The notes beneath the pieces are model-generated. The model saw only the letters and a program-made list of their open reading frames with translations. It was not told where the DNA came from and ran no database searches. Below are positions 1 to 63,321 of a DNA stretch of 63,321 nt, in pieces. The stretch lies in NCBI GenBank assembly GCA_014376785.1, contig JACMQW010000075.1, positions 1-63,321 of the forward strand, given 5' to 3'. The stretch is from Oligoflexia bacterium. GTDB taxonomy: Bacteria; Bdellovibrionota; UBA1018. The translations under genes were made by a program, and so were the position numbers. Numbering within the stretch: position 1 is the stretch's first letter; every line of letters starts with the position of its first letter.

Positions 1-1368
1 ATCACCAGCGATTCGAAGCGCGGATCTTTCTCCGTTCGTTTTAATGGCGGCGACGCGAGCTGCTTAAACTACACGAAACTCGACATGTCGAAAGAAAAGC
101 CAGCCGGTCTTTCGAAAAAAGAAGGCTCCAAACTTGTGCCTTCCGCAAGTTTCTCCGCTCTTTCAGTTATTTCGGAAAATCCACTTTCAGATCGCAACCG
201 CGAAGTGGTGGACAATTTGAATGACTGTGATGATAAGCCGATTGATTTCAAATCACCTGCAGACATCGCAGCGGAAAAGAAAAAGCAGGACGAGCAAGAT
301 CGCCTTGCCCAAACGAATTTAAACATCGACATGATTGCCAGCTGCGACCGAGATTTGACCGAACTCGATGTCGCGGACAAAGCACTTGAAAAACTTTTAC
401 CACCTGAACTTGCGATTGCCGGTAAAGACGCGGAATGGAAAGCGGAGCAACGCAAGATCCTGGACGCGAAGTACTTTGAAAAGTGCAGCGTTCAAATCAG
501 ACGGGCCAGTACTGAAGTGCTCGATGTTTGTGATGAACGCCTCGCTAAAATTGTGGCCAACGATAAGTCGTATGCCGACAAAGTAAAAAAATTATACTTT
601 AGCAAACTTGAAAGATTCTTCACTGCAAGCGCGGTTTCCCCAGAAGTTGCTTTAAAGAATGGCTTAGACACCATTGACCAAATGCGCCGCTTGAGTGATA
701 GCCTCGAGTTTTCTGAGAAAGATAAAAACGCTCTCGATGCCGCCGAACAACAGCTCTACGCATCGACTCTCGACCGCGCCGCAAAACAGGGTGTAAACTC
801 TGAAGCGTTTGCAAAAGTGGCCGGAGAATTCAAAAGCTTCGCACTCGATAACGATAAAGCCGGATGCTTGGATGATAATCTTGGGTTAGTGCAGTCTCAG
901 CGAGCTAACCCGGCATGTAAGGCAGCTGTGCAGACCGCAGTCGCCTTCGGTAAGGAAGTTCAATTGGCTCAGATTTCACAGAACCAAATCAACATTGCTG
1001 CCCAACAAAAAGCAGCTCGGGAACAAGAACTGGCCTACGCGGATTCTTGCCAGCTCGAAAAAGTGTCGGGATCTTCCTCTGCCGGTTGCGCTGCTTTAGA
1101 TGCGAAACTTGCGGCGCAAGCGAAAGCTCAAGCAAATGCAGGAATCTCGACCGGTGGATTCGGTGAAGCAGTGACCACTCCAGCCGCGATGACCGCTACG
1201 GCACCTTCTTTTCCTCAAGGTGGAGCAGTCGACAACACCGCTAAGAATGTCGGCGGACTTCCAGCAGCGAGTACGGCTCCGACCGCACCTTCCGCACCAA
1301 CGGTGAGTGCACCCGTAACAAGCCAACCGGTAGCCGCAGCACCAGCCCCGGTTCGCCGAGTCTACTAA
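1..1368 (+). CDS. Secreted or envelope protein of unknown function, 5' end missing
   Basis: The reading frame is open from base 1, so the gene starts outside the window. The first ATG inside it, at position 85, is probably not the start because codons 5' of it are also open and protein-like. What is seen is about 455 residues: a hydrophilic Lys/Glu-rich first part, a helical middle with scattered single cysteines (for example in the pieces ASCDRDL, KCSVQ, LDVCDERL and YADSCQLEK), and a C-terminal tail of about 100 residues rich in Ala, Pro, Thr and Ser ending in VRRVY. The paired cysteines and low-complexity tail suggest an exported protein, but the signal peptide would lie outside the window. 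I do not recognise a family. A strong hairpin terminator follows directly, so this is the last gene of its transcript. Confidence 0.7.
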   Translation: MTSDSKRGSFSVRFNGGDASCLNYTKLDMSKEKPAGLSKKEGSKLVPSASFSALSVISENPLSDRNREVVDNLNDCDDKPIDFKSPADIAAEKKKQDEQDRLAQTNLNIDMIASCDRDLTELDVADKALEKLLPPELAIAGKDAEWKAEQRKILDAKYFEKCSVQIRRASTEVLDVCDERLAKIVANDKSYADKVKKLYFSKLERFFTASAVSPEVALKNGLDTIDQMRRLSDSLEFSEKDKNALDAAEQQLYASTLDRAAKQGVNSEAFAKVAGEFKSFALDNDKAGCLDDNLGLVQSQRANPACKAAVQTAVAFGKEVQLAQISQNQINIAAQQKAAREQELAYADSCQLEKVSGSSSAGCAALDAKLAAQAKAQANAGISTGGFGEAVTTPAAMTATAPSFPQGGAVDNTAKNVGGLPAASTAPTAPSAPTVSAPVTSQPVAAAPAPVRRVY

Positions 1369-1412
1369 ACAGTCCACTCAGGAATGAATCGATCGCACTG
1401 AGTCAGAAAAGT

Positions 1413-1470
1413 AAAAAACACAACATCCTGTGGTGACCGGCGGACGGCACACAGGATGTTGTGTTTTTTT
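1413..1470. terminator. Strong bidirectional-looking terminator
   Basis: A perfect stem (left arm 1413-1432, right arm from 1450) is flanked by an A-run on the left and a run of seven T on the right. It closes the partial gene ending at 1368 and separates it from the cold-shock gene. Confidence 0.9.
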
Positions 1471-1472
1471 AA

Positions 1473-1502
1473 TTGACGATCTGTCTCGTTCACCCCTAAA
1501 TC
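1473..1502 (+). promoter_or_regulatory. Possible sigma-70 promoter of the cold-shock gene
   Basis: TTGACG at 1473-1478 is followed after 18 bases by TAAATC at 1497-1502, about 40 bases before the start codon. The -35 match is good and the -10 match is weak, so this is only a suggestion. The leader is too short for the long thermosensor leader of E. coli cspA. Confidence 0.3.
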
Positions 1503-1544
1503 GAAAGAATACAGGTTCAGATTTAAGCAGTGATAGGGGGCATT

Positions 1545-1778
1545 ATGGCAATTTCAGGTTTAGTAAAGTGGTTCAACGATTCTAAAGGTTACGCATTTAT
1601 TCAGGCGGCAGACGATAAAGATAACCGCGATATCTTCGTGCATTACACGGCGATCACGGGCGAAGGCTTTAAAACCCTCGCAGAAGGCCAAGCAGTAGAA
1701 TTTGAATTGGTAGACGGCGCGAAGGGCCCTCAGGCTCTCAACGTGACGAAACCAGCGGAAGCTGCGGCTACCGTTTAA
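1545..1778 (+). CDS. Cold-shock domain protein (CspA family)
   Basis: This is a 77-residue single cold-shock domain, the usual length for CspA-type RNA chaperones that bind single-stranded RNA or DNA and melt secondary structure. The N-terminal [15 protein letters not shown] carries the RNP1-type motif (KGYAFI, with Tyr where many homologues have Phe-Gly), and DIFVHY is the RNP2-type motif. I chose the ATG at 1545 because AGGGGG lies 5 bases upstream and the protein then begins at the family's normal position. An in-frame GTG at 1530 would add five residues but overlaps that ribosome binding site. The gene stands alone between two hairpin terminators, so it is monocistronic. Confidence 0.95.
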
Positions 1779-1804
1779 ATTCCTCTCCATTCTGCTCCTC
1801 GAGC

Positions 1805-1861
1805 GCAGGGTCTTTTCAGGAAACTTTAAAAAAGCAGCGTCGCAAGACCCTGCTTTTTTTT
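1805..1861 (+). terminator. Terminator after the cold-shock gene, two alternative stems
   Basis: A 10-bp stem GCAGGGTCTT/AAGACCCTGC (1805-1814 with 1844-1853) ends in eight T. A second stem, AAAAAAGCAG/CTGCTTTTTT (1828-1837 with 1850-1859), shares the right arm and has a shorter loop. The two folds are mutually exclusive. Confidence 0.85.
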
Positions 1862-1897
1862 ACGCGCTGAGTGCACAATTTGCTCCGGAGCGTATGC

Positions 1898-3925
1898 CTA
1901 TAAACCTAGGTTTTCGGCGGCTTCTCGGAATTGCCGGAGGAGTCGAAAACAGGAGAGCGTATGAGTAAGACGTTCGACTTCACGTTGCATCTCGTTACTG
2001 CGCCACCAAGGAAGTGGAAGATTTTTTACCGCTTCAGCATTAGAGCTGAGTTTTAAGTAAGCCAGAAGTACCGAATTCCACGCTGTGGGAGGGAACGATC
2101 TTCCCGCAAAGAGGCGATCGATAAAGCTCCTTCGAGCAGTGAGACTCGAAGTCTGTTTCATGATTTCAATTGCGATAGTGGCCCGTCCTCCAGGGTCTTG
2201 ACTAAAGTTTTCACTCGTTAAAAGCGTGTAAATCTCCAGGGGATCATGCCCAATTAAGAGAGCTTTGCCCTGAGGGGTTCCGAAAAGTTCTCCGAGTACA
2301 AAGGTTCTAAATTCTTCTAGCATTTCCGTTCGGTTTTTATGGAGCGACGAGAACGAAGGAAACATGATTTTCCCAAAGGATGCGATATCAGTTAAGAGAG
2401 TCACCGCCTGGCGTTTGAATTCATAATGTTCGGTTAAATCTGTGAAATAAGAAGACGCCTCTAAAATTTCTGCTACCGACGGCTCGAGGTTAAAAAAATC
2501 GTTGCGGTATTCGAAAAGGAGAGCTGCGAATGCACTTCGCTCTTCCGGCGTGCGATAGCTACCGGACTGATGGAAAACGTTTAAAAAATTCGTGGCTGTG
2601 CGAGCAAACGGAATGATCTCCCGAGCGTGACTGACTTGAATTGCCGCAATATCGACGGCCGACCTTCCAGACGGACGGATCCATTCATTCATACGGCGCA
2701 TTCTGAGCCTAAACTCTTCACCAGCCAGTTCATTGGATTCAGTCGATTTTGCGAACGCTACCTGTGCAGGAGTGAGAAACTTTTTTAGGTCGTGGTTCTG
2801 ATGAATAACCATTAAGCTTACTTTGGCTTGAATAAGGGGAAACCAGGAATCTTCTGATGCACGAAGTGCTGGTTTCGTCCGTTCTTCAAAATCCTCAGCG
2901 TCCGAAACCGCGGAAAGTGAGCCGAAAATAAATGCCGCATGTCCTTGCGGATTTAGAAATCCCGCTAATCGCTCAGCTTCGCGAAGTTCACGCAGGTTGA
3001 AACCTAACTTCACTAACTCTTCCGCGGACTGAGCAGCGTTGTCTTCTCGCTTCGTGGAGAAGGTATGGTGTTGAACGGTCTCTAGGCGGTAATTACGTTC
3101 AGACAAGAAGCTAAGTAGGTTCGCATCTCTTAAAATTTTAACGGTTTCAACGAGGCTTTCGTTAGTCGCGAGATAGAGCTTGTGGAGAGATTTATTAATC
3201 CAATAGCTGCCTAGCGGTGGTTCCTCGTTCAGCGCGATTTTTCTGATTGTGAGCATGCTCTTCTCATCCGGGACGAGTTCCGGTAGGTCTACAAGTTCAC
3301 GCAAGTAGCGAAGCGCTAGGGCGGTGTGAGAGTTTCCTTCTAACTCCAAACCATTGATGCTGCCCGTAGTAGGCCAGTAACGGAGGTTTCCATTGTAGTA
3401 GTCCTGTAGGCCATTGAGTGGATCTTTAATCTCCCAAGGATTCACCTGCACCTTATCGAGGCCGGGACCACCTGCTTCTGTGGATTCGTCTTGAAAGGAC
3501 TGAGTGAGAATATCCCAACCCACCACTCCAGCCGACGTAATAGCTTTATGGAGAGAAGCTGGAGCGACTAAGTCGCGATCTGACCAGGCAATGCGTAAAA
3601 GTTTTTCGATCGTAGGAACTGGGAGGTGTTTTACATCTTCAAGCGATTTCGTTTCGAGATTCTTTCGCAGCCAATGAAGAATTCCACGAAGGGTGCCACC
3701 GCTTAAATAAACCTCTCGGAAGCGGGTGTCAGAACTCTGTCGCCACAACAACCGAAGTTCTGACAATTCGGAAACTTTCAAACGAACGAGGGTTTTAAAG
3801 TCTTCGTAGCGAATAACGGCTGGCAGTTCGGTAGCGTGTGCAGAGCAGGTGTAGATGAGCAAGAGTCCGATAAGGACATTCTTGAAGAGAGGTCCAGGCT
3901 TTGGAGGACAGACGACCATTTTCAC
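1898..3925 (-). CDS. Secreted protein of unknown function, 675 residues
   Basis: The N-terminus has a positively charged start and a hydrophobic stretch (LFKNVLIGLLLIYTCSAHA), a likely signal peptide with cleavage after AHA, so the protein probably acts in the periplasm or outside. The rest is helical and rich in Leu, Glu and Arg, with no catalytic motif I recognise and no obvious repeat. The start used is GTG at 3925; an ATG two codons later is equally possible, and neither has a strong ribosome binding site. The gene follows astD by 37 bases on the same strand and may be the last gene of that transcript, but nothing in the protein suggests a role in arginine breakdown. Confidence 0.8.
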   Translation of the reverse strand: MKMVVCPPKPGPLFKNVLIGLLLIYTCSAHATELPAVIRYEDFKTLVRLKVSELSELRLLWRQSSDTRFREVYLSGGTLRGILHWLRKNLETKSLEDVKHLPVPTIEKLLRIAWSDRDLVAPASLHKAITSAGVVGWDILTQSFQDESTEAGGPGLDKVQVNPWEIKDPLNGLQDYYNGNLRYWPTTGSINGLELEGNSHTALALRYLRELVDLPELVPDEKSMLTIRKIALNEEPPLGSYWINKSLHKLYLATNESLVETVKILRDANLLSFLSERNYRLETVQHHTFSTKREDNAAQSAEELVKLGFNLRELREAERLAGFLNPQGHAAFIFGSLSAVSDAEDFEERTKPALRASEDSWFPLIQAKVSLMVIHQNHDLKKFLTPAQVAFAKSTESNELAGEEFRLRMRRMNEWIRPSGRSAVDIAAIQVSHAREIIPFARTATNFLNVFHQSGSYRTPEERSAFAALLFEYRNDFFNLEPSVAEILEASSYFTDLTEHYEFKRQAVTLLTDIASFGKIMFPSFSSLHKNRTEMLEEFRTFVLGELFGTPQGKALLIGHDPLEIYTLLTSENFSQDPGGRATIAIEIMKQTSSLTARRSFIDRLFAGRSFPPTAWNSVLLAYLKLSSNAEAVKNLPLPWWRSNEMQREVERLTHTLSCFRLLRQFREAAENLGL

Positions 3926-3962
3926 GCATCGGGAGAGAAAATAGAGACCTTGAGTTAAAAAT

Positions 3963-5504
3963 TTATGACCAGCTCAGTCCTGGAAAAATTTGCTTCGGGA
4001 AACTCGGTTGTGAAACTTCGTGAGTGGCCACGGGATACGCGCAATAAAAAACGGATGTGAGCGCTGTAGGCCGGTGATTTCCGCTTTTTTTCGTTCCGCC
4101 AAAGGGAAGTTTTGAAGAGCTTCCGACCGTAGAGCGATTCCAATTTACGATTCCGAATTCAAGATCACGGTAACATGCGTCGAAAATTTTTCGTGATGAA
4201 GAATAGACCGACGCAGCCAGCCCATACTGGGTGGCGTTCGCTAACTCCACCGCGCCTTCGACGGAATCGATCGTCTGGATTGCCATCATGGGTGAAAAAA
4301 GTTCGGTTTGTTGGAAGACGGATTTACGCGCCTGATCTGCGGTTCCCCCTTTCATGAAAGCGATGGAAGGAGTGACGTAATGGCCTCCGTGAAGATCCAG
4401 AGATTTTCCGCGCATGATGATTTCAAACCCCTCGCGAGTGGCGATCGGTTGAAATTTTTGGAAACGGTCGACAGTCTGATGATCGATGACGGGACCCATG
4501 AAGGCGTCTTCGTAGGGGTGACCTATTTTTAATTTTTTCGCAGCTTGATGCACTTTCTCGACGAAACGGTCTGCAAGAGAGTGGTGAATCAGCACACGAG
4601 ACGTGCTCGTGCAACGTTGTCCGGCAGTAAGAAATGCGGCGGTGAGAAGGTCATAAGAAGCGAACTCCAGATCCGCATCTTCCCAAACGATCGCAGGATT
4701 TTTTCCGCCCATTTCGAGTGCGAGTAATTTCCAATGCTGCTGCAAGGTATCCTGTTTGATTCGGGTGCCCACTTCATAAGAGCCAGTGAAAAGAATTCCG
4801 GCAACCCCTTCGTGGATACAAAGTCTGCGCGAAAGTTCGCGGTCGCCCTGAAGGAGCGTGAAAACTCCAGTTGGGAAATCGGCTTCGTGAATGGCTTCGG
4901 CTAAAAGCTGGCCCGTCATCGGAGTCTTTTCCGATGGCTTGAAGATGACGGTATTTCCAGTCAGGAGAGCGGGAACGATGTGCCCATTCGGAAGGTGGCC
5001 TGGAAAGTTAAATGGGCCCACGACGATCATCACTCCATGGGGACGATAACGAGACGTTCCGTGGGTTCCTGGCATCACATCGGCAATTTCGATGTCCTTA
5101 ATGAGTGGGAGCGATTCGTTAATGGTGATGTCTACTTTGTTTAAAATCACGGCAAACTCGAGTTTTGCTTCCCAGAGAGGCTTGCCGGTCTCACGTGAAA
5201 TGGTTTCAACGAGTTGGGCTTCTCGATTCTTCAAAGCGGCTTGATACCGTTTCAAGCAGTCATTCCGCGCGCTCTGAGGAAGGTCGCGCCACTTTTTAAA
5301 AGCATCCCGGGAAGATTGGACAGCGCGGTCAATTTCAGAAAAAGAATAGGTCACTCGCGCGATTGTATCTTTCGCCGCGGCCGGGCTCACGACCGTCCAC
5401 TCTCCAGTGGGGTCACTCGGAGGATGAAACTCCCCTGCGATGTAGTCCCCGCGAAAGGTTACCGGATGAGAAACGGAGTAAGGGAGAGAAGCGTGGTTTG
5501 CCAT
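3963..5504 (-). CDS. astD: Succinylglutamate-semialdehyde dehydrogenase AstD
   Basis: This is an NAD(P)-dependent aldehyde dehydrogenase that would oxidise N-succinylglutamate semialdehyde to N-succinylglutamate, the fourth step of arginine catabolism by the succinyltransferase (AST) route. The 513 residues match AstD closely by eye: GPFNFPGHLPNGHIVPALL, FKPSEKTP, the LALEMGGKNP segment with the general-base Glu, the catalytic Cys298 in TAGQRCTS, the late motif PFGGTKKSGNHRP, and an end PGLSWS like the PGLDFS of E. coli AstD. The LPNGHIVPALL stretch distinguishes AstD from general aldehyde dehydrogenases. The gene is the fourth of a minus-strand cluster with astA 43 bases upstream, which supports the assignment. 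Confidence 0.93.
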   Translation of the reverse strand: MANHASLPYSVSHPVTFRGDYIAGEFHPPSDPTGEWTVVSPAAAKDTIARVTYSFSEIDRAVQSSRDAFKKWRDLPQSARNDCLKRYQAALKNREAQLVETISRETGKPLWEAKLEFAVILNKVDITINESLPLIKDIEIADVMPGTHGTSRYRPHGVMIVVGPFNFPGHLPNGHIVPALLTGNTVIFKPSEKTPMTGQLLAEAIHEADFPTGVFTLLQGDRELSRRLCIHEGVAGILFTGSYEVGTRIKQDTLQQHWKLLALEMGGKNPAIVWEDADLEFASYDLLTAAFLTAGQRCTSTSRVLIHHSLADRFVEKVHQAAKKLKIGHPYEDAFMGPVIDHQTVDRFQKFQPIATREGFEIIMRGKSLDLHGGHYVTPSIAFMKGGTADQARKSVFQQTELFSPMMAIQTIDSVEGAVELANATQYGLAASVYSSSRKIFDACYRDLEFGIVNWNRSTVGSSSKLPFGGTKKSGNHRPTALTSVFYCAYPVATHEVSQPSFPKQIFPGLSWS

Positions 5505-5547
5505 AGATCACCTTGATGAAGAGGCTCGAGCCTCTCACGAGTTTCGC

Positions 5548-6612
5548 CTAGTAGTAGGGCATGAAGAGAACGGGGTCGCCTAAGTCGATAGAGAGTGCCG
5601 AATCGATCGCATCCGCGGAGGGATGGCATTTATCTGAAGATGTTTTCACGTAGATCGTGCCTTCGCGAGTGCTCGCTTCTACCGCAACGGCGCGAAACTC
5701 TTCTTTGCCTGATCGAGGGCCTGCAATCGTCAGAAGCCCTGCTGTAAACTCAAGTTGATCATCCGCGGACTGTCCGCCCCATTTGCCCGGAGTCGCTTTC
5801 CGAATCGGTGCGATCTTTTCAACGTCCGCCCACAAGTGAGGGCCCCCATCAAAAGGATCGATCTGGTTGTGAAACTCGAAACCGATCTTCTTCAACATAT
5901 GGAAGACGGGCTCTGTTTCCTTACCCACTTTTCCGACGGCATTTCTGGCTTCGGCGGGAAGAAAGGAAGTGTAAATTTTTCCACTCGGGAAGAGATCAAA
6001 GATAAAGTCTTTATTTTTTGTGCAGAGTTGGTCGGCCTCCCAATAATCCATATTGGTGAATCTTCTGCCCACGGCCTCCCACAGGGGGGATAGTCCTCGT
6101 TTGTTCAGGGGAGGTAAAAGTTCGGCGATTATTTTCTCTTTGAAGCGTTCGCGGTGACCAGCGACATACAACAATCGAACAAAAGAAATTTGTCGCCCGA
6201 TCCGTGATTCGTGATTTCGGAGTTCGGGGTCTACGACCAGCGCACCGATTTCTGTCGGCCCATCCGTGTCGAATTGGAGTGTTAAGGTTCCATGGATGAA
6301 GCCTGTGTTAATCGTTTCTGAGAAGCGTTTTTCGTTCCCCACTTGGAAGTAAAAATGTGGCGATTCAGGAGTTCCGTGCTGACCTGCGATCATCGATGTG
6401 GCGATAATTTCTTTGGTCTCTAAGTCCTCCGCGATAAAAGTGTATTTCGTATCGGCGAGATCGGGCGCGGTCGCAGAAAATGACGCTTTCGATTTCGTGA
6501 TTCGATCCCGCAAGGTATCGGCGTCATCGGGCAAATTAAACATTCCTGGAATCTGCGCGAAACGCAGAAGCGAATCTAAATCGCTATCTCTTGCTCCGCG
6601 CAGAATAATCAT
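5548..6612 (-). CDS. astA: Arginine N-succinyltransferase AstA
   Basis: This GNAT-fold enzyme would transfer succinyl from succinyl-CoA to the alpha-amino group of arginine, the first step of the AST route. The 354 residues show the AstA landmarks: an N-terminal IILRGARDSDLDSL, the segment ELLPPLNKRGLSPLWEAVG followed by RRFTNMDYWEAD, IYTSFLPAEA, and IDPFDGGPHL (E. coli AstA has IDIFDGGPTL). The length is normal. Its ATG overlaps the stop of the upstream M20 gene by four bases (ATGA), so the two are translationally coupled. AruF-type relatives act on ornithine as well, and substrate choice cannot be read from the sequence. Confidence 0.92.
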   Translation of the reverse strand: MIILRGARDSDLDSLLRFAQIPGMFNLPDDADTLRDRITKSKASFSATAPDLADTKYTFIAEDLETKEIIATSMIAGQHGTPESPHFYFQVGNEKRFSETINTGFIHGTLTLQFDTDGPTEIGALVVDPELRNHESRIGRQISFVRLLYVAGHRERFKEKIIAELLPPLNKRGLSPLWEAVGRRFTNMDYWEADQLCTKNKDFIFDLFPSGKIYTSFLPAEARNAVGKVGKETEPVFHMLKKIGFEFHNQIDPFDGGPHLWADVEKIAPIRKATPGKWGGQSADDQLEFTAGLLTIAGPRSGKEEFRAVAVEASTREGTIYVKTSSDKCHPSADAIDSALSIDLGDPVLFMPYY

Positions 6613-8090
6613 AAGCAGACCCGCTCAATGACTTTTTCGTAAAACGCGGTGGCTGAATCAAGATGATCGAGAAGCTGGAATTCGTTCGGGGAGTGACTAT
6701 TCCCGACCGAAAGACCCGGACCGAAAATAATCGCCTCGTAGCCTGCCTTAAAGTAGAGCGCCGCTTCCGTAGAGGTTGCTTTTTTGTCCAGCTTTACGGG
6801 TAAGCCGGCGGCCAGCATCGCGTCTTTACAGATTTTCACGAGTTCATGATCAAGCGTCATCCCGAGAGCCGCGTTTCCGCGTTGTTTCGCAGCGGTAACA
6901 TTTAACGTCGGATAATCAGAAGCAATCGTACGGATCTCTTTCAAGACTTCCTTTTCGATTTCTTCTGCTGATTGGTCGGGCAGAATCCTAAGATCCAAAA
7001 ACATCTCTAGACCGTTAATCGTCTGTTTCATCTGCCCGAAATTAACGGTGGAGTGAGCCGGATTAAAAGTAGGGTCTACTATTTTCGCAAATTGAATTGA
7101 AATTTTTCGGAAGTAATCCGAGACACGTGCTGCGCATTCGAATACGGAATCTGGGATGAAACGAATCCCGACGTCATCACCGCCGCCTGCTTCGAGACGA
7201 AAGGATTTATCCATTCCGGTTTGAGAAACCAGGTCTCGAAAGAAACGCTTATAATCTTCAAACTGATGGGCAGTGAGGTAAAACTCCGCAGAGGCGCGGT
7301 CCGGAACTTTATTTACGGTTTCGCCGCCTTCGAAGCGGACGAATTTCATTTCGTAACCCTGCTCGATGGAGTCTCGAATGAGGTCCATTAATTGGTGGAT
7401 GGCGTTTACTCCGAGATGCGGATAGCTGCCATGTGCACTCTTTCCGAAAGATTCGATCACGATTCGGCGATTAAACCCGCGCGCATCTTTTGCCACCATC
7501 TGGAAACCTATGGTTGCTTTGAAGATATTCAAACTTTTGTGAGCGTAAACGACACTCAAATCGGAAGGCTCTCCCACCAAAACGAATTTCGGGTTTAGCG
7601 CTTTTGATTGAATGAGGTATTTTGCTCCGAACATCCCGATTTCTTCGCCACAAGTTCCTACGAGGTAAATGGGATGTTTTAATTTCTTGTCGCGGAATTT
7701 TTCGATCGCTCTTAGCTTACAAAGAAAATCGAGTTTTACGTCTGCCGAGCCAAGTCCGTACAGCCGGTCGCCCTTAATGACGGCGTGAAAAGGGTTTCCA
7801 TCACACTCCGTCCAATTCGAGAGGAGACCAGGGCCTACGGTGTCGATGTGAGTGTTTAAGAGTAAGCCGCGTTTTATTTTATGATTCACCAAAGGATCGC
7901 CGAGAATTCCGATCACGTTGAACTGGCGCTTCGAAACATTTTCGAGAGAATGCGTGACCGGTTGGAACTGGGTCTTTAATCCGGCAAGACGCATTCGATC
8001 CACTAGCCAGTTCGCTAGTTCTTCGTTCCCATCGGGAGAAACAGAAGGAATGCTGATCATTTTTTTGGCTTCTTCGAGAAAATCTCTCAT
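6609..8090 (-). CDS. M20-family metallo-deacylase/peptidase in the arginine cluster
   Basis: This is a two-zinc M20 hydrolase of the ArgE/DapE/carboxypeptidase G2 type. Visible metal and catalytic sites are NTHIDTVGP (His and Asp), LGSADVKLD (bridging Asp), GTCGEEIG (base and ligand Glu), VGEPSD (Glu/Asp), and the late His in VGNSHSPNEF. At 493 residues it is about 80-100 longer than most M20 deacylases, so it has insertions in or near the dimerisation domain. Its place between the aminotransferase and astA suggests it removes a succinyl group, most simply from N-succinylglutamate, the job usually done by the unrelated M14 enzyme AstE. That function is inferred from context only; a dipeptidase or other amidohydrolase remains possible. 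The ATG at 8090 has AAGGA upstream. Confidence 0.85.
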   Translation of the reverse strand: MRDFLEEAKKMISIPSVSPDGNEELANWLVDRMRLAGLKTQFQPVTHSLENVSKRQFNVIGILGDPLVNHKIKRGLLLNTHIDTVGPGLLSNWTECDGNPFHAVIKGDRLYGLGSADVKLDFLCKLRAIEKFRDKKLKHPIYLVGTCGEEIGMFGAKYLIQSKALNPKFVLVGEPSDLSVVYAHKSLNIFKATIGFQMVAKDARGFNRRIVIESFGKSAHGSYPHLGVNAIHQLMDLIRDSIEQGYEMKFVRFEGGETVNKVPDRASAEFYLTAHQFEDYKRFFRDLVSQTGMDKSFRLEAGGGDDVGIRFIPDSVFECAARVSDYFRKISIQFAKIVDPTFNPAHSTVNFGQMKQTINGLEMFLDLRILPDQSAEEIEKEVLKEIRTIASDYPTLNVTAAKQRGNAALGMTLDHELVKICKDAMLAAGLPVKLDKKATSTEAALYFKAGYEAIIFGPGLSVGNSHSPNEFQLLDHLDSATAFYEKVIERVCL

Positions 8091-8103
8091 GGGTCTGGGG
8101 TCC

Positions 8104-9570
8104 TTAGCTTTTCAGTTGTAGTAAGGTTATTTCGATGACCTCGAGCGCGACGTCGATATACGCCTTGGTCATCACTCCGAAAGGTGGCAGGCATCGCACC
8201 ACATAGGGATCATGGCCGGCGTAGAAAGCGACCACTCCGTTTTCGAAAAGTCGCATCAGAAATTTTTTCGTATCGTCCATCGTTTGGCCGAGCACGCCAA
8301 AGCCCACCATGCCGCCAATGACTCGGATTTCTCCGATAAGTCCGGCGCAAGTTCCCGACTTCAGTTTTTCAATACCGTGTTTGAAGTGATTTGAAAGATT
8401 CGAAATCTTGCCGTCTTTTCCGTAATAGCCATCACTCGTGAGCATTTCTAATATTCTGCGGCCGGTTCGGAGGGCGGCGAAACTCCCGGTGAAAGTGCCG
8501 GCCACCAGGCCCGCACGTGGATTCATATCCTCCGTGTAGAGGGCCATGCAGGCGTGAAGTAACTTTCCAACTGTCACCACATCAAAATAATCCTCCAGCC
8601 CGAAATGTTGATAGGCGAAGAGGGTTTCTAACCGACCGAAGGTTTGTACTTCATCGTCCCAGAGCGCGAGGTTCGCCTTTTTTGCCGCTTCGAAAACGCC
8701 AACGTACCACTCGCGAGGCGCCCAGCGAATTCCGCCTTCGCCTTGAACCAGTTCCACCATCATCCCCGCATATTTACCGGGGCTATTTGCCAAACTTTCA
8801 TTCATTGCCGCCAGAGTCGCCGCGAGCGATTTTTCTAGTCCCAATGCGGGATCGTAGAAAGGAAGGTGAGTGACCTCGTTGTAAGTGGGTTGGCCTTCGC
8901 GGTATTTCGGATTGTCAGTAACTTCCTGCATGGCCGTTGAGCGACCCGCAAAACAGTCAGCGAAAGCAAAGAGGCGAGTGGCGGGATGTTTTTTCTGGCG
9001 AATGATTTTCAAAGCGGTTTCGTTTGCCATCGTCCCGCTACCGAGTAGCCAACCATGCTTGAGCCGAGACTTCGGCCCGACATGTGAGAGAATAGTGCGG
9101 ATAATTTCTTCGGATTCAAATCCAGGTTGGAGATTTCCCTGCATCACATCTGAGGTGAGTCCTTCTAAGATTTCCTCCATGAATGCTGGATGGCTATGCC
9201 CAAAAAAATTGATTCCGATGCCCGTGATTAAATCCATCTTCACGCTGCCGTCGAGGAGCTCCATATAGGGGCCAGAGCCTAATCCCGTGGATAGGTAAGA
9301 AAAGAAAGGGTCACGTCCCTTCATTTTCCCGAGCGCGGCGAGTTCTTTCAAATAATCTGCGCGAATTTCGGGAGAAGTCTCACCGCGGATCCCTCTCGCC
9401 GATTTCGCGGCATTAGCGGTTACCGACAGCAGTTCTGATTTCGCTTTTTGGAAGGCAGCGGATGTGAAGAGTTTGTTTCGAAGCGTGTGCGAGTCGTTCA
9501 CGGCGGTCTCCTGGAGGTTTCCCAGACGAAGGAATTCTTCAGAAGTATCATCCACGTATTTCTGTTGCAA
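8104..9570 (-). CDS. Class III PLP aminotransferase (AstC/ArgD-like)
   Basis: The protein carries the fold-type I class III aminotransferase pattern: LLGSGTMANETALKII near the cofactor phosphate site, a central LVQGEGGI, the Asp of ALWDDEVQTFGR, and the Schiff-base Lys336 in VTVGKLLHA. In the AST route such an enzyme converts N-succinylornithine plus 2-oxoglutarate to N-succinylglutamate semialdehyde. At 488 residues it is about 80 longer than AstC or ArgD because of an N-terminal extension, so it may belong to a distinct subgroup. The start is uncertain: the frame opens with TTG at 9570 and the only better-known alternatives are GTG codons downstream. It is the first gene of the cluster and is divergent from the BatE-like gene, with only 30 bases between them. 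Confidence 0.85.
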   Translation of the reverse strand: MQQKYVDDTSEEFLRLGNLQETAVNDSHTLRNKLFTSAAFQKAKSELLSVTANAAKSARGIRGETSPEIRADYLKELAALGKMKGRDPFFSYLSTGLGSGPYMELLDGSVKMDLITGIGINFFGHSHPAFMEEILEGLTSDVMQGNLQPGFESEEIIRTILSHVGPKSRLKHGWLLGSGTMANETALKIIRQKKHPATRLFAFADCFAGRSTAMQEVTDNPKYREGQPTYNEVTHLPFYDPALGLEKSLAATLAAMNESLANSPGKYAGMMVELVQGEGGIRWAPREWYVGVFEAAKKANLALWDDEVQTFGRLETLFAYQHFGLEDYFDVVTVGKLLHACMALYTEDMNPRAGLVAGTFTGSFAALRTGRRILEMLTSDGYYGKDGKISNLSNHFKHGIEKLKSGTCAGLIGEIRVIGGMVGFGVLGQTMDDTKKFLMRLFENGVVAFYAGHDPYVVRCLPPFGVMTKAYIDVALEVIEITLLQLKS

Positions 9571-9600
9571 CTTGACTCGGTCAGCCGCAATCTTATCGGG

Positions 9601-10437
9601 ATGCGGTTCCTCCTCTGTGCGATTTTGTTCACCTTCGCTCTCCCTGCGTCATCTGTCCTAGCCGATTACCGCGATCTTTACCGAGATGGTAAAGATGTGG
9701 ATGCCTTGGCGGCATTGCAGGAAAGTCCGGACGCGCGCAGCTTAAATTATTCCTATTATTACAATCGCGGCATTATTCACCATGCTTTGAACCAAGACGC
9801 TCTTGCAGTCGCTTACCTTTCCAAAGCTGCCGTTTTAGACCCATCCGCACGAGAAGTGGAGGTGCCACTTCACGATGCCACGGCGGGGCTTGTGAAGTGG
9901 CTCGGTGCAAACCGACTCGATTCCACGTCATTTGCCTGGGAAACTTGGGGCGATCGTCTTCCACTCGATCTAATTTTCGCGCTCACCGCATTGATCAGCG
10001 TGCTGTTTTGGGTTGGGTTTTTCTTTCTCATCACGTACCGAGACGCTGCCCTCAAGGGGAGCGTTTTCTTTTTGTTCCTCGCGTCGGCGGTAGGGGGTTG
10101 GAGTCTTTGGTGTGATCGTCATCCGCTCATGATCCTCACTCAGGCGCGCATGGTCAAAAGCGGGCCGGGCGAGTCGTTCTTAGATCGCGGGCCGGTGGAG
10201 CTTGGAATGAAGCTCCGAGTAGTGGGGGGAATGAGCGCATCTATTTCTGAACCAGGTGCTGAACCAGGTTCAAAACCGAGTGCTGAACCGGGGGCGACCC
10301 CTTCTGTTTCGCCCGGAGCCCCCGCTTCTCCCGTGCGTTGGTGGAGGGTGCGTCTGAATGATCACCATGATCTAGGATTTATTCCTGAGTCCAGCGGGTT
10401 GCTCTTAACCGACGAATCGAATACACCCGAGTCATGA
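9601..10437 (+). CDS. BatE-like TPR/SH3 membrane protein
   Basis: The order of parts is a signal-like hydrophobic start (MRFLLCAILFTFALPASSVLA), one or two TPR-like helices (YYYNRGIIHHALNQ, AVAYLSKAA), two adjacent membrane helices around residues 120-175, then an SH3-like domain ending in RWWRVRLNDHHDLGFIPESS. This TPR, two-helix, SH3 layout is that of BatE of the Bat aerotolerance group. The SH3 domain is interrupted by about 30 residues of repeated EPGA/SEPG units rich in Pro. I used ATG 9601 since the open frame further upstream lies within the divergent aminotransferase gene and would bury the signal sequence. The stop overlaps bamD by four bases. No batA-batD genes are present here. Confidence 0.75.
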   Translation: MRFLLCAILFTFALPASSVLADYRDLYRDGKDVDALAALQESPDARSLNYSYYYNRGIIHHALNQDALAVAYLSKAAVLDPSAREVEVPLHDATAGLVKWLGANRLDSTSFAWETWGDRLPLDLIFALTALISVLFWVGFFFLITYRDAALKGSVFFLFLASAVGGWSLWCDRHPLMILTQARMVKSGPGESFLDRGPVELGMKLRVVGGMSASISEPGAEPGSKPSAEPGATPSVSPGAPASPVRWWRVRLNDHHDLGFIPESSGLLLTDESNTPES

Positions 10438-11117
10438 CTTCGACGCTGCGCGCTTTTGTTGCCGCATTTTTAATTCTTTCGGCCTCTGGAGCCGTTTCTT
10501 TCCTAGCCACCGGGTGTTCAACCGCGGAGATCGATGAAAACGATCCGGCAGTGCTCATGAAAGAAGCGGAAGAAGATATTGGTTCCAGTCGCTACATCGT
10601 TGCGCTCGAAAAGTTGCAGCGGGTAAAGAATCAGCATCCGTATTCGAGCCAAGCCATTGATGCCCAGCTTCGCATCGCCGATGTTTACTTCCTCCAAGAA
10701 AATTTTGCGGAAGCGGCCGCAACCTATGAAGCCTTCAAAGACCTCCATCCGAAGCATCCGAAATTGCCTTACTCGGCTTACCGAGTGGGTCTGTCCTTTT
10801 ACAGCGATATGCCTGGAAATCATGCGCGTGACCTAAGCGCAGGTTATAAAGCGGAAGAAGCCTTTAAAGAGTACCTCCAGCGATTTCCGTCCGCAGAATA
10901 CACTGCCGACGTTCAGACGAAACTCGCGGAAACTCGGAAGATTCTCGCGGGTAAAGAGCTTTACGTCGCAGATTTCTACTACAAACGAGGCATGTGGGAA
11001 GCCGCTAAAGGACGCTATTCGAAAATTTTGAATCAGTATTCAGACTCGCCTTATGTCGCCGACGCGCAGGCGAAGTTAAAGAAAATCGAAGAAAAACCGG
11101 CGGAAAAAACGGACTGA
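10434..11117 (+). CDS. bamD: Outer membrane assembly lipoprotein BamD
   Basis: BamD is the essential lipoprotein of the BAM complex that inserts beta-barrel proteins in the outer membrane. The 227 residues show a lipoprotein signal with lipobox FLATGC, then TPR pairs: MKEAEEDIGSSRYIVALEKLQRV, YPYSS-type helix ends, ADVYFLQENFAEAAATYEAF, and a final KRGMWEAAKGRYSKILNQY, the typical BamD/ComL pattern including the HPYSSQA and YSAYRVGLSFY segments. Length is normal. The ATG overlaps the stop of the BatE-like gene and its stop overlaps the next TPR gene, so three genes are tightly coupled. Confidence 0.9.
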   Translation: MTSTLRAFVAAFLILSASGAVSFLATGCSTAEIDENDPAVLMKEAEEDIGSSRYIVALEKLQRVKNQHPYSSQAIDAQLRIADVYFLQENFAEAAATYEAFKDLHPKHPKLPYSAYRVGLSFYSDMPGNHARDLSAGYKAEEAFKEYLQRFPSAEYTADVQTKLAETRKILAGKELYVADFYYKRGMWEAAKGRYSKILNQYSDSPYVADAQAKLKKIEEKPAEKTD

Positions 11118-11914
11118 TGGATCCCTCGAATTATTCTCATCCTACGACGAGCCTTTCTCCGACTGCTTACGGCACTCAGAGTGAATCTCCGTCGCCGAGT
11201 GGAGGTTCTGCAAGCGACCGTCGGATTCAAGACCATCTGAATCGAAAAGAATACGCTCGTGCGGATGCCCTGATTCGAGAGAAAATTGCGAAAGATCCGG
11301 GCGGGGCGGACGGTCATTACCTCATGGGCGTTTCGGCTTATTTCCAGGGAAACGTGGGACCGACGATTTCGGCGCTTCGAAAAGCACTAGAGATCGACCC
11401 CCGCCACACCGATGCAGCCATTTGCCTATCGGTTTTACTGAATGATCTCGGCAAGTACGACGAAGCAAAAAAGGTATTTGAACAAGCAAACTACTCCGTC
11501 GTGCATCGGCGCGAGGGCGTCGTTTCCGGAGTAGACCAGAAATTCGCGGTAAAGCATCTTGAGCTAGGTGATCTGTATTTTCGGTACCGTCGTTACGATG
11601 AGTCCATCGAAGAATACTCAAAAGCAGCTCTGCTAAACCCTCTCCATTTCGAAACGCGCATTCGTCGCGCTAAGGCTTACGCACGAAAGGGCTTCGTTTC
11701 TCGCGCCCTTCAGGACTTGCAGTCATTAAAGCATGAGCATCCGGAATTCCTGCCGGCACGTGTTCATCTCGGACTGTTGCACTACAGTCAGGGAAACTTA
11801 ATTGATGCCGAACTCGAATGGGAAGAGACCGCTCGACGCCAGCCGAACCATCCGGAAGCCATTGCTTACCTGTCGATGATTCGGAGAGCGCGCGAAGCAA
11901 ATCCAAATCGCTAA
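11117..11914 (+). CDS. TPR-repeat protein, probably cytoplasmic
   Basis: This 265-residue protein has no signal peptide; it starts with a Ser/Pro/Thr-rich leader of about 35 residues and continues with roughly six TPR units, such as ADALIREKIAKDPGGADGHY, AISALRKALEIDPRHTDA, KHLELGDLYFRYRRYDES, EYSKAALLNPLHFE and HLGLLHYSQGNLIDAELEW. TPR proteins are scaffolds for protein-protein contacts, and no catalytic domain is visible. The ATG overlaps the bamD stop by one base, implying coupled translation with bamD, but a shared function is not shown. The next gene is convergent. Confidence 0.85.
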   Translation: MDPSNYSHPTTSLSPTAYGTQSESPSPSGGSASDRRIQDHLNRKEYARADALIREKIAKDPGGADGHYLMGVSAYFQGNVGPTISALRKALEIDPRHTDAAICLSVLLNDLGKYDEAKKVFEQANYSVVHRREGVVSGVDQKFAVKHLELGDLYFRYRRYDESIEEYSKAALLNPLHFETRIRRAKAYARKGFVSRALQDLQSLKHEHPEFLPARVHLGLLHYSQGNLIDAELEWEETARRQPNHPEAIAYLSMIRRAREANPNR

Positions 11915-11929
11915 AGTTTTCTCGTCTGC

Positions 11930-13327
11930 CTATTCTTTCAGGTAAGGCACGACCTCAATGGAAGACTCTGGGACTTTCAAGCTTTCCGCTGCTTTCAGTT
12001 TCAGGTCTTTTGCGGTTCCAAGGATTAAAATGCTCAATTGATCCGGCGCTAAGAACTTTTTCACAGCCGCGTTTGTCGTCGGAAGAGTCGCTTTCTCAAA
12101 GTTCGATGCGTACGTTTTCATAAAACCGTCTGGAAGATCGAGTGTCTTTTCAAGAAGGATGTTTTCCACCCGTTTTGCGGGAGTGTTGAATGCAAAACCG
12201 GCAGAATTAATGAGACTTGCTTGGGCGAACTGAAATTCCTCAAGTGTGATTCCGGACTCTCGGTAATTTCGGAGCATGCCATCGATGAGAGCGAGCGCCG
12301 CTGCAGTGTCTTTGGTCGCAGGAAAGGTATAAGCCTGCCAGGAGCGCGGACGAATGCCTTGGCGAAAATAGGAATAGGCTCCATAACTCCAGCCGCGTTT
12401 CACACGAATTTCTTGCATGAGTCGCGCGGAAAAGCTGCCGCCACCAAAAACGTGATTCGCTAGGAAAAGAGGAAAAAAGCTCGGGTCGGTCATGCGAACG
12501 CCGATTTGTCCGAAATACACTTGGGTCTGTGTTCGGTCTGGCTTATCGATGAATCTCACTCGCTTATGATCGAATGCTTTAGGTAAGGGAGAGATGTGAA
12601 CCGGATTCTCGCCAGCGCTATTGGGCCGCTTTTCGGCCAATCTTGCAGCCCAGGCGTCGACAAAAGAGGCTTCGCTATCTCCCGAACCCACGACCAAAAG
12701 ATTTCGATCTTGAAAGAGATCAGCATAGTGCCGAACGAGATCGGCGCGAGTAAGTGCTGCGGTCTCTTTCGTTTTACCGAGAATCGGTTTGCCGTAAGGG
12801 TGCCCTTCGAAAAGAAAACCTTCCCACATTACTTTTCCGAGAGAGTTATCCTTGCCCCGAGCTTCCAGAATTTGAGATCCGACTTCGGCTTTCAATTTCT
12901 TGATTTCTTTTTCCGGAAATGAGGGCGTTGTGATGATCTCTTGGAGAATTTCCATGTATTCTGCAAGCTTTGCGGAAAGAACCCGACCCCGGAAAATAAC
13001 GGCCTCGGAGCGCACTTCCACGGCCAGGGTGGCCCCGAGTTGATCGATCGCCTCGTCGATTTGGGCTTTGGTCCGAGTTTTGGTTCCTCGAAGCATCATT
13101 TCGCCGACGAAATTTGTAATGCCTGATTTCCCAAGCAAGTCATTTGCGGCGCCCGCTTTTACCGCGACGTTCAGATAGACAATCGGAAGTGCCGCGTCTG
13201 TCTCGAATCTTGTTTCGATCGCGTTTGCATACAGTGGTAGAAGTCCGACGAGGACTGAAAGCGCAAAAAGAGAACGCGTGGAATTTCCCAAAATAATTTT
13301 CATGGAATTCTTTCTGAGTGATTTCAT
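11930..13327 (-). CDS. M16 peptidase-family protein, non-catalytic partner
   Basis: The protein is 465 residues with a signal peptide (SLFALSVLVGLLPLYANA) and two M16 half domains. Where the zinc-binding HxxEH should stand it has GITNFVGEMMLRGT, so it cannot bind zinc in the usual way. It keeps the C-terminal pattern RVKRGWSYGAYSYF, with the Arg and Tyr that in two-subunit M16 enzymes help bind substrate. This is the normal split of labour in bacterial M16B pairs, so the loss is not decay. The gene overlaps the stop of the catalytic partner by four bases (ATGA), and a GGGGG ribosome site precedes the ATG. Confidence 0.9.
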   Translation of the reverse strand: MKSLRKNSMKIILGNSTRSLFALSVLVGLLPLYANAIETRFETDAALPIVYLNVAVKAGAANDLLGKSGITNFVGEMMLRGTKTRTKAQIDEAIDQLGATLAVEVRSEAVIFRGRVLSAKLAEYMEILQEIITTPSFPEKEIKKLKAEVGSQILEARGKDNSLGKVMWEGFLFEGHPYGKPILGKTKETAALTRADLVRHYADLFQDRNLLVVGSGDSEASFVDAWAARLAEKRPNSAGENPVHISPLPKAFDHKRVRFIDKPDRTQTQVYFGQIGVRMTDPSFFPLFLANHVFGGGSFSARLMQEIRVKRGWSYGAYSYFRQGIRPRSWQAYTFPATKDTAAALALIDGMLRNYRESGITLEEFQFAQASLINSAGFAFNTPAKRVENILLEKTLDLPDGFMKTYASNFEKATLPTTNAAVKKFLAPDQLSILILGTAKDLKLKAAESLKVPESSIEVVPYLKE

Positions 13328-14685
13328 TTTTGCACCCCCATCACCACGTTGCGGGAGCTCGGGTTCAGATATTTAATTGCGGCGGCTTGAATCTGAGTCG
13401 CGGTCACACTTCCGATGCGGTTGAAAATGTCGGCACCGGTCCGAAAGCTCTCCGAGACGGTCTCGTAATGGCCCAAAAAATTCGCTTTTTCGCTGGCAGA
13501 AGAAAGGGACTCGAAGAACTGAGCCTGAAGCACATTTTTTGCGCGATCGAGTTCGAGCTGGGAAATGGGCTCGCGTTTGAATTTCTCAAGCTCCTTTAAT
13601 AGAATGTCTTCTGCTGCCGACGCTTTTTTGCCGGATTGGAGGTTTGCCATGAAGATAAGAATTGACGGGTCTTTGTCGTCGAGGTCGTAAGTATCCGCAG
13701 AGGTAGCGACACCGCTATCCACGAGTGCTTTGTACAAGCGGGAGCTTTTTCCGCCCGTCAATACGGTTCGCAACACTTCGAGCGCGGGAATATCTTCGTG
13801 AACCACGGACGGAACCGGGTAGGCGACCATCAGTTTCTGAACTTGGGTGTTCAGTTTCAGGATTTTTCTCCGAGGCGCGGATTGTTCTGGCTCAACAGGA
13901 ATATTTTTTTCAGGGAGGGTCTTTGCTGCGAGCTTTCCGTAATATTTCGTCACTGTCTTTAGAACGTCAGCCGCTTTCACGTCTCCGACCACAACGATCG
14001 TGGCGTGGTTTGGCGAATAATGGCTAGAGTAGAATTTCTCCGCATCGAGTGACGACATTCGATTTAAATCTTCTTCGTATCCAATAACAGGCCAGCGATA
14101 GGAATGCTGTTTGAAGACAACTCCAAAAATTTCCTGATACATGAGGCCATCTGGGCTGTTTTCATTTCTCATTCGGCGTTCGTTTTGGACCACCTCGCGT
14201 TCCATTTTGAATGACTTGTCATTGACGACGAGATTCACCATACGATCAGACTCGAGTTTGGCGATGAGCTCGAGTTTGTCTTTCGGCAATTCTTGAACGT
14301 AAGCGGTGTAGTCACGCGAAGTAAAAGCGTTTTCTCCTTCAGCGCCAGCGCGCTCGAGCGTGCGATCAAAAATGCCCTCTGGAGATCCTTTGGTTCCTTT
14401 GAACATCAAGTGTTCGAAAAGGTGAGCGAGCCCTGTGTAACTGACGTCTTCATCGCGCGAGCCGACTCGAAACCAAGTTTGATAGGCAAAAGTGGGAGAT
14501 GAAGCGTCTTCCAACACCAAAAGCTTCAGGCCATTCGGGAGGGTGAAACGGCTCACTTCCATTGTTCCGAAAAAAGGCACTTTTTGGCTGTTTTTTTCCA
14601 GATCACTGGTCGAAGCACAACTGGATAACAAAGCAAAAGCGATCAAGCTCAATGCGAACAGACGACGAACAATAGATTTTTTCAT
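13324..14685 (-). CDS. M16 zinc peptidase, catalytic subunit, lipoprotein
   Basis: This 453-residue pitrilysin-family protease has an inverted zinc motif HLFEH at residues 88-92 and a downstream Glu-rich helix EREVVQNERRMR that holds the third ligand. The signal peptide ends in LLSSC, a lipobox, so the protein is probably lipid-anchored, facing the periplasm or the outside. M16B proteases cut short or unfolded peptides. It is the first gene of a two-gene operon with its non-catalytic partner. Divergent from it, 50 bases away, is ftsQ. Confidence 0.92.
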   Translation of the reverse strand: MKKSIVRRLFALSLIAFALLSSCASTSDLEKNSQKVPFFGTMEVSRFTLPNGLKLLVLEDASSPTFAYQTWFRVGSRDEDVSYTGLAHLFEHLMFKGTKGSPEGIFDRTLERAGAEGENAFTSRDYTAYVQELPKDKLELIAKLESDRMVNLVVNDKSFKMEREVVQNERRMRNENSPDGLMYQEIFGVVFKQHSYRWPVIGYEEDLNRMSSLDAEKFYSSHYSPNHATIVVVGDVKAADVLKTVTKYYGKLAAKTLPEKNIPVEPEQSAPRRKILKLNTQVQKLMVAYPVPSVVHEDIPALEVLRTVLTGGKSSRLYKALVDSGVATSADTYDLDDKDPSILIFMANLQSGKKASAAEDILLKELEKFKREPISQLELDRAKNVLQAQFFESLSSASEKANFLGHYETVSESFRTGADIFNRIGSVTATQIQAAAIKYLNPSSRNVVMGVQK

Positions 14686-14735
14686 TCTCTCTCAGTCTAT
14701 CATTTTTAATCGTGCGTGATATTCTGAAATAACAA

Positions 14736-15569
14736 ATGGGCGTTTTTCAAAGTTACTCTGATCGCTATCGTAAAATTTGGGTAACCGTCATGAGCGTGAC
14801 GGCGATGTTCGCGCTTTTTGCAGGCATCGTTGGTGTCGCAAATTCCGATCTCTTCACCGTGCGTGTGGTTGAAGTGGTGGGATTAGGAAGCGCGCCTCCA
14901 CCAGTAGACGATATGCCGTCGGAAGCGACGAATGAAACCGTTGTTCCCCGGACGCTCACGCCCCTCGATGCGAATCAAATTCTAGAAATTGCCAAAGTGC
15001 CGACGGGCTCTACAAATCTTTTTTCATTGAAGCTGAGCGGAATCGAACAACGGCTTCTTTCGCATCCATGGATAAAGGGCGTGACTATTTCTAAGCGGTT
15101 TCCCCAAACCGTGGCCATCTCTGTCGTTTTTCGAGAGCCGATTGCCATTTTGCAAAACTCAGTGGGAGCGCTGTACTACCTTGATTCGGACGGCACTGCT
15201 TTTGCGCCACTTAATTTAAAATCGAATTCAGATTTTCCGGTGCTCATTCGATTTCCGAACGAACAAATTTTACCCGCACTTCGATTTCTTCAGGCTTGGT
15301 CTCTTGAAGGCTTAGATCAGAAATCTCCCGTTGCCTCCTTAGAGTGGGATGCGGAGAAGGGTCTCGAAGTGATGGTGACTTATCCGCTAGCCCTTTCTCC
15401 GGGGCGTGTGCTCGTGGATTTAGGGCGAGCTTTTGAGAGCGATCCTGAGGCTCAACTCGGACGATTACAGCAGGTTTTGAATTACCTGACTTCGAATGGA
15501 ATTCGTGCGCGTCAGGTTTTTGCCGACCTGGGTAAAAAAATAGTTGTCAGAATCGCTCGTAGTTCTTAG
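14736..15569 (+). CDS. ftsQ: Cell division protein FtsQ
   Basis: FtsQ is the bitopic divisome protein that links early FtsZ-ring proteins with septal wall synthesis through FtsB and FtsL. The 277 residues show a short cytoplasmic start, one membrane helix (VTAMFALFAGIVGVA), then a POTRA domain: FTVRVVEVVG, a long Pro/Thr-rich insert, LEIAKVPTGSTNLFSL, HPWIKGVTISKRFPQTVAI and the FREPIAIL segment, followed by the beta domain (YYLDSDGTAFAPL). The insert of about 25 residues inside the first POTRA strand-helix connection is unusual. The gene lies directly before ftsA as expected, but two hairpins lie between them. Confidence 0.88.
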   Translation: MGVFQSYSDRYRKIWVTVMSVTAMFALFAGIVGVANSDLFTVRVVEVVGLGSAPPPVDDMPSEATNETVVPRTLTPLDANQILEIAKVPTGSTNLFSLKLSGIEQRLLSHPWIKGVTISKRFPQTVAISVVFREPIAILQNSVGALYYLDSDGTAFAPLNLKSNSDFPVLIRFPNEQILPALRFLQAWSLEGLDQKSPVASLEWDAEKGLEVMVTYPLALSPGRVLVDLGRAFESDPEAQLGRLQQVLNYLTSNGIRARQVFADLGKKIVVRIARSS

Positions 15570-15596
15570 ACTTCCTTATAGAGGGAAGTTTTTGCC

Positions 15597-15645
15597 GAGT
15601 TGCTCATCTGAGATGTGTCACTTTCCAGCAACTCCCTCTTTTTTG
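15597..15645 (+). terminator. Terminator between ftsQ and ftsA
   Basis: An 8-bp stem GAGTTGCT/AGCAACTC (15597-15604 with 15627-15634) is followed by CCTC and six T. A weaker 6-bp hairpin, ACTTCC/GGAAGT at 15570-15589, sits just after the ftsQ stop. Together they suggest that most ftsQ transcription stops before ftsA. Confidence 0.65.
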
Positions 15646-15648
15646 ACT

Positions 15649-15663
15649 GCGCTATGATAGCGC
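15649..15663 (+). promoter_or_regulatory. Palindrome over a -10 box before ftsA
   Basis: GCGCTAT-G-ATAGCGC is a perfect 7-bp inverted repeat with one central base. The sequence TATGAT (15653-15658), a good -10 element, lies inside it, 34 bases before the ftsA start. No good -35 box is seen at normal distance. It could be an operator for an unknown regulator. Confidence 0.5.
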
Positions 15664-15691
15664 GTCAGAGTCCCATGGGAGGGATTCTCGT

Positions 15692-16927
15692 ATGTCCAAA
15701 AAGGACTTTGTGGTCGGACTCGACATAGGCACCACGAAAATTTGCTGCATCGTGGGTGAAGTGCATGAACGCGGGCCAACTCCGGTGATCGATATCATCG
15801 GTATTGGAACCGCACCCTCGCTTGGCCTTCGCAAAGGAGTGGTGATCAACATCGACGCCACTGTCGAAAGCATTACCAAGGCCGTTGAAGAAGCGGAACT
15901 GATGGCTGGAGTGGAAATTACGAGTGTCTTTACCGGAATCGCCGGTGGCCACATTAAATCATTCAATTCGACGGGCGTCGTTGCTGTGAAAGACAAAGAG
16001 ATCACTGAAAGTGATGTCCAACGCTGCATCGATGCTGCAAAAGCCGTCGCCATCCCGCTCGATCGTGAAGTCATTCACATCATGCCTCAAGAATTCATCA
16101 TTGACGGCCAGGATGGAATTCGTGATCCGGTCGGAATGAACGGCATGCGTCTTGAAAGTCGTGTGCACATCGTAACGGGTGCGGTTTCAAGCGCTCAAAA
16201 CATCATTAAATGCGCGAACAAGAGTGGACTCAACGTCACTGAGATTTGTCTGGAGCCAATCGCATCGGCCGCCGCGGTGCTTTCCGAAGACGAAAAAGAT
16301 TTGGGAGTGGTTCTCATCGACATCGGCGGCGGAACGAGCGATATCGCTATTTTCCGTGACGGTGCGATTGTTCACACCAGCGTCCTGGCCATCGGCGGTA
16401 ATCACATCACGAATGACATCGCGGTCGGACTTCGCTGCCCCCAAAACGAAGCTGAGAAATTGAAAATTGCTCACGGTTGTGGACTGGCCTCGTTGGTTCG
16501 TCCGGACGAGACGATCGAAGTCGCGGGAGTGGGAGGAAGAAAGCCTCGAATGGTGCCTCGCCGGTTGCTCGCCGAAATCATCGAACCCCGAGTGGAAGAA
16601 ATGTTCTCGCTCATCCAAAGAGAAGTGATCCAAAGTGGTCACGGGGATATGCTTTCGGGTGGAGTAGTTGTCACCGGCGGAGCCAGTCTGCTCGAGGGCA
16701 TGCCTGAAATGGCAGAATTTATTTTTGAGATGCCGGTAAAAAGGGGAATCCCCCAGGGAATTGGCGGCTTACGCGATGTCGTGAATAGCCCGAAGTTCGC
16801 CACCGGAGTCGGTCTTTTAAAGTACGGCGCGCGCAATGGCGCCAAAGCAAAGTTTCAGATCCGCGAAAAAAACATCTACGACAAAGTGCGTGGATCGATG
16901 CGGACCTGGATTAGGGATCTATTTTAA
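15692..16927 (+). CDS. ftsA: Cell division protein FtsA
   Basis: FtsA is the actin-like ATPase that ties FtsZ filaments to the membrane. The 411 residues show the actin-fold motifs: phosphate 1 VGLDIGTTKICCIVG, the 1C-domain segment with the SHS2-type region (VFTGIAGGHIKS), phosphate 2 VLIDIGGGTSDIAIF, and the adenosine motif VVVTGGASLLEGM. The C-terminus ends with KVRGSMRTWIRDLF, an amphipathic membrane-targeting helix. GGGAGGG precedes the ATG. It is followed by ftsZ after 103 bases, the usual order. Confidence 0.96.
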   Translation: MSKKDFVVGLDIGTTKICCIVGEVHERGPTPVIDIIGIGTAPSLGLRKGVVINIDATVESITKAVEEAELMAGVEITSVFTGIAGGHIKSFNSTGVVAVKDKEITESDVQRCIDAAKAVAIPLDREVIHIMPQEFIIDGQDGIRDPVGMNGMRLESRVHIVTGAVSSAQNIIKCANKSGLNVTEICLEPIASAAAVLSEDEKDLGVVLIDIGGGTSDIAIFRDGAIVHTSVLAIGGNHITNDIAVGLRCPQNEAEKLKIAHGCGLASLVRPDETIEVAGVGGRKPRMVPRRLLAEIIEPRVEEMFSLIQREVIQSGHGDMLSGGVVVTGGASLLEGMPEMAEFIFEMPVKRGIPQGIGGLRDVVNSPKFATGVGLLKYGARNGAKAKFQIREKNIYDKVRGSMRTWIRDLF

Positions 16928-17030
16928 CAAAGTAGTGAGCGCTCTCGCCTGAACTGAAAGGCGAAGGGAGAGCGATGTCTATAACGGAAGACCGGAAACG
17001 GTCCCCTCAAACAGGAAGAGGAACCAAACC

Positions 17031-18482
17031 ATGTTCGAAATTGATCAAGTCGCTACCCAGGGAGCTAAGATCAAGGTCATCGGAGTCGGCGGCAGCGGAT
17101 GCAATGCCATCAACACCATGATTAAGATGGGTCTACAAGGCGTAGACTTTATTACCGCAAACACTGATATCCAAGCTTTGAACGCGTCACTCGCGCCAAC
17201 CAAGATTGCCATTGGCCAAGACGTGACCCGCGGACTTGGAGCAGGAGCGAACCCAGAGATCGGCCGCAAAGCCGCTCTCGAGGACTACGCAAAAATCGCT
17301 GAGATCATCTCAGGCGCGGACATGGTTTTCATCACCGCAGGTATGGGTGGGGGAACGGGGACCGGCGCGGCACCTATTTTCGCAAAAATTGCGAAAGAAG
17401 CAGGCGCATTGACGGTTGGAGACGTGACGAAGCCATTCATTTTCGAAGGTCGAAAAAGAATGAAGCATGCAGAAGAAGGACTGAACGCGCTCCGCGAGAA
17501 CGTCGATTCTTTGATCATGATTCCAAATCAGCGACTGTTGGCCATTTCGGGTGCGAAGCTTTCGATGATGGACGCATTCAAAAAAGCCGACGAAGTGCTA
17601 TTGAATGCCGTTCAGGGAATCTCTGATCTCATCAATTGTACCGGACACATCAACTGCGATTTCGCAGATGTTCGAACGATTATGAACAATCGCGGAATGG
17701 CCCTCATGGGTATCGGACAAGCGAAGGGTGAACATCGCGCAGTCGAAGCAGCGACGAACGCGATCTCTTCTCCGCTTCTCGAGGACGTCTCCATTAATGG
17801 AGCGACTGGTATCATCATCAACATTACGGGTGGTGAAGACCTTTCGATCCACGAAGTGAACGAAGCAACATCGCTCATTATGGAAGCTGCTCACCCTGAT
17901 GCAGAGATCATCTTCGGAACCGTGATCGACGAGTCGATGGCAGATGCCGTGAAGATCACGGTCATCGCTACGGGATTAAACGCTCCAGCGGCTCAAGTCG
18001 CATTCAGCGTGAACACCCAAGCAACGACCGGCGCTCAAGGATGGAATCAGCCAGCTGCACCCGCACCGACGGTTGCTCAGCCAGCGAATAACCAAAATTA
18101 CGCTCAACCTGCGTATGCTCCAGCGATGAATGCTCAGCAAATGGCTCCGGTGGGAGGCATCACTCCTCCTGCTCCGACGCCTCAGATGATCAATGCTGCT
18201 CCAACGATGCCCCAGCCTATTCGGGTTGAAACGGTCACGATCGAAAGAGAATCCGTCGGACTCGACACTCTCCTCGATGCCGTAACCGCCGGACAATCAG
18301 AATCCGTGAACCCTGGACTTCAAGCTCGAACTCCATCGAAAGAAATGGGAACGGGAGCGGAAGCTGGAGAACTCGCTCGTGCTCGGGCGATCGCCCAACG
18401 TCTGGGAATTACGAATCTTACTGACGATGAGTACGATGTTCCGACCTACATGCGCCGTCGCGGTGCAGACTCTGAACTCTAA
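17031..18482 (+). CDS. ftsZ: Cell division protein FtsZ
   Basis: FtsZ is the tubulin-like GTPase that forms the division ring. The 483 residues contain the nucleotide loops [15 protein letters not shown] and GGGTGTG (residues 106-112), TPF-like [10 protein letters not shown], and the synergy segment [14 protein letters not shown] that supplies the catalytic Asp to the next subunit. After about residue 320 there is a long flexible linker rich in Ala, Pro, Gln and Asn, then the conserved tail [12 protein letters not shown] that binds FtsA and other partners. The linker makes the protein about 100 residues longer than E. coli FtsZ. AGGAAGAGGAA lies upstream of the ATG. A terminator follows. Confidence 0.97.
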
Positions 18483-18503
18483 GTGTTAGTGAAAGAATGA
18501 ATG

Positions 18504-18538
18504 AAAAGGCTCCGGAGGAAACTTCGGAGCCTTTTTTT
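18504..18538. terminator. Terminator after ftsZ, shared with the convergent reductase gene
   Basis: AAAAGGCTCCG (18504-18514) pairs with CGGAGCCTTTT (18525-18535) and is followed by more T. The A-run on the left lets it work on both strands for the two convergent genes. Confidence 0.9.
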
Positions 18539-18560
18539 GTTTGGTGCGTTCGAGAAGATT

Positions 18561-19346
18561 CTAGGTGCCGGCGCTGCCGGTTGTGAGCCCACCATCAACC
18601 TGAATGCATTGGCCGGTGATGTAATTTGCTTCATCGCTCGCAAGAAAGGCAATGACCGCTGCGATGTCTTCAGGATTTCCCATCCGCCGCAGGGGGATTT
18701 TCGCAATGAACTTTTCTTTCACCTCGGCAGGAATCGCTTGGGTCATTTGAGTGTTGATGAGACCGGGCGCGACGGCGTTCACATTGATTTGATAACGAGA
18801 AAGTTCCAGGGCCCAAGTACGGGTCATGCCAACGAGTCCTGCCTTAGAAGCGGAATAGTTAGTTTGCCCGATGTTGCCGAGCCAAGCAATGGATGCGAGG
18901 TTCACAATTTTACCATACTTCTTTTCCATCATCACTTTTGCGCAAGCTTGGCCCATGTTGAAGGGGCCCTTTAAGTTTACGCGAATCACCTCATCGAATT
19001 TTTCTTCCGTCAATTTATGGAGCATTCCGTCTCGAGTGATTCCGGCATTGTTTACTAAAACATCAATCTTTCCGAACGCCTTCATCGCGGAATCCACTAA
19101 GGCATTTGCCTCTGATGTCAGAGAGACATCATGGGTGGACATCAGCACGCGCCGCCCGATTTTTTCAATGACCGATGCCATCTCCCGTGCGGCTTCACTC
19201 GAAATATCGTTGACCACGATGTCTGCGCCCTCATTCGCAAGCCTGAGTGCAGTGGCTGCCCCCAGACCCCTACCAGATCCCGTAATGATGGCGATCTTTC
19301 CGGTGAAACGATTGGTAGCTGAAGAAGAAGAAAGTGGTGTTTGCAT
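18561..19346 (-). CDS. fabG: Short-chain dehydrogenase, FabG / acetoacetyl-CoA reductase type
   Basis: This classical SDR would reduce a 3-oxoacyl thioester with NADPH. The 261 residues show the cofactor motif TGSGRGLG, the NNAG structural motif, and the catalytic Ser-Tyr-Lys in LASIAWLGNIGQ and NYSASKAG, then the PG segment (VAPGLINTQM). I chose ATG 19346 because AAGGGGGC stands before it; a frame open 31 codons further upstream has no support. Whether it acts on acyl-ACP in fatty acid synthesis or on acetoacetyl-CoA cannot be decided, as no other fatty acid genes are near. It is convergent with ftsZ. Confidence 0.88.
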   Translation of the reverse strand: MQTPLSSSSATNRFTGKIAIITGSGRGLGAATALRLANEGADIVVNDISSEAAREMASVIEKIGRRVLMSTHDVSLTSEANALVDSAMKAFGKIDVLVNNAGITRDGMLHKLTEEKFDEVIRVNLKGPFNMGQACAKVMMEKKYGKIVNLASIAWLGNIGQTNYSASKAGLVGMTRTWALELSRYQINVNAVAPGLINTQMTQAIPAEVKEKFIAKIPLRRMGNPEDIAAVIAFLASDEANYITGQCIQVDGGLTTGSAGT

Positions 19347-19697
19347 GAGTAGCCCCCTTGAAAGCGAAGAATTGGTATTAAGGCTGCGCTGTTCGAACAA
19401 CCTTTGCCAGCGGTAAATCACGCGAAAACTTGAGCGCATGCGGGCTTAAACCACCTGGTTTCATAATGGCCCTAGGCGGGTCATCAGTGACATTCCCGGT
19501 CTGATTAAACAGGTCCCTAAGTGACCTCAATCCAGCGATGAGTAGCCCTTTAATGATCTCTCCAATTCAGCCTCGGAGGAGCGCCGCATGATTTTCCTAG
19601 GGATTCCCCACTCTGAGATCAGTGGCATACCCTTCGCAATATCAGGGGTGGAGACAGTGAGAGGTTAAGCCCCTCTCGAGAAAGGAAAGGAATCGAT
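19347..19697. other. 351-base gene-free stretch upstream of the reductase gene
   Basis: No convincing gene is seen. It holds a small hairpin AAACCA-CC-TGGTTT near 19448-19461, and it must contain the promoters of the divergent reductase gene and the small protein gene at 19698. I could not assign promoter boxes. Confidence 0.4.
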
Positions 19698-19889
19698 ATG
19701 ATGAAGTTTAAAATCGAATCCCCTCAGGCGCAGGTCGAGTTCTACGACGCCCCTTCGGCGTACGTGACTTACTACGCACCTTCTTTCTACGCCGTCTCCG
19801 AATTTCTGTTCTGGTCTGTGTTTGGTCCCGCAGCCCAGTACAACTACCGAAAACCTGAATATGCCTACGCTGCTCTGATGGAGCCTTAG
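19698..19889 (+). CDS. Tyrosine-rich small protein, 63 residues
   Basis: The frame encodes a small protein with 10 Tyr and several Phe and Ala (YVTYYAPSFYAVSEFLFW, YNYRKPEYAYAA). It has no signal peptide. AGGAAAGGAA precedes the ATG at 19698 at good distance, which argues that it is translated; a second ATG follows at once. I know no family for it. Its aromatic content is unlike neighbouring genes, and it could be a structural or interaction peptide. The gene stands alone, 175 bases before the DksA-like gene. Confidence 0.5.
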   Translation: MMKFKIESPQAQVEFYDAPSAYVTYYAPSFYAVSEFLFWSVFGPAAQYNYRKPEYAYAALMEP

Positions 19890-20064
19890 GATTCAGTTCC
19901 GAGAGTTGCACTGATCGCCCGCGATACAAATCACACAGACAAGGATTGTCGAAATCTCTTCGATGACAGCTAGGATAGCTTCGATTTTCTGAACGCCTGA
20001 GCATGGATTGCTTGGGGGGATGGGAACTCGCATCGAAAAGAAAACCGGTAACAGGAGTAATCAA

Positions 20065-20475
20065 ATGACAAATTCGCTCGAATTCAAATCCAAGTTCAAA
20101 ACTCTCTTCGACGCTGAAAAGAAACGCCTCCTCTTTAATGGAAGGGTAGAAGGCGGACAGTACGCTATCGCATCAGACGATATGATGGACGAAATGGATT
20201 TCAGCTCCATCGAAATAGAGAATCAGATGCGAATGCGGCTTCGAAACCGCGAAGTACTCTACTTGAAAAAAATCGAAGAAGCTTTGGAACGTATCGGAGC
20301 CGGAACGTTCGGTCTCTGCGGAACCTGTGAAGAAGATATCGAATTAAAACGACTGGAAGCGCGCCCGACGACGACCCTCTGTGTTTCTTGTAAAGAAACC
20401 GAGGAAAGAAGCGAAAAGCTTCACATCGACGGTCACCAGCATAAGAGCCTCGGTAGAGCGGTTAAGTTCGCCTAG
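20065..20475 (+). CDS. DksA/TraR-family zinc-finger protein (first copy)
   Basis: This 136-residue protein has the DksA layout: an N-terminal helix, a coiled coil, and a C4 zinc finger (CGTC, then 17 residues, then CVSC) with the conserved IELKRLEARPT between. DksA proteins enter the RNA polymerase secondary channel and, with ppGpp, alter promoter choice. At the coiled-coil tip it has DEMDFS, that is DxxDxS, where E. coli DksA has DxxDxA; the final Ala matters for activity in E. coli. I used ATG 20065, which has AGGAG upstream, not the longer open frame from 20008. A second copy lies at 23683-24090. Confidence 0.88.
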   Translation: MTNSLEFKSKFKTLFDAEKKRLLFNGRVEGGQYAIASDDMMDEMDFSSIEIENQMRMRLRNREVLYLKKIEEALERIGAGTFGLCGTCEEDIELKRLEARPTTTLCVSCKETEERSEKLHIDGHQHKSLGRAVKFA

Positions 20476-20489
20476 GAAGATCTCTTTGC

Positions 20490-20717
20490 TGAAGTGAAAC
20501 AGATTGGTTTCGTCTGTCTGCCATGGATGGTGGGTAGACGCACATGGATGTGAAAAACTCAAAACCCAGGAAGGGTTGAAAGCGTCGGTCGTCGGAAAGT
20601 CAGTCGCAAAAGGGACGTTGGGACATGATTCATTCAGATGATCGCGATGGCTGCTGTAAAGCGCCACGACAGCAGGACCTCCGAACGTAAGGGACGACGT
20701 TCGGAGGTTTCTTTTTT
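20490..20717 (+). ncRNA. Possible structured RNA or long structured 3' UTR
   Basis: Between the DksA-like gene and the next gene is a stretch with no reading frame of note but several possible hairpins in a row: ACAGA/TCTGT near 20510, CCATG/CATGG near 20522-20549, AACCC/GGGTT near 20564-20578, CTGCTGT/ACAGCAG at about 20651-20675, and a strong terminator at 20677-20717. It does not match RNase P RNA, tmRNA or SRP RNA landmarks that I know. It may be an independent small RNA or the 3' end of the upstream mRNA. Confidence 0.3.
20677..20717 (+). terminator. Strong terminator after the DksA-like gene region
   Basis: A perfect 12-bp stem ACCTCCGAACGT/ACGTTCGGAGGT (20677-20688 with 20697-20708), 8-base loop, followed by TTCTTTTTT. 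Confidence 0.92.
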
Positions 20718-20785
20718 AATGCGTGTGTTCTGCAAACGGAGTTTTCGGAAGTGCATACTCGTTCTCAGTCTCGTTAAAGAAGAAC

Positions 20786-21907
20786 TCATCTGCTTCCTGC
20801 AACCGGCTTTTCATTTTTCCAAACTTTTAGAACGGAGAAGTCAGAATTTTCTGCAATCAGGTTTGACCAAGGCAGGGTCCGTCGGTGCGTTGAAAGTCCA
20901 ATCCTGACTAAGGCCATTAAAGGGATCGCAAGCAACAGTCCCAAGCCGCCCCAAACCCACCCCCAAAAAATCAGTCCAAGAGTAGCGGCGGAAGCATTTA
21001 CGTTAATCCGTGAGCCAATCATCTTTGGAATCACAACACTATTTACGATCACATGCAGTAGTATCGAGGCGCTAAAAATGACGATGATTTGCGAGAAGTG
21101 ATCGAATTGGAGCAGCGCTTGGGCCGCGGGCAAAATCCCACCGATAAATGCTCCGAAGATGGGGATCAAATTCAAGAATCCTGCAAGGAGCGCAAGTACG
21201 AGGCTATTCTCTAGTCCGAGCACCCAAAATAAAGCCCAGAAAACAATCGAAGTCAGAAGTCCCACGATCAAATTTCCAAAAAAGTAAGCTCGAACCATCG
21301 CGGAAATTTCCGAACAAACTCTCTCTTGAGGGAATGTTTCACCAAGAGAAAGTTTGAAATGGATTCTCAGGTATTTTTTTTCGAGAATGAAAAATACAGA
21401 TAAAATAGGAATTAGGAGCAAATTTGCAATCATTGAAAAAACCGAGTTTACTCCGCGGAAAAGCGTCGAACCCAGCGTGGATGCTTCAGAGGTAACGACC
21501 TGAACTTTTTGGGTATCCGCGGGAAGCGGGGTAGCCGGCAACAGTCGCTCGGTGTTTTTCTGAAACGACGCGGCTCTTCGAGCAAGAGAGTCGATGATGC
21601 CTCTAATTTTTTGGGAATACTGGGGCATCTGTGCAGTGAGCTTCGCGCCTCCGTCATAGATTACGAAACAAATCGCAAAAATAGCAAACATCGCAAAAAG
21701 CATCAGAAGTATTGATGATGCGGCACGTGGAATTCCGAATTTTTGCAGAAAGGTCACGAGGGGATCTATCAGGAAAAAAAGCAGAGTCGCGAGCACAATG
21801 GGGGCAACCATTTCAACGGCATAAAAAAAGAGGCAGATCATCCCGAGAAAGACGAGAAAGGTGATTCCGATGGACTCAGGACTTTGTTTTTTAATCGTTT
21901 CGGTCAT
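20786..21907 (-). CDS. AI-2E/PerM-family membrane permease
   Basis: This 373-residue inner membrane protein has the UPF0118/AI-2E exporter pattern: paired membrane helices at the N-terminus, a soluble middle segment (about residues 85-150), then the signature LLAGFLNLIPIFGAFIGGIL and the C-terminal SVVIPKMIGSRINVNA followed by LIFWGWVWGGLGLLLAIPL. Members export diverse small molecules or ions, and the substrate is not predictable. I chose ATG 21907, seven bases after the upstream gene's stop; an in-frame TTG at 21928 would overlap that gene. It is the second gene of a pair with the beta-barrel candidate. Confidence 0.88.
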   Translation of the reverse strand: MTETIKKQSPESIGITFLVFLGMICLFFYAVEMVAPIVLATLLFFLIDPLVTFLQKFGIPRAASSILLMLFAMFAIFAICFVIYDGGAKLTAQMPQYSQKIRGIIDSLARRAASFQKNTERLLPATPLPADTQKVQVVTSEASTLGSTLFRGVNSVFSMIANLLLIPILSVFFILEKKYLRIHFKLSLGETFPQERVCSEISAMVRAYFFGNLIVGLLTSIVFWALFWVLGLENSLVLALLAGFLNLIPIFGAFIGGILPAAQALLQFDHFSQIIVIFSASILLHVIVNSVVIPKMIGSRINVNASAATLGLIFWGWVWGGLGLLLAIPLMALVRIGLSTHRRTLPWSNLIAENSDFSVLKVWKNEKPVAGSR

Positions 21908-21914
21908 CGAAGAT

Positions 21915-22811
21915 CTACTTTCTGGCAAGAGCGGGTTTAATTGTGAATTTTAAATCAAGACTCGTAGACCAGATCTTTTGGCCAGAGACATTTGAATAAT
22001 CGATCCCTAGCTGAGTCGTAAAGAACGGATTCCATCTCTTGCTAAGAGAAGGAGCGAGAGAAAGAAGGATTGATTGATTAACCACAGGAATCTTGCTGAT
22101 TCGAGCGCTGATGCTCGCACTCCAGTGATCATCGAATCCATGTCCATAAAAGATTCCTGTGGACCATTTTTCGTAATTTTGAATGATATTTTGAAAATTG
22201 GCGCTGATACCGGAATTAGTCTTTTTTATCCTCTTAGTGTCTAATGCCGAGGAAAAACGGGACAGGTCGGGATTAAATGCGGAAACGGAAAGTGAAGGAG
22301 TCAAAAAGTCTGACTCGCCGAGATCTAGGTCGTAACTCATTTCGAAAGTAGATTGGTTCAGAAGGGCATTCTGAAATGTTTTGCCGGCAAGGGTGTAGGG
22401 CTCATCAATTTTGCTTCGGGCCTGACGAAATGAAAATTCCCACGGGCTGTTAGAGAAGGAAATCTTAACCCCGGTGACCCCTAATTTTTCAACTTCGTCG
22501 GTCAGTCGATCGAGTTCTAGCGAGAGAGAGGTTTCGGTCGAAACCCCTTGCTCCATTCCGAGTCCCCAAGTGTTGGTCGTTTGATCACCACTGCCCGGAT
22601 TACTCAAACTAAGGGGTGAGGTTTGCCGAGTTTCATTTGCACGTAATTCAGTGTCAGCCCATTTTAATTTTTCTCGGGCCCCCAAACTCGAACTCTGTTC
22701 AGAGCCGAGGCTGCCTTTTAAAGCGATTTGTCCTTCGGAGAACTTTGCGTGCGCAGCATGAGCAGTCGCAAGCGTGGCCAGCATCAAAAAAACGATTCGT
22801 AAAAGACCCAT
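21915..22811 (-). CDS. Putative outer membrane beta-barrel protein
   Basis: The 298 residues start with a signal peptide (LLRIVFLMLATLATAHAAHA) and continue as many short alternating strands with Ser, Thr and aromatic residues, such as TSLSLELDRL, FEMSYDLDLG, LTPSLSVSAF, WSTGIFYGHG, HWSASISARISK and STSLDLKFTI. The last residues KFTIKPALARK do not end in the usual aromatic residue. This pattern fits an outer membrane barrel, but no named family is recognised. It precedes the permease gene by seven bases and is probably co-transcribed. Confidence 0.7.
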   Translation of the reverse strand: MGLLRIVFLMLATLATAHAAHAKFSEGQIALKGSLGSEQSSSLGAREKLKWADTELRANETRQTSPLSLSNPGSGDQTTNTWGLGMEQGVSTETSLSLELDRLTDEVEKLGVTGVKISFSNSPWEFSFRQARSKIDEPYTLAGKTFQNALLNQSTFEMSYDLDLGESDFLTPSLSVSAFNPDLSRFSSALDTKRIKKTNSGISANFQNIIQNYEKWSTGIFYGHGFDDHWSASISARISKIPVVNQSILLSLAPSLSKRWNPFFTTQLGIDYSNVSGQKIWSTSLDLKFTIKPALARK

Positions 22812-22988
22812 TCATTCTCTCCAGCCCGGAAGGCATTTTCACAAGTGTCGATAAAGACTCACGCGCGATAAGATTCAGCTTTTTGAAAGGCTGTCGCATT
22901 TTAACAAAAGTTAACCTCACCCATTCGCAACTTGCAACATAATGTCTAACGATTACGGGAGCTTAAAAAATAAACTTTCCAGAAGGGC

Positions 22989-23017
22989 TTGTCATAGCCG
23001 GATGACGCGGCTAGACT
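22989..23017 (+). promoter_or_regulatory. Sigma-70-like promoter of the heptad-repeat gene
   Basis: TTGTCA (22989-22994), a 17-base spacer, and TAGACT (23012-23017) lie about 40 bases before the ATG at 23058. Spacing is ideal and both boxes match four of six bases. Confidence 0.55.
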
Positions 23018-23057
23018 AATTTTAGGTCATGGTTAAAAAACAAAATCGGAGAAGGTT

Positions 23058-23606
23058 ATGAAACTGTCAATCGTCTCGAATTCCGTCCGTTTCGCTCTTT
23101 TGAGTTCTGCATCCGCTTTTTTACTCACGCTTGCTTCGCCCGTGCACGCCGATGAGGCCCAAGTAAAACAAGACAGCACAGAAATCGGACAAGACCGTAA
23201 AGATATCCGTCAAGACCGACGGGATGTGCGCAAAGATAAGCGCGAACTGACAGAGCAACAAATTCAGGCGAACAAAGATCGCCAAGCTGTCCACGCAGAC
23301 AACAAAGAAGTTCATTCTGATAACCAGGAAATCCGACAAGAAAAGACTCGCCTCCAACAGGACACCAAGGAGTTTGGAGGCAAGTCAGCCGAAGTCGCGG
23401 ATGATCGGGCAAAGTTGAAGGACGAACGAGCCGTTCGTGCGGCGGATGTGAAGAGTCGAGGGGAGGATGGCAAAAAACTCGCTCAGGACGATTCGAAGGT
23501 AGAAAAAGAGAGAAAAGAACTTCGTGAAGATCGGAAAGAGAGAGCTGAAGACCGAAAAGAACTTCGTAAGGATCAGCGAAAACGCCGTCACGATGCCCGA
23601 AAATAA
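23058..23606 (+). CDS. Secreted charged protein made of about 20 heptad repeats
   Basis: After a clear signal peptide (FALLSSASAFLLTLASPVHA) the whole mature protein of about 150 residues can be cut into consecutive seven-residue units: QDSTEIG, QDRKDIR, QDRRDVR, KDKRELT, KDRQAVH, ADNKEVH, SDNQEIR, QEKTRLQ, QDTKEFG and so on to EDRKELR. Asp or Glu is usual at position 2, Lys/Arg in the middle and one Ile/Leu/Val at position 6. The result is a long, very charged helix with a single hydrophobic stripe, likely periplasmic or extracellular. The function is unknown. GGAGAAGG precedes the ATG and a promoter-like pair lies upstream. Similar charged repeats occur in other bacteria, so family matches need care. 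Confidence 0.85.
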   Translation: MKLSIVSNSVRFALLSSASAFLLTLASPVHADEAQVKQDSTEIGQDRKDIRQDRRDVRKDKRELTEQQIQANKDRQAVHADNKEVHSDNQEIRQEKTRLQQDTKEFGGKSAEVADDRAKLKDERAVRAADVKSRGEDGKKLAQDDSKVEKERKELREDRKERAEDRKELRKDQRKRRHDARK

Positions 23607-23614
23607 CCACCTTT

Positions 23615-23668
23615 AAAAACGAAAGAAGAAGTGGGCCGAATCGGTCCCACTCCTTCTTTCGTTTTTAA
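23615..23668. terminator. Bidirectional terminator between convergent genes
   Basis: A very long stem: AAAAACGAAAGAAG on the left and CTTTCGTTTTT on the right, with GTGGG...CCCAC nested inside. It serves the heptad-repeat gene and the convergent dnaX-recR-mglA-dksA-like operon. Confidence 0.93.
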
Positions 23669-23682
23669 TTTTCGACGCGACT

Positions 23683-24090
23683 TCAAGCCCGCTTGGCGAA
23701 AGTATCTCCGAGCGATTTGTGAATGAGGCCAGCCGCCGTGTGGATTTCTTTCCGCTCTTGCTCTTCCTTACAGGAAACACAAAGCGTGGCGGTCGGACGC
23801 GCCTCTAAGCGCTTCAGCCCGATTTCCTCTTCGCAAGAATCGCAAAGGCCGAAGGTGCCTTCTTCGATACGAGCAAGGGCTTGGTCCACTTTTTTCAAAT
23901 AAAGCGTCTCCCGATTACACAGGCGCATGCGCATCGACTGTTCCATATCCGTCGACGCCTGATCGATTTCATCAAATCGATCGTCTGCATTCACGCTAAA
24001 TTCCTCACGCAGAATTTTATCGCTAAAGAGTAACTTCCTTTTCTCTTCGACGAACATCTTCTTGAAACGGTTTAAAGTTTCTTTTCTCAT
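23683..24090 (-). CDS. DksA/TraR-family zinc-finger protein (second copy)
   Basis: A 135-residue DksA-type protein with a coiled coil and a C4 zinc finger (CDSC, 17 residues, CVSC) around GLKRLEARPTATL. At the coiled-coil tip it reads DEIDQA, the full DxxDxA pattern needed by E. coli DksA to act with ppGpp on RNA polymerase, so this copy is the better DksA candidate. It shares with the copy at 20065 the block around MRMRL-NRE-LYLKK and is clearly a paralogue. Its ATG overlaps the mglA stop by four bases, so it is translated with the polarity GTPase. Confidence 0.9.
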   Translation of the reverse strand: MRKETLNRFKKMFVEEKRKLLFSDKILREEFSVNADDRFDEIDQASTDMEQSMRMRLCNRETLYLKKVDQALARIEEGTFGLCDSCEEEIGLKRLEARPTATLCVSCKEEQERKEIHTAAGLIHKSLGDTFAKRA

Positions 24091-24680
24091 GGCTTCTCTC
24101 CCCCCTTAAGTTCGCGAATCACCCACTGGGTGACCGCCTGTAGCGTTTCCATGACCCCATCACCCCGACTCGCGACCGCTTCAAAAGACGGCTTGCGACT
24201 CGGATTGAACATTTGCTCGAGTTCTTTCACCGGCAGAGCGCTCGGGAGATCTCGTTTATTGTATTGAAAAATCAAAGGAAGCTTATTCGAGTCGTAGCCC
24301 TGGCGTTCTAAATTTCGAGAAAGGATCTCGAAGCTTTCGAGATTCGATTCCATCCGTTCGGCTTGACTGTCGACAACAAAAACAACTCCGTCCACGCCCT
24401 TCAGAATAAACTGTTGGGAGACTTCGTAAAACGTCTGGCCCGGAATCGTATAGAGGTGAAACCGTGTCTTATATCCGCGGACATCGCCGACGCCGAGGGG
24501 AAGAAAGTCAAAAAAGAGCGTTCTTTCGTTTTCGCTATTTCCCGCGAAAAACTTTCCGCGCAAATCTGCGGCCGTTTGCTCATAGATGTATTGAACGTTA
24601 GTCGTCTTCCCCGAGAGCCCTGTCCCGACGTAGACGATCTTGCAGTTCACTTCTTTTGTAGAGTAATTGATGAAGCTCAC
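24087..24680 (-). CDS. mglA: MglA-type polarity GTPase
   Basis: This small Ras-like GTPase (197 residues) matches MglA of Myxococcus: a start MSFINYSTKEVNCKIVYVG, P-loop GTGLSGKTTN, the switch segment ERTLFFDFLPLG, the G3-like TIPGQ, and the G4 specificity motif NKRD. Like MglA it has Thr where Ras has the G3 Asp (TIPG). MglA sets the leading cell pole and motility in myxobacteria and has a role in Bdellovibrio invasion. No MglB gene is adjacent. It begins three bases after recR and overlaps the DksA-like gene, in an operon dnaX-recR-mglA-dksA-like. Confidence 0.95.
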   Translation of the reverse strand: MSFINYSTKEVNCKIVYVGTGLSGKTTNVQYIYEQTAADLRGKFFAGNSENERTLFFDFLPLGVGDVRGYKTRFHLYTIPGQTFYEVSQQFILKGVDGVVFVVDSQAERMESNLESFEILSRNLERQGYDSNKLPLIFQYNKRDLPSALPVKELEQMFNPSRKPSFEAVASRGDGVMETLQAVTQWVIRELKGGEKP

Positions 24681-24683
24681 GGT

Positions 24684-25313
24684 CTAGCGCATCTCCATTC
24701 GGTTCTCGATCGCTTTGCCGATCGTTTGGCGGTCTGTGTATTCGAGTTGGCCGCCCATCGGAATTCCATGTGCAAGCTGAGTAACGCGCATGCCGAGGGG
24801 TCTCAGCAGCCTGGTTAAGTAAAGGGAAGTCGCATCGCCCTCCACGCTTGGATTCATTGCGAGAATCACTTCAAGCAAAGCACCGTTGCCGGTACGAGCG
24901 CGTTCGATGAGTTCGCGCACTTTCAATTCATCGGGACCAATCCCGTCAAGCGGTGAAAGGGCACCATGCAGAACATGGTAAGCGCCGCGGTAGGTTCCTG
25001 ACATTTCAATGGAGTTCATGTCGCTTGGACGTTCTACGACGCAAATGACACTTCGATCTCGGGATTCGTCTGCGCAAATTCTGCAAGGATCGCTATCGGT
25101 GAAAGTGAAGCATACCGAGCAAAGACCGACTTCACGTTTAGCAGACAGCAGTGCGGATGAAAGCGCCTGAGCATAAGCTTCGTCTTGTTTTAAAATAAAG
25201 TAAGCGAGACGCGTCGCCGTTTTTTCACCGATTCCCGGGAGTTTAGAGAGTTCGAAAATAAGCTTCGAAACAGGATCTTGTTTTTGAAGTCCGGAAAAAT
25301 TTCCAGGAATCAT
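24684..25313 (-). CDS. recR: Recombination protein RecR
   Basis: RecR forms a ring that with RecO and RecF loads RecA on gapped DNA. The 209 residues contain the helix-hairpin-helix KLPGIGEKTATRLAYFIL, a C4 zinc finger (CSVC and CRIC), and a Toprim domain (VICVVERPSDMNSIE through EVILAMNPSVEGDATSLYL). Length is normal. Its ATG overlaps the dnaX stop (ATGA). The small ybaB/ebfC gene that often sits between dnaX and recR is absent here. Confidence 0.97.
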   Translation of the reverse strand: MIPGNFSGLQKQDPVSKLIFELSKLPGIGEKTATRLAYFILKQDEAYAQALSSALLSAKREVGLCSVCFTFTDSDPCRICADESRDRSVICVVERPSDMNSIEMSGTYRGAYHVLHGALSPLDGIGPDELKVRELIERARTGNGALLEVILAMNPSVEGDATSLYLTRLLRPLGMRVTQLAHGIPMGGQLEYTDRQTIGKAIENRMEMR

Positions 25314-27211
25314 GCGTGAGACCCTTTGCGAGAAGTTTCGTTTTCATCCTGCGGCTGAATGAGTTCGATGGGTCCGAGTTCGCCTCCGAAAAGCGCCCTC
25401 GCTTCCGCAATGAGAGGGTGCGAGGTCACTGCGTTTTTCGCGTTCTGTTCGCGTTGGCTCAAATCATTTTCGCGGCGCTCTGCAACGCTGAGCATTCCGG
25501 TGTCTTTCACTTCAACGACGACCCGCTTAATCATTCCTAAGTATTCGAGCGTGAACTTTTGCAGCTCAGAAACGGCGGCCGAGCTCGTGAGTAGTCCGTG
25601 ATAGACGCTGGCGTTTTGGGGCGAAAAGGTCACCACGAAGTCGATTTCAGGTTCGGAAGGGAAAGGATCGCAAATTCCGTTTTCAAGCGCACTTGCCATT
25701 GCGGGACGGTATTTACGAACGTGCGAGATGAAACCTTCAAAAGTTTTCGGGCCTGCAGGCACTGCGTGCACGGCGCGAGTTTCGTCAGAAGAGTGCCCGA
25801 GCGAATTCGGTTTTTTCATCGCCATTGGAGAAGAGCCGGTAAACAAAAGAGAAGCTTTTGGAAGACCCGTTTGCGCAGATTCGGTAGGCTTTGGTACGGT
25901 TGCTGGAGGAGTCATACCCGTGCTGAGATCTTTCACCATCGGAACAATGCTGGGTTTTGGCGGGTTGCCAACGGGTGAGGTCGATGCCGTATGAGCAGGA
26001 GTCTCACTCACGGAGCGAGTTAACGGTTTCTGAACCGAAGCGTTCGTTTGTTCCGCGCCCTGCTGAGAACCTGACTTCGGATTCCCGCCACGAGGTGGAA
26101 GCATGACCAGAGCATCCGCGGTCGCACATTTTACGACGAGAACTTCCAGCACAAGCTTTGGCTGTGGTGAACGCGAAATCCATTCCGTTCCGTTTTGAAA
26201 AGCCTGAAAGAAGAGCTCGATTTCTTCGATTTCGCGAAGTTTTGCGATTTCCCGAAGTTCCAATGCTTCCTCGGCAGGAAGTTCCGCAGCAGCTGAATCA
26301 ATTCCGACTTTCAGAAGGATAGCCGCGTGCAAGTATTCGAGAAGATTTTTTGAAAGAAGCTTTAAGTCGTGACCGGCCCGGTAAACATCGTTCACGATCG
26401 CGATGGCCGATTTGGCATCTCGCGAGAAAATCCCACGAAGAATGCCGAGGAGCGATTGGCTCTCAATCAGGCCGATGCTTTCACGGACGGCACCGGCAGA
26501 AATCTTCATTCCGGCGAACGCAATCACTTGATCAAAAAGAGAGAGCGCATCGCGCATCGATCCGTCCGCAGCGCGTGAAAGCAAAGCAACGGCTCCGGCT
26601 TCGATTTGAATACCTTCCGCGAGCGCAACTTCTTCAAGCCGCGTCTGAACTTGGGCAACCGTGAAGCGCTTCAAGTCAAACCGCTGGCAGCGAGAAAGGA
26701 TGGTGCCGGGAATTTTCTGTGGCTCGGTGGTCGCCAAAATAAACAGCACATGCGCTGGAGGTTCTTCTAGAGTCTTCAAGAGCGCATTAAATGCTGCGGT
26801 CGTGAGCATGTGCACTTCATCGATGATGTAAATTTTACGAGTCCCAGAGGACGGAAGAAATTTCGCGTTCTCGCGGATTTCTCGAACGGCATCTACTCCA
26901 TTATTAGAGGCGCCATCGATTTCGATCACATCTACCGAATTGCCCGCTGCGATCTCTCGGCAACTCGAGCATTCATCACAAGCTCTCAGCCAGGTGCCGT
27001 CCCATTTCACGTTCGGGCAGCGAATGGTTTTCGCAAAGATCCTAGCGATCGACGTTTTGCCAATGCCGCGCGAACCAGTGAGAAGGTATGCGTGATGAAT
27101 GCGATCCGATTGAATCGCGTTCATGAGAGTTCTTACGACCGGCCCCTGTCCGCCGATGTCGGAAAACTGGGATGGTCGCCATTTGCGGGCTAGGACTACA
27201 TAGGATGCCAT
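25310..27211 (-). CDS. dnaX: DNA polymerase III subunit tau (DnaX)
   Basis: DnaX is the clamp-loader ATPase. The 633 residues show Walker A TGSRGIGKTS, a zinc module with four Cys (CPN...C..CSSC), Walker B IIDEVHML, the sensor LATTEPQKIPGTILSRCQRFD, and the DnaX C-terminal collar. After about residue 370 comes a Pro/Ser/Thr-rich linker and then a tau-specific C-terminal region. No canonical -1 slippery heptamer for gamma was found. It heads the operon with recR, mglA and the DksA-like gene, tying a replication gene to a polarity gene. Confidence 0.95.
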   Translation of the reverse strand: MASYVVLARKWRPSQFSDIGGQGPVVRTLMNAIQSDRIHHAYLLTGSRGIGKTSIARIFAKTIRCPNVKWDGTWLRACDECSSCREIAAGNSVDVIEIDGASNNGVDAVREIRENAKFLPSSGTRKIYIIDEVHMLTTAAFNALLKTLEEPPAHVLFILATTEPQKIPGTILSRCQRFDLKRFTVAQVQTRLEEVALAEGIQIEAGAVALLSRAADGSMRDALSLFDQVIAFAGMKISAGAVRESIGLIESQSLLGILRGIFSRDAKSAIAIVNDVYRAGHDLKLLSKNLLEYLHAAILLKVGIDSAAAELPAEEALELREIAKLREIEEIELFFQAFQNGTEWISRSPQPKLVLEVLVVKCATADALVMLPPRGGNPKSGSQQGAEQTNASVQKPLTRSVSETPAHTASTSPVGNPPKPSIVPMVKDLSTGMTPPATVPKPTESAQTGLPKASLLFTGSSPMAMKKPNSLGHSSDETRAVHAVPAGPKTFEGFISHVRKYRPAMASALENGICDPFPSEPEIDFVVTFSPQNASVYHGLLTSSAAVSELQKFTLEYLGMIKRVVVEVKDTGMLSVAERRENDLSQREQNAKNAVTSHPLIAEARALFGGELGPIELIQPQDENETSRKGSHA

Positions 27212-27463
27212 CTTAAGGTGCGCGGAACTTACAGATCGTGGAATGGATAAGCAAGCGAAAACAAAGGAGAATTTCGCACTGAGCTAGCGCTACCCGTCGT
27301 CATGGTGAGCCAGCGCCTCGCGTGAGAAAGTCACACTGATTCTTCGAAGAAAATGAGACTCTGCGCATCCGTGGATGAATGGCGTCCTTCTTTTAGAAAA
27401 AGGAAAGTTGAAAACCTCAGCGTTATCGCTCAGATTTTCCCCGGGCACGGACCCGCTCACATT

Positions 27464-28075
27464 ATGACGAATCGCTTTCGAATCGAAAACACGATTTCCC
27501 ACAACGCTTTGCACGGTGCCCGTGGTGAAACCTATCATTTCCATTTCGACCTTTACTGGAACGAAACGGGCTGCTTAACGCGAGTCGCATGGAATGAAGA
27601 ATCGTTGCCGCCACCCGTCGAAGATGAGTTTCAACCTCCGTACGGTGTCGCTGCGATCCTTCGCGATCTTCGCGGTTACTTCCGCGACGGCGAACCTCTC
27701 CTTCCTTTGCATTGGTCACTCCTCGATTCGGGCGAGCTTAGTGATTTTGCGCGCAAAGTTTACGATGCTGCGCTGACGATTCCCCATGGCGAAACCCGAA
27801 CATATGCGTGGGTTGCAAAAAAAATGGGTAAGCCGCTTGCCGCGCGCGCGGTTGGCCAAGCCCTGCGGAAGAATCCGTTCCCTGTTTTAATTCCCTGTCA
27901 CCGAGTGGTTTCCGATAAATCGATCGGCGGATTCATGGGGAAGGACCACCCAAGCGACCTTGAACTTCGCTTTAAACTTTGGCTGCTCGATCTCGAGCGC
28001 AGTTTTCGAAGTCCTTGTTTTCCATTCCTAGATCCCTACCCGCGAATCCAGGCTGAAGCGTGCGCTCTGGCCTGA
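27464..28075 (+). CDS. ogt: Methylated-DNA--protein-cysteine methyltransferase (Ogt/MGMT)
   Basis: This suicide enzyme removes alkyl groups from O6-alkylguanine onto its own Cys. The active-site motif is IPCHRVV, preceded by the helix-turn-helix ARAVGQALRKNPFPVLI with the Arg finger and by IPHGETRTYAWVAKKMGKP, the normal C-terminal DNA-binding domain. The N-terminal part fits the ribonuclease-like domain. The frame is open from an ATG at 27353, which would add 37 residues unlike the family; the ATG at 27464 gives 203 residues, near the usual size, but neither start has a good ribosome site. Its end overlaps the next gene by 16 bases. Confidence 0.88.
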   Translation: MTNRFRIENTISHNALHGARGETYHFHFDLYWNETGCLTRVAWNEESLPPPVEDEFQPPYGVAAILRDLRGYFRDGEPLLPLHWSLLDSGELSDFARKVYDAALTIPHGETRTYAWVAKKMGKPLAARAVGQALRKNPFPVLIPCHRVVSDKSIGGFMGKDHPSDLELRFKLWLLDLERSFRSPCFPFLDPYPRIQAEACALA

Positions 28076-29298
28076 CGAGGCTACTCTTCATTGTCGTTGC
28101 TGGGTTATTTCTCTTAGGACTTTGGAAGGGTTATTACCACGGCGGCCAAGATTTTCGAGTCTTCGAAGCAGCCGCGAGATTCGCGCGTGAGGAAAAGTGG
28201 GACGCACTTTATCATGAAGGTCCCGATCGTTTTCTCTATGCCCCAGGATTTGCCATCATCTTCGCTCCCTTCACGATCTTGCCCACGCCAATTTTTCACG
28301 CGATATGGCTCGGGTTCACTGCGCTTAGTTTTTTCCTAGTCATGAAATACTTTGCGAAAAAAGTCGGAGCGGTGCCCGTTCTTTTTGCGACACTTTTTTC
28401 GATGCGCGCGATCTGGATCGACCTTCGCTACGGGCAGACAAATTTACTGATTTTCAGTGCTGCGCTCTTTGCGCTCTTGGTGTGGGTGGATTCATGCAGT
28501 CGGCTGCGAACCTTAGGAATCAGTTGGTTTCTTTTGGGAGTCGGAATCGTGACAAAATTATACCCGTTCGCCCTACTCGCATTTCCAGCAGTTCGATTGG
28601 CTCGAAGTTTCTTTTCGAACTCATCTGATCGTCGTCCCTGGTTGCGGGATTTTACGGCTGTCGCTTGCGCGGTTCTCGGAGGACTCACCCTCCTTTTACT
28701 ACCGTTTATTTTCGCCCCCGGTTTTGGCGGATTTTTGTGCGGCGAGTGGATGGACGCTTTGGCGCGGAAGGGCTTTCCGACAGACACCCATAACCAATCT
28801 TTTCTCGCATTCCTTTACCGAGCTTTTTCTGGAGAGCCGTTCCAATCACTGGGACTCGGGGCGACGCCGCTCCGCTCGCCTTTCCAATTTTTGGGAACTA
28901 CCGAAATTAAATTGATTTGGGGTGTGGCCACATTAGGAATGGGCGGGCTTTTCCTGCTGGAGAGTTGGCGGGCTTCGAACGCGCAAAATAAAATAAAGAA
29001 TGTCGCATACGGCATGGCGCTTTGTTTTTTGCCGGCGCACTTAATATGGAAGTCTTATTTCATTTTCGGAATGCCGCTCGTTGCGGTTCTAGCAGCTCGT
29101 GGGAAGTGGCTTCCGTTGATAATCCTCGGTTGCGTATTATCCTTTTCTAGCAACTCGATCCTGGGCGCGGTTCCCGCTGCATGGTGCGAGGCGCTCTCCC
29201 TTTTCCTCTGGGTGCATGTCACCGTGATCGGGTGGGCGACTTTTTCAAAGGAGAAGCGAGATTCGGAAGCGGAGAAGGCAGAACCGATCTGGACTTAA
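28060..29298 (+). CDS. Membrane glycosyltransferase, GT87/DUF2029-like
   Basis: The 412 residues form about ten membrane helices. Near the N-terminus it has YYHGGQDFRVFEAAARF, with the Asp in the periplasmic loop, followed by LYHEGPDRFLYAPGFAIIFAPF and the later DLRYGQTNLLIF, the set of motifs typical of GT87 mannosyltransferase-like proteins that use polyprenyl-phosphate sugars. The sugar and acceptor are unknown. The start is GTG 28060, inside the end of ogt. Its last 80 bases overlap the end of mltG on the other strand. Confidence 0.78.
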   Translation: MRSGLTRLLFIVVAGLFLLGLWKGYYHGGQDFRVFEAAARFAREEKWDALYHEGPDRFLYAPGFAIIFAPFTILPTPIFHAIWLGFTALSFFLVMKYFAKKVGAVPVLFATLFSMRAIWIDLRYGQTNLLIFSAALFALLVWVDSCSRLRTLGISWFLLGVGIVTKLYPFALLAFPAVRLARSFFSNSSDRRPWLRDFTAVACAVLGGLTLLLLPFIFAPGFGGFLCGEWMDALARKGFPTDTHNQSFLAFLYRAFSGEPFQSLGLGATPLRSPFQFLGTTEIKLIWGVATLGMGGLFLLESWRASNAQNKIKNVAYGMALCFLPAHLIWKSYFIFGMPLVAVLAARGKWLPLIILGCVLSFSSNSILGAVPAAWCEALSLFLWVHVTVIGWATFSKEKRDSEAEKAEPIWT

Positions 29299-30364
29299 GG
29301 TCCCTCCAGCTCTTCCCTTCTCTGGCTTTCGGGTCTAGTTGAAATTTCGTTACGGCACGCGAGTGTTCTTCATAGGTTGCCGTAAAAATATGGGTCCCGT
29401 TGTTTTGGGAAACGAAATACAGGTAATGGTGTTCGGCCGGATTCAGTGTGGCTTGCATCGCCGTGTTCCCTGGGTTCGAAATGGGTCCGACGGGAAGCCC
29501 TGGAATCATGTACGTGTTGTACGGATTCATTTCCATCAGATCTGAACGGTGAATTTTACCGCGATAACGGCTCCAAATTCCGTAGATCGAAGTTGGATCG
29601 CTCTGAAGGCGCATTTTTTTTCTCAACCGATTGTGAAAAACGCCAGAGATAATGGGTCGCTCTTCTGGCGCGCCCGTTTCTTTCTCTACGATTGAGGCTA
29701 GCGTGATGACCTGATCACGAGTGAGACCCAGTTCTCTCGCTCTCTGTTCTTCGTTGGCTCCCCATGCTGCTTGAAAACGTTTTACCATTGCGCGGAGGAT
29801 ATCCTCTTGGGACATTTTTCTTTGCAGCATGTAAGTATCTGGGAAGAGGTAACCTTCGAGAGATTTAGGCGGAGGGAGAAGTCCCAGGCTCGAAATGAAC
29901 GAGGCATCTCTTGAGAGTTTCAGAAATTTTTCTTTCGGACCGAAACCTTTCGCTTCGATGTCGGCGGCTACTTCATAGCTATTCTCGCCTTCGCGAATGA
30001 GGAAGGGGTGAGAGACACTCAATCCGCTTTCAAGAATCGCCAGGATCTGGGAAGGGGACATCGAGGGTGAGAGCTCATATTCGCCAGCCTTCGCCCTGGC
30101 CCAACTTCCTTTGAGCTTTCCGTAGTAGAGGAAAATAGTGTGATTACGAATCACTTGCATCGCCTCTAGCTGCCTCGCGATCGCGGGAGGCGATTTGCCC
30201 TTCGGAATTTCAATAATGACTCGTGTCGTATTAGCGGGTTGGTAGGCTTGAAGCGCCGTACGAAAAAAAAAGCCCAGGCCCGAAAAAACAAGAGCGATGA
30301 GCAAGAGGACACTTACCGCGACAGTGACCTTGAAAGATCCATTTTCCGATGGTTGCGAGCGCAT
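29219..30364 (-). CDS. mltG: Endolytic murein transglycosylase MltG
   Basis: MltG cuts nascent peptidoglycan strands and is thought to end their growth. The 381 residues have one N-terminal membrane helix (VAVSVLLLIALVFSGLGFFF), a LysM-like segment (IEIPKGKSPPAIARQLE), and the YceG domain with LEGYLFPDTY, the catalytic Glu in LASIVEKETG (E227 or E229), and the IPGLPVGPISNPG motif. Length is slightly above E. coli MltG owing to a basic Ser/Pro tail encoded in the part that overlaps the convergent GT87 gene. Confidence 0.95.
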   Translation of the reverse strand: MRSQPSENGSFKVTVAVSVLLLIALVFSGLGFFFRTALQAYQPANTTRVIIEIPKGKSPPAIARQLEAMQVIRNHTIFLYYGKLKGSWARAKAGEYELSPSMSPSQILAILESGLSVSHPFLIREGENSYEVAADIEAKGFGPKEKFLKLSRDASFISSLGLLPPPKSLEGYLFPDTYMLQRKMSQEDILRAMVKRFQAAWGANEEQRARELGLTRDQVITLASIVEKETGAPEERPIISGVFHNRLRKKMRLQSDPTSIYGIWSRYRGKIHRSDLMEMNPYNTYMIPGLPVGPISNPGNTAMQATLNPAEHHYLYFVSQNNGTHIFTATYEEHSRAVTKFQLDPKAREGKSWRDLKSRSVLPSPLPNLASPLKKSPTRSR

Positions 30365-30468
30365 AGTGAAATGGTAGCGTTAATGCCATCTGAGAGAAAA
30401 GATTTTGTTCGAAAGGACGACTTAACGGCCGGGTGGGTCAAGTTTGTTGGTCCTGAGTCGAACACTGA

Positions 30469-30496
30469 TTGAAAATGCTATTAAAAGGGGTAGGCT
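30469..30496 (+). promoter_or_regulatory. Possible promoter of rho
   Basis: TTGAAA (30469-30474), 16 bases, TAGGCT (30491-30496). This would give a leader of about 100 bases before the rho start codon. Confidence 0.4.
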
Positions 30497-30500
30497 TAGG

Positions 30501-30605
30501 AAAATCCACCCCCCTCCGACTGCGTCCCTCTGGGACGAATCCTTTCTCACAAAGGACCTTGCTCCCCACCACCCCACCATCCCCGATTAAAGGAAGAGAA
30601 GCGGC
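30501..30605 (+). promoter_or_regulatory. C-rich rho leader, candidate autoregulatory site
   Basis: The leader is strikingly rich in C and poor in G, with runs such as CCACCCCCCTCC and CCCCACCACCCCACC, and it carries two small hairpins, CGTCCC-TCT-GGGACG (30523-30537) and CCTTT-CTCAC-AAAGG (30541-30555). C-rich, G-poor RNA is what Rho binds (rut sites). Rho is known to limit its own synthesis by termination in its leader in E. coli, so the same is plausible here. Confidence 0.4.
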
Positions 30606-31853
30606 ATGCATCTTCGAGAACTGAAAGAAAAGAAGATCAACGACCTCGTTGAAATCGCGAAGGAACTCGGCATTGAGAATGCGGCGGGGCTTCGCAAGCA
30701 AGACTTGATTTTTTCGGTTCTTCAGAAAAAAGCCGAAAAGGATGAACACATCTTTGCGGACGGTGTGCTGGAGTGCCTACCGGATGGATTCGGATTTTTG
30801 CGAGCACCTGATTACAACTATCTCCCCGGTCCAGACGACGTCTATGTTTCACCGTCACAAATACGCCGCTTCGGTCTTCGCACGGGAGATACGGTGAGTG
30901 GTTCGGTTCGAGCCCCGAAAGAAGGAGAGCGTTATTTTGCGCTCCTAAAAGTCGAGCAAGTGAACTTTCAGGCTCCAGAAATTAACGCCGAAAAGGTGCT
31001 TTTCGATAATTTAACGCCGCTTTATCCGAATGAGCGCATCAAGCTTGAGTACCAGCCGACGAATTACGGAACTCGCATTATTGATATGATGGTCCCTCTC
31101 GGTAAGGGACAGCGTTGTTTAATCGTTGCTCCTCCGCGTGCCGGTAAGACCGTTCTGATGCAAGACATTGCGAATGCCATCACCACCAATCATCCCGAGA
31201 TCAAATTGATTGTGCTGCTGATCGATGAGCGTCCGGAAGAAGTGACGGACATGCAGAGGTCCGTTAAGGGCGAAGTCGTATCGTCGACTTTCGATGAACA
31301 GGCTTCACGCCACGTCCAGGTCGCTGAGATGGTGATCGAAAAGGCAAAACGCTTAGTCGAAAATAAGTACGATGTGGTGATTTTGCTCGATTCCATTACC
31401 CGGCTGGCCCGCGCATACAACTCGGTCGTGCCACCCTCGGGAAAAATTCTGTCCGGCGGAGTGGACTCCAATGCGCTCCATAAACCGAAGAGATTTTTCG
31501 GCGCAGCCCGAAATGTTGAAGAAGGTGGATCCCTCACTATTATTGCAACCTCTTTGGTAGACACCGGATCTCGAATGGACGAAGTGATCTTCGAAGAATT
31601 TAAAGGAACGGGCAACTCAGAAATCCACCTCGACCGAAGGTTGATGGAAAAGCGAATTTTTCCGTGCCTCGACATTAATAAATCCGCCACGCGCAAAGAA
31701 GAGCTTTTGGTTCCGAAAGATTTCTTGAGTCGACTCTGGATCCTGAGAAAAGTCCTGCATCCGATGAATACCCTCGACGCGATGGAATTTCTGCTCGATA
31801 AAATGCACGGGACTAAAACGAATGAAGAGTTCGTGAAAGGAATGAGCGGCTAA
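30606..31853 (+). CDS. rho: Transcription termination factor Rho
   Basis: Rho is the hexameric RNA helicase that ends transcripts. The 415 residues contain the N-terminal SAP-like helices ([20 protein letters not shown]), the OSB RNA-binding domain with GFGFLRAP and [18 protein letters not shown], Walker A at 174-182 (APPRAGKT), Walker [17 protein letters not shown], and the R-loop region. Length is close to the 419 of E. coli. AGGAAGAG precedes the ATG. The gene heads a run with DUF1385, prfA, prmC and murA; rpmE, which often follows rho, is absent. Confidence 0.97.
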
Positions 31854-31869
31854 GCCGTTTAAAATATTT

Positions 31870-32946
31870 ATGGGAGTGATCGCATCGGCAGCGAATGCCA
31901 GTAGTGTAAAAGTCGTCTCGAAACAGTTTACTAGCATCGGTGGCCAAGCCGTGCTCGAAGGCGTGATGATGCGCTCACCTAACTTCATCACCGTTGCTGT
32001 CCGCCGACCGGACTCCGGAAAAATTGTCATTAAACACGACCCTTACTCCACGGTCCTTCGGAAGTATCCGTTGCTTGCGAAGCCATTTATTCGCGGAGTA
32101 GCAACTTTAGTCGAATCAATGGTGCAGGGAATGGGTGCGCTTTCGTTTTCAGCGGAAATCGGTACTGAATCCGTTGCGTCCACGGAACCGGTTGAAAAAA
32201 TTTCGCGCACCCAGATTGTGGGATCGATGATTTTCGCTTTTGCGATGGGAATGCTTCTCTTTGTGGCGTTGCCTCACGCACTAACCGCTTTGCTCACTTC
32301 AGATCGTTATCTGGGTATCTCGGCAAAAAGTCCGCTTTTCCACCTAATAGATGGAACTTTTAAGATGATCATCCTGATGGGATACATTTACGCAATTTCG
32401 CGCATGGCGGAAATCAGACGCGTGTTCCAATATCATGGAGCCGAGCATAAATCGATTTACGCATTTGAAGCAGGCGATGAGCTAACGGTTGAAAACGCCC
32501 GAAAGCATTCGACGTTGCACCCACGTTGCGGAACGAGTTTTCTGCTTTTTCTCGTTCTGATCTCTATCGCCGTATTTAGCATTTTATTGCCGGTTCTCGG
32601 ATTAACGAATTTCAGTGATACTGCATGGAAGAATCACCTCGGTATGATTGCCGCGAAAATGCTTTTAATGTTTCCGGTGGCGGGCATTGCTTACGAGTTC
32701 ATTAAACTGTGCGCCTGCCGGATGGATAATGCCCTCTTTCGTTTGGCGATTTTACCCGGAATGCTTCTGCAGAAATTAACTACTTTAGAACCCGATGACG
32801 CCCAACTGGAAGTGGCGTTAGCATCTCTTCGCCAGTGCTTGCGGCTGGAGAAAAAAGTCGAGACCAAAGAAAGTGGTTTTGAAGTGACTGATTTGGATGA
32901 ACTTTTTTACCTCGGTGCCGTAGTCGGCGAATTCCCAGAACTTTAG
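31870..32946 (+). CDS. DUF1385 membrane protein (YqhQ-like)
   Basis: This 358-residue membrane protein has the DUF1385 marks: an opening IGGQAVLEGVMMRSPN, a central QYHGAEHKSIYAFE with His residues, then HSTLHPRCGTSFLLFLV, and near the end LQKLTTLEPDDAQLEVA. Five or six membrane helices are visible. The biochemical role is not settled; the conserved His, Glu and Cys suggest metal binding. DUF1385 genes commonly sit beside prfA and prmC in other bacteria, and the 16-base spacing from rho fits an operon. Confidence 0.92.
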   Translation: MGVIASAANASSVKVVSKQFTSIGGQAVLEGVMMRSPNFITVAVRRPDSGKIVIKHDPYSTVLRKYPLLAKPFIRGVATLVESMVQGMGALSFSAEIGTESVASTEPVEKISRTQIVGSMIFAFAMGMLLFVALPHALTALLTSDRYLGISAKSPLFHLIDGTFKMIILMGYIYAISRMAEIRRVFQYHGAEHKSIYAFEAGDELTVENARKHSTLHPRCGTSFLLFLVLISIAVFSILLPVLGLTNFSDTAWKNHLGMIAAKMLLMFPVAGIAYEFIKLCACRMDNALFRLAILPGMLLQKLTTLEPDDAQLEVALASLRQCLRLEKKVETKESGFEVTDLDELFYLGAVVGEFPEL

Positions 32947-32958
32947 AGGAGAGATCCG

Positions 32959-34038
32959 TTGTTTGATAAACTCGAAGCGGTCGAAGCCCGCTATTTCGAA
33001 GTGGAATCCCGTTTAGGCGATCCTGATTTGGCGGATCATCCCGAGGAATTTCGACGTCTATCCCGCGAACATGGAAGTCTCGGAGAAATCGTCGCGGAGT
33101 ACCGTCGCTATAAAAAAATCAAAGACGAACTCACTGAAAATAAAGAACTGATCTTCGATTCGGATGACGAAATTTCGTCGATGGCGAAAGAAGAAGTAAA
33201 GCGCCTGGATCCTGAGTTAGCATCGGTTACGGAATCGCTCCAGTTCCTTTTGCTTCCGAAGGATCCGAACGACGAAAAGAACATTCTCCTTGAAGTGCGT
33301 GCGGGGGCCGGCGGGGATGAAGCGGGATTATTTGCCGCCGAAGTATTCCGCATGTACGAGCGTTTCGCCGCGAAGCAAGGGTGGCAACTTGAAATGATGT
33401 CTGCCAGTCCGAGCGGCATCGGCGGATTTAAAGAAATCATCGCTTTGGTTACTGGGAATAATGTTTTTTCACGTCTGAAATACGAAGCGGGCGTTCACCG
33501 AGTGCAGCGGGTGCCAGCGACCGAAACTCAGGGGCGCGTCCACACCTCGACCGTGACCGTAGCAATCTTACCCGAAGCAGAAGATGTCGAAGTGACGATC
33601 AATCCGACCGAACTTCGAATCGATGTTTATCGCTCCGGCGGAGCGGGGGGGCAGGGCGTGAATACGACTGACTCCGCGGTGAGGATTACCCACATCCCAA
33701 CCGGCCTAGTGGTGGTTTGCCAAGACGAACGCTCCCAGTTGAAGAACAAAGCGAAAGCGATGAAAATTTTAAAGTCCCGGATGCTCGATCAAGCCCAGGC
33801 CGCATCCGCGAAAGAACACTCCGATGCCCGAAAGAATATGGTCGGAACGGGAGACCGTTCGGAACGGATTCGTACTTATAACTTTCCTCAGGGTCGTCTG
33901 ACCGATCATCGAATCGGTTTGACGGTCCATCAACTTCCCGAAGTGATGGAAGGAAAAATCGATGAAGTTCTGAGCGCGCTTCAAAGACATTACCAAATGG
34001 AAGCACTGAGAGAACAGGGATTCGCGGCGAGAGGATGA
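32959..34038 (+). CDS. prfA: Peptide chain release factor 1
   Basis: RF1 recognises UAA and UAG stop codons and triggers peptide release. The 359 residues include the codon-recognition region with RVPATETQGRVHTSTVTVA, the catalytic GGQ in RSGGAGGQGVNTTDSA, and the C-terminal RTYNFPQGRLTDHRI. Length is normal. The start is TTG 32959 with GAGGAGAG upstream. Its stop overlaps prmC by four bases, joining the factor with the enzyme that methylates its GGQ Gln. Confidence 0.96.
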   Translation: MFDKLEAVEARYFEVESRLGDPDLADHPEEFRRLSREHGSLGEIVAEYRRYKKIKDELTENKELIFDSDDEISSMAKEEVKRLDPELASVTESLQFLLLPKDPNDEKNILLEVRAGAGGDEAGLFAAEVFRMYERFAAKQGWQLEMMSASPSGIGGFKEIIALVTGNNVFSRLKYEAGVHRVQRVPATETQGRVHTSTVTVAILPEAEDVEVTINPTELRIDVYRSGGAGGQGVNTTDSAVRITHIPTGLVVVCQDERSQLKNKAKAMKILKSRMLDQAQAASAKEHSDARKNMVGTGDRSERIRTYNFPQGRLTDHRIGLTVHQLPEVMEGKIDEVLSALQRHYQMEALREQGFAARG

Positions 34039-34994
34039 AGCATGCTCACCCTCTCCCGAACAGTTTTGAAGACGCACTAAAAATGGCTTCGGCCATTCTT
34101 GGCACTTCTCCATTTCTCGTCGAGCAGGGGTTGGTCGAAACAGAGTCTGAGCAGATTGTTATCGCGGCCTTCCGTCAAGCCAGTGGACGTGGGCGGTCTT
34201 TCGGACGAAACGATCTGTATGTTCGAGTGATGGACGTTTACCCTCCGTCGGCTGGAGAAAAGCTCGTCGTCATGGCGAACCGCCGCGCTCATGGAGAACC
34301 GTTACAGTATTTAATCGGCTACCAGTACTTCTTGAACCACGAGTATGAAGTCGATGCGAATGTGCTCATTCCTCGACCAGAAACCGAAATCCTCGTTTTC
34401 GAAGCAACCCAAACGTTTAAACGACAGTTCGAACAACCAAAGCTGGGCATTGAAATCGGCGTGGGGTCAGGCTGTGTTTCGATTGAGCTTTTAAAGCTCT
34501 TTCCGTCGCTTCGAATGGTGGCGACCGAAGTTTCGGAAGGCGCTGCGATCATTGCCGAAAGAAACGCATTAAAGATTCTTGGTAGCGAATTTTCTGACCG
34601 TTTAATCGTGGAACGCGCAAATACCCCGGATGAAATATTTGAGCCGCTCGAGAGAAAGTCTTACGACCGCGGTCCACGTGCGGACTTCATCATTAGTAAT
34701 CCTCCCTACCTGGCATCGAGTGAAGAAGTGGATTCTGGGGTGTCGCAGCACGAGCCGAAGTCTGCGCTTTTTGCGCCGGCGGAAGATCCGCTTTATTTCT
34801 ATCGACGAATCGTCGAAGGCGCGGAGGCTTTTATCCGGCCACAGGGTTTTATTTTCTTCGAATGTCCTCATGAGCGGATGAGCCAGATTGCCGGCCTATT
34901 TGGATCGGACTGGAATGTCGAAGTGATGAATGATTTAACCGGACGCCCTCGCGTCCTTCGCGCGGAATGGCGCGGTATTTTAGTTCTGAACTAA
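34035..34994 (+). CDS. prmC: Release factor glutamine methyltransferase PrmC
   Basis: PrmC methylates the Gln of the GGQ motif in RF1 and RF2 using SAM. The 319 residues show the N-terminal helical domain, the linker segment GEPLQYLIGYQYFLN, VLIPRPETEILV, the SAM loop GIEIGVGSGCVSIELL, and the catalytic NPPY in FIISNPPYLASSEE. It is about 40 residues longer than E. coli PrmC, mostly at the N-terminus. It overlaps prfA (ATGA) and ends just before murA. Confidence 0.95.
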   Translation: MKHAHPLPNSFEDALKMASAILGTSPFLVEQGLVETESEQIVIAAFRQASGRGRSFGRNDLYVRVMDVYPPSAGEKLVVMANRRAHGEPLQYLIGYQYFLNHEYEVDANVLIPRPETEILVFEATQTFKRQFEQPKLGIEIGVGSGCVSIELLKLFPSLRMVATEVSEGAAIIAERNALKILGSEFSDRLIVERANTPDEIFEPLERKSYDRGPRADFIISNPPYLASSEEVDSGVSQHEPKSALFAPAEDPLYFYRRIVEGAEAFIRPQGFIFFECPHERMSQIAGLFGSDWNVEVMNDLTGRPRVLRAEWRGILVLN

Positions 34995-35011
34995 GGAGTC
35001 GAAGAAGCGTT

Positions 35012-36271
35012 ATGGATAAACTGAAGATTCAAGGTGGAGTGCAGCTGAACGGTACCGTGCAAGTAAGCGGCGCGAAGAACGCGGCATTGCCGATCCTCAT
35101 TTCGGCAATTTTGGGCGGTGGCAAAAGCCGTTTTGAGCGCGTTCCCGCGCTCCAGGACATTAAAACCACCGAGCTTGTTTTGAACCATCTCGGCCTTGCC
35201 AGTACTTTCGAAAATGGCGTGATGACTCTGGACGCGACCAAAATCGCAACCGTGGACGCCCCCTATGATTTGGTTCGTAAGATGCGCGCCTCGGTCCTTG
35301 TTCTGGGTCCGCTGCTCGCTCGCGAGGGAAGAGCGAAAGTGAGTTTGCCCGGCGGATGTGCAATCGGAGCGCGGCCGATCGACTTTCACCTCTCGGCGCT
35401 TGAAAAACTCGGAGCTAAAATTACGCTTGAGGGTGGCTATGTGATTGCCGAAGCGAAACGACTCCGCGGAAATCGAGTGGCGTTCGAATTTCCATCGGTC
35501 GGCGCAACTGAAAATGCGATGATGGCGGCGACCTTAGCGGACGGAGAAACTTTGCTTGAGAATTGTGCGAAGGAACCGGAGATCGTCGATTTGGCAATTT
35601 CACTCCGCTCAATGGGTGCGAAGATCGAAGGCGAAGGAACGGAGCATATCCGCATTCAAGGCGTAAATTCTTTAAGCGGCGCAAATCACCGCATCGTTGG
35701 GGACCGGATCGAAGCGGGAACTTTTCTGGCGGTTGCGTTGGCCACGCGGGGAAAAATTCGCGTCGAAGGATTAGCTCCGCACCATCTCGAAGCGGTTCTG
35801 GCGAAGTTCGAATCTTCTGGCGCAAAGATCCACCGAGATGCGGACGCCATTACTCTCGAGTCGACCGGACGTGCGAGAGGAACTGATTTTCAAACCCAGC
35901 CTTTTCCGGGTTTTCCGACCGATATGCAGGCCCAGTTCATGGCGGCGATGTGCTTGGCAGATGGACCCTCCCTCATCACGGAGACCATTTTTGAAAATCG
36001 ATTTATGCACGTGCCTGAGCTGACGAGACTCGGAGCGGACCTCACCATTCGTGGGAACTCTGTATTAGTGCGAGGAAAAGAGAAGCTCATTGCGGCTCCG
36101 GTAATGGCGACAGACTTGCGCGCGAGTGCGAGCCTCGTGATGGGCGGACTCTGTGCTGAGGGCGAGACCACCGTGAGTCGGATTTATCATCTCGACCGCG
36201 GTTATGAACGAATGGAAGAGAAGCTGCGTTCACTGGGGGCGAAAATCGACCGCGTGAAAGATGAGTCGTAA
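35012..36271 (+). CDS. murA: UDP-N-acetylglucosamine 1-carboxyvinyltransferase MurA
   Basis: MurA performs the first committed step of peptidoglycan synthesis, adding enolpyruvate from PEP to UDP-GlcNAc. The 419 residues show the opening GAKNAALPILISAIL, the active-site Cys116 in SLPGGCAIGARP (the fosfomycin target), GDRIEAGTFLAVA, and the late DLRASASLVMGG. I used ATG 35012 with AAGGAG upstream; the open frame from 34967 lies inside prmC. Its stop codon overlaps the ATG of the HIT gene. Confidence 0.97.
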   Translation: MDKLKIQGGVQLNGTVQVSGAKNAALPILISAILGGGKSRFERVPALQDIKTTELVLNHLGLASTFENGVMTLDATKIATVDAPYDLVRKMRASVLVLGPLLAREGRAKVSLPGGCAIGARPIDFHLSALEKLGAKITLEGGYVIAEAKRLRGNRVAFEFPSVGATENAMMAATLADGETLLENCAKEPEIVDLAISLRSMGAKIEGEGTEHIRIQGVNSLSGANHRIVGDRIEAGTFLAVALATRGKIRVEGLAPHHLEAVLAKFESSGAKIHRDADAITLESTGRARGTDFQTQPFPGFPTDMQAQFMAAMCLADGPSLITETIFENRFMHVPELTRLGADLTIRGNSVLVRGKEKLIAAPVMATDLRASASLVMGGLCAEGETTVSRIYHLDRGYERMEEKLRSLGAKIDRVKDES

Positions 36272-36642
36272 TGTCTGGAGCAGTCGGAAGCGCAAATTGC
36301 GTTTTTTGCAAAATCATCGCCGGAGAGATCCCGTCTCCGCGGCTTTTCGAAAATGAACGAGTCATTGCGATCCGAGATGTTCATCCGCAGGCAAAGCACC
36401 ATTTTCTGATCATTCCGAAGCATCACATCGCGAGTTTAACCGAAGCCTTCAATGTGGAGAAGGAAGGGCGGGAAACCCTCGCAGACCTTTTCGAGGCGGC
36501 TTCTCGAGTAGTCACTGAAACGGGTTTGGATGCGGAAGGTTTCCGTTCGGTAATCAACACGGGAGAAAACGGGGGGCAGACCGTTTTCCATTTACACCTG
36601 CACTTGCTCGGGGGCGAGCGCCTGAGTGGCGGGTTCGGCTAG
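36271..36642 (+). CDS. HIT-family nucleotide hydrolase
   Basis: A 123-residue histidine-triad protein of the HINT type. It has the opening CVFCKIIAGEIPS, a FLIIPKHHI segment, and the triad HLHLHLL near the end where the middle His attacks the phosphate. HINT proteins hydrolyse nucleoside phosphoramidates such as AMP-amino acids. The CxxC at the start may bind zinc with a late His. The ATG overlaps the murA stop, so it is co-expressed, though no direct link to MurA is known. Confidence 0.93.
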   Translation: MSGAVGSANCVFCKIIAGEIPSPRLFENERVIAIRDVHPQAKHHFLIIPKHHIASLTEAFNVEKEGRETLADLFEAASRVVTETGLDAEGFRSVINTGENGGQTVFHLHLHLLGGERLSGGFG

Positions 36643-36649
36643 GCTGCGA

Positions 36650-37045
36650 TCAGCTCGCTTTTTTATCCAGCCTTGCGCCCTTGGGAAGTTGAGGATCGGA
36701 TTTTTGATCCTTCGCCCCGCTGATATAATTTCGAATCACCATGTTTGAGGAAGCCTCTGGAGGCTTCACAGATTTTAAGTCGAGGATCACCTGAGTTAAT
36801 CCCGGTCGAAAAGGAACAACTTGGAAAACCGGTTCCTCTTTTCCTTCATTCTCTTTTAGCTCCGATTTCGCTGATTCCTTAACTCCATCCTGAGTGTCAG
36901 AATTGGTCTGTTCATAGCCCGGCGCGCCATGGCCCCCGCCATCGGCATCAGAGCCGAGTGTCGACTTCAACGCGCCCCCCGGACGCTCCAGGGGAGTGAC
37001 CGGCTCTAGCGCTCGGTTCAAAGCAGCGGAAATACGAGGAAACAT
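36650..37045 (-). CDS. Hypothetical protein, 131 residues
   Basis: No family recognised. The protein has a disordered-looking middle rich in Gly, Asp, Glu, Lys and Ser, then a more ordered segment VFQVVPFRPGLTQVILDLKSV and a basic end. It has no signal peptide or membrane helix. AAGGGT precedes the ATG at 37045 at good distance, which supports translation. It is convergent with the HIT gene, only seven bases away. Confidence 0.65.
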   Translation of the reverse strand: MFPRISAALNRALEPVTPLERPGGALKSTLGSDADGGGHGAPGYEQTNSDTQDGVKESAKSELKENEGKEEPVFQVVPFRPGLTQVILDLKSVKPPEASSNMVIRNYISGAKDQKSDPQLPKGARLDKKAS

Positions 37046-37266
37046 AGTCTACCCTTAAGTTTCAACGAGTTAGGGAAGTTGTAGGCGCGAACAGTCGTAC
37101 CCACCCATTTCCTTATCGGAAAAATTTACAGGAACTTGAGGAGAAAGAGCCGCGTAAGGAAGTCGCATTAACCGAGGGAATTGGGCGGATGAGAAGGATT
37201 TTTCTTTGACCACCCGCTGCAACCGGAGTAATTCTGATGGTCTGCAACACCTCTAGGAATGAAATT

Positions 37267-38589
37267 ATGTCGATCTCCGAATTTTCCAATTTGACCCCAG
37301 AAAACGATCTTTTTTCGAAGTGCGCAGCTTACGACACGGCTAAGAAAGTCCAGGCAGCTGGCTTGTACTGTTTCTTTCGCCCAATTGAAGAAACGACCGG
37401 CGGAAACGTCGTCACTCACGGTAAAAAGCGAGTGATGATCGGTTCTAATAATTATCTCGGATTAACCCACCACCCGAAAGTCATCGAAGCTGCTAAAAGC
37501 GCTATTGACCGTTTCGGCACGGGCTTCACCGGTTCTCGGTTTTTAAATGGAAACTCTGTGTTGCATGAAGAGCTTGAAGAGAAACTCGCTCGTTATCTTG
37601 GAAAAGAAGCGGCGCTGGTTTTCGCGACTGGATTTCAGTCAAACCAGGGCGCTCTTTCGGTTCTTGTTGGTAAAAAAGATGTCATTTTCTCTGATCAGGA
37701 AAACCACGCCTCAATCATCGAAGGAACGCGTTCTGCAGCAGGGGAAACCATTGTTTTCCGTCACAACGATCCAGTCGATCTAGAGAAGAAGCTCAAAGAA
37801 AACCGCGAACGTTTCGCCGGTGCACTCATCGTTGCTGACGGCGTCTTCTCGATGTCAGGCGACATCTTAAACCTGCCCGCATTCGCGTTGCTCGCTAAAA
37901 AATACAACTGCCGCCTCTACGTCGATGACGCCCACTCTTTAGGGGTTTTAGGCGCTCAAGGACAGGGAACTGAGTCGCATTTCGACCTGCCGAATTCCGC
38001 AGACATCGTCATGGGAACGTTTTCGAAATCATTCGCATCGATCGGTGGATACGTCGCTGCTGATAAAGATGTGATTCATTACATTAAGCACAATGCTCGC
38101 CACTTCATGTTTACGGCAGCGATGCCACCGGCCGCGGCCGCGACGGTTCTGGAATGTCTGCGAGTGGTTCAGGAAGAACCTGAACACCTCGAAGCTTTAC
38201 GCCGTAATGTGACGAAGATGTCGACCGAGTTGACTCGAATGGGTTACTACACCCTCGGTTCCCAAACTCCGATTCTGCCTTTGCTGATCGGTGACGACAT
38301 GATGGCTCTCGCATTCACCCAAAAGCTCTACGAAAATGGAGTGTTTGCCACCCCAGTGGTTCGTCCAGCAGTTCCCGAAGGATGCGCTCTCATTCGCACA
38401 AGCTATATGGCGGCCCACACGGACAGTGATTTGGATTATGTTTTAACCGTGCTCGAGAAGCTTGGAAAAGCGTTCGGAATTCTCGGAAACCCTGAGCGCC
38501 AAGCCAGCTTGGACGAAGTTTCGGTGAAACACTTTGGAAAACGGGGCGCTCAAGCAGTTGCTTCGGCAGCTTCCATGAAGCTCGCTTAA
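37267..38589 (+). CDS. Serine palmitoyltransferase / alpha-oxoamine synthase family enzyme
   Basis: This PLP enzyme of the KBL-BioF-HemA-SPT group condenses an amino acid with an acyl-CoA and releases CO2. The 440 residues show SNNYLGLTHHPKV, GTGFTGSRFLNGN, QENHASIIEGTR, the Asp-His pair DDAHSLGVLG, and Schiff-base Lys254 in TFSKSFASIGG. The N-terminal phrase YCFFRPIEETTGGNVV and the overall sequence look closest to bacterial serine palmitoyltransferase-like proteins, but a Kbl or BioF role cannot be excluded from sequence alone. ATG 37267 follows AGGAATGAAATT. The next gene, 19 bases on, encodes an N-acyltransferase, which fits a two-step sphingoid-to-ceramide route. Confidence 0.85.
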   Translation: MSISEFSNLTPENDLFSKCAAYDTAKKVQAAGLYCFFRPIEETTGGNVVTHGKKRVMIGSNNYLGLTHHPKVIEAAKSAIDRFGTGFTGSRFLNGNSVLHEELEEKLARYLGKEAALVFATGFQSNQGALSVLVGKKDVIFSDQENHASIIEGTRSAAGETIVFRHNDPVDLEKKLKENRERFAGALIVADGVFSMSGDILNLPAFALLAKKYNCRLYVDDAHSLGVLGAQGQGTESHFDLPNSADIVMGTFSKSFASIGGYVAADKDVIHYIKHNARHFMFTAAMPPAAAATVLECLRVVQEEPEHLEALRRNVTKMSTELTRMGYYTLGSQTPILPLLIGDDMMALAFTQKLYENGVFATPVVRPAVPEGCALIRTSYMAAHTDSDLDYVLTVLEKLGKAFGILGNPERQASLDEVSVKHFGKRGAQAVASAASMKLA

Positions 38590-38608
38590 CTTCATTCAGA
38601 AAGTTTAA

Positions 38609-39745
38609 ATGATTAAAATAAGCAGGGTCGAGACGAAGGCCGATTGGAATGCGTTTATCGAGCTTCCGTGGTCGATCTATGCCGGTGACCCTTACTGGGT
38701 GCCGCCACTTCGAATCGCGGTCCGTGATTCATTAGACGTCGATAAAAACCCGTTTTTCAAGCACGCGTACATGATGCCGATCTTAGCCACTCGCGCGGGT
38801 AAAGTAGTGGGGAGAGCGGTCGGGGTCATCGACGACGCCCATAATAAATATCACGAAGAGCAGACGGTTTTTTTCGGATTTTTCGAATCCATTAACGACC
38901 AAGAAGTCGCGGACGCGCTCATCGGCGAAATCGCTCAATGGGGAAAGGGACGCGGGATGAAAACTCTACGTGGTCCGGTGAGTCCATCGACGAACCACGA
39001 GTGCGGCCTCTTAGTCGAAGGCTTCGATGATCCCGCCAGCGTGATGACGACCTATAATCCGCCCTACTACGCGACGCTTTTTGAAAAGTTCGGACTGACC
39101 AAGGCGAAAGATCTTCTCAGCTACATCATCGATTCACGCGTGGCGAAGTTCTCCGACCGCCTTCTTGCCCATGCGGAAAAAATGAAACAAGCCGGATCGG
39201 TACAGTTTCGCACCGTTCGGATGAATGAATTCGATAAAGAAATCGCGATCATCTTAGACATCTATAATGATGCCTGGGAGAAAAACTGGGGTTTCGTTCC
39301 GATGACGCCGGAAGAGTTTCGTCACATGGCGAAAGATATGAAAGCGATTCTCGATCCAAGTCTATTACTCATCGCGGAAGTTCGCGGAGAGCCGGTTGCT
39401 TTCTCGTTGGCTTTACCGGACGTGAACCAGGCCCAAAAAACAGTGAAGAACGGGAAGCTCCTTCCATTCGGTTTGATCAAACTACTTTGGAACCTCAAAG
39501 GTCCCGGTAAGAAAAAAACGATGGATCGTTGCCGGATTCTGACTCTTGGAATCAAACGCAAGTATCAGACTTTAGGAATCGGGCCGGTGCTATACCTGGA
39601 ATATCTCAAGCGAGCTCCAGCGGCAGGTTATCCAGCCGGTGAAGCGAGCTGGATTCTGGAAGACAACGTCGCAATGAACAGAGCCCTGGTTCACATGTCA
39701 GGAAAGCCTACTAAGGTTCATCGGATTTACGACCGCGCGCTTTGA
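38609..39745 (+). CDS. GNAT-family N-acyltransferase, large form
   Basis: The 378 residues contain two GNAT-like halves: an N-terminal part with SIYAGDPYWVPPL, KNPFFKHAYM and GRGMKTLRGPVSPSTNHECG, then a second part with YNDAWEKNWGFVPMTPEEF and GIKRKYQTLGIGPVLYLEYL. The family is widespread but poorly characterised. Bacterial ceramide synthases belong to the GNAT superfamily and occur near SPT genes, so its position right behind the SPT-like gene makes ceramide synthase an option; this is inference. No strong ribosome site is visible before ATG 38609. Confidence 0.8.
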   Translation: MIKISRVETKADWNAFIELPWSIYAGDPYWVPPLRIAVRDSLDVDKNPFFKHAYMMPILATRAGKVVGRAVGVIDDAHNKYHEEQTVFFGFFESINDQEVADALIGEIAQWGKGRGMKTLRGPVSPSTNHECGLLVEGFDDPASVMTTYNPPYYATLFEKFGLTKAKDLLSYIIDSRVAKFSDRLLAHAEKMKQAGSVQFRTVRMNEFDKEIAIILDIYNDAWEKNWGFVPMTPEEFRHMAKDMKAILDPSLLLIAEVRGEPVAFSLALPDVNQAQKTVKNGKLLPFGLIKLLWNLKGPGKKKTMDRCRILTLGIKRKYQTLGIGPVLYLEYLKRAPAAGYPAGEASWILEDNVAMNRALVHMSGKPTKVHRIYDRAL

Positions 39746-39783
39746 TCTCGCCTTCGGCTATGCTCTACTGATTTTAGGAGAGC

Positions 39784-40455
39784 ATGTCCGCCGAATTAAA
39801 ACCGCGCCTGCCGCGAATCATTGAGAAGTACCGTATTTTAGGCGTCGATCCGGGGTCTCGTCTCACCGGATATGGGATCGTCGATGTCACCCGAAATGAA
39901 ATTCGGCACGTCACTCACGGCACCTTGAAAATTGCTTCCACTACGGGAAAGGCCACCCTCCCTCTCGAGGATCGCCTGCTTCTCATTTACGAAGGCCTGC
40001 GCGACGTGATCGGGACCTACCATCCTCACACGCTTTCGATTGAGAAGGTGTTTTTTGCGAAAAATGCAGTGTCCGCTTTGAAGCTAGGTCAGGCGCGCGG
40101 TGCGGCGATTTTGACTGCTAAAATTTTTGGAATGAATGTGGTCGAGTATGCTCCGACCGAAGTAAAATCCGCCATTGTCGGTCATGGCCGCGCGGATAAA
40201 GACCAAGTTGCTCGAGTACTCGAAATGATGCTGGGCAAGCAACACTTCGAAACGAGCGATGCGTCGGACGGACTAGCGCTTGCGATGTGCCATGCCCGAA
40301 TACACGGTTCGCATTCTGCGATCGGAACGGCGCATGTAAATACTTTGACTCAGTCTCGGACGAAGAAGAGGATGGGCCTCGCGGAAAGCCTCGGCCTGAC
40401 TGCCGAAAACGTGGGTAGCCGAAAACGGATTACTCGGGACGGAGAAAAATCGTGA
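39784..40455 (+). CDS. ruvC: Holliday junction resolvase RuvC
   Basis: RuvC cuts Holliday junctions in recombination repair. The 223 residues show ILGVDPGSRLTGYGIVD with the first catalytic Asp, IEKVFFAKNAVSALKLGQARGA with the catalytic Glu, and DASDGLALAMCH with the late acidic pair. It has a longer basic C-terminal tail (about 45 residues) than E. coli RuvC. AGGAG precedes the ATG. The gene overlaps ruvA by four bases (GTGA). Confidence 0.95.
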   Translation: MSAELKPRLPRIIEKYRILGVDPGSRLTGYGIVDVTRNEIRHVTHGTLKIASTTGKATLPLEDRLLLIYEGLRDVIGTYHPHTLSIEKVFFAKNAVSALKLGQARGAAILTAKIFGMNVVEYAPTEVKSAIVGHGRADKDQVARVLEMMLGKQHFETSDASDGLALAMCHARIHGSHSAIGTAHVNTLTQSRTKKRMGLAESLGLTAENVGSRKRITRDGEKS

Positions 40456-41114
40456 TTGGATATTTGCAGGGCCAGATCTTCGAAATTCAGGATGGCAAAG
40501 CCGTTCTCTTCAACTCCCAAACCGGAGTGGGTTACTCGGTCACGCTTCCCGCGAACGGGCGCTACGCGACTCTTCATGCAGGGCTGTCGACCGCACTCTG
40601 GGTGCACACCCACGTAAGAGAAGATGCTCTAGATCTCTACGGATTTCTCTCTCGCGAGGAGAAAGAAATTTTTCTTACCCTTCTCACAGTGAACGGAATC
40701 GGGCCTAAAGGAGCGATTGGGATTTTATCGAAAGTCGAGATTCCGACCTTAGTTCGAGCGATTCTAGAAGGCGATCAAGCCTCGTTAACTGAGATCCCAG
40801 GCATCGGTAAAAAAACGGCCGAACGCGTGGTGGTCGAACTGAAGGATTCACTGAAGAAGAAAGCAGAAAACGGCGCGCTCCCGGCGGAATGGTTGGCAGC
40901 GGCTGCGACGCTCGGAGCAGCGAGCTCGGTTCGTTCCGCAGGTTCGGCGGCTTTTGCTGCGCTTTCATTTAAAGAAGCGCGCGATGCATTGGTCGGACTT
41001 GGATACCGCGATAACGAAGTGGTTCAAGCATTGAAGCGGGTCCAGGACGCTGGTGCGCCTGGAACGACACGAACCGAAGACGTCGTAAAGCTAGCTCTGA
41101 AGGAAATTCGCTGA
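40452..41114 (+). CDS. ruvA: Holliday junction branch migration protein RuvA
   Basis: RuvA binds four-way junctions and recruits the RuvB motor. The 220 residues show the OB-fold start [12 protein letters not shown], the [15 protein letters not shown] segment, two HhH motifs ([16 protein letters not shown] and [17 protein letters not shown]), and the C-terminal RuvB-binding domain with [20 protein letters not shown]. The acidic pin region is present in the linker. The start is GTG 40452, coupled to ruvC; ruvB follows after one base. Confidence 0.96.
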
Positions 41115-41115
41115 G

Positions 41116-42195
41116 ATGGCAATCGACGACCAGGAAGATAACGAGTTTTTCGATACAGGCCGGATTGTGATGCCCGGAGCGCATGTGGGCGAAGAAGAAG
41201 CCGTGAACTCGCTTCGGCCCAGCCTTCTCTCGGAGTACGTCGGCCAAACGAAAGTAAAAGAAAATCTCTCGCTCTTCATGGAAGCGGCGAAGGGCAGAAA
41301 TGATTCTCTCGATCATGTTTTGTTAGCCGGTCCTCCAGGCCTCGGCAAAACGACTCTTGCTCACATCATTGCTCAGGAAATGGGAACTCAGCTCCATTCG
41401 ATCACGGGCCCGAACATCGAGCGAAAGGGCGACCTCGCCGCGGTTTTGACGAACCTGCAGCCTGGAGACATTCTTTTCATCGATGAAATCCACCGGCTCC
41501 AACGCACCATCGAAGAGGTCCTCTACAGTGCGATGGAAGATTATAAACTCGATTTGATTATCGGGCAGGGCCCAGCTGCGAAAACGATTCGCATCGACCT
41601 TCCTAAGTTTACGCTAGTCGGCGCAACGACTCGGACAGGTTTGCTTTCGAGCCCACTTCGCGACCGATTTGGAGTGCAGCTTCGGCTCGACTTCTACCCA
41701 CCCGAGCAACTCGAAGCGATCGTAAAAAGATCAGCGACTATTCTTGGAATTTCGGTCATTGAAAATGGTGCCAACGAAATTGCCCGTCGTTCACGCGGCA
41801 CTCCGCGGATTGCGAACCGACTCTTAAAACGAGTGCGTGATTACGCAGAAGTCCGTGCCGCTAAACGCATCATCGATCGCGAGGTGGCGGGAGCCGCACT
41901 TGCATTATTCGAGGTGGACAATCGTGGACTCGATTTTATGGATCGGAAGCTGCTCTTAACCATCATTGAAAAATTTGACGGCGGGCCAGTGGGTGTCGAA
42001 ACCCTTTCCAGTGCGCTGGGAGAGGAGCGGGAGACGATCGAAGACGTCTACGAACCTTTCCTCATTCAGGAAGGCTTCCTTCAGCGCACTCCGAGGGGTC
42101 GGATGGCTAGCCGGATTGCATTTGAGCATCTGGGCAAAACCTATCAAGAAAATCTCCGCCAGCTGCCTCTGATTGAATCACCAAAAATTACGTGA
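41116..42195 (+). CDS. ruvB: Holliday junction branch migration helicase RuvB
   Basis: RuvB is the AAA+ ring motor of branch migration. The 359 residues include [19 protein letters not shown], Walker [12 protein letters not shown], Walker [12 protein letters not shown], sensor 1 and the Arg finger region [20 protein letters not shown], and the winged-helix end with [12 protein letters not shown]. Length is normal. It ends the compact ruvCAB operon; the 268 bases after it separate it from lpxC. Confidence 0.97.
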
Positions 42196-42463
42196 CCTAT
42201 CGCGTTAAGGCGGCGGCGAGGTGTTGCACAAATCACACACCTGGCGCATTCCGAGCGTGTTTGAAATCGCACAACCTTCATAAAATCTGACTGTTTTAAG
42301 GGCCGAGTTTTTAGTCCATTTCTGGAAGAAGGTATAAAGCACCGAAACTGTTAGACTAAAATCGTTTTCGTCCAAGTTGATTTTCTTTTCTTGCTGCTCT
42401 TTTTTCGGCATTAAACTTGCCTTAGTTCCTGGTAAGACAGGTTGCTTGCAACAAAGGGAATCT

Positions 42464-43378
42464 ATGAATTTTCAACGGACGATTAAAAAAGCAGTCACCC
42501 TTACGGGTATTGGATTGCACTTAGGCACGGAAGCCTCTGTCACATTGAAGCCTGCGGCAGCAAACCAGGGCATTTTATTTCAGCGTTTAGACCACCCCGG
42601 TTCACTCCCGATCGAAGCCAACTTCCGAAATGTTGTGAACACCCAAATGGCAACGACCCTCGGAAAAGGTTCCCTCACCATTTCGACGATTGAGCATTTA
42701 ATGGCAGCGCTTCATGGCTTTGAAATCGACAATCTTCTGATCGAAGTGTCTGGGCCCGAAGTGCCGATTCTAGATGGAAGCTCTTTGCCTTTTTGTGAGG
42801 CCCTTAAAAAAATCGGAACCGTTTCCCAATCCGCGCCCCGAACCGCTTTGGCCATTAAGCGCCGAGTGGAAGTGAAGCTCGCTGAAAAGTGGGCAGTGGT
42901 CGAACCTTCTAAAAAATTTGAAATCCGCGCATCGATCGATTGGGACCATCCATCGATTGGGTATCAGGAATTCCACTACGTGGAAGGCCAGACTCCGTTC
43001 AGTGAAATTTCCGCAGCGCGCACCTTTGGTTTCCTTCGAGACGTAGAGGCGTTGAAAAAGATGGGGCTTGTTCTCGGAGGCTCGCTGGATAATGCCGTGG
43101 TACTAGACAGCGCTCTGGTTTTAAACCCCGATGGTCTTCGTTATCCGGATGAATTTGTGCGACACAAAACCCTCGACGCTCTCGGCGATTTCAAGCTCTC
43201 CGGCATTCAAATTCTCGGGTCTTTCAAGCTCCACCGCGCTGGACATGACCTTCACCGGTCCATTCTTGCAGAGGTGTTCAAGGATCCAGCGAATTACGAA
43301 ATTGTTACGCTTGACGCCGAAGCCGACGAGGCTCTGATGGCTTCAGAAATCTCTGTCGCAGCTCGTTTCGCGGTTTAA
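42464..43378 (+). CDS. lpxC: UDP-3-O-acyl-N-acetylglucosamine deacetylase LpxC
   Basis: LpxC is the zinc deacetylase that commits to lipid A synthesis, so this organism makes lipid A. The 304 residues show QRTIKKAVTLTGIGLHLG, zinc His78 in STIEHLMAAL, PILDGSSLPF, SAARTFGF, the zinc His in DEFVRHKTLDALGDF, and the catalytic His in RAGHDLHRSIL. I used ATG 42464, where AAAGGGA stands before it; the longer open frame adds 29 residues of low complexity. The 268 bases upstream show no gene and no clear promoter. Confidence 0.97.
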   Translation: MNFQRTIKKAVTLTGIGLHLGTEASVTLKPAAANQGILFQRLDHPGSLPIEANFRNVVNTQMATTLGKGSLTISTIEHLMAALHGFEIDNLLIEVSGPEVPILDGSSLPFCEALKKIGTVSQSAPRTALAIKRRVEVKLAEKWAVVEPSKKFEIRASIDWDHPSIGYQEFHYVEGQTPFSEISAARTFGFLRDVEALKKMGLVLGGSLDNAVVLDSALVLNPDGLRYPDEFVRHKTLDALGDFKLSGIQILGSFKLHRAGHDLHRSILAEVFKDPANYEIVTLDAEADEALMASEISVAARFAV

Positions 43379-43386
43379 GCTAGGTT

Positions 43387-43713
43387 CTAAGAAACGGCTT
43401 CTTCTGGCTCTTCTGCTTTAAGAGTGCCTTCTTCTTGGCTTTCACTTTCGCCAAAAAAATCACGTTTCAACTCGTCTTCGAGTTTCTTCACCGCAATTTC
43501 GCGTACAATTTGGAACATCTCTGACTCGCTGGTCCGGTACAGCTCACAGAGTCGTCGGAAAGTGGCGATAGGGGGCGATGATAGTCCTCGCTCCCAGTTG
43601 GAAACGAATTGAGAGGATTTATAGCCGAGTACGGATGCCACTTCTTTCTGCGAAAGACCGACATTTAAACGAGATTTTCGCAGAAAATCACCTAAATCAT
43701 ATCCTCGAACCAT
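43387..43713 (-). CDS. XRE-family DNA-binding regulator
   Basis: A 108-residue helix-turn-helix protein with the XRE pattern LRKSRLNVGLSQKEVASVLG and YKSSQFVSNWERGLSSPP, followed by a helix and an acidic C-terminal tail (Glu-rich). Such proteins bind operators as dimers and often regulate their own gene. I used ATG 43713 with GGGAG upstream; a TTG nine codons earlier is less likely. Upstream bases contain TGTAAACA, a small palindrome that might be an operator. It is convergent with lpxC. The target genes are unknown. Confidence 0.85.
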   Translation of the reverse strand: MVRGYDLGDFLRKSRLNVGLSQKEVASVLGYKSSQFVSNWERGLSSPPIATFRRLCELYRTSESEMFQIVREIAVKKLEDELKRDFFGESESQEEGTLKAEEPEEAVS

Positions 43714-43843
43714 GAACAGTCTCCCGAGATTGACTGACAAAATGTTTACAAACTCTACGGTAACAGGTCTTTTTAGATAGGAAATAGCTCAAACGCTTGG
43801 TTATTTATTCCTCACCTCGAAAGTGTTGAGCTTTTAAATCGGT

Positions 43844-43872
43844 TTGACTGCAGCCGACCTCTCCCTTAGTTT
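43844..43872 (+). promoter_or_regulatory. Promoter of the tRNA-Pro gene
   Basis: TTGACT (43844-43849), a 17-base spacer and TAGTTT (43867-43872) end 10 bases before the tRNA gene. Confidence 0.6.
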
Positions 43873-43882
43873 TTTACTCGGA

Positions 43883-43960
43883 CGGGACGTAGCGCAGCCT
43901 GGCTAGCGCACTTGCATGGGGTGCAAGGGGTCGGAGGTTCGAATCCTCTCGTCCCGACCA
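43883..43960 (+). tRNA. tRNA-Pro (anticodon GGG), CCA encoded
   Basis: The cloverleaf is complete: acceptor arms CGGGACG and CGTCCCG, D stem GCGC/GCGC, anticodon stem CTTGC/GCAAG with loop ATGGGGT giving anticodon GGG, T arm GGAGG-TTCGAAT-CCTCT, discriminator A and an encoded CCA end. It reads CCC and CCU codons and resembles E. coli proL along its length. Confidence 0.97.
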
Positions 43961-43964
43961 ACTG

Positions 43965-43999
43965 AAAGCCGATCCGTCAAAAACGGATCGGCTTTTTTT
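43965..43999 (+). terminator. Terminator after tRNA-Pro
   Basis: A 13-bp stem AAAGCCGATCCGT/ACGGATCGGCTTT with a 5-base loop and a T-run, immediately after the tRNA. Confidence 0.95.
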
Positions 44000-44045
44000 C
44001 GTAACGAGTTCTAAGGTCGACGCCCAAAACTTTCGAAAAGAAAAT

Positions 44046-45041
44046 ATGAGGAAACGCGCGGAGTTGAGCTTAGAAAATTCTTCCCTTGCCCGAGAGAAGC
44101 TCGAAGGAAGAGTGGTCGGTGGACGCTTTTCTGAATTAGCAAACTACTCTGTTCTATTCGATCATTCGAGGGATGCGATTCTCTTAGTTGATCTGCGGAA
44201 TTATGAGATTTTGGAAACGAATCCCGCCTTTAGAGATTTGCTTCAAACGGATCATTCATTCCATGGGAGAAACTTCACCGCGTGCTTTGGTTTAGAAAGC
44301 GAATCCGAAATCAAAGATTGGATCAGCGCTTCTACTGCAAATGGGCGGGATGAAAAAACAATCGATCTCGTTACTGCATCGGGAGTCATCTTAGAATTTT
44401 CACGAGCCAAAGTCGAACTCGCTGACTACTGTGCTGTCTACCAAATCATTGCGCGCGACGTGACCGAAGAGCGGTCCAAATCGGTACTGTTGGAGCGCCA
44501 GTCGCTTACCGACGAAATGACGGGTCTTTCGAACTTTCGATCCTTTAGAGCAAGGCTCGCGCTCGAGCATGAACGCGCTGTCAAAAAAAACCGACCTTAC
44601 TCCATTGCATTTTTCGATGTGGATCATTTCAAGCACTTTAACGATAAAAATGGTCATCCTGCGGGCGACGATGCTCTTCGACATATTGCCCGACTTCTTC
44701 GTGAAGTGGCCGGGAGATCGGAGTTCTTAGCCCGTTACGGCGGGGAGGAGTTCGTAGTCCTCTGTGCGAATGTGGGTGCTGAAGCTGCTGCTGAGTTTGC
44801 AGAGCGAGCTCGCTCTGCCATTTCGACCGCAAAATTCTCCCATGGTGATTCCCAACCTCTGGGGATAGTCAGTGTGAGCATCGGCGTGGCCGCGCTGGAA
44901 GTCGGTGAAACTGCCGACGATGTTCTAAAAAGAGCGGACCATGCGCTCTATTGTGCGAAACAGCAGGGCAGAAACCGAGTCTCCGTGAGTGTGACCGGCG
45001 AAGTTTCAGAAGTAAAAACGTTGAATTTCAAGAAACCTTAA
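44046..45041 (+). CDS. PAS-GGDEF diguanylate cyclase
   Basis: The 331 residues have an N-terminal PAS domain (LFDHSRDAILLVDLRNYEI to about residue 150) and a C-terminal GGDEF domain (DEMTGLSNFRSFR to the end). The active-site loop is RYGGEEF, a functional GGEEF variant, and the metal Asp is in IAFFDVDHFKHFND, so the protein should make cyclic di-GMP from GTP. The product-inhibition I-site (RxxD five residues before GGEEF) reads RSEF, so feedback may be lost. There is no membrane helix or receiver domain, so the PAS domain is the likely sensor. No good ribosome site precedes ATG 44046. Confidence 0.93.
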   Translation: MRKRAELSLENSSLAREKLEGRVVGGRFSELANYSVLFDHSRDAILLVDLRNYEILETNPAFRDLLQTDHSFHGRNFTACFGLESESEIKDWISASTANGRDEKTIDLVTASGVILEFSRAKVELADYCAVYQIIARDVTEERSKSVLLERQSLTDEMTGLSNFRSFRARLALEHERAVKKNRPYSIAFFDVDHFKHFNDKNGHPAGDDALRHIARLLREVAGRSEFLARYGGEEFVVLCANVGAEAAAEFAERARSAISTAKFSHGDSQPLGIVSVSIGVAALEVGETADDVLKRADHALYCAKQQGRNRVSVSVTGEVSEVKTLNFKKP

Positions 45042-45089
45042 AACAGTTCGGTCCATTGAGTTTCTAATTCATTCCGGTACGCTGGGACC

Positions 45090-45902
45090 ATGAGCGTAAA
45101 ACGAGTTAATCGAACCCCGGGGAATCTGGCGAGATTCATGATTAGCGCGGCTGTCCTAATCTCGATTATGCCGCTGACCTCTCGCGCCGGAATCCGCATC
45201 ATCAGTGACATCGACGACACCACAAAAATTGCTCACATCAGCTCCGCACCAGTGGCAACATGGAATGCCCTCTTTTCCTCTGCCGCTTTTGCCGGAATGT
45301 CCGAACTCTACCGCTCGATGGTAGGCCCCCGGGACTATTCGATCGCTTACCTCACTGGTGCACCGATATTACTGAGATCAAATATCGAAAATTTTCTCTC
45401 TCGAAACAACTTTCCGGATGGCGAGCTTTTCATTCGGAATTTTCTTTTTGATGAAAACCTCCTGGCCTTTAAGAAACGAATCATTCTTGAGCAAATGAAA
45501 GCTCACCCAGAGGATGATTTTATCTTCATCGGTGATGATACGCAGGGCGATTTCATTGCGTATGATGAAACGTTTCAAGCCGAATCCGATCGGATCCTTG
45601 CCATCTATATTCGGAGCGTGTCGGGAAGGCCCGTACCCCCTTCAGCATTTGGGTTTACCACGGCGTATGATCTCGTTCGGACCGAGTACGCGATGAACCG
45701 GTTCACGGTCGCCGAAGCTGCGCCCATCGCGCACGCGATCTTATCAGAGTCTATCGATGGGCAGATCATTCCCGCGTACACACACTGTCCTGCGCCTTTT
45801 GTTCGCGAATTCTCAATGACAAAAATCGAGGAATGGGGCGCGCTCATCGACAAACGGGTGGAAAAGATCTGTGAAGGTCGTTCCCAAAAAGAGAAGAACT
45901 GA
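45090..45902 (+). CDS. Secreted App1-like phosphatase (DUF2183)
   Basis: The 270 residues begin with a signal peptide (FMISAAVLISIMPLTSRAG) and contain the catalytic domain named for yeast App1, a phosphatidate phosphatase: ISDIDDTTK is the DxDxT nucleophile motif of HAD phosphatases, YLTGAPILLRSNIENFL is the second motif, and FIFIGDDTQGDFIAY holds the acidic metal motif. It would act in the periplasm or outside, and a lipid phosphate substrate is plausible by family. DedA lies two bases after its stop, so both may belong to one lipid-handling unit. Confidence 0.88.
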   Translation: MSVKRVNRTPGNLARFMISAAVLISIMPLTSRAGIRIISDIDDTTKIAHISSAPVATWNALFSSAAFAGMSELYRSMVGPRDYSIAYLTGAPILLRSNIENFLSRNNFPDGELFIRNFLFDENLLAFKKRIILEQMKAHPEDDFIFIGDDTQGDFIAYDETFQAESDRILAIYIRSVSGRPVPPSAFGFTTAYDLVRTEYAMNRFTVAEAAPIAHAILSESIDGQIIPAYTHCPAPFVREFSMTKIEEWGALIDKRVEKICEGRSQKEKN

Positions 45903-45904
45903 GC

Positions 45905-46510
45905 ATGCCTGTTTGGATACATGATGCACTCAGTGCCGCGAACCCTTATTTCTATCCGATGATTTTTTGCGCACTTTATTTTGCCGGATTAGGTGCGCCC
46001 ATCTCGGCTGACTTTGTCCTTTTGACCGTAGGATATGTTGCCTATCAGGGGCAGGCAAGTTACGGCGTCCTGATCCCGCTCAGTATTGTCGGGATTCTAT
46101 CTAGCGATGTGACGATGTATTGGATCGCTCGTCATTTCGGTAGGACGTTGGCTGAGCGCTGGCCCCTTTCCAAGATTATTACGCCGGCGAAGCTTGAAAA
46201 AGCCGAATGGAAATTTTCAAATCAGGGTTATCGCGTCGTTTTTCTAGCGCGTTTTATGCCAGGAATTCGCACGGTCTTCATGTTTACTTCCGGGCTTCTC
46301 CGCTTAGACTTCAAAAAATTTCTGCTCGCGGATGCTCTGGGCGCCTTTATTGTCATTCCCGTGATCCTCTTTTCCGTAAAGTGGGTGGCTGGAAATGTGG
46401 AAGCGCTCCACGCTCATATCGCTCAGGGACAGTGGATGATTCTCGGAGCAGCGCTGGTCGCAATTGCGGTGACTGTCTTAATCAGGAAGAGTCGAAAGGT
46501 GATTAAATGA
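45905..46510 (+). CDS. DedA-family membrane protein
   Basis: The 201 residues show the DedA pattern: re-entrant helix segment YFAGLGAPISADFVLLTVGY near the N-terminus, then GRTLAERWPLSK, VVFLARFMPGIRTVFMFTSGLL with the conserved Arg in FxxRFxPGxR form, and two C-terminal helices. DedA proteins move lipids across the inner membrane, such as undecaprenyl phosphate or phospholipids, driven by the proton force. The last four bases overlap the start of the decayed GGT gene. Confidence 0.92.
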   Translation: MPVWIHDALSAANPYFYPMIFCALYFAGLGAPISADFVLLTVGYVAYQGQASYGVLIPLSIVGILSSDVTMYWIARHFGRTLAERWPLSKIITPAKLEKAEWKFSNQGYRVVFLARFMPGIRTVFMFTSGLLRLDFKKFLLADALGAFIVIPVILFSVKWVAGNVEALHAHIAQGQWMILGAALVAIAVTVLIRKSRKVIK

Positions 46511-47663
46511 AATGGACATTCCGCATCGGAGTTTTTGCATTTGCTTTCCTCCAGTTCAGTTGTTCTTCCGCTCTTCATTCGGCCAAACCCGGAGCGAATC
46601 CGTATGAACCCCGATTTGCAGTCACGGCGGATCCGGTAAGCCGCACCTTAACTGAGGCGCGAGGGGGTCGCTGGGCTATTTCTACTCAAGGCCGCGCAGC
46701 TACTGATGCCGCTGCAAAAGTTTTCGCAGAGGGGGGGAATATTATCGATGCCGCGGTAGCCGCATCTTTCACTATTTCTGTCGAAAGGCCTCAATCTACG
46801 GGAATTGGCGGGGGCGGATTTATGCTCTACCGAGTTACAAAATCAGGGGAGACTTTCGCGATTGATTTTCGGGAGCGGGCTCCGATTCGGGCACACGAAA
46901 GAATGTTTCTAAATCCCGATGGCAGCGTTATGCGGAATAAATCTTTAGTCGGCATACAGGCTTCAGGCGTTCCTGGCTTAGTGGCCGGATTGAGTGAAAT
47001 TCATTAACGCTTCGGACGATTAAAATTTAGCCAGGTCTTGCAACCTTCGATCGAACTTGCTCGGGGTGGCACGGAGGTTACGGAGGAGCTTTCCGAAGCC
47101 CTGACCGAAAAGAAATCCAGCCTAGAGTTTTTCCCAGAATCCCGCGCTATTTTTTTGAAAAAGAACGGTTCGTTACCGGTTCTCGGTGAACCGGGATTTT
47201 ATTGAATAATGAGATGGACGATTTTTCGGCGAAACCCGGAGCGAGTAATCTATTTAGTGCGATCGGTTCTCGAGCAAAAGCTATTCAGCCCGGTAAGACG
47301 CCTCTCAGCTCGATGTCTCCCACCATTATTCTAGAAAAGGGTTTACCTATTCTTGCAGTCGGTGCTCCGGGAGGCACTCGAATCATCTCATGCGTCGCTC
47401 AGACGATTCTAAATCACCTGGTTTACGGAATGTCGCTCTACGATTCTGTGAATGCCCTGCGCATCCACGAGCAATGGAAGCCAGATGTCTTGTACGTTGA
47501 GAATCCAGGCCTTTCCACTGAGACAGAGAATAAACTGCAAAAGCTTGGGTGGAAAATCGAACATGGTGACGCGGATTGTGCGGTCATGGCAGTTTCGAAA
47601 GAGGGTTCTGGCTTAAACGCAGTTGCCGAACCTCGATACCAGGGAAAATCACTGGCGCAGTAA
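46507..47663 (+). pseudogene. ggt: Decayed gamma-glutamyltransferase (GGT) gene
   Basis: Two reading frames match opposite ends of GGT. The first (46507-47007) has a lipoprotein-like start and the segments GGNIIDAAVAASFTISVERPQ, GIGGGGFMLY and AIDFRERAP. It stops at TAA 47005, but the same frame continues with RFGRLKFSQVLQPSIELARGG to a second stop at 47203. The second (from about 47193, ending 47663) is in another frame and encodes GILLNNEMDDFSAKPG, PLSSMSPTIIL and GAPGGTRII. Some 200-230 codons between them are missing, including the autocatalytic Thr. So there is one nonsense change, one large deletion and a frame shift. A functional product is not possible. Confidence 0.93.
47176..47194. 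repeat. Inverted repeat at the GGT deletion junction
   Basis: CCGGTTC-TCGGT-GAACCGG, a perfect 7-bp inverted repeat, lies exactly where the N-terminal and C-terminal GGT homology meet. Confidence 0.8.
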
Positions 47664-47677
47664 TTAGAATTCAGGAA

Positions 47678-48502
47678 TTAATGAAAACATTCCGGGATAC
47701 GACCTTTCAGATTTGAAAGAACCGTTTTAAAAGTTTTGCCGTTTGACCTCATGGTAGACCAGTACTTGCCTAAGGTCGTCTCGATGTTCCCGGTTGGATT
47801 CGTGACCTCGATTCTCCGGTGCATGATCCAGAGGCCGAGGTTTAAATTTGCATAAGCGTCGAGTAGCGTGCGCTCTGGATTTCCGCTCTTTTTCTTCAGC
47901 GCGTAGTCTTGAATCGCCATTACCCTGTCCTCCGACCAACTCACATCTCCACCCAAATACCGATAGGCACCCACATCGGTGTAGGAAAGTTGAAGAAACC
48001 CTTCGGAACGGATTTGTTGACCGGTGATTGGGTCGATTCCCATCGTGTCTTCTAGGTAGATGGCGGTGCGATTTCTGCCAGACTCCGGTCCTGCGATGGA
48101 CCAGAGGAGGGAGGACCAAAATTTTTCACGTTCCCCACGGTCCAGGGCCGCCCAGTTCGGACACACCACGGACATTCTACTGGCCCCGAGGCTAAGAAGT
48201 CCGGGATAAGTACCCGCCACGACGTTTTCAACATGGAGAGTGTAATCTTGGATCCAGCCCTGAATCACTTGAGCCGGAACATGCGGGGGTGTGGACGGAG
48301 ACGGGGGATGGTGAGCTGGAGTTCGGGTCGGCACCGGAAATGGGGACGGGCTGGGAGAGGGCGTCGGCGCTGGCAGGGGTGGCGGGGCAACTGTCGGTAA
48401 AGGTTGGGGTTCCTGGCTCCGGGCGCGGCCGAAGGCCTGCGCGGACGAAATCGAAAGGAAGGTCGAAAAGAGTACGGCGGCGATTAAGCGGAGTTTCTCC
48501 AT
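47678..48502 (-). CDS. Secreted protein, possible lysozyme-like fold
   Basis: The 274 residues have a signal peptide (LRLIAAVLFSTFLSISSAQA), a Pro/Ser-rich linker of about 45 residues with a repeated PSPSP pattern, and a C-terminal domain of about 190 residues. That domain has SIAGPESGRNRT and, 30 residues on, SEGFLQLSYTD, an arrangement like the Glu-Ser and Gly-Leu-Gln motifs of SLT/goose lysozyme folds, where the Glu is catalytic. The match is by eye and weak. If right, it would cut peptidoglycan. I used ATG 48502 so that the signal sequence is at the start. Confidence 0.6.
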   Translation of the reverse strand: MEKLRLIAAVLFSTFLSISSAQAFGRARSQEPQPLPTVAPPPLPAPTPSPSPSPFPVPTRTPAHHPPSPSTPPHVPAQVIQGWIQDYTLHVENVVAGTYPGLLSLGASRMSVVCPNWAALDRGEREKFWSSLLWSIAGPESGRNRTAIYLEDTMGIDPITGQQIRSEGFLQLSYTDVGAYRYLGGDVSWSEDRVMAIQDYALKKKSGNPERTLLDAYANLNLGLWIMHRRIEVTNPTGNIETTLGKYWSTMRSNGKTFKTVLSNLKGRIPECFH

Positions 48503-48646
48503 AACCCGCTTTTCGGTTTTTCCGATGAGTGGGTGAACAGGCAGCAATTGCCCACGCAGACGACAAAAATGACACGGTACGGATTGATCCCCTCGCAGTA
48601 GCGTTACGAGTGTGCTAAACGCCTCTTAACTTTGGGGGTCCCAGCC

Positions 48647-50449
48647 ATGCGTTCAGTATTATTGGTCATATCTATCGCCTTATTCACGAACTTCTTTCCG
48701 CTAGCGTGGGCGGACAATAAAGCGATCTATCTTTCGAACGAACGCCCATTGGACCTGACTTCTCTGTGGAAATCGTTTGGTGACGATCAATCCGAAATTC
48801 AGGAAATGACAAAGCAGCTCAAAGACGAGTTCGGCTTTAGTACCCCGGGTGCATCGCTTCACTTTTTCGGAACTCAGCAGACCCCCGGCTTGAAAACGCT
48901 TAAAGCAGAACTCTTTATTTCTGGCATTCCGGTACATGGCGCCCTCCTCTCCAAGCACACATTTGATTCAGGCACTCATTCTTTCACCGGCGATATGCCT
49001 TCGTCGAATTTTTCCGAAGCCACTCCGAAAATTACCCCAAGCCAGGCTCTCGCCATTTCATCGCTCTACTCAACGAACCCGATTCGCTCCGCACCCGTGC
49101 TCAAGTACCTTCCGAGCAGTGATGCAGCCCGAAATGACCTCGTCTGGTGGATTGATTATCGTTCTACAGATGTCGAAAATCCCGGCACCCAAGTCATTAT
49201 CAATGCGATGAGTGGACAAGTGATTGGGAGCCTTTCTTCGCTTCACACCGTGAAGGAAACAAAAGTTTACAACGCTCATGAATCCGGAATTGCGATTGGC
49301 TTTACCGCTTCCAGTGGGAAAGCTCCCGTTCGGGCTTCGCGTGACGTGAGATCTATTCGAAGTGCGTCGATTCGTGGGCTCTTAGAAGAGGGTAGCAAGC
49401 GCTACTTCAACATTGGTTTTAAGCAATTGAGAGACAACCGCGTTCAGCCCGAAGTGGATGGTTGCGATATTCTAGAGTTGGTCGATAACCAAAAATGGAA
49501 GATCACGCGTAAGTTAAAGATCGACGATTGCGTAGCGACGATAAAAGGAAAAAACGAAATCGGAGCGAAAGCTTGCCAAATTATCAGTGCGGCTGATGGA
49601 AGTTTTATAAGCATCACTCCGCCAAACTGTGAAGTTTACGCAGTAGACGGAAAAGTAGTCGGTCATCCTGATGCTTCGGCCGACGCCGCCACCGACAACA
49701 GCAATGCGGTCTACGAATATTTCAGCGATCGGTTCGGCCGAAGAAGCTATGACGGAACCAATTCCGTACTCCGTTCGGTTGTGAAAGTCGGTCTGGGATT
49801 CAACAACGCGGCTTGGATCAGCGATCTAGGATTTATGGTCTACGGTTTCGGTGACGGCGAGAACATGGGCGACTTCACGAAGCTCGTCGATATTGCCGGA
49901 CATGAGATGACCCACGGAGTGGTGGATACGACTGCAAAACTCACGATGATGGATGAGCCTGGAGCGGTTAACGAAGCGACGGCTGACTATTTCGGACTTC
50001 AAATTTCGCGAACCAATAATTGGATCATGGGTGAGCACATTTATTTGAAAGATCCGAAGAGAATTATGAGATCCCTGTGGAAACCATCAGACGTTGCTGC
50101 GGTTTACATGAATTCTCGCGGAGAAAAAGTGACTCGGCCTTACCCGGAGAAGTATTCACAAAAATTCCGGATTGACTCGGGAGAACAATGCGGTGGCGAT
50201 AACGACCGTTGCTTCGTTCACTTTAATTCGACCATTTTGAGTCACGGATACTGGTGGATCAACAGCAAGCTCGGAAAATCCAAGACAGAAGACATTGTGT
50301 TTCGCGCATTGGTTCACTATTACCGCCCGAACACGGGATTTAAAGAAGCGGGTAAAGCACTCCGGCAGGCATGCGTCGATCTGCATGGTTCAAACGATCC
50401 ATCCACTTGCAAACTTGTAGACGAAGCACTTCGGAACGTCGAAATTTAA
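48647..50449 (+). CDS. M4-family (thermolysin-like) secreted metalloprotease
   Basis: This 600-residue preproprotein has a signal peptide (LLVISIALFTNFFPLAWA), an FTP-type propeptide (about residues 25-210), and the M4 domain. Zinc sites are HEMTH (419-423) and Glu443 in NEATADYF, and the transition-state His is in LSHGYWWI. Several cysteines in the mature part suggest disulfides. M4 enzymes are exported, self-activated proteases, and in a predator or scavenger one would digest prey or host protein. ATG 48647 was preferred to a TTG five codons upstream. Its stop overlaps the convergent SDR gene by four bases. Confidence 0.95.
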   Translation: MRSVLLVISIALFTNFFPLAWADNKAIYLSNERPLDLTSLWKSFGDDQSEIQEMTKQLKDEFGFSTPGASLHFFGTQQTPGLKTLKAELFISGIPVHGALLSKHTFDSGTHSFTGDMPSSNFSEATPKITPSQALAISSLYSTNPIRSAPVLKYLPSSDAARNDLVWWIDYRSTDVENPGTQVIINAMSGQVIGSLSSLHTVKETKVYNAHESGIAIGFTASSGKAPVRASRDVRSIRSASIRGLLEEGSKRYFNIGFKQLRDNRVQPEVDGCDILELVDNQKWKITRKLKIDDCVATIKGKNEIGAKACQIISAADGSFISITPPNCEVYAVDGKVVGHPDASADAATDNSNAVYEYFSDRFGRRSYDGTNSVLRSVVKVGLGFNNAAWISDLGFMVYGFGDGENMGDFTKLVDIAGHEMTHGVVDTTAKLTMMDEPGAVNEATADYFGLQISRTNNWIMGEHIYLKDPKRIMRSLWKPSDVAAVYMNSRGEKVTRPYPEKYSQKFRIDSGEQCGGDNDRCFVHFNSTILSHGYWWINSKLGKSKTEDIVFRALVHYYRPNTGFKEAGKALRQACVDLHGSNDPSTCKLVDEALRNVEI

Positions 50450-51465
50450 CCTGATTCTTTGGTCAGTTTTTCTTCGGTCGGTATTTCAAGCGACGGCTCG
50501 CTTTCAGCGTGCTTTGGTTGGCGTTTCAGTCGATGGAGGGCTTCGGCTGTTGTGATTTTCGGCTTAAATCCGAAATCCCTCCGGAATGCTTGGTCTGAGA
50601 TCACCACGGGATATTTGAAGAAGTCGACGAGATGGCGAGGGAAGCGTTGTCCAATAATGCGGAAGCCTTTTAGAACCGCGTTTGAAAAAAATTCAGGTAC
50701 TGGGAAGGGCGTGCCTCCTGCGAGTCGAATCGCATGGGAAATCGGAATCAGTCCCTCACCTGCGATATTATAAATCCCCGACTTTTTTCCTTCGAGTGCG
50801 AGCAGGACCGCCTCCGACATGTCTTCTTCCGAAATGAATTGCCACATCGGATCGTAACCAAGAAGGAGAGGACATACCTGACCTCTCAAGAAAGTCGATA
50901 TTTGGTTCCGAATTCGGTCTCCGATGATGTTCGTTGGCCGCAAAATGACCGTACGAACATCTGGATTTCTTAGTGAGAAGGTTACCGATACATTATCTAA
51001 TTCCACGGCATCCACCACTTCGGGAAAGGTCTGTCCGGCGAGTAGCGGATCTTCCTCAGAAATATAGAGGTGGTTGTGCTGATGAGCTCCATAAACGTGA
51101 AAAGTACTGAGAACGATGAAAGACTTCACCCCATGGTGAAGCGCTAGGTCGAGTAAATTTCGGGTTCCTACGACGTTTGCATGGAACCGCTGATTGCGTC
51201 TGAGATCATTCGTCGTTGAAAGCCTTCCGAGATGAATGACCGCATCGAAGGCGTGTATTCGAAAAAGGTCGGCCATTTTCCGATGCCGATAGTCGACTTG
51301 AAAAAACTTTCCAGGAAACGGTCGATGCGCGGGGAGTGCGCGAGGGTCGACGCCGATGAGCTCATATTTCTCTTTAAGCGTGTCGGCAACAATATCAGCA
51401 AGGCCGCCAGAGGCTCCGGTGATGAGAACGCGCTTCTTCGTTCCTTCAGAATGGGTGGTGCTCAT
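50446..51465 (-). CDS. Extended SDR (epimerase-like), active-site residues missing
   Basis: The 339 residues have a good NAD(P) site (RVLITGASGGLADIVADTL) and the extended SDR body (FDAVIHLGRLSTTNDL, NVVGTRNLLDLALHHGV, FIVLSTFHVYGA, LRPTNIIGD). In place of the catalytic YxxxK motif the sequence is FPEVVDAVELDN, with no Tyr or Lys at the right spacing. It is therefore probably not a normal epimerase, and may be a binding or regulatory SDR or use other residues. It is the last gene of a lipid-related operon and overlaps the acyltransferase gene (ATGA). Confidence 0.85.
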   Translation of the reverse strand: MSTTHSEGTKKRVLITGASGGLADIVADTLKEKYELIGVDPRALPAHRPFPGKFFQVDYRHRKMADLFRIHAFDAVIHLGRLSTTNDLRRNQRFHANVVGTRNLLDLALHHGVKSFIVLSTFHVYGAHQHNHLYISEEDPLLAGQTFPEVVDAVELDNVSVTFSLRNPDVRTVILRPTNIIGDRIRNQISTFLRGQVCPLLLGYDPMWQFISEEDMSEAVLLALEGKKSGIYNIAGEGLIPISHAIRLAGGTPFPVPEFFSNAVLKGFRIIGQRFPRHLVDFFKYPVVISDQAFRRDFGFKPKITTAEALHRLKRQPKHAESEPSLEIPTEEKLTKESG

Positions 51466-52307
51466 AGACCTTTTCCTGTAAAGATTCGTTCGCCTCTGGC
51501 CGCTAATCCAATCTCGATTTCGGCGCGGATGGCATTTTTCACGATTTCTACTTTCGTGTAAACTTCTGCATCCGTTTCATCGTTTGTTCCAGAAAAGTGG
51601 AGGGGTTTGCCGAATCGAATGGTCACTTTTGTCGGGAGAGGAAATGGGCCAATCGGAAGCACGGGTAAGTAAGGGACGCCTATCTTCTTTGCGATTCCGG
51701 TGAGTTTCGAAATGCTTGGTAGCATTTCCTCGCAACCGATCACTGCAATAGGGATAATTGGAGTATTTGTCTCCATTGCAAGTCGTAGAAATCCAGTGCC
51801 GAATCGTTGAAGTTCGTAACGATGCAGGATGGACTTCCCGAGTCCATTCACACCCTCGGGAAATACCATGACGCATTCGTCTCGTTCGAGGAGGTTCTTT
51901 GCGTTGTGACTGTCTCCCGTAATTTGTCCATTCTGAGTAAAGAATGTGCTGATAAACGGAAGTGACGGAGCCCAACGTTCGACCATTCCACGCGCGAGAC
52001 GTGGCGGTTCATGCTCTAAGAGGAGTGAAGTGGCGATTAGCATCCCGTCAATTGGAATTTGACCCGAATGATTCGAGACGAGAAGGCAGCGCCCTTCAGG
52101 GATATTAGAAATTCCATGCGTTACGACGCGAAAATAATGTTTATAAAGCCATATGGTCGAAGCTAGCGAAGCTTTTACGGTTTCGGGACTTACTCCCCAT
52201 GGGTCATAGCCAGTGGATGCAAGGTGCTTGAAAGAGCGTTCCACCTTGGACTTTTCTTCGTCAGATAAGTAAGCGTTGATCAGTTTCTGCTTCCACTGTT
52301 GGAACAT
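51462..52307 (-). CDS. Lysophospholipid/glycerol acyltransferase (PlsC superfamily)
   Basis: This 281-residue acyltransferase has the His-Asp motif as NHSGQIPIDG, with six residues between His and Asp instead of four, then the acceptor motif FPEGVNGLGK. The NHSG..P.DG form is like the MGAT-like branch of the superfamily. It would transfer an acyl chain from acyl-CoA or ACP to a glycerol-type acceptor. It has one hydrophobic segment near the N-terminal region (STIWLYKHYF) and may sit at the membrane. The MFS gene ends 12 bases upstream. Confidence 0.88.
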   Translation of the reverse strand: MFQQWKQKLINAYLSDEEKSKVERSFKHLASTGYDPWGVSPETVKASLASTIWLYKHYFRVVTHGISNIPEGRCLLVSNHSGQIPIDGMLIATSLLLEHEPPRLARGMVERWAPSLPFISTFFTQNGQITGDSHNAKNLLERDECVMVFPEGVNGLGKSILHRYELQRFGTGFLRLAMETNTPIIPIAVIGCEEMLPSISKLTGIAKKIGVPYLPVLPIGPFPLPTKVTIRFGKPLHFSGTNDETDAEVYTKVEIVKNAIRAEIEIGLAARGERIFTGKGL

Positions 52308-52319
52308 GAGTCTCGGCCC

Positions 52320-53555
52320 CTATTTCTGGCTAGCGTTTTCTGGACTAAGCGAGTCTAGGTCAGCATTCGCAAGTTCGGGAACAAACCGAGCGATGATCGC
52401 AACCGTTACTAATGTCATGGCACCCCCGAAAAAAAGCGAAGGAATTAATCCAAGCAATTTAGCCGCGACGCCGCTTTCAAAGGCTCCGAGTTCATTTGAT
52501 GATCCTATAAAAATAGAATTAACAGATGCAATGCGGCCGCGCATTTCTTCGGGTGAACAAAGTTGGACGATCGCCCCGCGAATAATCATGCTCACGCTGT
52601 CTAGAGCTCCAGAAAGGACCAAAACTACGCAGGATAGAATGAGGTTTTTAGAAAGTGCAAAGAGTAGGATGCAAACTCCAAAACCAGCCACGACTTTTAA
52701 AAGAATTTTTCCCGCATTTTTATTCACTGGTTTCGTGATGAGCAGCAGACTCATGACCATCGCTCCAACTGCGGGAGATGCGCGGAGAAATCCAAGTCCC
52801 TGGGGTCCTGCATGAAGAACCTCCACCGATATAATGGGCAGCATCGCGGTAACGCCCCCAAAGAGCACCGCAAACATATCTAATGAGAGCACGGCCAGGA
52901 GAAGGCGATTCCTAAAGACGAAGACGAGCCCAGCCAGAAGTTCGTCGATGAAAACAGCCTCTTTCTCCTGTTTGGCGTGGAAAGGAGTGTGATCGTAATA
53001 GAATGCGAAAACGAAGATAAACGCCAAAGCGAGAAAGGTAGAGCCAATTGCGTAAGCCGGGCCGGCTCCACCGAACCCCAGGAGAATGCCTCCCACCGCC
53101 GGGCCACTGATGTACGCGAGTTTCATCGAAGAGTTACTGAGCGCGATTGCACGATTCAGAATCGCTTTTGAAACCAGTCTAGGCGTGAGAGCCTGGAAGC
53201 TCGGGGAATAGAAGCTCCGAGCGAGTCCGGTAAGAATCGCCGCAAAGAACAAGTGCTTTGGTTCTTTCGCGACCCAGGCGATCAGCATCGATGCGAGAGA
53301 AACTAAGATCACCACTCTCATGATCTTCTTAGGGTTAACTCGGTCGACAATGTACCCTGCGAAAAGCGCGAGCCCAAGAGCAGGCACGGCTTCCGCAAGG
53401 CCAAGCAAGCCTAAATCAAGAGGGTTTCTCGTGAACTGATACATCTGCCACCCGATGATGACCGCCTGCAGCTGAACCGAAAAACTTCCTAAAAATCGAA
53501 CGAGGACTAAGAAGTAATAATCGCGACTAAATTTTTCAGATCGTGTCCCAGACAT
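52320..53555 (-). CDS. MFS transporter, EntS-like
   Basis: The 411 residues form 12 membrane helices of the MFS_3 type that includes the enterobactin exporter EntS. The inter-helix motif GYIVDRVNPKKIM (motif A, GxxxDRxxRkk) and the TGLARSFYSPSFQALTPRLV segment are visible. The substrate is not predictable; context (acyl-CoA dehydrogenase and acyltransferase) makes a lipid or lipopeptide possible. The start overlaps the end of the acyl-CoA dehydrogenase gene by 20 bases. Confidence 0.88.
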   Translation of the reverse strand: MSGTRSEKFSRDYYFLVLVRFLGSFSVQLQAVIIGWQMYQFTRNPLDLGLLGLAEAVPALGLALFAGYIVDRVNPKKIMRVVILVSLASMLIAWVAKEPKHLFFAAILTGLARSFYSPSFQALTPRLVSKAILNRAIALSNSSMKLAYISGPAVGGILLGFGGAGPAYAIGSTFLALAFIFVFAFYYDHTPFHAKQEKEAVFIDELLAGLVFVFRNRLLLAVLSLDMFAVLFGGVTAMLPIISVEVLHAGPQGLGFLRASPAVGAMVMSLLLITKPVNKNAGKILLKVVAGFGVCILLFALSKNLILSCVVLVLSGALDSVSMIIRGAIVQLCSPEEMRGRIASVNSIFIGSSNELGAFESGVAAKLLGLIPSLFFGGAMTLVTVAIIARFVPELANADLDSLSPENASQK

Positions 53556-55272
53556 ATTTCTCGTTCTCGAAAGCGTGATCGGCGAGAGATTTAATCAACT
53601 CGTCGTCATTTTCGTCGATTTTTCCCAAGTTGGATTTAGTCCGGCGACGAACTTGGCCACTGAAGACTTCGAGAATCTCGATTTCTTTCTTTGCGGCTTC
53701 CAGTCCCTTTTCTCTCACCGAAGTGTCTACTCGGCTGATCACGGAGGCGAGAACAAAGAGGTCAATCATGATGTCTGCCATTCGCTTCGTCGCGAACTGC
53801 TTTCCGATGATATTCTTTCCATGTTTTCGTAGAATTCGATCTGATGCACGGGCGAGGTCTCGGACGCCGTCCTCGAAACCTTCCGCGTAAGTTTTCAGGG
53901 CTGAATCGACCTTAGTAAACGACGATTTTACCGCTCCTACTTTTGTTTCTTGGGTAACTCGGCGGAGCGCATATTCGGAGATGGTTCCGAAACCCTTGAT
54001 CGGATCATTGAAGATACCTTCTAACGATTTAGAGAGGTCGGTCAGCTTTTTTCCCGCATCATTCATTCCGGTAAGCGCAATAAAGAGACGAAGGATGTCG
54101 TTCGTTCCTTCAAAAATACGGTTGATGCGACTGTCCCTCAGAATTCTTTCGTAAGGAAACTCGCACATGTACCCGTTTCCGCCAGCGGCCTGAAGGGCTT
54201 CGTCCGCAGTCCGCCAAAGGCATTCCGTCGCAAACACCTTCGAAATCGCTGCTTCCACACCGTATTCTTTAGAGCCAGCATCCACGATTCCCGAAACTAA
54301 GCTTACGACCGACTCGGCCGCATAGCATTCGACGATCATATGTCCCATTTTTTGTTTAATGAGACCGTACTCGGCGATTGGCTTGCCGAACTGTTCGCGT
54401 TCTTTACATTGCTTGGCGGTCATTTCGATGAGTCGCTTCATCGCACCGACGCAACCCCCTCCTAGCCCTGTTCGGCCAGAATTCAGAACGTTCATTGCGA
54501 CCTTAAAGCCTTTTCCGACTTCACCGAGCACGTTTGCCGAAGGAATTCTCACGTTGTCAAACATCACGGTGGTGGTGTTGCTTGCGCGAAGGCCCATCTT
54601 ATCTTCATGAGGTCCTACCGAAACTCCAGTCATATCTCTCGTGACGATAAAGGCGGTGATTTGTCCCTCAGCTCCATCGGTTCGAGCAAAGACGGTGTAG
54701 AAGCCGGCAATCCCCCCGTTAGTGATCCAAAGCTTCGAGCCGTTTAATATCCAGTCGTCGCCGTCCCTGACCGCTTTCGTCTTGATTGAAGCAGCATCGG
54801 ATCCAGCTCCCGGTTCAGTTAAGCAAAACGCCGCAATCATCTCTCCAGTGGCCAATTTCGGGTAGAATTTGGAGTTTTGTTCGGGTGTGCCGTAGAGCTT
54901 CAGCGCACGCATCCCAATCGAGCTGTGAGCTCCGGCAGTGATCGCGATAGAGGCGTTGTATTTCGAAATTTCTTGGAGGGTTCGGGAATAAGCCGAACTG
55001 TTCATTCCCATTCCACCAAACTCTTCCGGTATGATTAAGCTAAAGAGTCCGAGGGATTTCATCTCCTCCATCGCGGAATCCGGCAATTCGCCTTCGCGGT
55101 CCCACTTCCGATATTCGTCGTCTCGGCCTTTATAGCTCGACGCAAGCGCATCAACCACGCCGCGTAACACTTCGGCGTCTTCAGTTTTCATTTTAGGGAA
55201 CGGAAGGATGAGGTCTTCCTCAATGTAGCCAAGACAGAGAGACCGCATGAAACTTTTTTCATTTTTATCCAT
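53536..55272 (-). CDS. Acyl-CoA dehydrogenase, VLCAD/ACAD9-like
   Basis: This FAD enzyme makes the 2,3 double bond in acyl-CoA in beta-oxidation. The 578 residues have the acyl-CoA dehydrogenase core with LTEPGAGSDAASIKT, WILNGSKLWITNGG, QAAGGNGYMCEFPYERI, and catalytic Glu388 in RINRIFEGTNDILRLFIAL, the position used by VLCAD-type enzymes. A C-terminal extension of about 170 residues also fits VLCAD, which acts on long chains near the membrane. It is the first gene of a four-gene operon with an MFS exporter, an acyltransferase and an SDR. Confidence 0.93.
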   Translation of the reverse strand: MDKNEKSFMRSLCLGYIEEDLILPFPKMKTEDAEVLRGVVDALASSYKGRDDEYRKWDREGELPDSAMEEMKSLGLFSLIIPEEFGGMGMNSSAYSRTLQEISKYNASIAITAGAHSSIGMRALKLYGTPEQNSKFYPKLATGEMIAAFCLTEPGAGSDAASIKTKAVRDGDDWILNGSKLWITNGGIAGFYTVFARTDGAEGQITAFIVTRDMTGVSVGPHEDKMGLRASNTTTVMFDNVRIPSANVLGEVGKGFKVAMNVLNSGRTGLGGGCVGAMKRLIEMTAKQCKEREQFGKPIAEYGLIKQKMGHMIVECYAAESVVSLVSGIVDAGSKEYGVEAAISKVFATECLWRTADEALQAAGGNGYMCEFPYERILRDSRINRIFEGTNDILRLFIALTGMNDAGKKLTDLSKSLEGIFNDPIKGFGTISEYALRRVTQETKVGAVKSSFTKVDSALKTYAEGFEDGVRDLARASDRILRKHGKNIIGKQFATKRMADIMIDLFVLASVISRVDTSVREKGLEAAKKEIEILEVFSGQVRRRTKSNLGKIDENDDELIKSLADHAFENEKYVWDTI

Positions 55273-55493
55273 TATATCGCGCTCCGAAGCGTTGGGGTGG
55301 TGGCATTGAGGTTTGAAATAGTTTCTCGCATTCGAAGCTCCGGCGCAAATTGCATCGTCGGATTGCCGAAATGAGTTTCGTCATAATTTCGTCACCTTAA
55401 TTTGCTTAAACGCCATTTGCGTTCGGACAAAAACGAGTAGAATGGATCAGGTTCACCCAAGTGATTAGTCCTCAAACCGGGAGTTTCCATTCT

Positions 55494-57464
55494 ATGTTTC
55501 TTCGTAGGTCCGCTATTCTTCTCGCCCTAACGGCCTCGTTCTTTTCCGGGGGAGCCTCGGCGAGTAACCTCAGTTGTGCGGTTCTACCGCAACTTTTCAA
55601 TTTATATTTCCGCTTTCATTACGTGCACCGCACGATGACTGACGATATCCGAAACCATACGGTCGACCAATTTATCAAGACCATCGATCCTTCGAAGACA
55701 CTTTTGCTTCAAGCACAGGTCGATCAATCGAAGCGGAGTCTCTCTAATGTCTTCAAAACGATGGACGAAGGAAATTGCGCTGCCATTGATGAGACGAACG
55801 CGTTGCTTGTGAAAGGCGCGGAAGAGAACGAAAAATTTGCTAAGGAAATCCTGGACGATAAATACACGCTAGATGAATCTGCCGAGCTCGTAACCGACCC
55901 TGAAAAGCGGAAATTTCCAAAAGACGCGGGCGAAAAAAAGGCGCTTTTGAAAAAAATGATCCAATTCCAAATCGCGAACGAAATGCTCGCGAAAACGAAA
56001 CTGCTTGAAGCAAAGAAAAACATTATTCACCGCTATGAACTCGATACCAAACGCATGCGGGAGAAGAAGAGTTCAGACCGCCAAGTGGACTTCGCGGAGA
56101 GCTTTGCGCTCGCGCTCGATCCACACTCGAGTTACATGAGTGCAGACTCGCTAGAAGAGTTCAGAATCCAAATGCAGCTTTCTCTAGAAGGCATTGGCGC
56201 CTCCCTTTCATCCCAAAACGGATTTACTCTTGTCGAAGAAGTGATCCCCGGGGGCGCAGCGGACCGCCTGAAAATATTGCAACCCAAGGATAAGATTCTC
56301 GCGGTTGCGCAAGACGGTAAAAAGCCGGAATCCGTCGTCGACATGGATCTCCAAGATGTCGTGAAACGAATTCGTGGAAAGAAAGGGACGAAAGTCACAC
56401 TTACGGTCATTCGAACGGGTGAAACGTCGAAGACGTTCGACGTTTCGATTATTCGCGATAAAATCGATATTAAAGAATCGGCAGCGAAACTTACTTACGA
56501 GACTAAAAAAGTTGGCGAGAAGAGCTATAAAATTGGGGTGATTGATTTGCCTTCTTTCTATGGTGGCGGCCGAGAGGGTCGTTCGAGTTCCGATGACATG
56601 AGGAAACTCGTCTTAGAAGCCAAAAAGAACAAAGCCGAAGGAATCGTTATCGATCTTTCTCGAAATGGTGGAGGATTATTAGACGATGCAGTGAAGATCG
56701 CCGGACTTTTCATTCAGAAAGGCGCCGTAGTGGCAACGAAGGGCGGAGATCAGCGTGTCGATGTTCTATCTGATCGCGATGACGAAGTTGCATTCAACGG
56801 ACCAGTAATGCTTCTGACGAGTCGGCTATCCGCGTCTGCATCCGAAATTCTAGCTGGAGCACTGAAAGACTATCACCGTGCGCTGATTGTAGGCGGGGAC
56901 CACACTTACGGTAAGGGAACGGTTCAAGTTGTTTCCGATCTTCCGCAGGGACTAGGAGCGATGAAAGTTTCGACTGGGATGTTCTTTGTCCCTGGAGGCG
57001 CCTCTACCCAGCACCAAGGAGTGGAAAGCGATATCGAACTGCCTTCGATTTTCTCTACCGATGATATCGGCGAAAAGACGATGGACTATTCATTACCGCC
57101 GCAAAAAATTCCTACCTTTGTGGGAACCGACGCAAATACCGAAGAAGCTTCCAAGCACTGGAAGCCAGTGGACTCCGATCTTGTGAAAAAATTGAAAAAA
57201 CTTTCTCAAGAACGCGTCTCGAAAGATGCGAAATTTACTGAAATTGCGAAAAATATTGAAGACGCCAAGAAGAATAAGGGCGTCATTCGGTTGTCAGAAA
57301 TGAAGAAGAAAGCGGAAGAAGAAAATAAGAAGGACGAGAAAAAAGATAAATCGCGTAAAGCAAAGCTGAAGGAGACCCAAGCTCCGTTAGTGAGTGAAGG
57401 CGTGAACATCATGACGGACTGGCTGTCTTCGGGCGCCGGTATGGGGACGATGGGCGCACGTTAA
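55494..57464 (+). CDS. prc: C-terminal processing protease Prc/Tsp
   Basis: This S41 periplasmic protease trims or degrades proteins and in E. coli controls peptidoglycan hydrolases. The 656 residues have a signal peptide (AILLALTASFFSGGASAS), the N-terminal Tsp helical domain (YVHRTMTDDIRNHTVDQFIKT), a PDZ domain (about residues 220-310, with GIGASLSSQNGFTLVEEVIPGG), the protease core with the Ser nucleophile in SRLSASASEILAGALKDY and the Lys base in HTYGKGTVQ, and a charged Lys-rich C-terminal region. I used ATG 55494, with GGGAG upstream. No partner NlpI-like gene is next to it. Confidence 0.94.
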   Translation: MFLRRSAILLALTASFFSGGASASNLSCAVLPQLFNLYFRFHYVHRTMTDDIRNHTVDQFIKTIDPSKTLLLQAQVDQSKRSLSNVFKTMDEGNCAAIDETNALLVKGAEENEKFAKEILDDKYTLDESAELVTDPEKRKFPKDAGEKKALLKKMIQFQIANEMLAKTKLLEAKKNIIHRYELDTKRMREKKSSDRQVDFAESFALALDPHSSYMSADSLEEFRIQMQLSLEGIGASLSSQNGFTLVEEVIPGGAADRLKILQPKDKILAVAQDGKKPESVVDMDLQDVVKRIRGKKGTKVTLTVIRTGETSKTFDVSIIRDKIDIKESAAKLTYETKKVGEKSYKIGVIDLPSFYGGGREGRSSSDDMRKLVLEAKKNKAEGIVIDLSRNGGGLLDDAVKIAGLFIQKGAVVATKGGDQRVDVLSDRDDEVAFNGPVMLLTSRLSASASEILAGALKDYHRALIVGGDHTYGKGTVQVVSDLPQGLGAMKVSTGMFFVPGGASTQHQGVESDIELPSIFSTDDIGEKTMDYSLPPQKIPTFVGTDANTEEASKHWKPVDSDLVKKLKKLSQERVSKDAKFTEIAKNIEDAKKNKGVIRLSEMKKKAEEENKKDEKKDKSRKAKLKETQAPLVSEGVNIMTDWLSSGAGMGTMGAR

Positions 57465-57509
57465 CCGGTAGTGGTTAATCAATAGAGCTTGGTTGTTGAC
57501 GATTGATTT

Positions 57510-57731
57510 TCAGTGGTTGATTAAGTGGCGTGCAATGAGCCAGGGGATGAACAAATACAGGATGATGTCGCGAATCAAGTAGTAGGCGATTCCGAAGGCG
57601 AAGAGTCTCCAACCGTAACGACGGAAAAGACCCCGAAGTCCGTTTTCCTTCATCTCAGTGCGAACGGTTCGAATGGTAAATCGAATGCGCTCACCCCGAG
57701 CGGATTTAACTGCCGCATCGCTCATTGTCAT
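57510..57731 (-). CDS. Small single-helix membrane protein, 73 residues
   Basis: A short basic N-terminal segment (SARGERIRFTIRTVRTEMKEN) is followed by one membrane helix with charges (GWRLFAFGIAYYLIRDIILYLFIPWLI). No family recognised. It starts with two ATG codons close together and has a weak ribosome site, so the call rests mainly on the sensible protein. It is convergent with prc and divergent from the next membrane protein gene. Confidence 0.6.
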   Translation of the reverse strand: MTMSDAAVKSARGERIRFTIRTVRTEMKENGLRGLFRRYGWRLFAFGIAYYLIRDIILYLFIPWLIARHLINH

Positions 57732-57761
57732 TTTTTGTCTGAACGTGGAAGGTTTGTCTAG

Positions 57762-58205
57762 ATGAAATCCAGTTTTCGAGGATTGCTTTACCGCTTCGTT
57801 GCTCTCGTATTTGGGCTAGTGGGCCTCGCATTTTTTCTCAGCTTGGCAGAAATGGCGAAATTCTATGGCTTTCCGGCATGGTTTCCTTGGGCATGGACGG
57901 GTCTGTCTTGTTCCTTTCTCCTCGTCATGACGGCTTGGTTTAATACCTGGAGCTGGAAAGGTTACCTCCTCAGTAGCCTGGCAGTCGGTATGGTTGTCGT
58001 TTTGAGCTACCTTGCCCTTCGTCCGGAAATGATTCGCGACGAAGTATTGGGCAAAATCCGCAACCCGCCTCTCACTCTAGATCTGGTCGTGTACAGAAAC
58101 GGAATATTGAAATCCGACCCCGAACGAAACCTAAAGTTAGAACGACTAGACCTCATCTACAGCATGCTTCGAACCTATGGGTACGGGGCAAAATCCGCAC
58201 TTTGA
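57762..58205 (+). CDS. Small membrane protein of unknown function, 147 residues
   Basis: Three membrane helices are visible (FVALVFGLVGLAFFLSLA, WAWTGLSCSFLLVMTAWF, YLLSSLAVGMVVVLSYLAL), then a soluble C-terminal tail of about 55 residues with charged residues (LKSDPERNLKLERLDLIY). The family is unknown. It could be co-transcribed with the HD-like gene 34 bases further on. A TGTCTAGATG start context offers no strong ribosome site. Confidence 0.65.
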   Translation: MKSSFRGLLYRFVALVFGLVGLAFFLSLAEMAKFYGFPAWFPWAWTGLSCSFLLVMTAWFNTWSWKGYLLSSLAVGMVVVLSYLALRPEMIRDEVLGKIRNPPLTLDLVVYRNGILKSDPERNLKLERLDLIYSMLRTYGYGAKSAL

Positions 58206-58239
58206 ACCTGAATGTCATCTCATGGCATAATAAGCGGAC

Positions 58240-59181
58240 ATGACACAAATGACCCGGAAAAGTGCCATTCGTGATCCCTCCCTGCGCGAGTTCGCACGCC
58301 AAATTCTCGTGCTATACCGTTCCTCAGGATGTTTCTCCAATAATGAGAACTTCAAGCATGTCACTCGGATGTGTCGGGAAATTAGAGCTGACCGCGAAGG
58401 ACTTGAAAAACTCGGCGTCGACCCGGATATACTGGAAGTGGCGATTCTGCTTTCAGATCTCGGCAAAGAATCTGCCATACAATCAAGGTACCTTCATCTC
58501 TACGAAGGAAAGGTTTTCGCCGCATTTCTCGATCACAGCCATATTAGCATGATCGAGGGAAACCTGATGAGACAGCAAATCGGCGTTTCGAATCGATCAT
58601 GGAAGAAGATTCTAGGCTCTATTCTGGGCCACGATGGTCCGGCGACGCCGGGTAGTTGGTGGAAAGAAAACTATGAGCGTGAGCTGGGCCGACGTTACGC
58701 CGGAATTCATACGAGAGAAGCTCTTATTCATTGTTATCTCGACCGAATTGATCAGGGCGGAATCTTCCGCAGCCGCAACGGGGAGCTGAACGGCGGACTC
58801 AGAAAGATAAGCTACGACGTGTTTCTTAGGGGTTCGCCCTTTCAGGGAAACCTCTCCGGAACTATCGCCGAAATTTTCGGAAATACCCGAGTGGGAACTC
58901 AAGAACAACTCGACTACTTGGACGAAGTAGAAAAACCGCGACTGCTCGGCGCACTCCAACTTCCGAAAATCGTGAGGGAAATGAAGCGAAAATTTCTCGA
59001 GTCGGAAAAATTTTTTGAAAGAGTGCTCATTGATCCAAATGTGAACGATCGGGTTCGAATCGTTCTTGATGATGGACAGAACGTCGCTGTCTCTAATTTG
59101 GACGAGTTTTGGAAGGTCTTAGCTCGAGTAAACCCGAAGGGAAGCATTTCCGCCTTCGCGCGCCGAACCCAAGTGGGATAA
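58240..59181 (+). CDS. HD-domain-like protein with altered metal site
   Basis: The 313 residues resemble the HD hydrolase layout (FKHVTRMC, VAILLSDLGKES, FLDHSHISMIEG, ILGHDGPATPG, YLDRIDQGG), but at the central HD pair the sequence is LLSDLGK, with Ser in place of His. Other His and Asp residues remain, so the metal site is at best altered. HD proteins hydrolyse phosphoesters such as nucleotides; with the change this may be a binding protein. The similarity is judged by eye. Its last 63 bases overlap the convergent coiled-coil gene. Confidence 0.6.
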   Translation: MTQMTRKSAIRDPSLREFARQILVLYRSSGCFSNNENFKHVTRMCREIRADREGLEKLGVDPDILEVAILLSDLGKESAIQSRYLHLYEGKVFAAFLDHSHISMIEGNLMRQQIGVSNRSWKKILGSILGHDGPATPGSWWKENYERELGRRYAGIHTREALIHCYLDRIDQGGIFRSRNGELNGGLRKISYDVFLRGSPFQGNLSGTIAEIFGNTRVGTQEQLDYLDEVEKPRLLGALQLPKIVREMKRKFLESEKFFERVLIDPNVNDRVRIVLDDGQNVAVSNLDEFWKVLARVNPKGSISAFARRTQVG

Positions 59182-60267
59182 ATCATCTTTTTCTGATACG
59201 ACGCTTGACTCGTAAATGACGACGTCTCCTTCGGGAGCCGGAGATTTTTCGGCATACAAACCATCGGTTAAAAGGTGATGGATTTTCGACTGGAGTTCAT
59301 GGGTCTGCGCTTCGTGCCTCAGGTGTTCCATGAGAATCGCCTTGCTGGATTCCTTTTTAACTCCTTCAATCGAGTTATTTACCTGCATGAGTTCCCTTTG
59401 GAGCAACTGATATTCTTCTCTGAGAGAATCCAGCTGGAAAGTCTTCTGATGGCTTTCTTCCGTCAAAGCAAGCAGCCGTGCGCGAGCGCGTTCAATTTCA
59501 TGATGGCGAGATTTTTCGCCATCTTCCATTCGGTTTTGCTGAAGTTTCATCTCTGCGGTTATTTCGAGAATTTTTACTTCATTTGCCCGACGCTCATGAA
59601 GCGTCACTCGTTCGACCTCTGACTCGATGTGTTTTCTGGCGATGTTTTGGATGCGAACTTTCTCAGAGGCAACTTCCCCTTGATAGAACGCACGGAGCTT
59701 TCTCTCCTTTTGACTGAGTTCCTCGCGCAAACTCGCTTCGCTGACCGTGACCTTTTCTATTCGCTCGGCAAGCTGCTGATTTTTAGCGGTGGAGTCGCGC
59801 GCAGTTGTTTCGTATGAGCGATTCGCCTCGCCCAGCGCAGTTTCCAGAGTAAGAATCTGATTTCGTTGCTCGTTCAGTGTCCTTTTTGCTTTTTCAAACT
59901 CCATTACGATTTTTCGGGCCTCGGTTTCCCTCGCTAAGACTTCGCCCCAAGCTTTTTTAAACTGATCCAATTCCGTACTTGCGATTAACTCGCGTGCGGA
60001 CACGGACTCCAATTTTTTTTGAGCATTTTCCGCTTGGGCTTGGAGAGTTTTGAAAGCGGTAGTAATCGTTTCGATTCGCTCGTCTCGCGAAACTAATCTC
60101 TTTTTGAGTTCACGAACACCATTTTCAAGAGTAGTTCGAGAAGCTAGATATTCTTGCGCAATTTTCTGACTCTTTTTTTTCTCATCATTTAAGGCTGACT
60201 CAAGCTGGCGGGCCGAATCGACAAATGATTCCAGATGTTCAGAAATTGAAAGGGGTAACTTTTCCAT
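59119..60267 (-). CDS. Long coiled-coil protein, 382 residues
   Basis: Most of the protein from about residue 15 to 330 is predicted coiled coil by its heptad-like spacing of Leu, Ile, Val and Ala between charged residues (LENGVRELKKRLVSRDERI, LETALGEANRSYETT, QLDSLREEYQLLQRELM). It has no signal peptide or membrane helix. The last 50 residues are disordered. Such proteins act as scaffolds or spacers, for example in polarity or cytoskeleton systems. No specific family is recognised, and the link to MglA 35 kb away is only a thought. The reading frame overlaps the HD-like gene by 63 bases. Confidence 0.8.
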   Translation of the reverse strand: MEKLPLSISEHLESFVDSARQLESALNDEKKKSQKIAQEYLASRTTLENGVRELKKRLVSRDERIETITTAFKTLQAQAENAQKKLESVSARELIASTELDQFKKAWGEVLARETEARKIVMEFEKAKRTLNEQRNQILTLETALGEANRSYETTARDSTAKNQQLAERIEKVTVSEASLREELSQKERKLRAFYQGEVASEKVRIQNIARKHIESEVERVTLHERRANEVKILEITAEMKLQQNRMEDGEKSRHHEIERARARLLALTEESHQKTFQLDSLREEYQLLQRELMQVNNSIEGVKKESSKAILMEHLRHEAQTHELQSKIHHLLTDGLYAEKSPAPEGDVVIYESSVVSEKDDLSHLGSAREGGNASLRVYSS

Positions 60268-60379
60268 GCGCAGAGTCCTCAGTCAGTAGTTTCCCTGAGG
60301 TTGTGGTCCTCCGGCAAGGGGTGAAATTTACCGTGGGATTTAAAGACACGAGTGTCAATAATTTGTCGGAATTACGGCG

Positions 60380-62623
60380 TTAGTTTATTCCTAGGTCTGA
60401 ACAGGTTTTCACAAGAAACTTCTGCGGAACCGCATCTCCATCATCATCAAAACCCAAATTATTCGAAGCGGATCCTAAAATTAAGCACGCGTCTTTGCGC
60501 GCCTGGGGAGAACTTTCAAGCGTCGAACGAATAAGCGGCAATTTGATGGCCTCGTAAAAAGCCTGGAGCTGTTCATCGGTTGCAATATTCACGAATCGAT
60601 ACTGGGAGAAAAGCTTTTCTAAAAAAGAACTTCCGACATCGGAATTTTGAGCGAGGTAGAGAAAACCAATCAGAACTCTGGCTGTCTGAAGAATGTTCGG
60701 CTTTCCTTTGAGGGCTTTTAGAAAGTTCTCTAATTCAGAAGGAGAGAGATGCATGTTGCGAAGAGAGTAGACCATTTCATCAGGTCTTCTTTCGGGTCCA
60801 TGATTTGCTAGGTCTGAAAGTAAGAGTTTCTGATTTTCAATTTTTTGAATGGGTTTGAAAAAGAAGTAACGTTCCAGACCATTGGGTAACTCGTTTTTTG
60901 GATCACGGTAGATGTTCAGTAAAACATCCTCAAGTTCTTGGCTTCCGACGGTGAGAAATCGTAATGCATCCGCAGTCAAGGCAGTCGACCATTGGGAAAC
61001 CGCTTTAAATCGCTGTGCAAGTAAATGCGCAGTTCCTTCATCAGTACTCCCGAGGCGAGCTAGCGCTTGATCACAAGACAGTTGATTCGAGCTATTCATC
61101 GACAATTTACAAAGTGCGGTGAGTCGCTTTAAAAGTTCTAGATCTATCGTCGTAGGATGAAGAGTGGGGGTGGATTCAGAAAAAATTGTAGCAAGCACGA
61201 TGGCGTTATTGACCGTATTCTCTGGATGACTTCGAAAAAAATCGGCAAGTTTTTCCCGAAACTCAGGATAACGGGCTATTCCTATACACCGGAGCGCATT
61301 TGCGATCGACTCATTTGCAAAGTGGAAATTCCGAATTCTTCCGACCACGTCAGAGAAGTTGAGTTCGTTCACTCCATGAGCACCTATTGAGCAGAGAGAA
61401 TCGGCCGTATTCACGGTCATGGAGTCTGCAGCAAATGCTGAAGCGACTCGTTCATGTATTGAATGCACCAGTTCTTCTCTGGAAATCCATCCCATCGTCT
61501 GTGCGAAACGCATCCATTCGAGTCTAGTTTCTGACATCTTCACGCTTTCAATCGCGTCCATGATCGTTTTACGCGCGTTCGAACTCTCTGAAAGCCGTGA
61601 GAAAAGAGAAGCATAATCGCGGTGAATGATTCGCGCGTTTTGCTTTAAGAAATTCTGAATGGATGGCAAGAGCATCAGGAGTTGGTCTCCTCTAAACATC
61701 TTTTCCGCTAGCGCGAGTCTATCGGCCATTGGTTTTTTCCGGTCGAAGAGGGAGCAGATGTCGAGGTGAACGCTGTAATTGGGGTCGCTTGGATCCAGAC
61801 CGCGGCATTGGATGAAGTCTTCACTCTGAATTGAAACTTTTAAAATCTGATTCGGCTTTGAAATCGCATTCGTTTTCTCAGAAACAATTTGGTCGAAGTG
61901 CGCGGTGTAGTCACCTATTTTACTCAAGTAGTCGCGAATCCTTGGACCCTGGACATTTCCCTTCTGACTGGTGGAGGAAAACCCATACAAGTAGGGAATG
62001 CCGATGAATGCCCGCTCCATTTTACTTTTGTTCCATTGACCGAAAACTCCGTAACGGTCTTCACTCACTCTTCGCGCGTCTTCGGGTGTGTAGCCATCCT
62101 GAACAAGGACATCATAGTATTGTTGCTGAGTCCGGTGGTCGCCGTCACGAGTAGCGAGGGTGTTGCAACCGAGTAGATAGACTTCGCGCGGGTGCCGAAG
62201 GATTCCTGAGCAATCCTCCGCACAGCTGTGGTTTTCTAGATCATCAAGGGTAAGCCGGAAGCCGCTCGAGCCGAAAAATTCACCCGCGAAATGTCCAGAG
62301 ATGACATTAATGTCGCACTGGATATTTTTCCGGCAAGCGTCGTCAAACCAAAGAGTCTGATCACCCGAAGAGTCTAGGCCGGTTAGTTCTACAAGGTCCC
62401 AATCTCTAGGATTTAGAGCGGTGATGAACGCCTCTTTTTCGTCGCTGGAATTAATGGTGGTGAAACAAGCAGTGCGTTTTTCTGCATTTTTTATAAAGAT
62501 AGATGCTGGTATGGGGGAGCGGCTCGGATAGGAAGGTTTCGATTTCGCGAAAGCAGCGCCCGTTACCAACGAGGAATAGGAGGCTAGAAGAAGTCCGAGT
62601 TTGAAAATTTCTTTCGCCATCAT
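60380..62623 (-). CDS. Secreted protein, possible caspase-type fold, 747 residues
   Basis: A signal peptide (FKLGLLLASYSSLVTGAAFA) is followed by a domain with CDINVISGHFAGEFFG and, 40 residues on, REVYLLGCNTLATRDG. A His after a hydrophobic strand (His111) and a Cys after the next (Cys153) is the pattern of clan CD cysteine peptidases (caspase, CHAT, gingipain-like). The rest (from about residue 260) is helical with repeat-like pairs, similar to HEAT-like repeats. No known family fits fully, so protease activity is an inference. Its ATG overlaps the lipoprotein gene upstream (ATGA), so the two work as one unit. Confidence 0.7.
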   Translation of the reverse strand: MMAKEIFKLGLLLASYSSLVTGAAFAKSKPSYPSRSPIPASIFIKNAEKRTACFTTINSSDEKEAFITALNPRDWDLVELTGLDSSGDQTLWFDDACRKNIQCDINVISGHFAGEFFGSSGFRLTLDDLENHSCAEDCSGILRHPREVYLLGCNTLATRDGDHRTQQQYYDVLVQDGYTPEDARRVSEDRYGVFGQWNKSKMERAFIGIPYLYGFSSTSQKGNVQGPRIRDYLSKIGDYTAHFDQIVSEKTNAISKPNQILKVSIQSEDFIQCRGLDPSDPNYSVHLDICSLFDRKKPMADRLALAEKMFRGDQLLMLLPSIQNFLKQNARIIHRDYASLFSRLSESSNARKTIMDAIESVKMSETRLEWMRFAQTMGWISREELVHSIHERVASAFAADSMTVNTADSLCSIGAHGVNELNFSDVVGRIRNFHFANESIANALRCIGIARYPEFREKLADFFRSHPENTVNNAIVLATIFSESTPTLHPTTIDLELLKRLTALCKLSMNSSNQLSCDQALARLGSTDEGTAHLLAQRFKAVSQWSTALTADALRFLTVGSQELEDVLLNIYRDPKNELPNGLERYFFFKPIQKIENQKLLLSDLANHGPERRPDEMVYSLRNMHLSPSELENFLKALKGKPNILQTARVLIGFLYLAQNSDVGSSFLEKLFSQYRFVNIATDEQLQAFYEAIKLPLIRSTLESSPQARKDACLILGSASNNLGFDDDGDAVPQKFLVKTCSDLGIN

Positions 62624-63156
62624 AAATTCGCACCATTTCCAGTTTGAAAGCTGGTTTTAAATTTAAAGACGGGTTTGTCTTTTTTTAATAGGACGCAACT
62701 CATATTTATCCATTCGATGGTCGAGACCTCGGGATCGAGAGGGCCTGCAGATCCACCGGTAGAGATGCGGTAAGTAAGGGAGCAGTTGAGAGAGTAATGC
62801 TGATCTTCGGGCGCATTTTCTAAATGCGCGGGGAGTGAGATTTTCGCTTTCGGATGGCGTGCCCCTAGTTTGGAAAATTGCGATAGGTCGACTCTATACT
62901 GGCCGAGAGGTTTTTTATCTTCGTCAGTTAAGAAGAGCCGGGCTGTTCCAAATCGGTTGCGATTCAAGTTCGTATCGATTAGCTCGATACTCAGTTTTGA
63001 TTCAGATGGTTTAAAAAACGCTTCTCCGGAAATCGATGCCGATTCATCGGGAATAAAAACGGGGATCGATGAAATGAGATTTCTATTACCGCAGCCTGCG
63101 ACCATGAGTATCGCGACCAGCGCCGGTGTCATTTTGAAGGAAGAAGTATTTTTCAT
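62620..63156 (-). CDS. Lipoprotein of unknown function paired with the caspase-like gene
   Basis: The 178 residues begin with a lipoprotein signal and a good lipobox (LVAILMVAGC), so the mature protein is lipid-anchored at Cys22. The rest is beta-rich (GEAFFKPSESKLSIELIDTN, QYRVDLSQFSKLGA) and contains a few late cysteines (LNCSLTYR, MSCVLL). No family is recognised. It overlaps the next gene by four bases, which points to a joint function with the caspase-like protein, perhaps as its outer membrane partner or anchor. Confidence 0.8.
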   Translation of the reverse strand: MKNTSSFKMTPALVAILMVAGCGNRNLISSIPVFIPDESASISGEAFFKPSESKLSIELIDTNLNRNRFGTARLFLTDEDKKPLGQYRVDLSQFSKLGARHPKAKISLPAHLENAPEDQHYSLNCSLTYRISTGGSAGPLDPEVSTIEWINMSCVLLKKDKPVFKFKTSFQTGNGANL

Positions 63157-63241
63157 AATGTTCCGGACGCCCTTATTGCTGGGATTCGAGCAGGGTGGTG
63201 CCCGCCCATTCTGAGCAGAGATCGTGCCGGATTTAAAAATG

Positions 63242-63309
63242 CTCTCCGCTCAGTTGAGGGGCGAAAGGGTGTCTAAAGGATAGACAGGCGTCTTGAAAAT
63301 GGCGGAGAG
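63242..63309. repeat. Nested hairpin near the window end
   Basis: An outer stem CTCTCCGC/GCGGAGAG (63242-63249 with 63302-63309) encloses a perfect inner hairpin TGTCTA-AAGGA-TAGACA (63270-63286). On the minus strand it is followed by CATTTTTAAA, so it could end a transcript entering from outside the window, or it may be a leader element of the lipoprotein gene. Confidence 0.45.
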
Positions 63310-63321
63310 GGACGCTCTATC

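Follow-up and report, generated by a model that had tools for sequence, protein, structure and literature searches.

The 747-residue protein P0001 of an Oligoflexia bacterium is probably a cysteine endopeptidase with a caspase fold (clan CD) that is exported, most likely to the periplasm, as judged from its sequence and its predicted structure, and it belongs to a family undescribed in the libraries searched. Its gene lies on the minus strand of the analyzed window, i.e., the whole stretch of 63,321 nt, with the following features:

60380..62623, minus strand: coding sequence of P0001, putative secreted caspase-like/HEAT protein, 747 aa (ORF list, homologues)
62546..62623, minus strand: signal peptide of P0001, residues 1-26, with an AFA cleavage site and without a lipobox (read from the sequence)
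61916..62476, minus strand: predicted caspase-like (clan CD) alpha/beta domain of P0001, residues ~50-236 (AlphaFold2, structure matches, alignment)
62291..62293, minus strand: codon of His111, the presumed catalytic base, located two residues past beta-3 (AlphaFold2 model and conservation)
62165..62167, minus strand: codon of Cys153, the presumed nucleophile, located two residues past beta-4 (AlphaFold2 model and conservation)
60458..61777, minus strand: predicted all-helical HEAT/ARM-type solenoid of P0001, residues ~283-722 (AlphaFold2, ARM/HEAT structure matches, Pfam HEAT matches in homologues)
62620..63156, minus strand: coding sequence of P0002, orphan lipoprotein, 178 aa, lipobox LMVAGC with Cys22 (ORF list, homologue searches)
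62620..62623, minus strand: ATGA shared by the P0001 and P0002 genes, 4 bases (ORF coordinates)

The main sequence features named in a preliminary description of this locus were all found in place. The N-terminus of P0001 (MMAKEIFKLGLLLASYSSLVTGAAFA, cleaved before KS) was judged by eye to be a signal peptide of the Sec type, with AFA as the cleavage site, the segments VISGHF and YLLGC contain His111 and Cys153, respectively, and the four-base overlap with the lipoprotein gene is the ATGA at 62620-62623, the product of that gene having the lipobox LMVAGC. The source genome contains one copy of P0001. Approximately 3 kb away, the plus strand of the window (55461-57464) encodes an ordinary tail-specific protease of the Prc/CtpA type (Peptidase_S41 with PDZ).

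Predicted fold, putative catalytic dyad, and HEAT arm

The caspase fold proposed earlier was borne out by structure prediction, as AlphaFold2 gave confident models of the domain (residues 40-262; pLDDT 90.8, pTM 0.87) and of mature P0001 (pLDDT 88, pTM 0.81), the former with a clan CD alpha/beta topology. In clan CD, the dyad residues are located at the ends of beta-3 and beta-4 (PMC4357240). The same placement is seen in the secondary structure of the model, where His and Cys each lie two residues past a strand (strand 66-70 followed by H72, and strand 108-112 followed by C114, in domain-model numbering); the predicted succession of strands and helices, with His behind the third strand and Cys behind the fourth, agrees with the published clan CD description (PMC4357240).

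Clan CD structures were also the first to be matched. The top ten VIA-align rows for the domain model are all of the clan CD type (Z 7.5-10.3), although, according to the program's own note, a top score of Z 7-8 may be background. The best row is SAVED-CHAT (8tl0; Z 10.3, 145 aligned residues, 3.1 Å), followed by legumain and asparaginyl endopeptidases (Z 7.5-8.1, the asparaginyl ligases being at 7.5) and Tce1 (9qpe, Z 7.9), a putative cysteine protease for which an alignment of His and Cys with a known clan CD dyad has been published (PMC13323088). SAVED-CHAT again ranked first for the full model, with Z 11.6 over model residues 20-249. Foldseek placed caspases in the top ranks for the domain model, but weakly (best E 0.0025, none below 0.001, TM ~0.3). 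Taken over both programs, the match to solved enzymes is above background and moderate.

The preliminary description had also named conservation of His111 and Cys153 as a check, and the pair is kept in 125/127 retrieved homologue segments that cover both columns. In the domain alignment of 77 sequences, Cys153 and the Gly directly before it are invariant (77/77), and His111 is present in 76 sequences. The residue directly before His is Gly (G110) in 74/77 sequences and Ala in the other 3, as is characteristic of clan CD enzymes, in which Gly precedes the catalytic His (PMC12445089). The homologue motifs can be written as (V/I)SGH(F/Y) and FGCNTL, with a His-Cys spacing of 42 in 39 and 47 in 28 of the 77 aligned sequences; the residue following His is Phe or Tyr instead of the usual Gly, a point against the peptidase reading. 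Other invariant or nearly invariant positions are C53, N58, S59, E62, E79, C97, C103, D104, S109, C138, F206, and G214. The additional cysteines suggest a disulfide-bonded fold that would fit the periplasm or the outside of the cell.

Exceptions to the dyad are few. Both residues are lost in a 244-aa member (L041:4416-5150, genome G026), which carries NTELGG and VGNNTLD instead and constitutes a natural pseudo-protease, and Glu replaces the catalytic His in a paralogue (L110:5746-8253) that has an intact copy (L097) in the same genome (MEQL01).

The C-terminal part, previously described as long, helical, and repeat-like, is all-helical in the AlphaFold2 model, and its repeats are of the HEAT type. 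ARM/HEAT proteins match this part in the structure search with the full model; since helical repeats reach high Z easily, more weight is given to Pfam, where HEAT_2 is matched by 13/35 homologues (best E 2e-54). HEAT models thus match homologues, and P0001 itself is assigned through its structure model alone.

Two other readings of the protein, both unlikely and to a similar degree, were weighed against this evidence. The domain could have a Rossmann-like sheet (deoxyribosyltransferase, TIR, or flavodoxin-like) and be a hydrolase or transferase of another kind, with His and Cys used for different chemistry or for binding metal. Flavodoxin, receiver, and TIR rows do occur in the structure lists for the domain, the viral structure library yielded weak Rossmann-like matches only, and the conserved cysteines of the domain are numerous. 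However, the Rossmann-like rows, including flavodoxin and receiver folds, score lower than the leading clan CD rows (Z at most 7.0 vs. 7.5-10.3 in VIA-align), and His after beta-3, Cys after beta-4, and Gly before His together form the clan CD pattern. Alternatively, the caspase-like domain and the HEAT arm might form a pseudo-protease scaffold that binds partners without cutting them, as Raptor does in mTORC1. Raptor has the same domain order, caspase-like then HEAT, and Arabidopsis Raptor (5wbi) is among the lower-ranking Foldseek matches of the full model. A protein serving only as a scaffold would not have to keep both dyad residues, though, and the near-complete conservation of the pair argues against this reading; the one copy lacking both is the short 244-aa protein, which looks exceptional. 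The clan CD peptidase thus remains the preferred reading of P0001.

An unnamed family and its gene neighborhood

P0001 belongs to a caspase-like family without a name, apparently one of active cysteine proteases, that occurs in Bdellovibrionota and, as a single clade, in some Betaproteobacteria. Homologues were identified in 19/97 relatives by protein search, and matches in 114/369 genomes of the phylum by profile search, some of the latter touching the helical part only. A pattern scan of one genome per species (84,980 species) resulted in 113 confirmed relatives, and the best 80 loci among them were retained. The best 80 of 113 include Bdellovibrio (among them B. bacteriovorus kdesi, L113), Pseudobdellovibrio, Bacteriovorax, Halobacteriovorax, and other Bdellovibrionota, two MAGs labelled Deltaproteobacteria, and Betaproteobacteria such as Ramlibacter, Piscinibacter, Rubrivivax, and Aquabacterium, among others. 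The betaproteobacterial rows of the domain tree fall into one fully supported clade, and P0001 clusters with SZAS-2 (L098) and another MAG (L101). The homologues of several Betaproteobacteria are tandem copies, an arrangement often seen in this group (L117, L119, L121, L129, L142, L147, and others). One homologue (L038:3181-5990, genome G037) is split into two ORFs separated by 41 bases, an N-terminal one of 153 aa that contains the dyad and a C-terminal one of 768 aa, and may be a broken copy.

The family is regarded as unnamed because in sequence and profile searches its catalytic domain had no match among the models of Pfam, NCBIfam, and PADLOC or among PDB sequences. Neither P0001 nor 21 domain sequences matched the C14 model PF00656 or the CHAT model PF12770; hhalign against ten C14 proteins of the same phylum gave a probability of 0.2%, i.e., no profile similarity. 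CHAT proteins had no match in 114 genomes of the phylum, and for DUF4347 (PF14252) the domain was unmatched and nothing exceeded the cut-off in 59 genomes. The motif of C11 clostripains, His-Gly-(X)n-Ala-Cys (PMC12445089), is replaced in the family by His-Phe/Tyr and Gly-Cys. Peptidases are grouped in MEROPS by structure and function rather than by sequence similarity (PMC12445089), and a sequence-divergent member of clan CD is therefore expected to look like P0001, which fits the clan by fold, dyad order, and Gly-His, and by sequence belongs to none of the named families that were tested. In the literature on Bdellovibrio with caspase or clan CD, no account of the family was found. The architecture had been called unfamiliar in the preliminary description; it is indeed absent from Pfam, NCBIfam, and PADLOC, but it is not unique to the window, as the family comprises more than 100 proteins.

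The same description had assigned P0001 a lipoprotein of its own, and this partnership did not hold for the family. No homologue of P0002 was found in the other 368 genomes of the phylum, including two of the same genus that contain P0001 homologues. In SZAS-2 (G001), the gene upstream of the homologue encodes a different protein of 1180 aa, with RCC1-like repeats as judged by eye. By a crude rule, upstream genes with a lipobox were found at only 4/80 loci (best 80 of 113), three of them being tandem copies of the family gene itself. No fixed neighbor was found beside the homologues, whose adjoining genes are unrelated, and genomic context therefore gives no function. P0002 is thus a local neighbor, neither a conserved partner nor an essential subunit of the family, and its coupling to P0001 is local, since it is absent from the 368 genomes and no lipoprotein gene recurs. 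The four-base overlap and the lipobox in the source genome could be taken to indicate a two-component device, P0002 being the anchor or the inhibitor of the protease; given that P0002 is missing even from same-genus genomes with P0001 homologues, and that the genes upstream of the homologues are unrelated to it, we consider such a device very improbable. The shared ATGA is likely to provide translational coupling in the source genome only. In a subgroup with the motifs SGHH and GCRTL, a small gene for a secreted protein of 109-110 aa is located directly upstream in two genomes (L042:4167-4496 and L040:2468-2800) and may be a real partner.

Proposed function and comparison with known systems

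According to the proposed mechanism, P0001 would be exported by Sec, as its signal peptide implies, and could be stabilized in the periplasm or outside the cell by disulfides between the extra cysteines. Cleavage would then start with attack of Cys153 on the peptide bond, His111 acting as the base, roles suggested by the fold and the conservation of both residues. The HEAT solenoid may serve as an arm for binding a substrate or a regulator, so that only specific proteins are cleaved, and P0002 is perhaps co-translated with P0001 in the source genome. Of the caspase-like reading first given to this locus, the predicted fold and the dyad stood and the lipoprotein partnership fell, and catalytic activity is, as before, inferred.

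Any substrate of P0001 and any role in predation are likewise presumptive. The family is frequent in predatory lineages, yet it also occurs in Betaproteobacteria that are not known to be obligate predators; a general role in the envelope is therefore at least as likely as one in predation. Tentatively, and with chances that we put slightly below even, we propose a new clan CD peptidase family in which an exported caspase domain with a HEAT arm serves Bdellovibrionota as a substrate-selective protease in the periplasm or the prey compartment, was shared with Betaproteobacteria by a single event, and represents a bacterial secreted parallel to separase/Raptor and TPR-CHAT. If this is true, the family, which is conserved across Bdellovibrio-type bacteria, would provide a candidate for an enzyme that acts in the cell envelope or in predation.

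Among known systems, the best structural match for both the domain and the full model is SAVED-CHAT, and TPR-CHAT combines a caspase fold with a helical-repeat arm, as does P0001. CHAT effectors of the SAVED and TPR kinds are cytoplasmic defense proteins, whereas P0001 is predicted to be exported, has HEAT in place of TPR or SAVED, and lacks a PF12770 match. Legumain and the asparaginyl endopeptidases (C13), which are exported enzymes, resemble P0001 in fold, without a sequence match and without a HEAT arm. The C11 clostripains are likewise secreted bacterial enzymes of clan CD with a fold match (6n9j, Z 6.9), and P0001 departs from them by its His-Phe/Tyr...Gly-Cys pattern and its HEAT arm. 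Bacterial orthocaspases and metacaspases (C14) share the caspase fold and the His-Cys dyad, but neither the Pfam C14 model nor profile-profile comparison with C14 proteins of the same phylum links them to P0001. Raptor and separase unite a caspase-like domain and a helical solenoid in one chain, as in P0001; unlike it, both are eukaryotic and intracellular, Raptor is devoid of catalysis, and the protease domain of separase is at the C-terminal end. Separase and TPR-CHAT are known intracellular examples of caspase-fold proteases with repeat arms, and the exported caspase-HEAT version would, if the proposal is true, add to them a peptidase family unseen by Pfam and NCBIfam.
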